A DNA stretch of 64,000 bases from Heterotrichella gracilis (lineage: Eukaryota > Sar > Xanthophyceae > Tribonematales > Xanthonemataceae): the NCBI GenBank assembly GCA_032358255.1, contig JAULBX010029931.1:1-64000 (forward strand), in the 5' to 3' direction. The position numbers and the translations under genes were made by a program. The notes under the pieces were generated by a model, which worked only from the letters and a program-made list of their open reading frames with translations, was not told the DNA's origin and made no database searches. Below, in pieces: positions 1-64,000 of this stretch (positions are counted from its first letter, which is position 1; every line of letters begins with the position of its first letter).

Positions 1-478
1 GGGGGACGGCCGCCGGCGGGCGGGCTTGGCTGGATGGGGTGGGTCCGGGGTGGGGGGTGGCTGGCGGTGCTGCTTCTGTTGGGGGGTGGGAGGTGGGGGG
101 GTGGGTTGGTGGGTGTTGTATTACAGGGTTTCGTTAGGGTTAAATCTAGGGTACCCTACTGAGCTGCAGCACATGCCACGTCCACGTCAACATCCACAAC
201 CCTAAAGCCAACATCCTCAACAACCCTTTCGGTAACAGTGGGTCACTGGAAAGTTAAACCCTAGACCATAACCTCTGTTCAACCCCCAACCTTTTGCACG
301 GGCATGACCTGCCTGGCCAACATCACATCACCATCGACAACCCTGAACCCCAAAAAAGAAACCCTAAACCCTGACCTCACACAAGGGTCCCAACCCCGCA
401 CCTTGTTGCGCGCGCATGACCTGCCTGGCCACCTTCACAACTCATAACCGATAACCCTAAACCCTAAACAAGAAACCC
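1..478. repeat. Degenerate telomere-like and exon-end repeat tract
   Basis: No gene is visible. The first 120 bases are G-rich. From about 120 on, CCCTAAA-like units recur (for example 367-372 and 455-469). A block matching the last coding stretch of the neighbouring nucleotidyltransferase, recognisable by gcatgacctgcc, is repeated in degenerate form at about 287-325 and 391-440; the functional copy starts at 479. The tract therefore holds the 3' flank of that gene plus two decayed copies of its 3' end separated by telomere-like units. A TTACA at about 121 (TGTAA on the minus strand) could be the polyadenylation signal. It is not a true telomere, because the arrays are short and broken. Confidence 0.6.
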
Positions 479-3400
479 TCAACCCCGCACCTTATGCGCG
501 CGCATGACCTGCCGGGCCACCTTGACATTCTCTGCCAGCAGGGGGGCAGTGATGCACATGAGCCACATGTGCCCCTCAACAGGCTCAGCGGGGGTGGCGT
601 GCTTGTCAAGCTCCATCAGGAAGCTGAACAGCCACTCGTCTTGGGGCCGCCGGGGGCGCCTGCGGGGAAGATGTGAGGGGTGGTGGGGTACACTCGACGG
701 GGCATGGAATGACATGCATTGAGTCCACATAACAAGACTGGTTGCTTTATGAAATCACTCCGTGGGGAACGCCACAGGGTGGAGGATGAATCACCACCAG
801 CAAAGCACCGCCCCCCGAAACAGCAGGACAGCCCCAAACTCTGTGGGTTTGGTGGGAACAGTTGAACCTAGCTGACTGTTCACACCACACCCACCTCCAG
901 CCGCAACCACCACAGCCATGCCCCCACACACACCCCCACCACCACACCCTCACCCACCTGCCCACCCTCTTCGAAATCAGGTAGGCCGTCTGTTGCGGCA
1001 GCAACATATCCATCAGGCCGTGCCGCCACAGGAGCAGCAAGGAGGGGGCGCCCCCACCATATGCCAGCAGGGCATTCACTTCCATCACCAGCCGGCCCTG
1101 GGGACATATAAAAGAACAACATGAACAAAATGCAATTGACCGATGAAATATAAATGATTGGATTTAACATATGCATGACCAAATTGACGCATGGTGTTTA
1201 ACATGTACTAGCATTTGGCCCGCGCAGTGCACAATATACACAGCATTTTGAACTGAGCTGCACATCGCAAGTGGAGTACCTGCCACATGCGAGGACGCGG
1301 TACCATGTGCGGGATGGATGTGCTGCAACACATGTGCAGTATAGCACACTTGCAGTACAGCACATTTGCAGTGCACGCCTGGTAGGGTGCAACCTCACTC
1401 ACCGGCGGCAGGTCCAATATGCATGGCGCCATCTCGCGTATGGCCTGTACCGTCACCGACTCCAGCCGTAGGCCTGCGGTGCCACACACACAGAGATCGG
1501 CAAAACCGTAGACCCTAGCTTGGGAAGAACTTAGACCCTAAATACACCAATATATTGGTGAACCCCAGTCCCCCGACCACATACCTAGCATTGTGTGAAA
1601 CACATAGCGTAAGTGAGTCCAACAAGTGCGCCCCAAATGCGATATTGCCAGTGTAGCAGCCAGCACACCCAGTTTGCTGGAGACCCATTCCCACTACACC
1701 CCAACATTCCACCTGTCCGCACAATGAAATGCACCAGCCAGTCGCAATCTCTCCCCCTCCCCCATTCCCTCCACCCCCGCCGCGCACCTGTCCGCCCCGC
1801 AAACCGCAGCGCGCGCAGGATCCTGGCGGGGTCCTCAGCAAAAGCATCCTTGGGGTTGCGCACCGAGCGCAGCACCACATTCGCAATGTCCTTCATCCCG
1901 TCCACATAGTCGTAGATGACCCTGCTCCAGGGATCGTACAGCAGGGCATTGGCGGTGAAGTCGCGGCGCAGCGCGTTGGCACGCCGGGCAGTGCTCCACA
2001 GCACGTCTACGTGCTTCTGCAAGATATATTATAATAAGAACATATGATATTTTAGCCGAAAAATAATAATAATGGAATTTTGGTGTACGTTTTACTCTGC
2101 CTGTCCTCCTGCGTCCAGACACTGCTCCTCTACGCTGTCTCCACTCTGCAATCTTTGTTTGCTACTGAACAGCACTCCCACTCGACAGCACCCACCACCA
2201 CCACCACCACCACCACCACCACCACCACCACCACCACCCGCCTGCCCCCGCTATGCCTCACCTGCCGCGCCATGTGTGCCGCATCCAGCACCCCCCACGG
2301 CAGCTCATGGCTGTACCCTCTAGGGTCTGTGTGGGAGGTGCTGAAGGATGAGACCTCAATCAGCGCCCCGTCCTGGTGCACGTGAGCAACCTGGAACTTG
2401 CCAACCAGGAAACAGCGCTTGAACAGCTTTTTGACCTGCGGAGGGGGATAGTGGGTGGGTGGGTGGATGGGCGGAATGATGAGGCAGGCCATGCAAGGTG
2501 TGGCCATGATATGGTGTGGGCATCTAGGCCAATTTGAGACATGTGTCCCAAGCAGGTCATGCAAAGGGAGCCCTGCATGTGCAAACCCATCTGCATCCAA
2601 AGTACATGTCATTGCATTTTCCCTTTGTTGCCGGCAATAGCATGATCAGTGTGCTTGCAGGATGTAGGTCCACTGACTTTGGAGATTTGTGATGTTCAAT
2701 CCAGTAGAGGTGCAGCTAAGCAAGGTAATAGCTGAATCCTAAACCCTAAACCCTAAAGGGCGCCCAATTGTTTGCAGTATGCTGGGTCACCCCATTCCAG
2801 TGGAGGTGCATGCTGAGCAAGGTATTGGCTAACCCATAAACCCTAAACCCTAAAGAGCCAAGGCAAATCACCCCGTTGGCTGCTTACCTGCTTGAGGTCA
2901 CAGGTGGCCAAGATATCGTAGTCCTTGATTGGCCGTTGCAGCAGGATGTCTCGCACGGTGCCGCCCACAATGTACGCATGGCTGCCTGTGCCAACCCAGG
3001 GATGCGGGTCAGCATCACAACGGCATTGGGTAAATTTCATAAATCCACAATATTAATCCCATGGCGATGGTGATGGTTTGTACTTTCATTATCCCCATCC
3101 CACAAATCAGGATGAATAAGGGCGTGGCGACGGGGCTGCGTAGGTATTGCGGTACGCCCAATACCCTACCCTGATTGCGGCTGACCCTAACCCTAAACCC
3201 TACCTGCCGCGCGAAGTTTGTTGAGCACCGCCCACACCGGCTTGGTGATGTGGTGGTCACGTATGCTATGGGAGTTGTCCTCATACAGGCTGGCTGAGGT
3301 GCTGGGCAGGGGTGCCTCTGCTGCCTCCCTGGCAGTGCGGCCCCGGGCCTTGGAAGGGGAGGTGGGGCTGGTGCGGGTGCGGGTGCGCTTGTGGGTGGCT

Positions 3401-3582
3401 TCTGGGGCAGCGGGCGCCAGGGCTTGGAAGGGGTGGTAGTGCAAGGGGTTGAGGTCTGGGAGGGGTGGGAGTTCGACCTCCAGTGCCTGTGCGGAGGCTG
3501 CACGCCGCTGTGCCGCTGGCTCACATGCATGCATATGGCTCAGCTGCAGCAGCCTGCCGGGCAGCTTGAGCGACCTCCACAT
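479..3582 (-). CDS. Class II nucleotidyltransferase (poly(A) polymerase / CCA-adding enzyme type)
   Basis: Seven exons spliced by hand: 3582-3204, 2985-2888, 2435-2262, 2016-1788, 1473-1403, 1097-958, 659-479; all phases agree and give 423 residues. The head domain shows IVGGTVRD (about residues 132-139) followed by IKDYDI, the nucleotide- and metal-binding GG...DxD motif. LVGKFQVAHVH follows, then RRDFTANALLYD and AEDPARILRALRF, typical of the bacterial-type PcnB/Cca family. Such enzymes add A tails or CCA ends to RNA, often in organelles. The block around LVGKF resembles the signature used to tell poly(A) polymerases from CCA enzymes but has one basic residue fewer, so I leave both options open. 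About 120 poorly conserved N-terminal residues may include a targeting peptide. The C-terminal exon runs straight into telomere-like repeats and the stop lies at that junction. The gene is head-to-head with S10. Confidence 0.85.
2192..2239. repeat. (CAC)n / (GTG)n microsatellite
   Basis: An uninterrupted trinucleotide run of about 48 bases lies in intron 3 of the nucleotidyltransferase gene, shortly after its 5' splice site on the minus strand. It is a simple-sequence expansion with no coding role that I can support. Confidence 0.9.
2697..2857. repeat. Tandem ~93-bp duplication carrying telomere-like arrays
   Basis: Two similar blocks, about 2697-2757 and 2790-2853, share the order ccagtRgaggtgca, gcaaggta and then CCCTAAACCCTAAA. 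Both lie in intron 2 of the nucleotidyltransferase gene, and the second ends about 35 bases from the 5' splice site. On the sense strand the array reads TTTAGGG. The telomere units and the unique flank were copied together. Confidence 0.75.
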
Positions 3583-4201
3583 GCTGAAAACGGCTGCAAT
3601 ACCGCTTTCCTTGCCCTCTCAAGTCATACTGCTGCTGCGGCGCCGATACGACCAGGTATTCGGGGCAAGGTGTATATAAGTACTACTGGGCGGCCTTGCA
3701 ATAGCAACGTCTCAGTGGCCCAGACTCACAGATGCTTGGTGCCACTTGAGCGTCAAAAGTGCAATCAATAGCTTCTCTTATCCGAGCACTTGGCTGCGCA
3801 GGCTTACTTCCACCTCCGGTGCCCATGCTTGCGCACAAGTGGCAGTGCATGCATGCACATGTGTGGGGATCCGCGCTCCCTGCGTCGTCAATAGATACGC
3901 CTTTGTTGCTATTTAACACAGTGCCACTAGCCAGTGCTGTCGATAAGGCTATGGAACGTATTGGCATCGCTGTTAGAGGCTGCGGAGAGTTAATTCAATT
4001 GATTTATAAATATTGTGGTCAGCCTCCCCGTGGCAGTGATATCCATCACTCCAATGTGGGCGCGCAGCCACAAACCTGGCTGTCGTAGCAAGGTCTAGGC
4101 CACCCTATAAACTGACCAACGCACCCCAGGAAAGCGTACCTCATCGCCGTACTGGCTAGTCAAGGTGGTGCTCTGTCGAGTGTGCGTTTGGAGCCTTCAA
4201 G
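3583..4201. promoter_or_regulatory. Divergent promoter region between nucleotidyltransferase and S10
   Basis: Some 619 bases separate the two start codons, which point away from each other, so both promoters and 5' UTRs should lie here. I see no convincing TATA box or known operator. There is no coding stretch that looks conserved. Confidence 0.5.
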
Positions 4202-4717
4202 ATGGCTGCCCTGCAAGCCACGGCTGCCTTTGGGGCTCACACAGCGCCCAGGCAGAGCAATGCACGTTCCACTTCTCAGGTGGCAGCTCTGTCATTCCGC
4301 TCCTCCCTCCGCACCGGGGCCGTGAAGGCGTTTGCACCCGCTGCACGGACCCAGCACAGCACACGGGTCATGGCCACCTCCACCATGGTTCAGACAGCAA
4401 CCGGTGTCAGCGCCCAGACCAAGATTCGGATTAAGCTCAAGGCCTATGACGTGGAGCTGCTCAAGGAATCTGTGACCGAGATTATCAGCGCAGCCACCTC
4501 CACTGGAGCCACCGTGGCGGGCCCAGTGCCGCTGCCCCTGCGCATCAGGCGGTACTGTGTGCTGCGGTCACCCCATGTCAACAAGGACTCCCGCGAGGCG
4601 TTCGAGATACGGACACACTCCCGCTTGTTGGACATCAAGAACCCCTCAGCACAGACAATCGACAAGCTCATGCAGCTTGACCTACCAGCTGGCGTGGATG
4701 TGGAAGTGAAGCTGTAG
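4202..4717 (+). CDS. PRPS10: Plastid 30S ribosomal protein S10 (uS10c) precursor
   Basis: Single-exon gene of 171 codons. The first ~65-70 residues are rich in Ala, Ser, Thr and Arg with few acids, as in a chloroplast transit peptide. The mature part begins near [15 protein letters not shown] and carries [32 protein letters not shown] in overlapping S10 blocks, then [10 protein letters not shown]. It ends at VDVEVKL, the usual length for bacterial-type S10. The protein binds the 3' domain of 16S rRNA in the plastid small subunit. It is one of the few intronless genes in this window. A TGTAA at 5092-5096, the chlorophyte polyadenylation motif, would give a 3' UTR of about 370 bases. The start follows the divergent promoter shared with the nucleotidyltransferase. 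Confidence 0.96.
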
Positions 4718-6334
4718 AGTGGCCCTTCCCCAGCATGGCAACAGCAGTGAGGGTGCGGTGGGAACCACCAGCAAGGGCAGCAAGGGCAGCAAAGGGTTTT
4801 TGTGGGTGCTTCCTGGACGCTAACTGGCATGCTTTCCAGCTTCATGCCACTCAATTGGACAGACTGCTTGTGTATGAGATGGCTTTTGCTTTCATTGGTG
4901 GCAAGCTTGGCCAGTGCAGTGTTTTAACTGGCTAGGTTCACCTCGTGGGTTTCATTCAGTGGACTATGGTGGCGCAACTGAAGGGAATTTTGGCTTTCCT
5001 TGGTTACACACGCTTGCTGTGTGCTGGTTTTGTTTCTGGGTGGACACGGCGATTTGGGTGTTGCCTACTGTTTGTGCGCTGCACAACAACTTGTAACTAT
5101 ATCACTCACTCGCCATAACCAGCTCATCTTCAGAACCATGGTCATATTATGTGCCACATGTGGACTCTCGGCATGGGTGCTCAACAACAGCCCGGTTTGC
5201 TTTGAGCAAGGGTGGCGTATGCAACCACCAGCGTCCCACATAATTATGCATTCTTTCACATCCTGTAGCATGCACTGCTTGACCCTACGCGTGTGGGGTT
5301 GACAAGTACAAAAGTGTAGGTTTGTAACGGGTGTTAGTGGCGCTACGAGACCCACCCCTGCACAGGCACCAGGTACTGCGGCGCCCCAACTGTACTAGGA
5401 GGGGTGGGTGCTGCACTGGTTACTCTTTGCAGGTCTCTTACTGCGGCCAAGGCTGTGTTTGAGCAGCTTGTGCAAATATCACCGCCTTTTTGCACATATG
5501 AAGTACAGGCATCGCTTTGCAAAGTGCACCAGAATGAGCGCAACTTGCAGCCACTTGGTGTCACCTTGTGCGTAAAATAGTGCACATAATTGCACCTTTT
5601 ACCGACCGTGGCTGAGCCACTGTGTAATACACACAGTAATAACGGTCACAATAGCAGCTGCACAGTGTGCGGGCTGCCATGGCGACCACGACAGCCCACT
5701 GTGCATCCACATGTTCCCTGGCTAGTTTCCGGTGCCCACTTGGCATTCCCTTTCATTTCTACTACTGCACATCCGTGGTTTAAAGTCACTGCCCATGGGT
5801 GAATTGCCATGTATATTTGTGGCATAGGAGCCAAGGTGCCCAGTCTTGGGGTAAGAGCTGAGCCCTTGCCAAGTTAGTAACCAAACTTTGCGCAACAAGT
5901 CACTTGTTGACAAAGTTTGTCAACCTGGTGATTATCAAAACCCTCGCGAGGGTTCTGGTTGTTAATGACACGTGGCGCCATCTGCGTGACCTTCTCTGCC
6001 ACGCGGAGGCATCACAATGGTGCCAGCTAAGCACGCACGTGCATATTCTACCACAAGATAGCCCGCCGCCAACTCCCGCACGCACCACACGAAACAAACG
6101 GCAGGGCACCTTCCAGACTGTTCCCGGCCCATCTACTTTCTTCACGACCCGCTGCCGCAACCACACAAGAGCAGTCTTTTGCTCGCCAGCCTCACCTTTT
6201 GCAACCTTTACATATACTCGAGCTTGCTGTGCACCACCACATAGTTTGCAGTAATACACATACAGCTACCGACGATCGTCTCCTATCAAAGCATCGCAGC
6301 CACTTTGTGAGTGAAGCTAGCTTGGAACGTTACA
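4718..6334. other. S10 3' UTR, intergenic DNA and HSP70B promoter
   Basis: No conserved coding sequence is seen in these 1.6 kb. The first ~370 bases are probably S10 3' UTR, ending at the TGTAA at 5092. The last few hundred bases must hold the HSP70B promoter and 5' UTR. An inverted repeat, aaccctcgcgagggtt, sits at about 5938-5953. I could not identify clear heat-shock elements by eye. Confidence 0.5.
5092..5096 (+). promoter_or_regulatory. TGTAA polyadenylation signal of S10
   Basis: TGTAA is the chlorophyte polyadenylation motif. It lies 375 bases after the S10 stop on the sense strand. The position is plausible, but no transcript data are available here. Confidence 0.45.
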
Positions 6335-9610
<3,276 letters not shown>

Positions 9611-11005
9611 GCAAGGGGGAGTGCGTGGGATGAGAGCGTGTGAGGGTGGTGACGTGGGGCAGCCGGGGGTTTTAGATGCAGATGGGTGTCAGCGCAAGGC
9701 GCTGTGCGTGTGCAGTGGCGGAGCGTGGCGCGTGTTCTAGTGCAGCAACACGTGTGGCTTGCGCCAGGTTGATGCACCTGAGTGGCCAGGGAGGGCTGGT
9801 GCAGCAGGCGGTGTTTTTCAGCCTAGTGTGCCTGGGCTTCTCTGTGTGTTTTCCACTAGGGAGTTTTGCAGCTAGTAGTTGACATTTTACCAGGGCGTGT
9901 GCCCCTGTTGGCGCAAACACTGTGCCAATATGCAGCTTGTTGTTTGTTAGGCAGGCTTGGCTTGGACACCCGTTACTTTCGTTGGCAGTTTGCAGCTTGC
10001 AACAAACCGCAGCAGTTTGGACTCTTGATTCAAACCGTATATATGGCCTGTTTATACCCTGGTATTCATATCTGAACTAGGATAAATTTGTAACAAAACT
10101 AACTTTGCACAATACCTTTGGCCAGCGCATGTGCAGTTGTGCCTCCATTCGGGCCCTTGGCAATTGCATGGCAAACGGCATGCCTGAAAGTGGTGCATGC
10201 AACCAGCTCGTCCTACTAACGCTGAGTCGCTGGCTGGGACGTGCACTCGCACAGAAGCGGTTTGCCCAGTGGCTATGTACCTGCGGGGACACTGTTATGT
10301 GCCTTGCCACACTACCAGGGCCCTCTCTCATTGGGCCCCAACAAGTTGCAAATTAGGTGGTTTACACTGTGAGCTAGAAAGACTCGAGAAGCCCAGGGTG
10401 TTTGGGTGTCGGTCAACCATTGGAGAGGTGTGTTGGGGAGCCTGTCACCCATCGGAGGTGCCTGTCAACCACCAGAAATGCCAGGAGCCTCTTGGTGGCA
10501 ATGCCTGGTCCCGGTGGGTTGCAGGTTGAGAACTCATATCCCACCTCAGAGTCAGCACCTGTGGTAACGGCAAGGGCTTTGGAGCAGCAACAATGGGACA
10601 ACGTGAAAATACATTAATGTGGTTGGCGGGAAGAACCGGGCCCAGGTACCGCCGCCGGTGGCCTTCAATCCTGCTGGTGTACTGTTGTTGTGGGGTATGT
10701 AGCAGGTGGGCTGCTTTTTTCTTTCGATAGTTCACAAGTCATACTGCTCAGGTCATTGGTTGTGTCACCGTTGTCAGTTTTCCGCTTTGTCGACACAAAG
10801 GCATCTTTCGTTATCACCTTTGTTACCTGTGCGTTGTGCCCCTGCAAATTTCCGCACTACAGTTTGGGCGTTGCTACTCGACAGCAGGTTATTTCAATCA
10901 ACATATGCAACCGGTGCACACACTCTTTTGAGGTATAACTGAGCATAGCGGACGGCAGCATCACCAGCAATAACCACTCTTAGTTCCGAACCCCTCTCGA
11001 CTAAG
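9611..11005. other. HSP70B 3' UTR and MCTS1 promoter
   Basis: No gene is recognised in these 1.4 kb. TGTAA at 10089-10093 is a likely polyadenylation site for HSP70B (3' UTR of about 480 bases). The rest should hold the MCTS1 promoter. A short degenerate repeat around ggtgYctgtcaaccaYc is visible at about 10405-10475. Confidence 0.5.
10089..10093 (+). promoter_or_regulatory. TGTAA polyadenylation signal of HSP70B
   Basis: TGTAA on the sense strand lies 479 bases after the HSP70B stop, inside an AT-rich stretch. The match to the chlorophyte consensus is exact; actual use is inferred. Confidence 0.4.
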
Positions 11006-12324
11006 ATGTTCAAAAAGTTTACGAAAGAAGATTTTGGAGGGCAAACGCAAGTCAAAGCATCCGTGGGGCGCAGCATACGAGGTACGTTACATTGATGTAT
11101 ATGCATGCATATGCGTACAATACATGCATGCATCGGCCAATGTGCCCACCCAGCAAGCTTGCTGACACAGGCGCTGACTACCCACTACTTATAATACCAT
11201 TATCATATGCTGCTGCAGCCAAGATATGCGAGCAATTCCCTTACGTTGAGAACACTGGTCTGATTGATGTCTTGATACCCAAGAAGGAGACCATGATCCT
11301 CATGAAATGGTACGACTCCTGGATGCCTCTGCCCTGTATTGCGTTCAATGGATGCTGCCATGCGTATGGTATGAACTGTATCTGCACGCATGACCACCAG
11401 GCCAGGATCTTTCTTTCATGGCTGTGAACGCATGAACAGAAACAAATAGGCTGTGCTTATGTTTGCCTTGCCTGACCCCCGTCTCCTGCTACAGCCCTGA
11501 GCGTGTGCAGCTACTTGTGATCAACAACGTGCCGCTCTTCTTCTCACAACGCGACGGCGTCTGGTTCCCCACCCTGCGGCTGTTGCACCAATACCCGGAC
11601 ATGATGCGGCGCCTGCGCTGCGACGTGGGCGCCATCAAGTTTGTGCTGTCAGGGGCAAACATCATGTGCCCAGGGTTGACGTCGCCGGGCGCAACGATAC
11701 ATGACGAGGTGCGGAGGGATGCTGCATTGTTATATGGGGGTTGCATGGTTGTCAAGCACAGTTTGCCCGCGGCATTGCAAACGGTTTATAGTAACTGGCG
11801 CTGTGTGTCGATACGGGTGCATGTTGACTCAGCAAATGGTTGTGTAGCCCATGGATGACCAGGCCAGGCAAGGACATGCGAGTCACAATGATGCAAGAGC
11901 CTGCACATGCCACAGTGATTTAAAAGCTTGCACATGCCACAATGATTTGAGAGCCTGCACTTGCCAAAAGCAATTTGCTCTGCATGGACAACAGGGCAGA
12001 CATATCATACAGAAGATTAAATTTGCCCTCACCGCATGCCAAGTGCATTCACCTATTTCCATGAATGGCAATTTAGTACGCTGCGCGCCCAATGGCAGTT
12101 TGCCAGATTGTCCACCCGCACAGCGCCGCATGACACTATGTGTGGGCATGCAGGTCGATGCCATGACTGCGGTAGCCATCTACGGGGAGGGCAAGGAGCA
12201 CGCCATGGCCCTGGGTCTCACTCAGATGTCCACCCAGGACATGCGCGAGATCAACAAGGGCATCGGGGTGGAGAACGTGCACCAGCTGAATGACGGGCTA
12301 TGGAAGATGCCTGTCATCGATTGA
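11006..12324 (+). CDS. MCTS1: MCTS1 homologue (PUA-domain translation recycling/reinitiation factor)
   Basis: Four exons: 11006-11081, 11219-11309, 11495-11708, 12154-12324; 183 residues, against about 181 in animals and plants. It starts [20 protein letters not shown], the family N terminus (pre-PUA domain, residues 1 to ~90). The PUA domain follows with [45 protein letters not shown] and [22 protein letters not shown]1 pairs with DENR on the 40S subunit to remove deacylated tRNA after termination and to allow reinitiation after short upstream ORFs. A shorter reading through the intron after LMKW is excluded because the next family block needs Cys-Pro-Glu across the splice. Intron 3 holds a 27-base tandem repeat. 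Confidence 0.95.
11899..11979. repeat. 27-bp minisatellite, three copies
   Basis: Three units beginning at 11899, 11926 and 11953 share gcYtgcacWtgccaca-like sequence. The third copy diverges in its second half. It lies inside MCTS1 intron 3. Confidence 0.8.
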
Positions 12325-13978
12325 GGCGAAGGGAAGGCGCATTTGCCAGTGATGCCATCGATGGCATCTGTGGGGGCGCCAGCACAGCAGCGCGTGTTGA
12401 GCTTTAATGTTCACCGCCAGCGCTTCAATCGTACCTCTTGGTCAAGGTTCTGCTGTGACAGCCCCAATGGACTACGGTATTAGTTGTTGGCGCATTTCAG
12501 CTGCCAGTCATATCCAGGTTCACAATGGACGCTTGCCACCCCAGCTGATTGCAGACTGCCATGCAACACAACTTATACAATTTTGCACAGCAATCTATGA
12601 GCAGAGCATGGTATACAGGCCCAGGTACAATGTATCCAGTGTACCTGGCAGGTTGCTGCGAGTGTTTTCCCTGAGCAGCAGGTACATTTCTGTCAGCATG
12701 GGAGGCTGTTGGGTTTGGATCAAGACTGGCTGAGCTTGTGCAGCTGGGGCAAATTGCAAGCCTTTATGTTCAGCAGTGTTTATATGCAACTGGGGAGCGC
12801 TGAGGACCTGCACTGGGTGGTGATGCGGGGAAGCTTGCACGTTGATATTCTGGCCATCTGTGCATTATGAGAGCTGACAGTAGTGTCTGTATTAGCACTC
12901 TGCCAGACTAGTACTCCGAGCCAGCAGCTACAGGGAAATTAAATGCCTAGTGCTGTAACAGTACTCTGAGCCAGCAGCTGCTGGGAAACTTTAATGCCTT
13001 GACAAGTACAATGTACTGTAACAGTACTGTTCAGGAGCCAGCTGGGTCCTGGACTTAGCCGCCAGGCAGTGCCAGCGCGGCGCCTCAATAATATACTACG
13101 CGGCTACACCGTGTGCCGAGGCAGTGCTGCAGTGGCGATGCGGGGTCCCCAAGCACCGTCTGATTCGGTGAATCGTCATGATTTGCACATCGTGCATGAT
13201 GCTCCTATGTCGCGTAGCATTGCGACGGTAGCTGTGCAATTATGTCCGAGTCAGTGGTTATATCAAATGCTAGGCGGGCCTCAGCCTACGGTAGCGGTAG
13301 TAATTGTCCAAAGGGCCTAACACACGCTGGCTGTCAGCATAAACATGTGAGAAAAACACACTGGTATGTACCCCGAGTACGTTCTGTTGCATGAATGCAT
13401 AGCAAAATGCAAGACTACATCAGTATTCATGGTTGCAATTCAATTGGCAAGGAATTGCAGCACCAACTTGGTGCCCGAAAGTTTTTCCACGCTCAGCACA
13501 TTACTGCAGAAATGCAAAGGTTGCAAAATGCAATGTTGGGCTGAAAACAAACTGCAGTGTAATTATGCAGATTGCTTGATAACACCCGCGCAAGCTGTGG
13601 CATGTGACCAGTTGGCCCTGAATGACAGCAAACAGTGCCCACTCAATATACCAACCCCACAAGGGCATATGCTGCAGCAGTGGCATGCAGGAGTATGTTG
13701 TATATGCGCATGCCTCCTGTACTATCGGGTCTCATGCCTATCCTGGTGGCATCCATTGCGTAGAGCTAAGCCCTTCCTAATACCCTAGACCACAGCCCTG
13801 TTAGCACAAGACCTAAAGATGGGTGCTGGCTTCCGGTGCTGGTAATCAGCCAACCAGTGCCGCGTTTTACCATCGTGTGTGTGTAATGAAACCCTTCCCC
13901 CCCCCCACCTCCCCCCAAAGCCGCTACTGTTCAGCACAGATCAAGGCCTCCCAATGTGCTCCTGCCCACCAGGTGCAC
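12325..13978. other. Convergent intergenic region (MCTS1 / nickel-transporter-like)
   Basis: No gene is seen. The two flanking genes end here, so both 3' UTRs lie inside. TGTAA occurs at about 12952 and 13017, in the two copies of a degenerate ~55-base duplication (12908-13030, with the shared block gagccagcagct). A C-rich tract follows at 13876-13918. Confidence 0.55.
12908..13030. repeat. Degenerate tandem duplication in the MCTS1 3' region
   Basis: Two blocks share agtactcYgagccagcagct, taatgcct and gtaacagtact. The second carries a short insertion. Each copy ends in TGTAAC, so the duplication also duplicates a possible polyadenylation motif. Confidence 0.65.
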
Positions 13979-15902
13979 CTAATGGCTGTGACCTCCGATG
14001 AACGGTACATCCAATCCCCACCCGGACAACAGAATGACAATGCCCAACCCGATAGCCACTGCTGATGCTGCCCCTGCCAACTTTGTTGCTGCCCCCTCGC
14101 TTTGCTTCTGCAGTTTTTGCGTGGTTGCGCCTGCATGCATGACAGGATCCACCCATCAGCAACCACATGAAGGCATCAACAGGCAGGACACCCAGTGCAA
14201 AGGTTTCAAAGCATTGACCAGAGTACAGCCAGCCATGCGTGCTCCAGGTATACAGAATCTGCCTAAAAGTGGCCACACATCATGCAATCCTGTCTTTGAT
14301 GCCGCGCTGACCATGCCGCTGTGGTATGCTGCGGACTTCACTTTTAATGTATTTTGAGCTGCTCAACCACAGTGAGCTAAATGACAGAGAAACAGCATAA
14401 TAATGAAAAGCCCGCCGCGGTCCATGGACCTTGATATGCCATACGCCGCATCAAAGACAGGGTGCTCCGGATTCAAAGCCTTTGTTTGTCATTTACAATT
14501 GGTGTGCGTTAACCCATCTGGGTTGTGGCATGACCCATCCTGACCCGCCCTTCCCGCCCTTACCAATGAAGGCTGTGTAGCTCCCCATGGCAGTGACAGT
14601 CCCTAGCACAAACATGATGATGTAGGCTGCTGCCGCCAGTTTGGTGGGCAGTGCCAGCGCAGGGATGATGAGGAACAGGCTGTCGGGCTGGAGGCCATAC
14701 ACAATGCCCGTGGCAAAGGTCGCCAGCCCAAAGTGCTTTGCGTCCTCCTTCGTCACTGCGCCTCCGCCTGCGCATGGCAATATTTCAAACACATGGTATC
14801 CACGAAAATTGCCTACATGAATTACTGTTGGCAGAGGGGAAACCATATCAGATTGGCCATTCTTGATGCAGGGTCAATGCAGCAGCAGTGCCACTAGTAG
14901 AGCAGCTGTCGTGTTTCCTGGGTGAACCCTAAACCCTAAACCAGCGAACCCACCTGACAGGGCGAGGTCTCCCTCTGGCGCATGGTGCTGCTCAAAGAAG
15001 GTCTCGTAGATGCCGTATGCACCGATGGCCACCAGCGTCAGCCCCACGGTGGTGCCCCCAAACTTTGTGAGCGCGGGTACCAGCTGCTCAAACCTGTCCT
15101 TGAGGACCACCATCAGCAGGCCCAGGAACAGCTGCCCGGTGCTGTGCCCAAAGCCCCACAGCGCACCCAGCAGCGTGGCTTTCAGCTGGCTCCTGCCGAT
15201 TGTCAAGGGCGTCAGGGCCTGCACAAACAAAACATTGGTTGGCGGGGCAAGGAGCATTGCAATGGCAGCCAGAGTGTGCACCCAATTTACTCCAAGTTGT
15301 GGGCTTCAGCACATATGCAGTATTTTTACAGGCTGTGCACTCCTACCGCTAAATGGTCTGCCCCAGCCAGGGTGTGTAGGAACCCAGCTGCAAGCCCTGC
15401 CCAGGCGCTCCTTGCCGCAACCCTCATACCTGTGCACACAATTGACTCGGTTTGAGAGGTTGTGAACACTTCCAGTGTCATGGGTAATTGCTTGCATGTT
15501 CCACTTTTAACAATGCAGAGGCGTTGTGCAAGCAATACCTTCCTGCGCCCCAACGCCTGCAGCAGCTGTGATGGTCAGAAATGGGGAGGTGATGTTCAAG
15601 CTGGACGCCAGTGCCACCCATCCAGCGCAAGCCACAGCGCAATAGGCTGCCGCCTTGAGCTTTTGTTGCAAGCTGGGTGGCGATGGGAGGTAGGGAGTGG
15701 CTGCCTGGGCTGCCTGGCATGTGACCACACTGAGGTGCCTGCCTGTGCGAGTCAGGCTAAAAGTGCTAGGTGAGGCAGGGCAGAACTGACGCGATGCGGT
15801 GGTGTGGGGTACTGCTGAAAGCCTGGGTAGTGATTTCAAACCAGCAAGTCGTTGCTGTGCCAAGGCAGGCACGCAGCGTGAGCCAACTGCGCCCCTGTGC
15901 AT
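13979..15902 (-). CDS. Plastid membrane protein of the high-affinity nickel-transport (NiCoT-like) family
   Basis: Five exons: 15902-15539, 15429-15347, 15218-14954, 14767-14564, 14130-13979; 355 residues, all phases consistent. An in-frame ATG at 15941 would add 13 residues. The N terminus is Arg/Ser/Ala-rich, like a transit peptide, and is followed by a hydrophobic segment. The conserved core reads GLAAGFLHTLAGADHLA (metal-site helix), LTPLTIGRSQLKATLLGALWGFGHSTGQ, LKDRFEQLVPAL, then FATGIVYGLQPDSLFLIIPALALP and GTVTAMGSYTAFIG. This order matches the plant 'high-affinity nickel transport family protein' group, which are predicted plastid multi-pass proteins with six or more helices. The true substrate of the plant members is not settled; nickel is only the family name. 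Intron 3 has a TTTAGGG array next to its 5' splice site. Confidence 0.85.
14925..14942. repeat. Interstitial telomere-like array in an intron
   Basis: Two and a half CCCTAAA units lie about 12 bases inside intron 3 of the nickel-transporter-like gene, just after its 5' splice site. On the gene's sense strand they read TTTAGGG. Confidence 0.85.
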
Positions 15903-17304
15903 GGTATTGGCGAGAGGCACACCACCCCCCATGTTGCACACGGAACGTTCTACCTCATTCCCGGGCTAGGCGGGCGTCTCAGAGGGGCAAAGCAACTGGT
16001 GAATACTAGTGTTACATGGGTAGCAGAGGCTTTGCAACGTATGACACAATGGTGGGTGCATTAGTCGTTTGAAGTTGACTATGTAGCGCAGCCACCAGAT
16101 AGATAAGGGAGCCTGGGGAGCACACGCCTGGCACAAGCGGGGATGGCACTGTGGAACCCTAAATTAGGGTTTTCAGGGCAAGGGGCATCACCTTGACCCC
16201 GCACCTTGACAGGCACATCCTGCCTTTCACACAGTATGCAGTCTCTATGCAGGGTAAGCACTTAACAAATCAGTCACCGAGAATATTAATACCAACCGAC
16301 AAGCCAACTTACAACGCAAAACAGGGCTAGAAAGGAAGGAAACCCAACGTCATTTGCACGAATAAGGCAGCATATTATGCAACAATAGCTCCCACGAAAA
16401 TCCAGTCAGAGACCCATCATGCAGGTACACCAACAGTGTCACCCACGCATTCAGAATCTGTCTGTCATTCTAGCCTAGGGCACATGTATTGTGCACACAG
16501 TAGCTACTCCGCAGGATAACTTTACTGCAACCTACCATGTAGACGCTCAAGTATCTAATAGTAGTCTACAGCTCAAATGATGAAAAATATCGACGGCAGG
16601 AGGGGCCCACAACGCTAATTGCCAACCTCCATAGAAAACTGCTGCCGGAGCTTAGCATACATACCAAATCTCAAACGTGCACAGCTGTCCTGTGCCACAA
16701 AAATTGCTGCGCGGGGCGCCTGGTAAAGGAAACAGATACATACTAATAATCCGCATCTCAACCCTATAAAGTGCTAATTTTCAAGAATTGCATATGCCAA
16801 GGATGGCTAGGCAGGCACACACGTCGTCGAAAAAGATGAAGGATGCCACAGTGCTGTTGGCAGCACATCCCCTGGACCTCAGTCACTACTACTAAGTAGG
16901 CCAGGACCCGCGACCACTAAAGAATCTCGAAACCCTGTCAGTTTGCACTTCAAGTGTGCGTCATCCAATCAAATCGAATGTTCGACAGCAACTTGCTGCT
17001 CCAGCAAAATCAAACGCTGTGCCCCAGTGCCACTCCACCAATCAAACGCTGGGCCAGTGGGGGTCATCTGGCCAGCTGTCATAAGACTGCGCAAGTCCCG
17101 CAACGGTCGGCAGACGCACAATCTGCACGCATGCTATTGATGCAATCCTGCAATGCTAAACAACTGCACTAGTGAGCTCTCAATGCAAAACCAGACTGTA
17201 TGTGGGCCCTTACTACACTACAGCAACCGCTCCAGCGCTACCCAATGTTGCCCATTCCCACAGCAACCGCTCCAGTGCTACCCAACGTTGCCCATCCCCT
17301 CGCC
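15903..17304. other. Intergenic: nickel-transporter-like promoter and phospholipase B-like 3' UTR
   Basis: No conserved coding stretch is seen. A single CCCTAAATTAGGG-like inverted pair lies at about 16156-16170. TTACA at about 16309 (TGTAA on the minus strand) could end the phospholipase B-like transcript. A 40-base tandem duplication lies at 17221-17300, directly behind that gene's stop. Confidence 0.5.
17221..17300. repeat. 40-bp tandem duplication
   Basis: Units 17221-17260 and 17261-17300 begin cagcaaccgctccagYgcta and differ at only a few positions. They lie immediately downstream of the phospholipase B-like stop codon, in its 3' UTR. Confidence 0.9.
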
Positions 17305-20300
17305 TTAGCTGCTGACTGCCTTGCATCCCGTCGTCAGCGGCAGCCCTTCCGGCGACACCCGCTCAAACGCAAAGTCAAAGGTATCGGGCATGCCCACATG
17401 GTCAAAATCGTCAAACTCCGCTGTCCAGTTGAAGGGCGGCTGGTTCTGCGTGGTCGGCCCGTTGATGATCTCAGCATGCAATTTCATCGCCATGCTGTAG
17501 CTTGTCACCTTGGTATCCATGCACCCCTTGGGCACTGGGTGCACAGGGTCCAAATCCCCTCGCCCACACACAGCCCCAAGAGGGCTGCTCAAGGAGTACT
17601 GCACAGCACACATCAGATCTACGTTTAACCACATGAAAGGTTTGCAACGCAGTGCAAAGCTGCACCCATGTGCAGACAGCATAACAAACCCCAACTCCAT
17701 ATGCGCACGGTCTGATTTTCTGCATTCTGTACGACACCATGCAGCGTCAAGTGTCCTTCTTGCCGCACATAATTGCACAGACCCGTGGCAAGCCACTCAC
17801 CGGGTCGTGCTCCCACCCGTTGTAGCGCATGACCTTCTTGAAGTCCTCCAGCGAGGTCACATCCCCTTGGTCCCGGCGGAAAATCTTGGCGCGTGGCGAC
17901 ACCTGGTAGCTCAGCCAACTGGTGGCCTCAACAAACTGGGGGCCTCGGTCCCGCTGGCGCTGCGCAAAGTCGGGGTAGCCGGACTTGTTGTAGATGTCTG
18001 GGAAGTAGGCCACGTTGTATGAGGGCCAGTAGCCGCGCCCCAAGGTGTCTGTCATGTCCCCAGAGGCCACCTGGCCGGGGATTTGCTCCACCACCCACAG
18101 GAGGTCGGACATCAGCTCCTGCTTGGGAGGGGAATAATGGTGAGTGAGAGACAGCTTAGATGCTGTGGCAAAAGTAGAGGGGCCAGTGGCAACCCTGGCG
18201 TGACGTGGGACCATGGCGTGCATTGCTGCCAACCACATGCAGATGGACCCATCAAGCTTGCTGTCGCCTTTTGACCCGCACACAAAGCACACTCACAATG
18301 GTTTCCAGCATGTCTCCGACACAATTTCTACTCATTATCCTTTACTAATGCGATTACCTCCATATTTTACATATTTTAAAAAAAAAATGAATGACGTGAA
18401 CCCCCGCCCCAAAACAAAATGCAATTACTTGTTAATGACCGCCCACGAACCCTTACAAGACCAGGGCCCAGGCTGCCTCACCTGGTGGGGCTTGAACCTC
18501 TTGAGATCAATGATGATGTACTGGTTGTTGTAGGTCCCTGAGTTGTACTCCGCCATGGCGCTCGCCCACTGGCCACCGCTGTCCGACAGGAAGTTGGCCA
18601 CCCGCACCCGGTGCCAGCTCAGCAGCGACTGGGGCGTGAGCTGGCGGTACAGGGAGAAGTCGAAGATCTTGTTGGTTGTCTGCAGCACCACCAGGTGGTT
18701 GTCCATGATGTAGAAGTCATCGTCCGACACCAGCTCGCCATAGTAGCTGGAGAAGGACATGCGGTGCACCTTGATGCTCTGCAGGAAGGAGGGTGATGGA
18801 TTTGAGATTTAAGAAACAAAAACAGACCTTGCCCTCATGAGCTTGCCACAATTTTCAAGTGTTTGCAGCGGATGCACCCGCCACAATTGGTTGCGGGTTT
18901 TGCGTGCACGCAGGGGAAGTCCTTTAACAAACAGAGTGTATTTAACAAACATACAATTCGTTCAGCTTTACTGCTATTTTGTCCTGCCTGTACAAATGTT
19001 TCAATTTCTAATTCTTTTCACATTTATTATCAAGCCAAAACAGGGGTTGAATACTCAAATTAAACAGGTCCTGCTTCCACAGGAAGCAGCACACAGCCTG
19101 CGGGTACATACCGGGTTGTTGAGGTTGAGCTCGTAGTGCTTGTAGATGCGCAGCATGGCAGTGTATGTATCCCACGCCGATTGGCCCATCAGAATATCCC
19201 CTAGGTCAGCAGTGACCTTGACCAGCGCGCTGCACCGCCCACTGAGCTCCAGGTTCCTGATCAGCTGATCAGGTGCCCCAGCGCTGTAGCGGTCCCAGGG
19301 CTGGTGGACATCGTTTGGAAGGTCCAGCAGGTCATACAAGTCACCTGCACACGCAGCATGCATGTAAATCAGGGTCCCGGCTATGACTTCATTATTGCAG
19401 CAACTGATCAGTTGACAACCCCTTGGATTATCATTGTGATGGAAATGGTATGAATGGGTTGGACTATTTCCATCACATTGCTTTGTCACCAGTACCACCT
19501 GTCTGCATTTAGACAGGTAAATAACGAAAATGCATTTGATAGCCAGTACGCTTGGAGACATTATTATCCACAGAGCAGGACGTGTAAACTAATGTGCAGT
19601 CATTTACACGTCCTGCAACAACGAGATAGGCAGCAGCTAATTACTGAGGAGCAATGCCTACCATTAGACGCCAGCATCCAGAGGTCCCATTTGTCCAGCG
19701 TGCGTATGGCCGCCTCGTCGTTTGCAGCCTTTGCTGCGGCCTGGTACCCCGCCACCATGCCATCAAACTGAGTAAACACCAGCCCAGTGGCGTTCCACAA
19801 GACTGAATCATTGCTAGCAATCTGATTGCGCGCCCAGCTTTCTTGCACTTGCAGGAAGTGCAGTGGAACATCAAAAGTTGCGTTTATCTGCTTAATGAAA
19901 TATTGTTTTACGTTATACTGGTTCTGCGAAATCCTCCTTGCTGTAAGGAACCCTTCAATGAAGCCAGCCGCAAACATCTGCTCGCTGTCTGTGTAGTGTG
20001 AGTTGGTCACGACCCGCAGCTGAGCAAAATTGCTCTTGGTGAATTGCGAGTCCACAAACACGCCATGTGCGACAGCGCCTGCGAAAGCATTGCACGGGTC
20101 AAAACCTGATTTTGTACGTGTCTTTCACGTCCCGCTGGTAATTACAGAGATTCTGCAAGCAGACTGGATGCATCCTTCTCCAAAACAGTCTTGTGAGTCA
20201 GGTTTGTGGCTCCCTGAAATGACTGTCAAAAACATATAAAATCAACCTATCCTTGGGCATCACAATGACATGGTGCACCATGAGATGTGAACCTCGCTAA

Positions 20301-20871
20301 AGTTATGAAATCACTTTGTGAGTTCCCAAGCCACCACAGAGAGGGAGAGAGATTTGGGACACGCGCATGCATATACCCTTTCAAGCAGTGGGCCAATACT
20401 TCTCACGCACGAATACACAGCCAGCAACGTCAGCAGGTCAATATGAAGCTGTGCATGTTCCACTAAGTAGCTGAAATCGACACAACGAGTTCGAATTTTT
20501 TTTTGACTATTCACACCAACTGGCAGTGGGAACTGCACACTTTCGTTGGCATCTCTGGATGTGGCAACTGCAACGTAATGCCTGCACATGCTGACCAACA
20601 TTTGCATTCAGCTCAGCATCGCACTGAGCTGAAGCTCGAGCACGCTGTCATTGGTATTGTTTTTACCTCCTTGGATTCCGTCAGCAAGGTGCCAGTCGCC
20701 GTCCACCAGCAAAACGCTGCCCGACTCCCGGTGGGATGCCAAGCCATCATCGCACCCATTCTCCGTGAAAGCGTCGCTCAGAGCAAAAAGGGCGGGGACT
20801 GCCCAAGACACATATACAATACAAACACACGACATGTATCTCAACAGCCTGGAGCCACCATTGTGGTGCAT
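17305..20871 (-). CDS. Phospholipase B-like (PLBD/lamina ancestor) Ntn hydrolase, secreted or lysosomal
   Basis: Six exons: 20871-20667, 20078-19662, 19344-19112, 18778-18482, 18118-17801, 17598-17305; 587 residues, all in phase, against about 550-590 in animals and slime moulds. It opens with a hydrophobic signal-like stretch (SCVCIVYVSWAVPALFAL). Family blocks follow in order: GSVLLVDGDWHLADG; LRVVTNSHYTDSEQMFAAGF; SGRCSALVKVTADLGDILMG; SAWDTYTAMLRIYKHYELNL; SFSSYYGELVSDDDFYIMD; WHRVRVANFLSDSG; YNSGTYNNQYIIIDLKRF; YWPSYNVAYFPDIYNKSGYP; APRAKIFRRDQGDV-like; GCMDTKVTSYSMA. The Cys of GRCSALVK (about residue 245) matches the self-processing N-terminal nucleophile of the family. Animal members are acid hydrolases of phospholipids or N-acyl lipids. 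Vacuolar or secreted location is inferred from the signal sequence. Confidence 0.93.
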
Positions 20872-21449
20872 GGTGACAGGCCAGCTCCCAGGTAAGGTGG
20901 CGGTCAGTGTTGAGGCGGTGCTGAAGAATAGTAAACACCCAACGTTTGCTCCACACCACTTGTAGTCTACAACCACAAAACAAAATGGCGGCGATAGCTG
21001 TGTAAAGCGGTGTTCAAGACTTGCGCCGCAAGTTGCGGCCTTCGTTTGAAGGCTCAACTTCCAAGAAACTTTGCATGCTGGCACGATTTGCGGGACAGGT
21101 GTGCCAGCATGTGGTGCCCTCGGTGACTGCCACCTGGAAGCATGCCTCGAAATTGCAAATATATTATGTATTTGGACAGTAGAGAAATTTGTTTATTAAA
21201 AGCTTGCTAGCTAGCAGGCTCTATGAGGTGAGTGGAGACAGGGGCGAGATAACCACCAGGGTGAAGCACTGTACAGCAGTTCGCCACATTCGTGAGGTAC
21301 CCAAAGAACAGGTGGCCCTGTTGGAGTCCAACCTTGGTGATTTGGATTAATATATATCCTATATAGAGGATAAAAGGAAAGGTGCCACCTTGCTTGCTGA
21401 GAATTTTAATACGTGGCTGCCGCAGTGTGTGAATTGCTAACTTTGCTGT

Positions 21450-22080
21450 AGAAACGAGGAGGGAGGGGGGGGAGGGGGGACAAAGATATGGCTCAGGATT
21501 GGGGTGTGATATATTACAGAATTAAGTGCGTTGGGGAATGAAAACTTGTGTGATCCAGGCTGTGCAGATATGTAGCCTGTACGTGAAGTGTGGACTAGTG
21601 GTATGCTAGTTAACAGTGGCATGCCAGCACATCCTTTCACATATAACCACTGGCATTTAAAATGTGAAAGTTTATGCCATGTGGGCTATTCCTTGGTACA
21701 GCCCTGCAGGGGTGTTGGGTATGGAGGAGGGGGGGGGGGGAGGGGGGGAAAATATGTGGCTGTGTGAACGGTTCACCTCACTGCAACATTATAGAAAGAG
21801 AATGCAACGAGGGACAACGTGTGGCCTTGCAAATACACCCAACAAGACCAAAGGGCGCTAACCTTTGGGTACAGCCTTGTAGGAGTCCTGGGTATGGAGG
21901 AGGGAGGGGGGGGAGGGGGGGGAAATATGTGGCTGTGTGAACGGTTCACTTGGGTGCAAAAACATTTCAAAGAGGAATAATGGGGGGACAATATGTGGCC
22001 TAGGCCCAAGGCTTGAGAATGGTTTAGCTGCTCCAGGTAGCTCCAGAAGAATGGAGGCAGGGGTATGGGGGGAGGGGGTG
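21450..22080. repeat. Degenerate G-rich repeat family
   Basis: Two copies about 180 bases apart (around 21700-21830 and 21870-22000) share the order tacagcc, ggtatggaggagg, a G-run, then atatgtggctgtgtgaacgg. A related G-run block lies at 21455-21490, and a weaker one at about 22050. The G-runs are 6 to 13 long and could form quadruplexes. Confidence 0.8.
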
Positions 22081-22578
22081 TATGTGCCTGTAACTTGAGT
22101 AAGTTTAAAATCAGAGAATAGCTTCTATATTGGGTAGGCAAGGCAGTAACAATAGCGCATGCATGCATGCCGATGGTTGACCCGGTGCCAGCTAGCTTAC
22201 TACTGGTTGAACCGGTATGCATCGCCGGTGTGATCGTTTTATGCTGTTTATCCGGGCGGACAAGCGATCCGAGGCAGCAAAATGTTCGAGACGACGTCCG
22301 AAGCCGTTCGGCGGCCGCCTATGCGGGGACGGCAGGTGGGACGAAATCACGAGCCGTCGTGCCTGCAGAGCGTCGGCGGTCGACGGCGGAGGGTGCGAGC
22401 GTGCAGCACGGATGCAACCGGCGGTTTCACGAGCGTGCAGCATCACCCAAATAAAGCTTAAGCGGGGGACTCTAATAAAGCACTGCTGTGGCACTTTGTC
22501 AAACAAGCTGAGGCACATCAGCGCAACAAGACGCCACGGTGTTACCGTGTACCGCGCACAGTATGAGTTTATTTTGAA

Positions 22579-22583
22579 TTACA
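22579..22583 (-). promoter_or_regulatory. TGTAA polyadenylation signal of MsrA
   Basis: On the minus strand this reads TGTAA. It lies about 207 bases after the MsrA stop and beyond the SECIS candidate, so the SECIS would sit inside the 3' UTR as required. Confidence 0.5.
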
Positions 22584-22651
22584 AAGGCAGTGTTGTAGTT
22601 GAATTATAAGGCAGTACTGCTCACCAACAAGCTGCCCTGAGTGTGCACCCA

Positions 22652-22715
22652 GGTGTCTCGGTCCATTGCGCACTTGCCGTGTTGGACAAAAGGACGTCAT
22701 AAACAGGTGGACACC
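22652..22715 (-). promoter_or_regulatory. SECIS element candidate (selenocysteine insertion)
   Basis: In the MsrA 3' UTR on the minus strand, ATGAC (22700-22696) faces CGAG (22660-22657), giving the UGA/GA non-Watson-Crick quartet of a eukaryotic SECIS. Above it GTCC pairs with GGAC, with further U-A and G-C pairs. Twelve bases after the quartet an unpaired AA is followed by a small CAC...GTG hairpin, the type II apical arrangement. Below the core GGTGT (22715-22711) can pair with ACACC (22656-22652), or CACCT with GGGTG just beyond. Folding was done by eye. Confidence 0.75.
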
Positions 22716-22785
22716 GTTGCATAGCCTGCAGGCTGCGCATGCAACTGCATACCCTGCACCTAACACTGTGGTGGGAAGGAGGCAG

Positions 22786-23957
22786 CTAGAACCGCCCAAA
22801 CCCTGTGCGCTGCTTCTCGATGTACTTCTGGTGGTACTCCTCCGCGTCATACCAGGGCTTGGCAGCCGCCAGCAAGGTCCACACCTTCACCCCATGCTTT
22901 GCCTCGATGGTGGCGATAGCCTGCTGCGCTGCCAGCTTCTGCTCCTCGTTGAGGTACCATATGGCTGACTGGTACTGCGGCTTGCTGCGGTAGGTGGGGT
23001 TGTGCTCGGCGTAAAACACCTGCAGCACAGCCGGGAAAGAGACAGTTGGGTACGGCTGGCTGGCATACAAACTTGCTGCCTTGTACCACCCCTGCTGGAA
23101 CAACAACGCACAGACAAGGTTTTCGCTGGTAGCAGGCTGGTAGCAGGCTGGGCTGGGGAGAGTGTGGTGCAGGTGTTTTATGCCAAGCAAGTTTTATGCT
23201 GGACGCCACAGCAGAAACCAACCTCCACAAAGTAACACGTACCTTGAGGATTTCTTCGTATGATATGACAGAAGGGTCAAAGACCACCTTCATTGCCTCT
23301 GTGTGGCCGTCGCCCCCACACACAGTCCCATAAGTTGGGTCTGGGCTGTCCCCACCCGTGTAGCCCACCCTAGTGCTTAAGACACCCCGAAGTTTACTGA
23401 ATGTAACTTCCTGCAAGTGGACAGTGGCAGTTTCAGGAGAACTATGGTACAGGCGGAGGAGTTACTTGGGTACATACTTGCACTGGCAAACGCCAGGATG
23501 CACTGGAGGAACATTCGTCATGGACCGGAACAACTGGAACACGACCATCGCGACAAAACCCGCAAATGCATGCATATTTAATAATTATCATTCCGCTGAA
23601 GTTTGCGTGAAGATAGCTAGGGTGGTGTGAAAACCGCCCATATGGCAATGCATGCATGGCAACACATGCATGCATGGCACACAAGGTAGCTAGAAGCGTA
23701 CGCACAGGGTGCCAGAATCAGCCCAGTGCAAGCAGGGCAGTCTCGGGCTGCCGCTCAGGAGCCTTGGACGCCGTAGCTGAAGCCATCGTTGAGGCGGAGA
23801 GCTTCCTGGCTGAACGGGTGCGCAGCTGAGAGACCACTGCAGAGTGAGTGGCTATGGGCGCCGAAAGGCAGATCGTCGCTGGTGCTGTGCGGGTTGCCAA
23901 AGCAGGTTTTGCCGTGTAGATTGGCTGCAAAGCAGCAGCCCTCACAACCTTTAACAT
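22786..23957 (-). CDS. MSRA: Selenoprotein peptide methionine sulfoxide reductase A (in-frame UGA = Sec)
   Basis: Three exons: 23957-23706, 23410-23243, 23019-22786; 217 residues if UGA at 23720-23718 is read as selenocysteine (Sec80). MsrA reduces methionine-S-sulfoxide in proteins through a nucleophile in the motif GCFW. Here the frame reads ALLALG-UGA-FW-HP and then splices in phase at GTGCGT to [20 protein letters not shown], so Sec stands exactly at the catalytic position, as known from a Chlamydomonas MsrA. Further family blocks are [27 protein letters not shown] and [13 protein letters not shown]. The first ~50 residues look like an organelle transit peptide ([17 protein letters not shown]). 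A SECIS candidate lies in the 3' UTR. Standard gene callers would end the protein at the UGA. Head-to-head with PAF1, 461 bases apart. Confidence 0.9.
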
Positions 23958-24418
23958 GCTGCCTTTGTCGTCGTGCAGGAAACAACAACTTCCAACGCCA
24001 TGCGCGAGCCTTAGTAAGGCTCAGCTTGGGGTGTTTCGCCTGTGCTATACATATAATGTCCGCCCCTTGCTGGCCCCACTTGGGCACCACCATGTCATAA
24101 AGCCCACCAGTGTCAAAAGCTGTTCACAGTTTCTAAACAAAGCCCAGCAACTTTGCAGCCACCTGCTGACCAACAGTGCCGATATCTGGGCAGATTTTTG
24201 GTCTTGTATCTCACTTGGGCTGGGGCATCTCCTTCTCACATGCTTGGGACACCAATAAAGGCAGCGACTTGTAAAGTACAACAGAAGAACATCAGATGGT
24301 TGAATTAACCTTGATAATGTTGATAATGTTGCCTTCGTGACTTGTAGCACCTGACAAGCAGCCCTAAGAGGATGAACTGCAGAAGGATTAGCCAATAGAG
24401 CTGAGACTGGGCCACGCC
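23958..24418. promoter_or_regulatory. Divergent promoter region MsrA / PAF1
   Basis: These 461 bases separate two outward-pointing start codons. TGATAATGTTGATAATGTTG, a small direct repeat, lies at about 24311-24330. No certain core promoter element was identified. Confidence 0.5.
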
Positions 24419-27400
24419 ATGGCTGATGTATCTGTTCATCTGCCCTCAGCACCGCCCACGCAACATGCAGGTCACAGGTACGCCATAGTCACCTCTAGTC
24501 TAGGCATGGCATGTCGTTTGCCCTTTGTACGACAGGGCTATCGCTGATTACAACGTGAAACACAGGCTACAAGAAACTCCAGAGCAGAGGAAGATTAGGA
24601 AGGAAAGAGAGGTTCGGAAGGAAAAGGAGAGGCGGGAACAGGTAATTGTTCGTTATTGTTGCCGTCTCAACAAGCTGATTGTAACCTGTGAGGTTGTACG
24701 AAGCCAAATGCGTGTGATGCACTTTCAGGAGGCGAGGCAACGAGAGAAAGCCAAACACGCTGTTAACACAGTCAAGGCCAGCCATGACAACCGACTAACT
24801 CGCCCCACGCCGTTTATGTGCAATATCCGGTTCACAAATGACCTTCCTGAGGTAACGCTGCTGGTGTACCGTTTGCCAATTCTATATGCATGCATTGTGC
24901 AATGTGCGACTCCAGGCAAGGATCTCAACTTAATTGCTGGTTTGCTCATATTTGGCAAGTTTTGTTAGCGCATGTTGTTACTTGGCTGCAGATTCCCTGT
25001 GATCCCAAGATGCTCATCACCCCGTTGCAACCGCAACAACTTGCTGAGTTCCAACTAACCTCACTTGAGCGAGAACCAAAACGTGACCTGGTTTTCGAGC
25101 CTGACCTGGGTATTCAAGTGAGCATGCTGGACGTGCACAAGTATGTCGCTCCTGACGTCCCACCAGCGCTGGATCCCGAGGACGCGGCGCTCATCCAAGT
25201 AGGTGCCCTGCTGGCATGTGTGCGCATGGTATGAGTAATGAGAGAACCACGAGATCATTGCACAAGGCAGCTGGCAGAAAGGAAAAAATAATTGCCCACT
25301 GCAGCCCCGGCGGGAACGGCATGCTTGCACATGGAGGCATTCGCCCCGGGCGCACTTGCACCTGCAGTTCCCATGCATTGCCGAGCCCATCCACTGCATC
25401 ATCGCCACACAATTAAACAACGCACACGCCACCCCCGCCCAGCCGCCACCCCCGCCGCACCCGCACAGGACGATGACGAGGGCGTGGAGGTGGGCGGGCC
25501 CAACAAGGTGCGCGACAGGCTGCGCGGCAACAAGGCGGAGCTGTCCTGGCTCATGCGCACCACCTACATATCAAACGACTTCAGCGCCAAGCGAAAGGCG
25601 GCTACAGCGCAGAAGGCCAAGCTCGAGGAGGTGGTGCCTGAGCTGGATGATCGGGAGGCGCAGATCGCAGCCATTGAGGTGGGTGGTGGGTGGGGTGGGT
25701 GAACAGGGTTAGGACGCCCAAGGTGGGAAGTAAAATTTTCATAAAATCTTTATAGAAATTTTCATAGAAATTTGATTGATTTTGAAGTTATTTTCCAGGG
25801 TGTGCGGTGGTGCGTGATTGTGTTTCATGGGCATGCATGACATTCCCATCGACTCGCAGGAGAAATCCTGCTCATGATAGTCATATGGTTACACCAATGC
25901 TGCCTGGTAAAATTGGTAGAGGTCAAACCTTGCATTGCTCTACTGGGTGTGATTTGGTATGGCGTGGAAGGGAGATGGAGGGCGCTGTGCTTGTGAGAGA
26001 GGAGGGGGAGCACATATTATGCAACCATGTGGCAATCATGTGCGTGCATGTATAGCCTGGCAGGACTGTAAAAGTGGCATGGGAATAACACCAGGCAGCA
26101 TCTGTGGGCGATGCGGGTGAGCGATGATTGGTGTGGGCATGTGTTTGCAGGCATCATTTGAAGCCGCGCAACAACCGCCTGTGCACTTCAAGAACCCCAA
26201 CCTGCGGCCAGTGGAGATTCTTCCAGGTATGGGGTGCACATGTTACATGGCTGATGCGCCATGTGCCCAAATCAGTTGCTGCATGCGATGTGGTTGCACT
26301 CGACCCCCATGTGCACTTGGACCAGTTAAGTACTGATACGGCCACATGCACTGCCACACCAATCACCTTGCTTAAAATATCAGCAGCGCAGAATGCAGAC
26401 CATGCCATAGTTGTCCACTAGTGCACGGGATCCATGCCTCCCCCTCGTTTGCACCAAACCTCACCCCATTCTTGCCACCTGGCAGTGCTCCCCGATCTTG
26501 AGCACTGGGGCAACAACTACGTGCTGGTCAGCTTCGACAACGACCCAGCGGCTGAGGCGGGCCAGTTTTCAAAGCACTCAGCTGCTGAGCGCGAGCTGGT
26601 GGCGGAGCATGGCATCCTCAAGCGCTACACGTGCGGCACCGACCAGTTTGTGGACTACCTGGTGCCCAATCAGGCGCCGACTGCGGGCGAGGATGGGTGC
26701 GTGGGGCGGGGTTAGGGGTTAGGGGGGCGCACGGGATGCGGATCAAGGGCATGAGTTTCTTCTATAGGGGCAGGGCCGTTGGTTGGCTACCGTGCACCGC
26801 CATGCAGCTAGATGATACCTTTTCCTGTGCATGCACTTATCATCCTGCGTCCACCTTGCATCTGCCCCCCACCATGCATGGTTGGCAGCACGCAACTGGC
26901 ACCACCATGCACCATCCGCATGCTCTACATGCTCGCATCGCCACCCCTGTTCCACCCCCCACACCCCCCTTACAGGTCCGTCGACCCCGACGAGCTGGAG
27001 GGCGACTACGAGTGGGTGCGGGAGTACGGGTACAAGGTGGACCGCGACGAGCGCGCCGCCACCTACCTCATGTGCCTCAACAGCTCCTCCGCCACCTATA
27101 ACGACCTCAACGTCAAGCTCAAGCTGCAGCGGCGCAAGCGGGCGGGGCTGGATCCCAGCCAGATGAGCGAGCAGCAGCAGGAGGAGTGGCAGACCAAGGT
27201 GCAGCGGCCAGCAAAGGTGGGTGTGGGGTGGCGCGGGTGTTTGAGGGCGTGGGAAGTGGGGGAAGGGAGATGGGGGTTGTTGCTTGCGGTGCGCATAGGT
27301 GGTGGGGGGGGGGGGGGGGCATTTCACTGCCACACACAACGTCTGGCAGCGCCTGGGCATGTTTTACCCACAGCCACGCAGTTGTCCAACGCTGGCGCAG

Positions 27401-27813
27401 CGCATTGCACAAAGCTAAATTTGCGTGCATGTGACACCCACCGAATGGATTTATGTTCTTGCAATTAAGGTCTTGGAAATGGACAGCGTTGCAAGAAAGG
27501 CTCTGAAGCTAAGCTACGGTATATGCCATATCACATGGCTCGAGTGAAATTGAAGCATCCAATTGACACCATGCTGGTTGTGCGACCCCAGATCACTCTG
27601 AAGCGCCGTGGCATGAACGAGGACGAGGCCGCTGAGCACACGCACAAGGTTGCAAAGCTGACCAGCCAGGGTGAGGGGGAGGCGTATGGGGAGCAGTACC
27701 AGGGTCAAGGGGAGGGCATGGGGCCGGGCCAGGGGGGGTCGCAGGCGCTGGAGAGGGACAGGCAACAGCAGGAGGACCCCCGAGCGGGGCTGGAGGATGA
27801 GTACAGCGACTGA
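24419..27813 (+). CDS. PAF1: PAF1, RNA polymerase II-associated factor (Paf1 complex subunit)
   Basis: Nine exons: 24419-24477, 24536-24641, 24729-24851, 24992-25198, 25469-25678, 26151-26226, 26486-26696, 26976-27216, ~27496-27813; about 516 residues. After a charged N terminus (KIRKEREVRKEKERREQ), PAF1 blocks follow: FMCNIRFTNDLPEIPCDPK, SLEREPKRDLVFEPDLG, LSWLMRTTYISNDF, ASFEAAQQPPVHFKNPNLRP, VEILPVLPDLEHWGNNYV, EWVREYGYKV, LKLQRRKRAG. A Gln/Gly/Glu-rich acidic tail ends EDEYSD. PAF1 couples elongating Pol II to H2B ubiquitylation and H3K4/K36 methylation; the plant homologue is ELF7/VIP2. Exon 1 (MADVSVHLPSAPPTQ) is placed by phase and a good GT site. The acceptor of the last exon (27495/27496) is the least certain junction; it was chosen because it keeps the frame into LVVRPQITLKRRGMNEDEA. 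Confidence 0.9.
27304..27320. repeat. Poly(G) run
   Basis: A run of about 17 G lies in PAF1 intron 8 on the coding strand. It is a simple-sequence tract and a likely polymerase-slippage or quadruplex site. Confidence 0.85.
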
Positions 27814-28662
27814 GCAGGCATAATTGATCAATGTCGTCAAGGATTGGACTGCTCAACAGTGGTTTTTGTGCAGATGCATAGGCAGGTTGCACCGCATCAC
27901 CCACTTAGTGATTCAACCCAGTCACTGTTAGCTGGCCGCTTTGCCTGCTTGAAGGAGCAACGCACTAGATTGTACCATCCGTGTGGTTGCATCAAAGTGG
28001 TTATATTGAGGGGAATTTCAAACAGAACAGGATTCCACTGCAGCTCGCAATGTGACGGGAGGTTGCAATGTCATGGCTTGCGTAGGCCCGTGCAAGTTGC
28101 AACCAATTGGTGGGTGAATGCTGCATATGCAGCTGAACTTTTTTGGGCATTTTGCCTCACTCATGATCAAATCATGTTGGATTGTAACGTTCGTTGCTGT
28201 TTACAGTTTGCCCATGGAAGACGTCTTCTCACTAGGTGCATCACAGTGGAATAATTCTTTATGTACAGCTACAAATATACAAATTGTATGGACCGTACCA
28301 GATGTCCTTGTACCCGCCCACTCAATGTAAAACCAGCTCATTGAGTTTGGCTTGCACTGGGCCAGGCTGCTATAAAATTCCAATGCCATTGGTGGCACCA
28401 CAGCAAGTGGACATTAGGTTGTAAATAGCGGAAAAACTTATTAAAACTGATTGCAGAAAGAAGCGAATTGATGACAGACTCTGATGGCCTTGTGTTGAGG
28501 GCCCTCAGTGGAACGATCGCTCACCGTGCTATGTATGATGTAACTCCGACCTTGACAGCCGCTGCAACTGTCTGGAAGACGTCGTGGCAACTGCCCAAAT
28601 ATGACCTGGTCCCCACCACAACGTGGCGAATGTGGGCTGCACCACATGGCACCTGCTTCACT
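27814..28662. other. Convergent intergenic region PAF1 / DNA polymerase
   Basis: Both flanking genes end here. TGTAA on the plus strand at about 28184 and TGTAAA at about 28420 could end PAF1. TTACA at about 28201 (TGTAA on the minus strand) could end the polymerase transcript, so the two 3' UTRs may overlap. No gene is seen. Confidence 0.45.
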
Positions 28663-31600
28663 TCACAGCTGTGCCTCCGAGGCAGTGAGTGTGGCCATGC
28701 TTCCCCATTTTTGCCCCTGCTGCAGATTGACGATGAGCGGCACGCTCATGCGGGACACGCCTGCATGTGCATGAAACTGGTTATGAGGGAGGATCACCAA
28801 GGCAATACTTGTACCTCAAGCAAAAAAAGGTTGGTATCACTGCACTGATATGTGGTCAACTCACCCACATCACAGGTAGCTCAACGAGTCCTACAGCTCC
28901 TCCTCAGATGGCATAACATTATTAGATGAACAAAAATAGCATGGCTTTCAAAGGTAATTGCACTTCATTTGCAAGAGTTATGAAAAGTACAAAACCACGC
29001 TATGAATGCCATGCCTCGATGAACACCCCCTTCTCACCTTCCATGACCTCCTTGATTGCCCCCGCCACCTGCGCCAGCCTGCACCGCCCCGTGTCCACCT
29101 CAAACAACAGCTCATCGTGAATCTGCGCAACCAGCCGGACAGGTGGCACCGCAGCAGGGCTGCCAGGTGGCGACGCGGGGAACAGCGCCGCTGCCGCCAG
29201 TGGCCACCTCACCATTGCGAGCTTGATCAGGTCGGCCGCGCTGCCCTGGATGGTGCTGTTGATGGCCTTGCGCTCAGCCTCTGCCACAGACCTGCGCGCG
29301 GCGAGAAATGCAATCAGGGCTTGGGGCCAGGGCACTGGCATAGTTCAAGCGTTCCCGGTTTTCCACACTGGGGCATTTGTATGGTACTATTCGAACTTGC
29401 ATGTATCAGCTATGTGTTTCACAAAATACGTGCCATCCTCATGCATGACTAATGTAAATACCCTGTATGGCTCCTGCCTACCTGGCATCAGTGGCAGCCA
29501 GCGCTGGTATTGGCCTCCTCCTGCCAAACAGCGTGAGCACCTGTCCCATGGCCCGAGCCTCAGTCTTGGTGCGCTCAAGGAACGCACGCACCTGTACCAC
29601 ATTGCAGGGTTTAGGTTAGGGCTGAGGGTGTGTGGCGGAAGGCTTTGTGCAGATTCATGCCACACAAAGGTGACTTCTCCCTCTGAAGCAGGGTACTACT
29701 GCTGTTCGTTTCGCCACCGGCGAGCACAAATCAGGCCGCATCCTATATTTGAGCATTGCCATCCCCGCTGCAGCCATTGCACGGTCATGACTGCGCTTGC
29801 CAAGGTATCCATATGCCGGTCGAGTGCATTGGTGTTATCAGTAACTACATGCCAATTGGAGGTATCCATACCCCAGGGAAATGGGAGAGGAAGGAGTTGA
29901 TGAGCCTTTTTGCAGCTGGCACATTGCAGTGGAGATTTTGCGCTAGGCCAAAGGGCGTGAGACCGTAGACGATGCCGTAGGTGACACTCTTGGCCTTGGT
30001 GCGCTCCTCGGGGGTGACAACAGCACCGCCTGCGCCTGAGGAGGAAACCAAGGGGCCCAGAATAAGTTAGAAGTAAACTTTGGTAAAGGGTAAGATATGG
30101 CAGCAGAAAGGGAGAAGTTATTGGAAGAAATAGATATGGCTATCATTATTACCATGTGCCTTTGCATCACAAGTCCACTTCATCCTTTCGGACGATTGCA
30201 ATTCCAGTAATGCAGTAACCCATTCCATGGGCATACAACATTGGTAGATATTAAAATGAAGAAGGGCCGACAGGTCACTGCATCTAGAAAAGAAGAAAAA
30301 CCACCGCCTCCCACCTGCGCTGCCTGTCCCTCGCAGCCACGCTGCGGCGATGATGGAGAATGCGTCCCCCGCAGCGCCTGCTTGGCGCAGTATTGCCCCC
30401 AACGCTTGATCCTCCGACAGGTGCGCCAGGATGCGCAGCTCAATCTGGCTGTAGTCAGCAGAAACCAGCACACAGCCTGGGGAATCGAGGGGGTGGACCC
30501 ATCATATGCAATATGCACGCGGTTTAAGCTGTCCTCTGTTTGTTTTCTTTCAAGGGTTTTGGAATCACTTTTGTGGCGATGGAAGGTGGATGGATGCATT
30601 GGTAGGTTGTTTGCACAGGTCATGCTGCGGAGATTACCTGGAGGCGCGACAAATGCGTCCCGGATGTTGATTGTGTATTCGCCCTCCTGCACCTCACTCC
30701 CCCGGCTCCCTGACTGGATGCTGTACTTGGTCACAGCCTGAAGGGATCAAACAGCATTTACTGGGGTTTTGCATCCATTGCCAATAGGATCTGTTTGCTC
30801 TTTATGACATGACATGCGCTCCAATAGTAAATCAGACAGGCAGGCCTTGTGGAGTTCCATTCATTGTATACTGCAATCATTGATTTGTAATGATACACGT
30901 TGCAAAATGCACCCTGCCTAACCCCCACTATTCCACTCATGCAGTTGGCCTTGCGTGGGTGCCGTCAGCCATCACAACTGCAATGTCCCACCACTCACCA
31001 TCAAGTTGGGCCCACACGATGACAGCCGCCCTGTGGCGGTGGCCGTCTGGTTCCATGTGCAGCGCACACGCGGTGGCGGGCCGCCACCCCCCCCAGCAGC
31101 AGCTTCAGCATGCGCGCGCGCCACCCAGACGGGCTCCATCCACTTGGTGATCATGTTTTGTAGGGAGCGGTACTCGAGCACCAGGGAGGGGAGGGGGTGC
31201 AGGTGCTCCAGCTGGTGCAGGGCTGCCTCGTCTGTGGGGTGGTGAGTCTTGGCGGTATTCCTGTACAATTTGTAATATCATCTGACACAGAATGTGGTGG
31301 GACACTCCAAGCTGAATCGGGTCTACGACCAAGAACCTCGGGAGAAGGAATAAAGCTGGATGGGTTTCTGAAGGCAGTATACTCAGATAGCATGAAATTG
31401 TGCGTGCATTATAATGCACGCCTAAATTCTCAGACATTGCTTTGTAGGCAACCAAGATTCTCAGCCATTAGACTGTAAGGATCGATAGGGCACGATGAGC
31501 CGGCTGTTCCACCCGACCTGCAGCACATCCACTAGGCACCACATGGTACACCGCACCCAGACCACCACTCAACCCCGCTCCCCGCCCCGCCACCCACCTG

Positions 31601-34600
31601 CCCACCATCCCCGTTGGCACAGGCAGCTTCAGCACATCGTACAGTATCCCTGCCAGCTGGCTTGCAGACCCCAGGTTGAAAACGCGCCCCTCGCACGCTG
31701 CCGCAGCGCGCCGTTCCAACGCCGCCACCCGTGCCCGCAGCTGTCGCTCGTGGCCCGCCAGCATGCCTGGGTCAAAGCCCAGCCCCTGGACCTCCATGCC
31801 GGCCAGGAGCACGCTCACCTGCATCTCGACCTGCAGGTGGCAAAGCCAAAGTTTTATTTCGAAACAGAGATATACCAGTATAAGTATATACCAAACAAGT
31901 AATAATATATATAAAGTTAATTACAGGTTAGCGCATTTAGAAGGGCAGGCGCATCGGAAATCACACTTACAAGTGGCAATGCATGCGACGCTCACAGATA
32001 CCCTTTCTGTTAAGCTCGCCATTAGAGGTTGCACCAGTCTGCGTGGCCACGTACTGCATAGTCCACATGCAAGGGCCGGAATTGAAATGGAATTGCTTCA
32101 TCTCCAGGGTAGGTTTGCAGTGTATTATAAATTCAAATACCTGCGCCACGCCTGGATGCAGGCCAGAGCCCTGCAGCAGTCGACAGGTGGCATGGTACAG
32201 CCGTGCAGCTAGTGCCATGTCAGCATGCAGGCGCTGGAGAAGGCCGCTCGCGCTGCTTGCCTGCCACTGGGGGCCATCAACCAGGCCGTGGCGCATGCAC
32301 AGCTCCTGCACAAAACACAAGTCAGGGGTGACAAGGACTGTATGGCATGGAGAATCAAGGCTCTGCCGTTGCAATTGCAGGCTGTGCGCTTCTGTGACTT
32401 TCACTTGCACTACGGTGGGTGCTGAAAGACTTGGGCGGGACTCGCTGACCACAAGGAGCACTGAAGCAAGGCATCCCAGGTACCAGCTGCATGGATTTTA
32501 CTGCATACTGTCGACCGATGCATCGATTACATGTCCCGCCCAACGGCATTGACTGTCATTTGTAGATCCTGCAGGCCCGCTTCTCCAACCAAAGGGCAAA
32601 ACCACGTCCATGCACTCCCTTGTCCTCCACCCATGGGGCATATCAGCCCACCTGCACAGAGTAGGAGGTGATCTCCGCCTCATCTCTTTGCGCCAGGTGC
32701 GGCTCATGCAGCCAGGCCAGTAGCCGCGGGTCAACCGCCCTGACATCGCCTGGGGCCAGGGGAGCCATTCCCCCCCGCCACAGGAGAACCAGCACACCTG
32801 CATGTGCAAGCCAACATGGTGAGCAGTACTGTCCATGCATGGCATTGGGTATAGACTAGTGCTTATGCACCAATGGTGCTCTCTGCGCACAGAACTGGAG
32901 AAGCACACGCACATGCGGAACAGTGCGTCGTGGGCGACGTTGGTTGTTCATGGCGTCCATCAGCGCTGAACGAGGCTATGAGGCCCATGTGACCCTGTAG
33001 GGTCTGGCTCATGTGAAACATGCAAGTGGCACCACGCACATGTGATTTGAGCCCTCGCGCAGGGTCAAACCCAAAAGCAGGAGGGCATGGCGACGTACGC
33101 TGTAGGTCAAACACAACAGCGTGCCGAGGGCCGCTCCCCTTGAGGATGGTGTGGACCACATCCAGCACCGACACCTGCCCGCCACCCGCCTCCCCTCCGA
33201 CCCGCATCACATACACAGTCCCTGGCGTGGTCTCCCGGCTGCACTGCTCCTCCGAGCTGCGCCCCAGGGGCAGGATGGCAATTGCGGCCAGGGTGTCTGC
33301 GGGAATGGAGGCAGCACCTGGCTTGCTGCCGCCTGACTTCACTTTGCTGCCGCCTGAACCCTTGGGTTTGCTGCGGCCAGAGCCGCTGGGTGCAGCTCCC
33401 GTGGCGGTGGTGTCAGCAGGAGGCAGGCCTGTGCAACAGGAGGGGGTGCACCACCTCAGGAAAGGGCATACAATGGAGGGAGGGGCAGCGGTGGAATGCA
33501 GACATGGAAAACATCAAATCTGAGGTAAGGTAAGAAATGTATACAAATATTATGGCAGGGTAATGGATAAATGCCTGCACCACTTGATAGGGCTTACAAC
33601 ACACCCATACAAGAAGGTCACCAGGAAACATGGTTATAATACTATTGCAGGTTGCTAGGCACATGCTGCACCCAAAAACCCTACCAAAACCCTGACCCAG
33701 AGTTCTCCCTTTACCCCGTACCTAGGCGAGCTGCTGCCTTCTTCACCAACGCCTCCTGCTCCTTGGTGAACGCCCTCAGGGGTGAATAATATTGCCCGCT
33801 CCCCGACCCGTCAGCCACCAGCACGCTGAGGCAGCACCCGGTGCACAGCTTGAGCGCATCCATCATCTCAGACAGCGACTCCTGGTTGTGCACCAGCACT
33901 GTTTGTGCGTCGTAGTGCAGCCGCTCTGCCAACCCAGCAAGGCTTGGCGCAGCCTGTACAGCAGGAGCCGGGTGGCATCTCTTAGCATGTCACATGTAAT
34001 GGTCACCAGGTACAGCAGGATTTGTAGCAGGGGACAACCCGATGCATGTCATCACATGTCAGAAGTTGTTTTTCTCATTAAGTTGCCGCTCTAGATTGTG
34101 GTACTTGGTTGAAGTACGTTGCAATGGTTGCTCACCTCTACATGCACGCTTGTGAGAGCTACTAGAAGTGGCAGTGAAGCACAAAATGGACTCCAAAGTC
34201 CTCATAGTACTATCTCACTGAGATCGGATGTGCACTCTCATGAACATGGTTCATAAAACAATTGAGTGCAGCAACTTATTTAGGCCGATTGAAACCAGAG
34301 GTTTGCATACAATTAAAGTAGATCCAATCCTGTTTCTTTCCACCACACCTGTTTGGCCTTCTTGCTGCCTCCGGAAGCCTTGCCATTTCCACGCTGGCGC
34401 TTGCCTCCTGGTGCCGCTACATCAGCTGAGGGCACATTTTCCTTGTCCGCACCAGGCACGGCAGAATTGGGGGCGAGAAATGCTGAGGGCGGGATTTTGG
34501 GCACCTTGAGCCGACGAGTCTTGGGCTTGGGCTTTGCACCATTGGCAGCAGGCTCAGTCTCCTGTTTAGAAACACATTCATGGTGACAACAATGAAATCA

Positions 34601-36170
34601 ATTACATTGAGGTGTTGATGGAGGTCCTGAGGCGCCAGGACCTTTGCATCATGTAGGGTATTTTCCATGTGTGCAATCATTGATCGAAGTTGTACTGCAT
34701 TACCCACTCCTAAAATGTGCCGTGAGATCAAATCAAGAATATTCACAGGCCAGCCTTTGCGTGTACAACCCTTGCCTTACCTTTTCTTGTGGCAGAGAAG
34801 GGGCAGCAGGCTTCCAGATGTTGGGTGGTGGAGGTGGCGTGGGAAGCACAGCTTTGACAGCACTGACAAGCACTGCCTGCTTTTTGACACCTGGCTCCTT
34901 CCTGTGCAAACATCAGAGCAGGCTCAGGACATGCTACAATCAGAATGCACAGCGATCGTGAATTTATACTGCCAGGATTGTGCATGCATGTGCCTTCAAT
35001 TGGTATTTTGAAAGGTGTATTTCTCGACACATCTTTTCTTGAAGAGTATAAAATATATATAACATCTAACATGTCTTGCCCTATTATTGGACTGGCGCAC
35101 CGTTGTTTCTTTTTGCCAAAAGCCATTGAGATTGGATGATCTTCGCCACCACTTGGTTCCGCGCTTGGCATTGACATGAAGCTATCCAACGCAGCCCTTT
35201 CGACCACGGGTTGCTGCTGCAGCTCGCCTGCATGCCCAGCTGGTCGGTGCACTGCACCTTGGCTGGGAGGATGTACCCCCGGCTGCTGCTGTGGCGTGCG
35301 AGCAAACAGCTCACGTAGCGGTGCAGTCTCCTGAGCCTGCGCCTTCATAAACTCATTCCACCTGCTCCCTTGCCCTGGGTTGTGCCCTGGACCATGCGCT
35401 TCTTCCAGCGATCTGTTCTGTTCCGGCAGTGTTCTGGTTTGGCGCAGGCCTGGTAGTATCGTCTCCAACTCATCCTCCTCATTCAGACCCAACTCCAAGG
35501 CCAGATTACCAGCCGGCTGTCGATGGGTGTTGCCTGAAGTCACATGGCCACCGTGCGGATGGTGCGCTCTGCTTAATGGAGCTGCCTCGCGATGGTAGCC
35601 GTTGTGATTGAATGCTGCTTGCCTGCGGTCTTGACCAATTTGGGGAAGCAGCATACTGCTGGGCTGGTTGAGTTCAAAATTGCCGTCCTGCATCTGAAAC
35701 CCTGTCTCTGCCTGATGCTGCTTGAATGGCGCCATTGGCTGCTGTGATGTTGCTGAAGCAAAGCCAGGGGCTGGCATTGGTTGGAATGCTTCATGTGACT
35801 GGTACGGCGTGTGGTGGTGGGTCCCCAATATGCCCATCCGTGATGTACCAAGCCCTCCATGCTGACCGTGTGCATACGCATCTGGCGCTGCGCTTGATGT
35901 TGCTTCATGGCGATGCGTTCCCAATCGATCAAGGCCAAATGGCTGCTGAAGTGCATGTCCAGGGTGTCTGCCATGGAATTCTGCTGGCCTGTAAAAGCAC
36001 ATATGGTTCGGACCCAGCTGGGTTTGTTTGTTTGCCTCGCGTTGAGAGCGGTAAATAGGAAAGCTATGGGAGCCAGGATAGATATGGGAGCCAGCATAGG
36101 TGCCAGGTGCGTTACCTCTTTGTACCAGTGGCAGGGAACTGGTTGACGGTTTGGCAGCTTTCTTCCGCAT
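28663..36170 (-). CDS. Family A DNA polymerase, theta/nu type (no helicase domain seen)
   Basis: Fifteen exons: 36170-35101, 34901-34781, 34561-34349, 33953-33722, 33428-33099, 32797-32652, 32305-32141, 31830-31606, 31247-30999, 30737-30638, 30476-30315, 30035-29872, 29591-29482, 29291-29038, 28760-28663; about 1212 residues, frame kept throughout. Residues 1 to ~470 are low-complexity, rich in Gln, His, Pro and Ser. About 470-760 resembles a degenerate exonuclease-like region. The polymerase domain has RVFNLGSASQLAGILYDVL, TGRLSSCGPNL, motif A VSADYSQIELRILAHL (D~958), motif B RTKAKSVTYGIVYG, STIQGSAADLIKLAM and motif C AQIHDELLFEV (D~1155), ending SVPLIVNLQQG. Tyr replaces Phe in motif B, as in POLQ/POLN. 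POLQ-like enzymes mediate alternative end joining; the helicase half is absent between here and the next gene. An acceptor-like TTTCTAG abuts the ATG, so 5' exons may be missed. The exon 8/9 junction is uncertain. Confidence 0.88.
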
Positions 36171-38080
36171 CTAGAAAGTGTGAATATCTATTTTGCTGGT
36201 TGTGGGTGCCAACGCCTGTAACTGGCAAACCATATAACAAGATTAGCGGATGTCAACACTAGCAGTTCCGGTGATATAGGCACACTGCATCCAGCAACGA
36301 ATTCCGGAGTGCAACAGACAATTCACACACCTGAGGTTTGGCGAAAGAATGGCGTTGGGACGTGTGGGGCATTTATCAGCCGCTGTGCCCCAGCTGCCCT
36401 TGCTGATGGCCCAGCCTCGAGTCCCTGCAGCATGGCAACCGCCAACGCTCACCAATATGGACAAGTTACCCTGCACCTACGTTCTACCTACAAGCAGGCA
36501 CGTGGTAGTACAGAGATCCCTGTGAACATCTAGGGCATCAGCATCTCTAAGTTGAGCCTACCGTGCCAAAGTGTCTGGCTCCCACAGAGCTGTCCTGCAC
36601 AATCAGGTACCAAGAGACTCAATAACACTTGATGATAAGAGAAGGGTTTTGCAAGACTGCAAAACTCTGTCAGCTGGTAAGAGAGCGTGAACACACCAGA
36701 CCATTGCCGAAAAGAAAGTGCATGCATGCATACAGGCATGAAAGGATTCCTGCCCTTTGAACTTGCCTGTATGACCGGTGCCTTTTGCCGTGGTCTAAAC
36801 AGTAAAAGTTCTCCGACCATTCGCCACTTGCAGCACTTGCTGCAGGTGTGTTGGGTACTTTCAAAGTTGCACTGCATTCAAATTTGAATTTTACCATATG
36901 GCAACATCCTCAAGAACCCATCGACAACAGGGTTCAAAATTTGAAGGGATGGATGATAAAGAGCGCGTGGTGTAAGCCGTAATCAAGGAAGGACGACCGG
37001 CGATAGTTGCAAGGGGTTGGAACGCATCTGGTTGTCATGCCCGCATGCTCAGGTTTCAGCAATGGTCGAGTTCAGCAAATACTTTCCAGGCTTGAACAAT
37101 GCCACTACAGCTTGGATTGAGTATGCAGAAATCCTGTTCCATCTCTTCAACTCAGCTTTAACCACTGTTGACAACCATGGTTAACTGGAATAATACTTTC
37201 AAAAAAGGGCTTGTCTTTTGAAGCTATGAAAATATGGGACACCAGAAAAACATTCCATCCCAGCACAACACTGTGTTGATTGGTGCCACATTCGTTGTGC
37301 TTGCCAACTGGTGGTGTCAATCATCCCAGGCTATAAACGCAAGAGAATTGTTACATCAACCGCAAGAGCCGGTATGACTGTGATATGTGCGGTCTAGTGG
37401 TCCAACCCCCGCCTAGAGTGGGCCCAGGCTTGTATGATTATAGGATCATGGCCATAACCCATCGCCAAGTTGGCTGGCAGATTTGAAGGGCAGATACTGC
37501 ACCATATATATTGCTGACCCGTCTCTCTGTATACGGTACTGGACAAAAACATCTAGACGCTGCGGTTATAATGCATACAGTGTGCAACTATCAACAGCAC
37601 TTGTGTGAAAACATAAGGCAGCGCTTAACGCAAGATATATTGGCTTGGGATCAGTGAACAACACCCAAACCAAGCCATGAAAACAGTACTGATGTATTGT
37701 ATCAAAAATAAACTGATATCAACTTTTAAACCCGGTTGTATAGGTTCCTAAACTTGAGTAAAGCACCTTTGCAAGAAAGTTGCAATAAGATCCAACAGCG
37801 TGGGGTGGCAAATACTACATTTATGCTGCTAGAAAAACATACAACACTTCAACACGATAAATTTTCTGCTTTTTTAATCTCGCGCCTCCCACCCTTTAGT
37901 GTACAAATCCCATTTCATCACAACGCTGGCCTTCCGTAATTCCCAGTCAGATGATGATGCAAAAACAAAACTGGGAATCTACTTTGCTGCAAAAGACACT
38001 TATTATTATCTTCTAATTTGCCACCGCTGTGCGAACTCCCCTTTCTCCACCCGCCATCCCGCTGCCTACACTGAATCTGC
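36171..38080. other. Intergenic: polymerase promoter and FAD enzyme 3' UTR
   Basis: These 1.9 kb contain no coding stretch that I recognise. I looked specifically for helicase motifs on the minus strand and found none. A weak reading frame on the minus strand ending about 36670 could be a 5' exon of the polymerase but has no family support. TTACA at about 37351 (TGTAA on the minus strand) may terminate the FAD enzyme transcript. Confidence 0.45.
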
Positions 38081-41000
38081 CTAATGCTGTACCGCCACCT
38101 CAGCATGCTCGGCCTGCTCCCTCTTTGGCCCTGCCACCAGCCCTGCCACCGCCTGTTTCAGGGCCACAGCCCGCTCAAACATCCAGAACACAAGCACCTT
38201 GAGCAGCATGAGGGGGTGGAAGAGGGCCTGGGGCGGCTCCACCATGTGCACCACCCGCCAGAAGATGGCACACGCCCACTTGTCGGCATGCGCCAGCCTG
38301 TTGACCAGGGCCATGTAGGCGCGCAGGAGTTTGGTCCCCGGCTGAGGTGGAGGGGTTATTACTGGGTCGGCGTAGCGCAGATCCTCTCCAGATGCCATGG
38401 CCCAGGGGATGACCAGCGTGGCCGCAAGCTTGGCTTGGAACTCCTGCAAACCCAAACCGCCAGACATTACTTTTTTGCTTTAGGCAAAGTCATTTTATGC
38501 AGCACGTTCACATGGCATGTGCACAGACTTGACCACACACCTGGAAGCCCAGCAGCCTGTGGCAGTATCACAACATTTAGTTTGACCACCAGGACACACG
38601 CATGGTAATTCCAACTTGGTGACCCCTCAAAGGCCCACTCTTCATACCATGTTCACCCACCTTTGTAACACCCTTGAGCACCGCCTGCGCATCCTCTCGG
38701 GCAACCACTCCACCACCCACCCTCTCACGCAGCACCTGCTGGAGGGCCAGGGCGCCCAGAATGCCCACCGTCATGCCCTGGCCGTAGATTGGGTTGAAGC
38801 AGCACACCGCGTCACCCAGCAGCACCAGGCGGTCTGGCAGGGCCACCTGTGAGCGGTAGCAACCCAAGTTGAAGATCTGGAGACCGTGAAGGTACATGTG
38901 CATGTGCTTCTGCCACCATGCGCTGCAGCGTTCAAACTTTACAACATAGCAAGGATTTAATCTTGTGGAAAGCGTCTACCAGGCCCAGGTCACATGCTTA
39001 CATGAGCGCGCCCACATGCTTCATTGTGTCATGGAAGACGTGTCTGACATCAGGCATCAACAATCTACCACCCACACCATAATTGTATCCACTCACCTTC
39101 TCGTACTGCCTCAGCTTGCTTGCGGTATTCAGGTACTGCGCCACCGGCGTCAGCGCCTTTGACTGGCTGAGCACATGGTATATGAAGGGGTCGGGGTAGG
39201 ACTTCATGAACGCCAGATAGCCCTCATCGTCTGTGGGCGGGTGGTCGCCCCCATACCCAGCCTGGATGACCTGCCAGCGGTGGCCCTCCACAGGCAGGGC
39301 GATGGCCGCCCGGGTGCCGTGGGGATGGGAGCCGACGCTTATCATCCCCACCTTGCTGCCATCCGGTGCCTGCGTTGTGTGCATGGGCCATGGTCATGAA
39401 CTGTGTGAGTCCATAATTTTGGCCTGATGGGCGTGATGCTAGTAATTCCCTGGTCCCTGGTCTGCGCAGTTAAATGCATGCACCAAATTAACATGCATTG
39501 TGTCCAGCGCACTTGAAACTTGCACATCATGAAACCCTATACCCAAAACATCCAGCGGATCATCCCCCCATCAAGCGCATGCGCTGCCTACCTTGCGAAG
39601 CTCATCCTGAAACCCACATTAATTATCCAGCAAATCATCCCGGCATACAGCACATGCACCGCCTACCTTGAGAAGCTCGTCAGGCACCTCGTACAGGCGC
39701 GTGGCATACCCAAGCCGCGCGTTGATGGTGGTGATTGGCGCTTCGTTGTAGCCCCCCTCGGCCAGCCACTTTGTTGCGCAGGAGCCCCTCCCAGAGGCAT
39801 CCACTATCACATCCCCCTTGATCTGTGTGCCGTCCTTGAGCTGCACACCTGGTGGCCCACCAACTGCACAGTTACATACTGCTATGGCATTGGGTACAGG
39901 GTTTACAAAAGCGCTGCTCTGTATCCTCCCTTGTGCAGACGACACGTTCCACAGTAGCTTTGGGATGAACACAGCAACATCAGTCGCATCCATACCACCA
40001 CAACAGTGATGAACACCAAGTCGGAACGCAAAAATCTTGCACAAGGCAGGCTCCGTATCAAATCACGTACCCAGCACACTCTCTTTGTCTTCAGAGTAGA
40101 GTACAGTGCTGACATAGGCGCCCCCAACCGCTGTAATGCGCTCATTTTGCAGCACGAGCTTGCGAGCCACTGACTCGATGAGCGCGCGCGTGGCGCTGAC
40201 CCCAGTGACCTTGCCCGGGTCAGTGTGCTTGAACAGCCCTCCGTAATCAAACTGCGGCAACAGTAGCTTGTGCTCACCTATCTTTCCCCGGTTCACAACA
40301 CGATTCCAAGAGGAAATGAACCGCATCGAGAATTACTGTGTTGCAACGGCAACATATAGCACAAAGTCTACTTGTGGTACACCTCTTGGGCGGTTGCTTT
40401 TGAAACCAAAAGCAAGCTGACAGACTGCCTGGCATGTGTGCGGGAAGGGCTAGAGAATTTCATACGTCCGACTGCATGTCTGGTTAGCATAGCACTCAGC
40501 AAGAGCACTCAGCAACAGTTCTGAGGCGTCAGGGTTGATGTGATTAACTCGGGTAGTACACTCACATTGTGGCCTGTATGGCCGTAGTCCACCGGTACCC
40601 CTCCAGCTGCAACAAGCTCCCTTTCAAACCCTGGCAGCAGCTGGTTCATCTCCTTCAGGCCGCGCATGAGCAGCACGTGCGGCTGCCAGAACTGGGGCAC
40701 GCCCTGCCTCTTGCTGCTAGCCTGGACCCAGAAATCGAACAGATAGTTAGTTTCGTGACAGTTATAATAATGCAACAGACAGCTATCAACCTGGCGCTAG
40801 GTATCCATCCAACTGGAGGGCTGGGTTAAGTGGGCTATATAGCAGTCACCTACCATTGCAATAGGGGCACAGGGTTTGCACGCACACTAAGGTGCGCGGG
40901 AAACCACCTTTGATGCGATGTGGACAAGTAGCCAAACCAAGTTGGAAACCACAGGACAATCGAAGCACTCTTATGTTCGTCAATGCGTGCATCAAGGGCC

Positions 41001-41528
41001 AAAACGTCCCGCAAGGTGATGCGCCACGTCAGTGCAATGCATGCATGCACATGGGCGATGAGGCACCAGGTTCCAAGAAAGCATCACTCTACAAACTGTC
41101 ACGGCCATCGCGATGCTACTTACGCCGTTTTCATCGCTGTTGTCATTCGCGTTGAGCACCGGGTCGCGCTCCAGCAAAACGACTTCCCCAAAGCTGCTTG
41201 ATAGGCTTTGAGCAGTTGAGAGGCCTGCGAGCCCACCTCCAATGACGATTGCTCTCGAAATAGAGGGTTCCGGGACAACAAACCCGGTATCGAGGCTTTC
41301 TACATCGGTGCAGAGGTTCTGTGCTGTGCCCCCGGACACTGCTTCGTTCACAAACGCCACGCCCTGGCATGGGGAGATGGGGGCATTGCGAGGGACAGGC
41401 GCTGTTGGACGAACTGCAGGCTTTCCGCGGCGGTCTGGCGAGGACAGGCTAAGCCTATTCAACCAAGGCTGGTCAAAATGACGAGTGCCAGCCACTTGAT
41501 GGCGTAGCGCAGGGTTACACGGCAGCAT
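38081..41528 (-). CDS. FAD-dependent monooxygenase (aromatic-ring hydroxylase-like fold)
   Basis: Seven exons: 41528-41124, 40721-40566, 40281-40071, 39863-39667, 39369-39097, 38909-38661, 38443-38081; about 617 residues, in phase. The Rossmann dinucleotide site is AIVIGGGLAGLSTAQSL followed by VVLLERD. GVPQFWQPHVLLMRGLKEMN, GDVIVDASGRGSCATKWL and NARLGYATRLYEVP follow. The FAD ribityl motif is LVLLGDAVCCFNPIYGQGM. The order matches a family of FAD oxidoreductases annotated as hydroxylases or 2-polyprenylphenol-hydroxylase-like in bacteria and algae. A ~130-residue N terminus precedes the Rossmann fold and may be organelle-targeting. The substrate cannot be told. The start of exon 3 (ATAGGTGAG..., after GAAAG) is the least certain junction. 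Head-to-head with DRG1. Confidence 0.8.
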
Positions 41529-42139
41529 GGTTAGGCCAGGGTGTCACTACATGTGGACACACCCCTGCAACACATGCAACGCAACGGGTAGTATGCTACT
41601 CTTGATGAGCCACGCCAAGTATCCTGGTAGCGCATGGGTTTCCTGTCAACACTGCTATACTTTGTCGCCGAGGAAATGTCTAACCAATATATATGGTCCA
41701 GTGCTTCAGTGAGGGTCTCGGTGAGGGTCTCGGCTAAACTTCTTGGACCCCAAAACTTCTGGGATCCAGGCATATATGTGTGGTTGCCAGAACGAGGACT
41801 GGTGGATGTTGGCGTGAAGCGAAAGCACTTATGACAGCAGTTCTGCTTCAGCCAAGCGAGGGTCCGTCTTATCTCGCTGTTCTTTGAGGGCGACTCGGTT
41901 GCTAGTAGCCAGATTGAGTCCCACCCTATCTGGTGCTGAGTAATCCTCAGTACGGGTCACAGTATCATACACCGAGGAGTTCATTGACGCCAATAAAGGT
42001 GGAGCAACTGGCCAAGTGGGGAGCCACGGGTGGCGCCTCTGAAAGGAATTAGCCTCGTACTCGGCGGCTGTTGATTGGTGCTTTTCAGGCCCACACAGGG
42101 TAAACCACACTTCGGAGAGAAACAGAACAACTTATCAAG
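41529..42139. promoter_or_regulatory. Divergent promoter region FAD enzyme / DRG1
   Basis: Some 611 bases lie between outward-pointing starts. A short tandem repeat, gtgagggtctcg twice, lies at about 41709-41733. No certain promoter element was found. Confidence 0.45.
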
Positions 42140-45100
42140 ATGGGGATCCTTGAAAAGTAAGTATAACGAAGGGTTTCTCAGAGTGGTCCGCACCGCCCAA
42201 CATATGCATGCATATGCATATGCATGCATATCCCCATGGGATGATCCTAACATTGTGGATCTAGCACACAGACACACACACACACCCCTCAGACCCCAAC
42301 CACATGACCCAGACACACCACTTGCCTGTTATACGACAAACCACCGTCACTGCACCTTTTTCTCTGCGTGCCTCTCCTCTCGTTGCCCACCGGTAGTTTC
42401 ACCTCCCCTCCTCGCCACCCCCGCGTACTCCCTGCCGACACAACCCCTTCCTCCACTGCATTGTTCCCCTCGCGTGATGATTTTCATTACTGATTTCTTC
42501 CTCTGGGGCCTATGCGTAACTGCTATGCCGCCTTACGCGTGCCTTTACCGTTTGTTTTTAATTTAAGGATTAAGGATGCTGTGCTAAATGTTTGTCACCC
42601 TGCGTGCAGGATACAGGAAATTGAATTTGAAATGAACCGCACGCAGAAGAATAAGGTAAACAAGCCTCTCAGTTGCGCCTGTGTTCCTTCAACAACTTAT
42701 TGCATGGCATTCCACAGTGTACAGTATATATGCATGCAATAAGCAGGGTTGACGCTGCAGGCAACCGAGTATCATCTGGGCCAGCTGAAAGCAAAGCTAG
42801 CAAAGTTGAGAACACAGCTACAAGAACCACCCAAGGTATGAAAGCAAAAGCTGCTTCTCGAGACGCATGGCGTGTGGCTCAGGGTGGCTCAGCATTAACA
42901 TGCTGAGTTGCAAATTATGTTGTCAATTCTGATGTGCATCAATATCAATGCTCGGTATATCACCTTGCAGTCTAGTGGAGGTGCTGGGGATGGGTTTGAA
43001 GTGCAGAAGTTTGGCGATGGGCGGGTGGCACTCATCGGTAAGTCAGCCAGTCTGCCCAGCAGCACTGCTTGTTGTGATGTGCTGCCTGGTATCACAAATC
43101 CAAGATCTCTGTTGCATCGCCCCCTTGACAACAGTGCTTCAGAGCACATCCTGCCTCAATTTATGTGAACGAGGGGTTCTGCACTCACAGGTTTCCCTTC
43201 CGTGGGTAAATCGTCCCTGCTGACACTGCTCACGGGCACGGAGTCCGAGGCAGCTTCATACGCATTCACAACCCTGACGTGCATCCCGGGTGTCATCCAC
43301 TACAATGATGCAAAGATCCAGCTGCTGGATTTGCCGGGGATTATTGAGGGCGCGGCTGAGGGCAAAGGTACTGGACTGTCATGCTGTTGAAGTGTCAACC
43401 GGCTGAAATCTCACCTCTGCAACTTGGCATTGTGCCACGTCGTATGTACACCACCGTTTGCGTGCTTTGTGCCATTCCATGCATTATTTTGCAGCAGTGA
43501 CATTAGCATGACGTACTGCCGTGTGCTATGCAAATTGTAATATTTTTACTATCTATTGTACCTGTATTTGTGTGTGGTGTGTGTTTGCTTGGTGGGTTTG
43601 GGGGGGGAGGAGTCCCGTACATTGTTTATTAGTGTGGTGGAAAATAAGCAGTTGGAACAAGTACTCAAAATCGCGGTGGCCTACAGGGCGTGGGCGACAG
43701 GTGATTGCCGTGTGCAAAAGTGCGGATCTGCTGCTCATGGTGCTGGATGCATCAAAGCCGCATTTCCACAAGGACATCTTGACGCGGGAGCTTGAGTCTG
43801 TGGGCATCAGGCTCAACAGGAAGCCACCCAGCATCTACTTCAAGAAGAAGAAGACTGGGGGGGTGACCATCAACAGCACACTGGCCTTGACCCACCTGGA
43901 CGAGAAGATGGTCCAGCGCATTTTGCAGGTGCGAGGGCAAGGCGTAGCCTGATTGTTGGCAGATTTGTGCTCTGCAAGATGTACCCATAATCGCGTTTGC
44001 ACATCGCATGCTGATCATTGCATGGGAACTGTTACATGTCTTTTGGGATGCCGATAATTCCGTCAGCCACTGCTGGGTGGTAGCCACCAAGCATCCATTG
44101 CTGAGCACGCTTGATCCTTATCATATTGTTTTAGTTAGTTGATTAGTTAGTTACATGCATTCAAGCAATACAGCCAGATTAGCAGCCAGTCTTGCACATG
44201 CGGCGTCACGCAGCTCTATCATATTGTGTGCATTCCCTTTTATCAACTTGCAGCCCACAAAAAATGGAGAGAATGCTGGCAAAACTTTATATTGTAGGAT
44301 ATACACACTGACCAAGTTTAATTTGTCTCAGGAGTACAAGATTCACAACGCAGAGCTTTTGTTCCGTGAGGATTGCACTGTTGATGACTTCATTGATGTC
44401 ATTGAGGTAATGCATGAGCAATTCAGTGATGCTTCGACATGACAAGCTTGACTGAAAGTCAACATGCACTGTGTTGCACTACCCAAGGTAAATGTGAGTG
44501 CACAGCACGTGAATTACATGTGCACGTTGTCAATTGCAGGGCAACAGGAAGTACGTCAAGTGCCTATACGTGTTCAACAAAATTGACCTCTGCTGTTTGG
44601 AAGAGGTGGATGCCTTGGCCAGGTATTAATTTTTATTATCTTTGCATTCATGCAGTGTAGTGTCTCATAGAGTTTCTGTCATGTATGCAATCAGCTGTGG
44701 TTTGCCAATCATACCATTTCCGTGCTTGTTGAAGATGCATAGGGACATTACATGCAGCATTGCTCAGGGCACAGCACCTTGTTGACCATGCCACGCAGGG
44801 AACCCCATTCCTGTTCATAATCCTCATCTGACCAGTAAAGACATTGTACGAATTAAGATTACTTTGCGCACAACTCCTCTATATAGTATTCCTATTTCTC
44901 ATATTCAGTCAATGTACTATGCCACGCAGGGAACCCTTCTCGATCCCCATCTCTTGCTACCACGAGTTCAACCTGGATGGCCTGCTTGAGCAGATCTGGG
45001 ACATGATGGCCCTTGTGCGGGTGTACACCAAGAAGGTTGGCAACAAGCCCGACTTTGGCGAGCCGGTGGTGCTGTCGGCGGATCGCGGCGGCACGCTGAT

Positions 45101-45485
45101 TGAGAACTTTTGCCAGCTCATCCACAGGAACATGGTCAAGGAGTGCAAATACTCGCTGGTGTGGGGGAGGTCGTCAAAGCACTACCCACAAAGGTAGGGT
45201 TTTCAGGCATTAACACCCACATGTGGAATCACTGCTGTTGGACCCCAGGCATGGATGGCATTAGAATGTATCAGGGAATGTGCTAATATTGTTGTTTGAC
45301 ATTAATCGCTACATTGCTGCCCATGCAGGTGTGGGTTGTCGCATCAGTTGGAGGATGAGGACGTGGTTCAAATCGTCAAGTCCAAAGTGGTGGTGGATGA
45401 CGAGGCGCGGGGGCGATTCAGGACCACAAAGAATGAACCCTTACGGATTGCAGACCGCGAGAAGAAGGCGCCGTTGAAATCGTGA
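42140..45485 (+). CDS. DRG1: DRG1, developmentally regulated GTP-binding protein
   Basis: Ten coding exons: 42140-42156, 42610-42655, 42761-42835, 42971-43037, 43191-43367, 43687-43928, 44332-44406, 44540-44622, 44930-45193, 45329-45485; 400 residues against about 367 in animals. The tiny first exon encodes MGILEK, the canonical DRG1 start, and is fixed by [15 protein letters not shown] in exon 2. G motifs: [10 protein letters not shown] (G1), TTLTCIPGV (G2), DLPGIIEGA (G3), NKID (G4). A TGS domain follows ([32 protein letters not shown]), then [11 protein letters not shown] and a ~30-residue basic extension beyond the usual end. DRG1 binds DFRP1/ZC3H15 and ribosomes. Intron 8 carries an 18-base copy of the exon 9 acceptor. 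A GTAAGT just after the stop (45503) suggests a 3' UTR intron. Confidence 0.95.
42202..42231. repeat. 30-bp perfect palindrome
   Basis: Thirty bases of alternating ATATGCATGC-type sequence equal their own reverse complement, centred at 42216/42217. It lies in DRG1 intron 1, about 45 bases after the first exon, and could extrude as a cruciform or form an RNA hairpin beside the 17-base exon. Confidence 0.9.
44788..44936 (+). repeat. 18-bp direct repeat of a splice acceptor
   Basis: ATGCCACGCAGGGAACCC occurs at 44788-44805 and again at 44919-44936. The second copy is the real acceptor and start of DRG1 exon 9; the first lies 131 bases upstream in intron 8 and is a ready-made decoy acceptor. Confidence 0.9.
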
Positions 45486-46319
45486 GAGCCGCCTGCAGGG
45501 TGGTAAGTTACGGCATGCGCATGGACTGTGCTGCATTGGTCCTTAAATGTATTAAGTGATACTGCAGCGATAAGACTGCAAAAGATATATCAGTGCAATT
45601 CTTCTGAAATGAATCTCAAGCTGTTACATGTATCTGTGGGGTGGAATGTTGGGCATTGCATGGCACCACAAAGTGTGCTCTGCTACTGTGCCACATTGTT
45701 GATGGTGGTTGACAACTGTCTTGCTATGCTCTTGGCAGCACCTGATTTTGCAAAATTAAACAACTACAGCTGCTGGGCAAACGATGGTTTCCTGCTTATC
45801 ACATGCATTCTAGTCAATAGTTATGCATGCAACGCTGTCGGTGTTGAGAATGTGCTTGACACAACATCGTTGCACAGGTGGCTGAACGCCCGGCGGCAGT
45901 GGAATTTTGAGCCTGAAGGCGCCACTGGTGTGGACTGCAAGCGTATGAGTATACCCCTACAGCCAGTCAACAGCGCCTACTACAGCCCTAGAAAACCAAT
46001 TTCAGCAGCTTGCAGCCGATCAGGGGTGTTGGGCGTCGCCCTTTTTCTACAGCTGCAGGGCACTTGCCATTAACGTGCCAGTAGTAGATAGTTTTTGTGT
46101 ACTAGTATACTGTTGTCTGCACTTCTCAAGATGCTGGTCTTTCCACAGCGGCTGCCCTCAAAGCTGCTAATTGCAACTGCGCAGCAAAGGCGAGCCATTC
46201 AGCAGCGTTGGAGACATAGAATTGAGATGCATTGCGCATTGCATGCTCGCTTGCAAATTCAAAGTATGATGCACCCCACTGTTATACATGTGTACAATTG
46301 TGAGCCATGATTGGCTATC
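45486..46319. other. Convergent region, DRG1 3' UTR and PP2C 3' UTR
   Basis: No second gene is recognised. A strong 5' splice site GTAAGT at 45503, 18 bases past the DRG1 stop, and a TTGCACAG acceptor at about 45880 suggest a 3' UTR intron of about 375 bases. An open frame covering 45528-46073 shows no family motif. Confidence 0.4.
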
Positions 46320-49300
46320 TTACCTTTGATGGACCAGCTTCACCACCACGGCTGTAATATCATCGACAACCCCATCTTCCTCCACTAACCAGCGTTTCTG
46401 ACTCTCGTCTACAAGCTGCAATTGTGGACATCATATGGGTCACATGTTATTTTAGCTTACTCATTGGCATTTGCGCAACGATTGCAATCCATGTGTCATG
46501 ACAATGTACAGGGCAAGATTGGGCATCTGAGTCAGAAGGCACAAGTAATTGACATTGCCACAATTTGATGCAGTGTGGTTGAAAAGATGCAAGTCAAAAT
46601 GGCTGTGGGCTGGAGGTGGGCTTGGTGGTGATGGGCTGGAGCTCACGCAGAGACTGGTCAAACAACCTGCTTACCTGCTTACAAGCCTCTTCCAAAGTGG
46701 AGCACTGTGCAACCATGTCACAGGCCTCTTGTGCACTCAGAAACTCCCAAAGGCCATCGCTACCTATGATGATGTACTTATCCGCTGCAGACAGCTCCAC
46801 AACAGTGTGTTCAGGTTCACTGATGACACCAACCCTGCACATGCGACGAATGATGTTGAGACTCAAAAGCATGCAGTTACCGTCAGTGCCAAGTGCAGCA
46901 TAATGATTGGAAATGTTGCCTGTTTCTCAAGGTAGGTGCAGACATGTTGAGTACCAGCTTGAAGGTAATCTCTCCAGCCGTCGTGTTATTCAAGGATGCT
47001 GTAAGGCATGGACAACACATTGCAACTTTTGCGCCAACAGCACTCAGTAGCACAACTTTTGAAATGCTGCTGTTGCATGCCAGGATGTACCCTAAACCCT
47101 AAACCCTAAACAGGCAATATTCTTCAATTTATCATCGTCAACGTACTTGTGGGCCATGCCATCACCCAGCGCGCGGCTCATGGCAAGGCCAGGCATCCAT
47201 GCATACTGCAGCCACACCCTGGCTGGTCCAATGCCTTGGCCATACTCATCCTTCAGCCTGCAGCATTGGCCTTTTGATCAATTGCCAAGACGGTCTTAAA
47301 TTTGATTATTTAATTATTGAATTGGTCACCAACTGGTAGTACCATCATGGGCGGCAGGCTTGCTTATTGCAGAAGTTTTTGCGACTGTCACAGACGGTAG
47401 TGCAGTATACAGGAAGCTGCAAATGAACACTGCCCTGGGTTGATGAAATGCGCTCACCTCTCTACCCTTCCATTGTTTGCCAATATCCTGGCTTTCTCAT
47501 TGGGATCTGTGGGCTTGTGGTCTTTTGTCAGGGCAATGGGTGTCAATGGAGTGCCAGGTGCCTGCCTGGCCAACACTGCTCTAGAGTCCCCTGACCATGC
47601 TGTGAAAAGGGTTGTGCCCTTGAGCAGGCAGACAACTGCTGTGCTGCCACTGAGCTCAATGTCAATGTGGCTGGCGATCAGCGCATCATCAACTGCCAGG
47701 ATGCCTGCAAGCAGAATGGACCATTATTGGCCACAATCTGCAGCATTGGGCCAACAGGTGGCCTGGCCCTGTGGCATTCTCAAACATTCCACGCAGTCCT
47801 TGGAGGTTATGCGCCTGTATATACTATATTGCATATATAAAAATAACATACAATATACTATATAGTATAATAAGTAATTAGGTAGTGTCCATGGTGAAGC
47901 TTGAAATGCATGGGCTGATGTGCGCTATAATTGGAGATGAAATGCCAAGGTACATGTATGCCCTCAGAGCCTCAATGCCATTTGATGTCATGCGTCAAGT
48001 ACCTTTTGTCAGCGCAGCCTTGGTATCCCCGTCGTTCAAAATGGGATTCACCAAGATCACTGGCAAATGCTGCTTGATGAAACCCGAAACCAGGTGGCCT
48101 GCGGTTGCAAACGTCGCTTAGCCCTCCAGCACTCCTCGCGCAGTGGGCAACACAATCCATTTAAATGGAGGGAGGCAGGGCCAATATGCTCAAACTCTGA
48201 GGTGCACGCTTCCATGACAGCCACCTCACCACCCACCGTTAGGACCATGACCGTCAAATGTGGCAAACATTGCATTGTCTGCGCTGATGAATTGCTCAAA
48301 AGCAAAGCAGTTGTCCTGGTTGTTTTTCTTGTAGCCAGGTTCCCTGCCTGCCCTCGACAGGCATGCAACCCGGCACACTATCTTTGGGTTGCGCACATGG
48401 TCCTGCAACATCATCATCAGTCAAATTCCTGACACCAAAATGCTGGTGGCACAGCTGTGAAGGGCATAGGTTACCCTGACGTTACCCCAGCCCCGCACCA
48501 GCGGAGCAGCAAATTACAATATACAGTGCACCAACACGTGTGCTGCGCAAAGACACAAGATTAACTTTGCATGCTTGAATGCTATTAATGTCTGATACAG
48601 TACAAGGAAACAGGGATATGTAGGCTCAGGTCCATTCAGGCAGATCTAGCAAAATTGGGCAAGAACGTTCACTTGGGTATGGCCCATGCCAGGATTATAC
48701 TGCTTGGCGCAGCTTATGCAAGGCTATTTATATGTCTGCTTTGCTGGAAGTCATGCCCTCCTAATATTAACTACGTAGTAAAGTACTAGGGATTGTCGCA
48801 CCTCTTCCGACACCAGGTGGTCTGTGAGGATGGTTGAAGAAAACACGTGCCCATCCTCGGGAGAGGCATCCTCCTCTTCAACCTTCGCTACCGCTGACTG
48901 CAAAGGGAGCAGTGCACCTCATTTCTCAGCTTTCAGGAAGATAATTTCATGGCAATTGAATGTTTCTGTACTCTTTGTGTACAAATAGTCAGACAGTGGT
49001 GGTTTGTTGGAGCTGGGTTGTTCCAACTGTGGGTGGGTTGTAAATGCTGGTCTGGGTTGGCACTGATGCTCACCTGTGCGACGGCTTGTGGAGACAAAGA
49101 CAGCCTCCGAGCCCTGGTGTTGGACTGGCCTTTAGGTGGCGACGCGTGCTCTTCCTGCAAGCAGGAGGCATCCCCCAGGTGAAAAGTGCTTTTACTTTAC
49201 TAACCTAATTGATCTAGGTCGCGGGAGGAGCCTGATGAGCGCCCATTATCACTCACCGCCTGCGCCGCTTCCTGTCGCTGTTTCTGTAAGAGAGGGTTTT

Positions 49301-49612
49301 CAATGGAGAGCCTCCTGGGCCTGGTGCCCTTTGCCTGGTGAGGAGCCTGGTCTATTCCAGCCTTGATCTCGTCCCGGTACTCGTCAGGAAGCGCAGCTGC
49401 ACCACCACACATGAATAAGTACAGGGATAGTGATTGAAGTTAAGCATAGTTCAGGTTCACAGTAACCGTATTTTTCCCGATAAGTTACTCTTCCTGGTTG
49501 TCTCACCTGTCTCTTTCTTGGCCAGTCGTTGTGTCTGCGAAGTGCCCGAAGGGCTGACCTTCACAGGGTGCTCGGAGGACTTGGAGACAGGCATGCTTGG
49601 TCCGCAACCCAT
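46320..49612 (-). CDS. PP2C-type Ser/Thr protein phosphatase, predicted N-myristoylated
   Basis: Ten exons: 49612-49507, 49396-49257, 49154-49074, 48897-48802, 48402-48237, 48098-48003, 47704-47458, 47257-47147, 46834-46675, 46415-46320; 432 residues, all in phase. It begins MGCGPSMP, a typical myristoylation plus palmitoylation start; the upstream in-frame ATG at 49648 would hide this Gly. A Ser/Arg-rich linker with RRLSIENP and RRLSLSPQ (basophilic-kinase-like sites) precedes the catalytic domain. PPM motifs are complete: GYKKNNQDN, FATFDGHGPNGHLVSGF, GSTAVVCLL, AWSGDSRAV, PGLAMSRALGD, GVISEPEHTVVEL, IIIGSDGLWEFLS and DDITAVVV, which hold the Mg/Mn-binding Asp residues. It resembles the plant group of MGC-starting PP2Cs. 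The intron after exon 8 (47146-46835) contains TTTAGGG repeats. Head-to-head with the YjbQ gene. Confidence 0.93.
47090..47111. repeat. Interstitial telomere-like array (three units)
   Basis: Three CCCTAAA units lie in a PP2C intron, about 35 bases from its 5' splice site at 47146. On the sense strand of the gene they read TTTAGGG. Confidence 0.9.
47814..47880. repeat. AT-rich tract in a PP2C intron
   Basis: About 65 bases are almost only A and T, with repeated TATA and the self-complementary ACTATATAGT near 47862. It lies in the intron between exons 6 and 7 of the PP2C gene. It is low-complexity sequence with no function that I can assign. Confidence 0.75.
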
Positions 49613-50226
49613 ACGTACTGGTAGAGATTGACTGTGACTGGGTTGCATAGACCTATTCTAGGAGTAGATCTACGGCAAGCGCATGTTCAACCGGCTAGTT
49701 TTAGCTCGCCATGTCAACATTCCGTGGTGGGCACTAGCGAGGATGTTAGGGGACGGGGTATAGCAGGCATCCTTTGATGTTGAAAATTCGGTTGGGTTCC
49801 TTTGCGACAGAAAAGAGTGGTTCGTGGCACACTTCTGAAGATAAAGACGACCCATCTTTATGAGGCAAGATGAAGCCTAACGCCGCTGGCCGCGTGCAAA
49901 GGTCAGCGGCGGCAGCGGCGGCAATGAATGCGAATCCTTTGCTTCAAGTTTTGAACGGTACAACGAGTTGCTTCTAAAGTTGCTTCTAAACCCATCGCGC
50001 AACACAAGCCAGAGTGCTTGTCTGTCCAGGTCTAGTGGGACTCGCCCAACAAGCCGTGTCCCTTTCATTGTGGCACGCGTGTTTGATTGGCCAGGTGTTT
50101 TAGTGTGTTATTGTTTGACAGCTCCAAAAGGCAGGCCAGAAACAATAACCTGGCCGGGCCCTAGCCTGCCATTTCTGACTCTTTAACCTGCAACCTTCGC
50201 TGTATCCTGCTGCACCCACCCACAGC
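49613..50226. promoter_or_regulatory. Divergent promoter region PP2C / YjbQ-like gene
   Basis: Some 614 bases separate the two outward-pointing genes if the YjbQ-like gene starts at 50227. No clear promoter motif is seen. GGCAGCGGCGGCAATG around 49911-49926 is a GC-rich spot on an otherwise average background. Confidence 0.4.
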
Positions 50227-52419
50227 ATGGCATCACCCACAACGTGCCGACACCTTGTGTACCAACCAGCTTGCTTGCAGCGGAGTAGTTGCACGCCAAG
50301 ACCAGTGAGTGTCATACCTTCAAGCTCGAGGTCACTGAGCAGGTGCCCCTCGAAGGCTGCAGGTGCCTCAGAGCTAAGGAGGGGCAGCACAAGGGCTATT
50401 GTGTACTGTTCAGGTAACACCCCCGCCATAGCAGGGTTAGTCAGTACACGCATATGCAACTGACTTGCAAAACCTACAGCGGTAGTTTAGGAAGTTCTAA
50501 AAGTGTGCAGCGAAGCTTGCGGTTTGCAGTGCATATGCATGCATTGTGCAGCGATCCTTCATGCCATGGCATGCCAGGTCCTTTGCCATGCATGAGGCAT
50601 GTATGGCGCTTTAACAAAACATGCATCACCAGGCCCTTGTCCAATGTGTTGGTGTAGCCCTGGGAAATGCAAGATTACAGCACAACAGTGTGCAAGAACC
50701 TTCACTTGACCAGCTTCCGGTTGTGCTCGGTGCAGTGGAGGGTAAGCAAGCCCTCGGGACCACAGGCGCCCCAACTGTCTGGTGAGTGTGAGACCCCCCT
50801 GACTTTACTATATCCCTGCATGGCCCACCAGCGCAATTGGGAAATTTCATCACCCAATTCTTGACACAGGTTTCAGAAGGTTGTCGAGCTCCCGCCATAC
50901 AAGCGCGGGTGCCACGTGATCACCAAGAAGATCTTTGAGCAAATACCTGAGCTTGCTGAGTTTGAAGTGGGGCTCGCCAACCTCTTCAGTAAGCTGAATG
51001 CTCACTGCATCACATGGTACAACAGTTTTTAGCTGCGCTAGTCCGCTATAATTACAGGCTATCAAATAAGGTTCCCACCGGCATTGCTCCTTTTATAGTA
51101 ATATAATGCTGTGGGTTCACTGGGGAAGCATTTTGCCCACCCGCAACTGGTGGCTGAGCACCCTATCCTCCTCCCCTCGCGCAGTTCAACACACCAGCGC
51201 CTCCCTCACAATCAACGAAAACGCCAGCCCAGATGTGCCACTGGATCTCAATGTAAGTCCTAAAGAGGGAAATGCGCATTGCACTACAGGCATGCTAGCT
51301 GCCATGGTTGCAGCCTACCACATGCACCCATGCTCCTGCCTGCTGCAGTGCTGCCTACCAAATGCATCCACGTTGAGATGGGGGGCTATCCACACAGATG
51401 CACTACGTAGCCTTTGTTTCTGCATTGTGGGTTTGGATTGCCTACAGGATGTGGTGAAGCATCTGACTTGGGCGGCGTGCAGGATTCCCTGAACAAGATT
51501 GTGCCGGAGGGGATGCACTACCGCCACCTGGACGAGGGCTTGGATGACATGCCTGCTCATGTCAAGGTACACTCACCACACATACCACCAGGAGGAGTTC
51601 ATGTGTCATGTATGTCTGATCTGATGATGTGGTACAATCCTGCTGCAAGGGGACGGACCCGATCACCTTGCGGTGCGCTGGCAACCCGTTACTCAACATG
51701 CCGTTCTCCGCGCAGATACTCCCAAGGCATGCATCGCCCTCCTGAACATGCTGATCCATGGCCTTTGCATGACCACAGATGTGTCCGGCAGCCACCAGGT
51801 GCCATGGCCCGGATCCACTGCCAGCCACCAGTAGCGCATACGATGGTTGCAGATGCCTGCACCACTCAGGATGCAGTCCCCATCAAGGCAATGACATCAC
51901 CATGTGTTGCCTGTGCAGTCATCTCTCATGGGCGCCAGCTTGACCCTGCCGGTGCAGCAGGGGCGCTTTGCGATGGGCATTTGGCAGGGCATCTACCTGA
52001 ACGAGCACCGGAACTATGGCGGGCCCAGGCGCATTGTCATAACCATCCAGGTCAGTGCATCATCGCAGCTGTAACTGGCATTAGCATCAGGATTGCCATC
52101 GTCATTATTACAGCACCTCTAAGTTAAGGATCTAGGTTGAGGGTTTACTTGTGGGTCATGTGATGGAGCAAATGGGTGATTGTCTTGCTCGGAATTGCCA
52201 GCCAATGATTTGACTCAATAGGTCTGTGCCGCATGCGGTTAGTGCATGCGTGTGATGAGGTGGGTTCAACACAGAGTGAAGAAAATGCGTGAGTCAGGCA
52301 AATTTTACGTGCTTGATGAGTTGGCAGCTATGGCAAATACTTGTATCATAGCAATGTGTGTGATGCTGCAGGGTGTGAAGCGGAAGGATGGCAGAAAGTA
52401 CTCACAGCACCTATTCTAA
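50227..52419 (+). CDS. YjbQ/UPF0047 family protein
   Basis: Model: 50227-50304, 50633-50781, 50870-50988, 51185-51252, 51483-51566, 51919-52050, 52372-52419; about 225 residues. The family core is secure: WFQKVVELPPYKRGCHVITK, TSASLTINENASPDVPLDL, NKIVPEGMHYRHLDEG, SSLMGASLTLPVQQGRFAMG and IWQGIYLNEHRNYGGPRR. The His of YRHLDEG and the NENxxPD loop are the conserved pocket. Bacterial and yeast members have weak thiamine-phosphate-synthase activity in some reports; the true role is unsettled. The first exon (MASPTTCRHLVYQPACLQRS) is inferred from phase and a GTGAGT donor and would give a transit-like N terminus. The alternative is a start at ATG 50621 in the same frame, giving 203 residues. 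Confidence 0.85.
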
Positions 52420-54504
52420 GTGGACCAGTATCTGCAGCAACTGTGCCGAAGGTGAACCAATGCTGCTGGAGCAAAAGCAAATGGCAGAGCACATGCAAGA
52501 CTGGAGCAAGTGCGTAATTTGTTGGCACGACAGCGACAAGCTCTAGGAGAAGTTGTGAAGGACCTTTGGTGCATTGGCAAGGCATGCATGCTATATGGCT
52601 CATGCATGATGCTGTCCAATTAAAGCTATCTATTGCAGCATCGCACATTGGCTTCCAGGTAGCGGTGCAGCTGGAAACGAGCTTGATGGGGAACTGCGCC
52701 AGTATGGGTGGTACGGGAGAACATTGGCTTGTATTGTACAGTATTAAGAGGGAACTTTTGGGATTTTACAGGATTTGATCAAAGGAAGTTCACCACACGT
52801 GTGCCAGCCATAGCCTGCACTTCATCATACATCGTCTCTGATAGATAGTACCGGGTATGGCAAAACTTCTACGGTGGATTAGCACTGAGATGAACACACA
52901 TAGATCTACATATCTGAAAGTCTGTTTCCATTACATTGCAACACATTGCGCCATGTCGTTATCCGATCATGCAGCAAATTGCATTGAATGCGACATGCCA
53001 CAGTACTGTGCGTGTCATGTACAGCTTGTGTCAAAGCTGATACAGTGGCATCATATCTCTGTTCAGACTGATTGTTACCTGACCTTGTGCCATTGTAATG
53101 ATGTCACATGCCATGCCAGTGATTATAATTGGCTAGATTTGAGTCAACTTGCCAGCCCTGGACATGGTGGCAGTTGCTAATGATAATAGTAATTGATTTA
53201 TGCCCTTGAATGTATAAAAATAGTGTTGTTTCCTGTAGATTTGAGGACAATGTGCCACATTCCAGTTGCTTAGGAATTGCTTTGTGTATGCCAAGATTTT
53301 CCTAGGGATTTGGCTCTGGAATGTTCCACCCTGGTGATCTGGAGAGTTCCAGTACCATGCTCTAGCGTGTTCCAGTGGGTCTTCTGGCACATTCTGCTTG
53401 TGAAGGTTCTGGATACCAAGTGTGTCTGCTCGTGGCTGGTTATGTTCTGGGCCCTCCCATAGCCTGCCGTGATTGTGAGTGACTCTACCAGCTGTGCTCC
53501 TGTATTCAGCTATAGTGCGGCGCGTTTTTTATGTGTGCTGGCACGCCCGGTGGGCTGCTACGCAGGGCAGTAGGCTGCCTCCGAGGCTGCTCAACATGTT
53601 GACTGCAGTCAAAATAATGTTGGCAAGTAATGGCTGCTGAAGCTGCTTGCTGTTACAAGAATGCTGCATGCTGTTACAAGAATGCTGCATGCTGTTACAA
53701 GGAACTTGAGTTGACGGTCACTTGGTGACCTGCATGCTGTACAGTACTACTGTGGCATGTACACATGGATTTTTGTGATGTAGTGCACTGCGTGTCCAGC
53801 ATTACTTGCAGTTTGTGCATACCAGCGTCTGGCCGGGCCCGAGACAATATTTTACTACTGGAGGCCATGGCCGCTAGTAAACTATGAATCCGCATCCATT
53901 GCGCAGCGCTGACTATCAGATTGCTGTGCACTGCACAACAACCATGTGCATAGCCCACTACTACATAAAAAATGGTAAGACATAATTGACTATGCCAGGG
54001 TAAAATAAATTAGGAACGTTCAATTGCAGTGTGCTCAGCTTGAGGGAATGGCTTTGCTTGTAAGATGCTCAGCAAGGCTTGTGGCAAGCAAGTGAAAGGG
54101 CATGATCATGTGATGCAGGTTTGCTAGGAATTCCTGTAAATTCCTGTTAACTGAGGAAAAGGTACAAGGCAAGCTGATAATGCCCATGCATAGTCACGTT
54201 GTGGTGCGAGCACAATTGCTCATGGCTGAGACTCTTGAGACGGGCCTTAAACAAACAATGGCATTGCCTTGCAAGTAGGACAAAACAGCAGCATTGCTGA
54301 AAGCCCAAACAGACACAAACCTGGCTGCTATAAGCTTGAACCCAAAAAAGGGCGCCTACTAGGACAGTGGCTGCCAGCTGTGATGGGTTCTACTTCTTGC
54401 AGGCAAGTGGTCATGTTCACACCCTAAAATCCGACACCAAATAGGTGCCTGATGGCACCTGGGGCACATGTGCAGGCCGGCCGATGTCTCCTCGCCTGCT
54501 CCCC
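52420..54504. other. Convergent intergenic region with a short tandem repeat
   Basis: No gene is recognised in these 2.1 kb; frames present lack family motifs. TGTAA at about 53094 may end the YjbQ-like transcript, though that would be a long 3' UTR. A 21-base repeat lies at 53650-53702. Confidence 0.5.
53650..53702. repeat. 21-bp tandem repeat, ~2.5 copies
   Basis: CTGTTACAAGAATGCTGCATG recurs with starts at 53650, 53671 and 53692; the last copy is partial and ends in GGAACTTG. It is non-coding. Confidence 0.9.
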
Positions 54505-57500
54505 TCAAATGTTCCCAAAGTGCTTGCCGATCCATGTGGCTGACTTCTTGAGTCTGCGCTTGAAGTGGTCCGAGTACTGGATGTACACCAGTCCAAAGCG
54601 CTTGGTGTAGCCCTCAGCCCACTCAAAGTTGTCCATGAACGACCACGCAAACCACAGCTTGAGCCGCACGCCATCTTGGCGCACCGCCTTGATGCCCTCC
54701 GCCATGTAGTCCTGGTAGAATTTGATGCGCGAGTCGTCATTCAGCACCCAGGGCAGGTTGCCGTAGTACTCGCCTGCAGAGGGGGGGAAGAGGGTTTGCG
54801 GGGTGGGTGAACCCTGATGGGTAGTGGGGAAAACTGTGGGGTGCACGTGTATATGGCCTTGCAAAAGGTGGGCAGTGGTCTGTGCGTAGAGCGTATTTCC
54901 AAAAAGGCTGCATTGCTCCGTATTGCTCCATGCAAGTCTTTTCCATATAGCTGTTCTTGGTCATGGTCCTTGGGCTGAATTCGTGGTTGTGTGCTCCAAC
55001 TTATGTCGCAGTGGTAGCTATCTGCTCCACACTGTCCGTTACGGAAGCTGTGATAGCCACAGCATGCAGCTGGCTTGCCGGTGAGTGAGCTACGATAATA
55101 TGTGCGCACCATCCAGGATAGGCCCTGGGTTCTGTATGCACATTCACATGCCACAAGATGCCACAAGGTCAGCAAAGCCCCCCACACCCACCACCCACAC
55201 AACACCGCCGCCATCACCCCGCACTGCGCACCTGGCACACTGAAGCCGTTCTCGGTGATGTAGATCTCGGGGTTGACGTAGTTCTGCTTGACCCACACTA
55301 GGGTTTTCCGGATGCCCCAGGGCGTCACATGGAACCACGACCCAGAGTCGGCAGTGGGTCCCAGGGATTGGCCCTGGGAGTTCTTATCCATGTACACCAG
55401 GTCCTCGGGAGGCGTGTTGTACCGCTCGTCCTTGATGTAGTTGGTGGTGTAGTGGTTGAGGGCGAAGTAGTCGAAGCGGGCGGCGGTGAGCTCGCGCTTC
55501 TCGGCGGCGGTGAACTTGGGCAGGCCCGGCACGCGGTCGCGCACGCTCTTAGGGAAGTCGCCCTTGTAGATAGGGTGAGTTGGGGTCGGTGGAGGGTGAG
55601 TTGAAGTGTGACAATGATGCTATACCCCGGGTTGCTGATAGTTGACACATGGCCATGCAGATGCATGCATGCATCTACCACTGTGGGAATCGCACAACCG
55701 CCGCCACACGCGTTACCTTGTAGATGGGGTCGGTGAAGCGCTTCACGCCAAAGTCCAGGCGGCGGTGGGCTGCTGCCTGTGGGGTGGGGGGTGAGGTGGG
55801 GTGTTGACCAGTGTGGGGCGCGGGCTGCACATGCCTGGAGCTACGCAAGGTGGTGCAGGTGCGGCATAGCGAGAGCTGGAAACGCGCAAGGCTCGGATGT
55901 ACCCAGTCGACTGCGTTTGCAGGGTGCTGAACGGCACGCAAAACACGCAAACAGCAAGTCGTACGCTGCTGCTGTTGTGAGTGCCTGCTGATTGATAGTC
56001 ATTGGAAATTCACAATTATCCAATACCCACATTCCCATATAGTCTAGTCGGCTAGGATACGCGGCTCTCACCCGCGCGACCCGGGTTCGATTCCCGGTGT
56101 GGGAGAATGTTTTTGCTTTTTTTGCTTGACAAGCCTGTAAAATATTATTTTTTTCTTTCTATTTTACAAACAACATTACCCCCGCCCTCTCCAACCTACC
56201 AGACCCCCAAAGAGCGCTACCCCATATAGGCACACCTGCTGCAAATGCACGCCGTGGCTATGCACACGCCCCATAACCTCCACCACCCACCCAACCACAT
56301 GCACCGCTCATCCTGCACGCCCTCACAGCGCCACCCTCCCCTGCCACGTACCACATCAGCTGGGTTGGAGGGGTTGTAGGGCTCCGCCCACGCGATGTCC
56401 AGGTTCATGGACAGCTTGCCACCTGGCACAAACCTGCGGAAGCGCGCGTGGGCCTTGGCGTGCGCCCGCACCACGTTGTAGGCGCACAGGAAGGTCTCAA
56501 TCTGGCTGCCCTGCGCCAAGGTAAAGGGGAGGGGTCAGGGGTGGTGCACGCAGCTGGCTGCGATGCTGGATGCGGTGTTCTGCTCATGTGCCAGAAGGGT
56601 GAAGGGTTTAAGGTTTTCAGGCTGTATGTGGGTTAAGAGGCAGGGCAGACATGCCTGGGTGCATGGACAACCAGCCATGTCGATTACGGAACTCCTGTGC
56701 TGCCCATTAGGGTGCAAAGCGCTCCATTACGCAACTCTATTGCTGTGTGTTACTGTGCATACACACAAGGCTTGGTGGGTCGGTGTCACACAAGCCATGT
56801 GCCCTGTACCACCCTTCCACACCCCTTCCACCACAGCCAATAGCTTCCCACCCCCCTTCCCCTCGCAAAAACCTCCACGAACCCACCTCCTTGCACTTGC
56901 TCCTGTCCGCGCAGCGGTTGGGCGCATGGCCCCCCCAGCGGTACCCCAAATCACAAAACGTCTGCGGCTCGTTAAAGGTGGTCCAGAACTTCACCCTGCT
57001 GCCCAGCGCCCGGAACACAACCTCGGCATAGTTGGCAAAGTCGTCCGCCGACTTGCGGTTGATCCAGCCCTTGTACTCGCTCATGAGGGCCTGGGGGAGG
57101 TCCCAGTGGTACAGGGTGACATAGGGCTCCATGCAGTTGGCGCGGATGGTGTCGATCACGTTCTTGTAGAACTGGATGCCTTTCTGCGGGTGGGTGGGGG
57201 GAGAGAAGGGGTCAGCGGGGAAGGAGGGGAGGGGAGACATGTTGTTGTGGCAATGCTGGTGTATGGTTGCACAGAGAAGGCATTTGCAAACCAAGTGTGT
57301 CTACATTGGAGCTTTGGCAGCTGCATGGGTGCATGAGCCATTCCAGCATGTAGTTCAATCAGTAATTGATTGAGCACTTGCATTCCAGTATGCAGCATGT
57401 CAACCACCAGATTTGGTCTTACACTCCCTACAATCCTCCATATGACCTGGCATTCAATGTCCCAGCACAGATGCATACTCATGCATAGGGCTTAGCGTTT

Positions 57501-58376
57501 TGGGTTTTGGACTCGCATGGTTGACCTTTCCACGCCCATTTGGCAGGATGCGGGGCTAGGAGATGGACATGCGGAAATTTAGGGTTTAGAGTTTAGGGTT
57601 TTGGATGTTGGACTTGCCTGGTTGACCTTTCCACGGCCATTGGGCAGGATGCGGGGCCAGGAGATGGACATGCGGAAATTGCGCACCCCCAGCTTGCGGG
57701 CCAGCGCAATGTCGCTCTTGTACTTGTGGTAGAAGTCCACCCCCTGGTTGCCCTTTTGCCCCTTAGCGATTGCGCCAGGTGTGTAGGAGTAGGTGTCCCA
57801 GATGCTCTGGCCCCTGGGAGGGGGTGAAAGGCACGGGGGTTGAGGAAATGTGCAGGGAGGAAATGTGCAGGGTTTGGAGGTGAGGCAGGGCAACATAAGA
57901 AAGGGGCTCTGCACAATGTACCTGCCCTTCATGACTGGGTTTCGTGCCAATTGTTAACATCAAAGCTGCGGCTCATGTGCTGCGTCACATGTGCGTCTCA
58001 TGTGAGTTTAGCTAGGTGGATAATTTCAAAAGTAGTACCCCACTAGTACCCCTTTCTCCCCTGCAGGCACGTACTTGCCGTCAGTCTTCCATGCGCCCTC
58101 GATCTGGTAGGCTGATGTCGCCACCCCCCACCCAAATGGCTGCTTGTACTTGGGTGGCTTGCAGCCGCTGGACAGCAGGGCGCGGGCAGTCGAGTTGTGA
58201 CCCTCGCCTAGGGTAAAGTCCAGGTCCTCGTCGTGGCTGAGGTCCAGCTCAGGGGTTGATTCGAAATCATAATCGGCGGGAAAGTCCCCGCTCACGTTGA
58301 AGGGTGTAGCTAGGCTGCAGCAGGCAGCGGAAAACAGCAGTGCCAGCATCAGAGGCGCGGTGGCAGGCGCCATCAT
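54505..58376 (-). CDS. Secreted GH1 beta-glucosidase
   Basis: Seven exons: 58376-58075, 57813-57618, 57183-56887, 56510-56352, 55776-55717, 55562-55232, 54773-54505; 537 residues, in phase. The start MMAPATAPLMLALLFSAACC is a signal peptide. An acidic linker precedes the TIM-barrel entry FGWGVATSAYQIEGAW. Catalytic acid/base: WTTFNEPQTF (Glu~238). Nucleophile: YITENGFS (Glu~442). Others: SIWDTYSYTPG, FRMSISWPRILPNG, VTLYHWDLPQAL, DYFALNHYTTNYI and FAWSFMDNFEWAEGYTKRFGL, which binds the glucose unit. GH1 enzymes cleave terminal beta-glucosides from oligosaccharides or glycoconjugates; wall or vacuolar use is inferred. Oddities: the exon 2 donor is CAG|GCAAGT (a GC-AG intron); a decayed copy of the exon 2 end lies in the following intron; the 154-base intron between exons 5 and 6 is bounded by a 15-base direct repeat; intron 4 contains a tRNA gene on the opposite strand. 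Confidence 0.95.
55562..55730. repeat. 15-bp direct repeat bounding a GH1 intron
   Basis: ccttgtagatRgggt occurs at 55562-55576 and 55716-55730, differing at one base. The copies overlap the acceptor and donor boundaries of the 154-base intron between GH1 exons 5 and 6. On the sense strand both boundaries read ATCTACAAG|G. Confidence 0.9.
56033..56104 (+). tRNA. tRNA-Glu(CTC): tRNA-Glu (anticodon CTC)
   Basis: A 72-base cloverleaf. Acceptor stem TCCCATA pairs with TGTGGGA (one G-T pair). The D arm begins GTCTAGTCGGCTAGGAT. Anticodon stem CGCGG/CCGCG encloses loop CTCTCAC with anticodon CTC. T arm CCCGG-GTTCGAT-TCCCGG is complete, with B box GGTTCGATTCC. T-runs at 56110-56114 and 56117-56123 are a Pol III terminator. 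CCA is not encoded, as expected for a nuclear eukaryotic gene, and no intron is seen. It reads GAG codons. The gene lies inside intron 4 of the GH1 gene, on the opposite strand. Confidence 0.96.
56110..56123 (+). terminator. Pol III T-run terminator of tRNA-Glu
   Basis: TTTTT and a second run of seven T start six bases past the tRNA 3' end, the normal RNA polymerase III stop. Confidence 0.8.
57497..57681. repeat. Tandem copy of GH1 exon 2 end joined by telomere-like units
   Basis: An ~84-base block at 57497-57580 matches 57598-57681, which is the real 3' end of exon 2 and its splice site; the shared core includes ggttgacctttccacg and ggagatggacatgcgg. Between them lies TTTAGGGTTTAGAGTTTAGGG. 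The upstream copy reads a TAG in the exon frame and lacks the GC donor, so it is a pseudo-exon within intron 2. Confidence 0.9.
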
Positions 58377-60766
58377 GGGCAGCTGGGTGGCACAGTGGTA
58401 GCTAGGTTTTGGGCAGGGCCTCCTGCAGGGGAAATGGTTGAGTTTTAGTATACTCACCGGGTGGTGGTTGGGGCAAGGAGAAGGGTTGGCGTGGAGGGGC
58501 TGGCGTGTACAGTGTGTCAGCGTTGCCGTGCTGGATGTGCACCATAGACTGGGAAGTGAACACAGAAAGGTAGATGTATTGTATTCCTCCTCTTTACAGA
58601 GCTAAAGACTGGTACAAACCCATACCAGGGATATGGCATAGGTGTCAGAGTATTGATGGTACCCCTCAATCGGTATGCAGCAAGAAACAAGATGAGGCAA
58701 GCATCTGCGACAAAGCAACAGCTAACACCAACAACATACGTCTACTTGCCTAGACCATATGCCAGGTTTCACTGGCTAGCCCACAACCTTTTAAACGTGA
58801 CTCAAATCGGACAGCTGTCACTTGGCATGCAGTAACAACGTAGGTGGAGGATGGACAGGCTTGAGTTGACCTCCTAGCTCGGAGTCAACCATAACCTACT
58901 GTGCCCAAACTCTCTCCAAGACCGAGACGAAACCGTTTGAACGCTAGTACTAGTCAAGCAACACTAGTACTAGTCAAGCAACATGTGTAGGTATCCTCTG
59001 GCAAGCCGACACCCCCACTGCGCTCTCATCCCGTCCCTGACAGGTGGCAGTGTAAGCCACCAGTGTCATGACGTGTGCATTCCTTACAAGAAGATATGTT
59101 CTCGCGACACAACTGGGACAGAAACGACCCGACGGGACGGCGCAATTATAGGGGTCACGGAGGTTGGGAAGGCCAATGCCAGCAGGCTGGTGGGCCCCTT
59201 GATACAACCCAGATCTGAAGGTTCGAACACTTGGTTGTGAAGCAACACAGTTAAACGCTTTCCCGCAGGTGCGTTCCGAAGTACTACGGCTGTAGCTAGC
59301 AAACAGTGCCCTCTTGCATGCAAAATGCATGCATGTGTTCTTTGTCAATTGCACCTCCCTCCAGCATACACGCACCATACTATTATGTACACTCGCTACT
59401 TGTGCTTCTTTCTTCGCACAACCACCGTACTGCTGAGGCCCAGCTCCACCCACATACCTCAACAGGGACCCACAAGGCGCCCAGTCGCACACCGTGCTGC
59501 GCAATCAAACCCCCTTTGGCGTGGAAATGGCTCAACGATCTCACGCCGAGCAGTCACGAGACTGCATTCTAATGCTATCTCTAGCTAAACCGCCATTAAA
59601 GGCACAGGGGCTGTCCACTGCATTTGCGTCCTTCGTACAGTGGTCTGACATAGGGCAGGGCCATTCAGTCTGTCAGGTGCCTTTAGCACGTGCTTCGTCA
59701 TCCCGGTCCCCTTGATCACATGATGGCATATCCCCGTGCTGTTTAAACGAAAGCAATGAAATTTTACAGTGCACTGCAGGGTGGGCCCTCCCACCCATAA
59801 GCTGGCACTACGATGCAAGGTTCCAACGCATGCTTGCAAACCAGACATGGCATTGGAGATGTGTATTGCTGCCTCTGAGCCAAAGGGATGCAGACTGCCT
59901 TCAAAACAGCGAAAAACCATGAAAACCATTGCAAGGCCGTGGAACACACTGTGTGACACCAGAGCACCTACTGCATTGCAGGTGCGTGACGCACCAGACA
60001 CTAAAGGCATGACTCATGTACTACTCGCATATACTTGGAGCAGCCGCCAGCGCTAGTATGATGGCAAACGAAAGAAACAAAAACATTAGCACCATACAAA
60101 CGGCGACATACACAAAGCAGCATTGCTGAAATACATGGCACACAATGTGCAGCTGGAGATACCCAGGTGGCGCAGAAATCCTTTGCTCCACTGAGTCTCT
60201 GAAGCTCATATGATGTTCTGTCAAAATTATGTAACATCAGGGAATGTAGGTTGGAAACACGCTACATAATCACAAACAGGCAGTCACGCTGTTCTAAAAA
60301 TGCCCTGCCCAGCGCTATGCCAACCACATGCATCCCATTCTTGCCTTCGCGCCTGGCTTCCCTAGGACACTGTGTATTAACTCATAGACCTTTTTCTTGC
60401 CTTTTCCTTCGTTTCATGCACCAAACCCGCCTGCCCGACAATGGACGCCACGACATTACACCCACAAATCTACTAGATTTTTCCCCACCCAAGCCCCTCT
60501 AGCCACCTATCACACAGCAGGGACCCCAATACCCTGCCTGTCATGAGGGTCTTCTCTTGCGCTCCCGCAAACCAGACCCACCATCCCCACCAGGGTTCCC
60601 CCCGCACTGCCCGTCTGCAGCTGTTCCACTGCCTGTCTCCAAGGCAGTCACATGATGGGCCACTTGCCGGCACTACCTGGTTGGCAGCTTAGTTCCCGCT
60701 TGTGGCCATGCCACAAGGTGGATGGAGTGCCACATGGCGCACGATGCCATGCTGCCAGGTGGCGCC
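58377..60766. other. Intergenic: GH1 promoter and 3' region of the next gene
   Basis: No gene is recognised in 2.4 kb. It holds the GH1 promoter next to 58376. A 20-base tandem pair, ctagtactagtcaagcaaca, lies at 58943-58982. The last ~430 bases resemble the 3' flank of the second copy of the membrane-protein gene and are probably 3' UTR. Confidence 0.5.
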
Positions 60767-61548
60767 TCATGTCCGTGCCAGCACAGCCAGGCCAAACGCA
60801 ATGGCAGCGGTGGCCAGGCAGCCAGCCACCACCCACACAAGTGCCTGCGTAGGAGGGCAAATTCCAGTCAACAAACTGGCACAAAGACCCCAAGGGGGCA
60901 AATGGAGAAACGTATTTGCCAAAAGTGGTATTCGGGTGCGACTCAATCTGCCGCAGGGTCCAGGCGCATGAGTGCAGTGTGACGTCATGTACAGCTGAGT
61001 GACAATTTTACAGTGTGGTGTCACATGGTTGCAGTGCCACGTACAGCAGCCCATGCCTCACCTGCTTCCTGGTGCGCAAGCCGCACATGTTCTGGATTGC
61101 GTTGAGGCCCCTGTCCACAAAAGGGCCCAAAACCCTTGCGCCAGCTGCTTGCGCCACCTGTGAAAACCAGAGGCAGGACAGCAAGTGTGAACTGATCTTG
61201 CTACGACAAGTAAATGGCGGCTGTGCATCGCCCCCCATCCACACGTCATGTGCCTGGCAGAGCTTTAGGGTTGGGGTGTAGGGTTTGGGCACCATGCATC
61301 ACACAAGGAGGTACCTCAAGCTGCAAACTCTTGTCACTACAGCAAGCATAGGGAAAGGGAGGGCAATTGCCTTTCTCGTTGCCAAATCCCCTTAGCCAAT
61401 GCATGTGTATAATACATATATTGGGTGCGTCCTCAGCACCTACCTTGACGAGCAGACCGCCAGCCCACACAGCGGCATACATGCCAACGAAGAACTGCAC
61501 GCGCTGCGCTACACTGAACTCTGTGGGGGCAAGGGGAAAAAGCTGCAT
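60767..61548 (-). CDS. Small membrane protein of unknown function, tandem copy 1
   Basis: Three exons: 61548-61444, 61157-61062, 60844-60767; 92 residues if the ATG at MQLFPLAP is used. I do not recognise the family. A first hydrophobic segment (VGMYAAVWAGGLLV) is followed by VAQAAGARVLGPFVDRGLN and AIQNMCGLRTRKQ, then a second clear transmembrane helix (LVWVVAGCLATAAIAFGLAV) and the stop, so a two-helix protein is likely. The same two last exons, with identical lengths of 96 and 78 bases, recur 2.5 kb away in copy 2, which supports the exon model. More 5' exons are possible: an upstream CCCCACAG at 61513-61520 could be an acceptor instead of coding sequence. Confidence 0.65.
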
Positions 61549-63272
61549 GAGGGACCCAGGAAGGCGTGGGTGTGCATGGTGGGGACGGAGTGAGTGCAAA
61601 GTGAGGAGGGGATGGAATGTGCGAGTTTGTCCTCCATGCAGCTGTAACAGGGGCCATCCAGGGCCGGAGAGCTACCTGAGCAGTGCTGCCATTGCCGTGC
61701 TGTGTGTAAAATAAATAAATAAATAAATATTCCGTGTTGTGTAATACATACTATGCTCTCCGTTGTACCGCTAGCCCCTCAACTCAAGTAATGTTCATGT
61801 AACATACCGAGTCGAATAGTTACTATTATATTCACTCCAACACAATAACACGGCGTTTCGCAGAACTGATCAGCCTACACCTCCCAGGGGCTTCAAGCAT
61901 GTCCTGTCCCTGTCAAGCCCCCTCATAATCTCCAATGCACTGGATTATACCTGGTGACATGGGCATCCGCCACGTCACTTGCACTTGGCCAATGCACACC
62001 CTGGTACCCACCTGCAAGCTCCTTGAAAAAAATGTTGCCATGCGTAACCACGCACACGAGGGCAACATATACAGGCATGGACAAGCCCAGCCTGCTTTGG
62101 AAATCCCTGCATGTGCACAGGTGGACTGTCAGGATGAAAATAGGAAGGAAAGAAAGAAAACGGCCACAGGTGACAAGCCAGGCACAAAACACACAACAGG
62201 GCGTGCTCCTCCTTGCCAACAATCCAAAAAGGCATGTATCACAAGGCCTTGGATGTGCAAGCAACATGCACAGGCTATGCAACCATTACTAATATTCCAC
62301 TGGGTTACTTTCAGACGAGCGTTTGGTGACTTTGTGCCTTGTTCTCACTGTTCAGTCGTATATGGAGGCCAAAAGCTTGCATGCTTTTAGGGTTCAAATG
62401 TGGGTGTCCCTGCAACCTTAGGGATTTGGTACCCAATATTATATTAGAAAGAATAATGATAATTGCACCAGGTAAACTTTACCTGGTGGCTTTAAGCACA
62501 AGTTTTGACCTCAAAGCTACAGTAATGTCACTGCAACAGTAGCACAATATGTCCCATGGCTGCAGCCGCAGAGCCCAATGGTGCAAGGACAAGAGAACAG
62601 CAGAAAAGCGTCACAAAAGGCGGCATGCACAATGTGCATGTCATGCGCCCGACGAATTCTTCCAGGAGGTTGTTTATTTATTGTCTTTGGGAAACCATGC
62701 AGCAGATCATGCGTGCTGACATCCTCTCAAAGTCTTGCATTGGAAAGAATAATAGTTGAAAACAAAAGAAAAGCAGTGTGCTGCAGATGCCCGGCGGCAC
62801 CGCAGCGCCATACCAATCACATGTATGCATTTCTCTTCTTAAATCCCTGCTTGCCCTTCCTTAGGACAACATTCTTACTTCACTAAGCTTTCTTCGCTTT
62901 TGCTTTCAAAAATCAAACCAGCCTGCCTGTCAATACTTAAAAGTGCATCCCTGCGGCCATAAATATTTACATTACTTTGCTCCTCTGACCACTTTGCACA
63001 TAGTCAGATCCCCTGATGCCTTGCCTTTCCACGAGCGCCTCATGCTGCGGCCCTAAGTGCAACCCATCCAGCAAGTCACCATGACCAGTAGGGATTACTC
63101 TGAAGCGCACTCATACATCCCTCTAAATTCCGCCCCCAAGACAGCCAGGTAGTGCGCCACTCTTCCGCATCAGAGTGCACCATCTTTCGATGCCAAGGTG
63201 CGCCACTTGTCGCCATCGCACAAGGTGGGTGGAGTGCCACATGGCCGCAATGCCCAGCTGCCAAGTGGCGCC
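61549..63272. other. Intergenic region between the tandem membrane-protein copies
   Basis: It holds the promoter side of copy 1 and the 3' flank of copy 2. An (AAAT)5 run lies at 61707-61728. The stretch at about 62840-62940 resembles 60360-60450 in order of short blocks, as expected if the duplication included 3' flanks. No other gene is seen; undetected 5' exons of copy 1 could lie near 61960-62050. Confidence 0.45.
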
Positions 63273-64000
63273 TCATGCCCATGCCAGCACCACTAGGCCA
63301 AACACAAGGGCAGCGGTGGCCAGGCAGCCAGCCAGCACCCAAGCAAATGCCTGCGCAGCGATGCAACATGCGGGTATTCAAATTACACAAAAGATTGTGC
63401 TCCCAAGGGCGTCGCGCTAAACACATGTGTTTTTCCTACATTCAGCAACATTCAGCAGCAAGAATGGTCAAAACACAGAACAAGGAAATCTCTTGGGTTG
63501 GGTTTGGTACAAAGATCTTGCATGAAGCGCAGTGTCACACTGAATCACCAGCTGCTTGGTCCGCAAGCCGCATGTGCGCTGGATGGTGTTCAGCCCCTTG
63601 TCCACAAAAGGAGCCAAAACCACTGCGCCACCTGCTCGCGCCACCTGGCAAAAATCAGGCATGCAATCAGCACCACTGAAAGCTGACTATGGTGACAATT
63701 GAAATTCGATGGATGAAGGATGCAAGCCATGCAAACATGTTTCTGGCAGAGTGGCCCAGCACCACACAAGGATGTACGAACCTTTTCTACCAGTATGGCA
63801 TACCCAACAGTCACAGCGGAATAGCCACCCTCAAACAGCAAACACGCAAACAACACCCTCTCCAGCAGCACGCCAGCCCTCCCTTCCCCTCCCCTTTATG
63901 ACCTCAACCACGTAACATCACCCCGTATCACCACTCCGCTTCTACACGCCCACCACTCCAGCGCTTACCTTTGTCACCTGGCTGCCGGCCCATGTGAGCG
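63273..64000 (-). CDS. Small membrane protein of unknown function, tandem copy 2 (5' end outside window)
   Basis: Partial: exons 64000-63969 (continues outside), 63644-63549, 63350-63273. Visible protein: LTWAGSQVTK, then VARAGGAVVLAPFVDKGLN and TIQRTCGLRTKQL, then a transmembrane helix FAWVLAGCLATAALVFGLVV and the stop. It aligns with copy 1 throughout (for example VAQAAGARVLGPFVDRGLN), and splice positions match. The repeated GG/AP/FVD pattern between hydrophobic parts may be the family signature, but I cannot name it. The intron 63968-63645 holds a hydrophobic open frame that I do not include, since the splice match to copy 1 skips it. Confidence 0.65.

Follow-up and report, generated by a model that had tools for sequence, protein, structure and literature searches.

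A methionine sulfoxide reductase A (MsrA) gene of Heterotrichella gracilis, read on the minus strand of a 64,000-nucleotide stretch (the window), very probably encodes a nuclear selenoprotein. Judging from the sequence, an in-frame UGA at 23720–23718 would be decoded as selenocysteine (Sec) with the help of a SECIS hairpin in the 3′UTR, and the protein, a predicted methionine-S-sulfoxide reductase A, would lack a C-terminal resolving Cys. This reading draws on the exon structure, on the register of the UGA within the family, on a hairpin behind the gene and on a genome that contains most of the Sec machinery together with UGA codons in two further genes.

Gene structure and position of the UGA

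Frame reading, profile matches and exon joining give three exons on the minus strand, 23957–23706, 23410–23243 and 23019–22789, which together encode 217 residues and are followed by the terminator TAG at 22788–22786 (exon 3 with its stop codon, 22786..23019). Upstream of exon 1 the frame is closed by a stop at 24023; the two candidate start codons are the ATGs at 23957 and at 23786. The last base of exon 1, 23706, is followed by the donor GTGCGT with its GT at 23705; ACTTGCAG directly precedes the start of exon 2 at 23410, and the join is in phase with exon 1. Exon 2 (23243..23410) ends in ...EEILK, with its last base at 23243 followed by the donor GTACGT, and TGCTGCAG directly precedes exon 3 at 23019. 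The sole internal stop of the joined frame is the TGA at 23720–23718, found by reading the sequence directly around 23700; it is residue 80 of the long form, 12 bases ahead of the exon 1 donor, in the context ALLALG-U-FWHP at the MsrA catalytic Cys site. The remaining 216 codons are open and the intron borders are GT/AG. The original prediction had placed a UGA within 23715..23723 and an in-phase GT splice from 23706 to 23410, leading into the conserved MsrA block; the codon was found there and the junction is exact.

Membership of the family is clear when the Sec residue is written as Cys in the PMSR and TIGR00401 queries. The 160-residue form that starts at the second ATG matches Pfam PMSR (PF01625) over positions 1–150 of 153 (E 7.6e-43, 146.8 bits, cut-off 23.7), and the TIGR00401 msrA match is likewise above its cut-off (131.5 vs 108.1 bits). 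A search of solved structures at E up to 0.001 matched 30 distinct sequences, each of them named as a methionine sulfoxide reductase; 4lwm, the Clostridium oremlandii MsrA, is one of them, at E 7.8e-32. The UGA residue stands opposite the Cys of GCFW in all three printed structure alignments. The site is covered in 11 of 12 relatives from GTDB genomes and is Cys in each of the 11; the twelfth, L060, starts downstream of the catalytic site and so falls outside the count. A scan of a viral contig collection confirmed no relatives. These alignments, with the structures and the 11 bacterial relatives, bear out the original prediction that the UGA occupies the place of the Cys in the family's G-C-F-W. 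We thus find, as in selenoproteins, an in-frame UGA at the Cys position of the homologues, flanked to either side by conserved coding sequence; we estimate that a random stop would fall on exactly the catalytic residue in about 1 in 140 domain positions.

Two further features of the product stand out. A single Cys follows the Sec (TVCGGD, in exon 2) and exon 3 has none, so the C-terminal part of the protein is without a resolving Cys and the gene resembles 1-Cys-type Sec-MsrA. At the other end, Asp and Glu are absent from residues 1–57 of the long form, which hints at a possible targeting peptide.

A SECIS-like hairpin behind the gene

Our own scanner, combined with folding, identified a SECIS-like hairpin with outer helices and a type II-like mini-stem at 22623..22733 on the minus strand, in the presumed 3′UTR. 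Its core, 85 nt beyond the MsrA stop codon, consists of AUGA at 22700–22697, an apical AA at 22683–22682 and GA at 22659–22658, and its mini-stem is short, at 3 pairs. The scanner asks for RUGA followed after 10–14 nt by AA, then for a GA on the 3′ side and for 7 or more pairs that span the AA. It returned one match in the presumed 218-nt 3′UTR, which is also the sole match within 2,001 nt downstream, and a match of any kind in 3 of 300 dinucleotide shuffles, all three of which fold better than the MsrA hairpin. With a looser topology, both strands of the window hold 29 matches, 18 of them (the MsrA hairpin included) at −8.7 kcal/mol or lower, and the chance expectation for a match in 218 nt is therefore about 0.05. 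Taken alone as a SECIS, the hairpin is thus suggestive, not compelling.

Its detailed layout is more restrictive. Once a mini-stem beyond the bulge is required, four places are left on the two strands of the window, and the combination of a 4-nt bulge with a 1-nt bulge occurs in the MsrA hairpin only. The same bulge layout is seen in the hairpins behind the SelW (CGAU) and SelT (CSSU) genes described below, and in a scan of both strands of seven further algal loci, 135,456 bases in all and with the SelW and SelT loci among them, it is confined to those two hairpins, with the layout criterion chosen post hoc, when the three hairpins had already been seen. The MsrA hairpin is the weakest of the three, its helix II with apex folding at −8.7 kcal/mol vs −24.9 for SelW and −10.5 for SelT. 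Under the SECIS constraint it is 1.3 kcal/mol less stable than when folded freely; the constraint costs nothing for SelW and SelT, whose SECIS-like hairpins are already the minimum-energy fold. When the SelW and SelT hairpins are aligned by MAFFT, a gap offsets their apical AA sites by one column. The whole MsrA 3′UTR is not unusually structured (z +1.04).

When 21500–24500 was searched against Rfam with E values up to 10 allowed, six matches came back, of which none is a SECIS, and SECIS_1 missed the MsrA hairpin. Run genome-wide, SECIS_1 also missed the SelW and SelT hairpins and gave one sub-threshold match elsewhere, on C19, a site at which Rfam at E up to 0.01 returned nothing. Further along the minus strand, at 22579..22583, we noted by eye a TGTAA, a motif that we take to be the green-algal poly(A) signal; if this candidate serves as such, the hairpin would fall inside the mRNA.

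The genome contains three further MsrA genes (C49, C465 and C54), each with GCFW. As a control we scanned 1.65–1.73 kb from the matched exon onward in each of these Cys-MsrA genes: two gave no match, and the C465 gene gave one SECIS-like match with a layout unlike that of the MsrA, SelW and SelT hairpins.

Selenocysteine machinery and other UGA-containing genes

A Sec-MsrA was originally predicted to imply a working Sec machinery in this alga, and searching the genome recovered most of it, namely tRNA-Sec, SepSecS, eEFSec, an SBP2-like domain and selenophosphate synthetase in a Cys form. The tRNA-Sec, with anticodon tca, scores 77.1 bits against a gathering score of 47 (C651). SepSecS is represented on C148 by seven exon-like matches, each of which scores below the cut-off for the whole protein, as single exons would be expected to do. 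Domain 4 of eEFSec was found on C58 and in none of 14 control genomes. An SBP2-like L7Ae domain was located on C563 by domain search only; the joined exons there match SECIS Binding Protein 2 (7zjw) at 3.7e-14, the next best being an L7Ae protein at 1.4e-4. An intron-bearing selenophosphate synthetase lies on C80 as six exon-like matches with Cys, not Sec, in the N-terminal motif MRCGGCGSKV. The machinery contigs resemble the window in composition: the stretches examined have a GC content of 51–58%, CpG observed/expected of 0.49–0.59 and ORF coverage of 0.05–0.30, and the window has 0.53, 0.56 and 0.10–0.40, respectively.

PSTK was not found over the genome with TIGR03575. Two PF08433 matches at one locus, considered as PSTK, are read as KTI12 from the motifs of that locus. 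Exon splitting or short exons, divergence or an alternative kinase could explain why the searches did not return PSTK.

Several other matches were set aside. The tRNA-Sec search gave three matches in all, and the two below the cut-off (C825 and C244) match as ordinary tRNAs; C825 carries a dense tRNA array. Six PF01248 matches on five contigs, tried as SBP2, are read instead as RPS12, NHP2, RPL7A, SNU13 and RPL30. The SelD search returned nine matches on four contigs (C111, C1, C80 and C68, the last at 53.3 bits), and those on C111 and C1 were rejected as algal, being intronless bacterial contamination (ORF coverage 0.85 and 0.93; GC 0.39 and 0.36) and unlike both the window and the machinery contigs. 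The assembly thus contains bacterial-looking contigs with dense ORFs and low GC; C552, C127 and C825 may likewise be bacterial, or else organellar.

An Rdx-family search identified three loci, two of which carry an in-frame UGA at a CxxU motif. The first (L029, G000:C193) reads MSGKAVAIHVVYCGA*GYKSKYLQMKQ, a SelW-like sequence with CGAU, its UGA at locus positions 1925–1923 on the minus strand; roughly 400 nt beyond the TAG of this gene there is a strong SECIS hairpin of type II-like form. The second (L030, G000:C395) reads MHISVCSS*GYR followed by a SelT-like body, with the UGA of CSSU at locus positions 2063–2061 on the minus strand; its apparent terminator is TGA, and a SECIS-like hairpin lies 43 nt past the stop. 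With U written as C, both are above the cut-off of TIGR02174 (CXXU_selWTH), and from their sequences we read them as probable SelW and SelT. A simple pattern search of the third locus, C475, found no CxxU.

Eight matches to glutathione peroxidase (GPx) are spread over six contigs, five of which show an active-site Cys (C135, C802, C185, C552 and C127); the C552 and C127 genes are intronless. A TGA in a C135 match was considered as Sec and rejected: that stretch differs from the Cys-bearing one and looks intronic. A GPx-like locus, L064 (G000:C447:21031), reads NVASE-UGA-PLQ/NVNYPGL given a donor CAG/GTGAGA, which places a UGA in the catalytic register. The residues beside it are odd (PLQ vs the family's G-x-T), two scanner matches in 8 kb are neither of them convincing, and a missed micro-exon is possible.

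Other readings, mechanism and known systems

With these data at hand, the other ways of accounting for the TGA can be weighed. A TGA is one base away from a Cys codon, and it is conceivable in principle that a TGC or TGT of an ordinary Cys-MsrA gene was misread in sequencing or assembly, but the gene has a SECIS-like hairpin behind it and lies in a genome where SelW and SelT also carry UGA at their Sec sites and Sec machinery is present; we consider such an error very unlikely. Still less probable is a pseudogene with a premature stop, for which an in-frame stop within the first coding exon would speak: the stop coincides with the very residue expected to be Sec, the rest of the frame and its splice borders are intact as described above, and the product matches PMSR almost end to end.

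The presence of in-frame UGA in at least three genes could also mean that the nuclear code reassigns UGA to Cys or Trp, without any SECIS. Against this, the SelT gene apparently terminates at TGA, all three UGAs stand at known Sec sites, and tRNA-Sec and dedicated factors were found, so that reassignment ranks below even the pseudogene in likelihood. Finally, since the UGA lies so close to the splice donor, alternative splicing or exon skipping might drop the TGA and supply a Cys codon, an event that the original prediction had named as one of its refutations. At the sequence level, no contiguous G-C-F-W coding stretch occurs on either strand of 20001–30000, in a search blind to motifs divided by an intron; an alternative Cys exon near the gene is therefore unlikely, and we regard this as the most improbable of the readings considered.

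Under the preferred reading, a Sec-MsrA, we infer a course of decoding and catalysis as follows. The SBP2-like factor would bind the SECIS hairpin (core 22700–22658) and eEFSec would carry Sec-tRNA to the UGA at 23720–23718. In the finished enzyme, the Sec selenolate would attack methionine sulfoxide and become oxidised, and since there is no C-terminal resolving Cys, glutaredoxin, glutathione or another external thiol would probably regenerate it. Rather doubtful, though conceivable, is that the ATGs at 23957 and 23786 give rise to two forms, a short one that stays in the cytosol and a long one whose Arg/Ala/Ser-rich, acid-free presequence directs it, with its selenocysteine, to the chloroplast or the mitochondrion. 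If so, the long form would be an algal selenoprotein targeted to an organelle and reliant on an external thiol in that compartment.

Standard gene prediction is expected to truncate MsrA at the UGA or to skip the catalytic motif, and annotation of Heterotrichella gracilis could thus lose the active site. Together with SelW and SelT, the MsrA locus points to the use of selenium by this alga, and the three genes provide local SECIS-like elements with one common layout. Large algal selenoproteome surveys have been published (PMC7539508, PMC6627142); the present gene is one more data point for algal selenoproteins, whose patchy distribution is already known, and leaves the overall picture unchanged.

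Algal Sec-MsrA has already been reported in Chlamydomonas, Ostreococcus and Thalassiosira, and the gene described here is a further example. For Chlamydomonas reinhardtii, which the original prediction had cited as precedent, the selenoproteins listed in a review include MsrA (AAN32904), SelT, SelW1 and SelW2 (PMC9404770). The same review calls Sec-MsrA Chlamydomonas-specific, a statement contradicted by table 2 of PMC2375036, where MsrA appears among the selenoproteins of Ostreococcus and Thalassiosira. Compared by description only, the green alga is alike in having a Sec-MsrA alongside SelW and SelT, and the present genome has the three Cys-MsrA genes in addition. Ostreococcus and Thalassiosira, again by description only, share the MsrA selenoprotein and belong to different lineages; almost all SECIS elements of O. 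tauri are described as having a long mini-stem (PMC2375036), unlike the 3 pairs found behind MsrA here.

A parallel in catalytic design is the 1-Cys-type Sec-MsrA of Clostridium oremlandii, in which, according to the description in PMC4479559, Sec is catalytic, there is no C-terminal resolving Cys and reduction is by glutaredoxin, not thioredoxin. Catalytic Sec and the lack of a C-terminal resolving Cys would thus be common to both proteins. The clostridial enzyme differs in its bacterial decoding and, as described with its structure (4lwm), in an extra C-terminal helical domain (residues 145–209); it has no Cys, whereas the algal protein has the one Cys of TVCGGD after the Sec.
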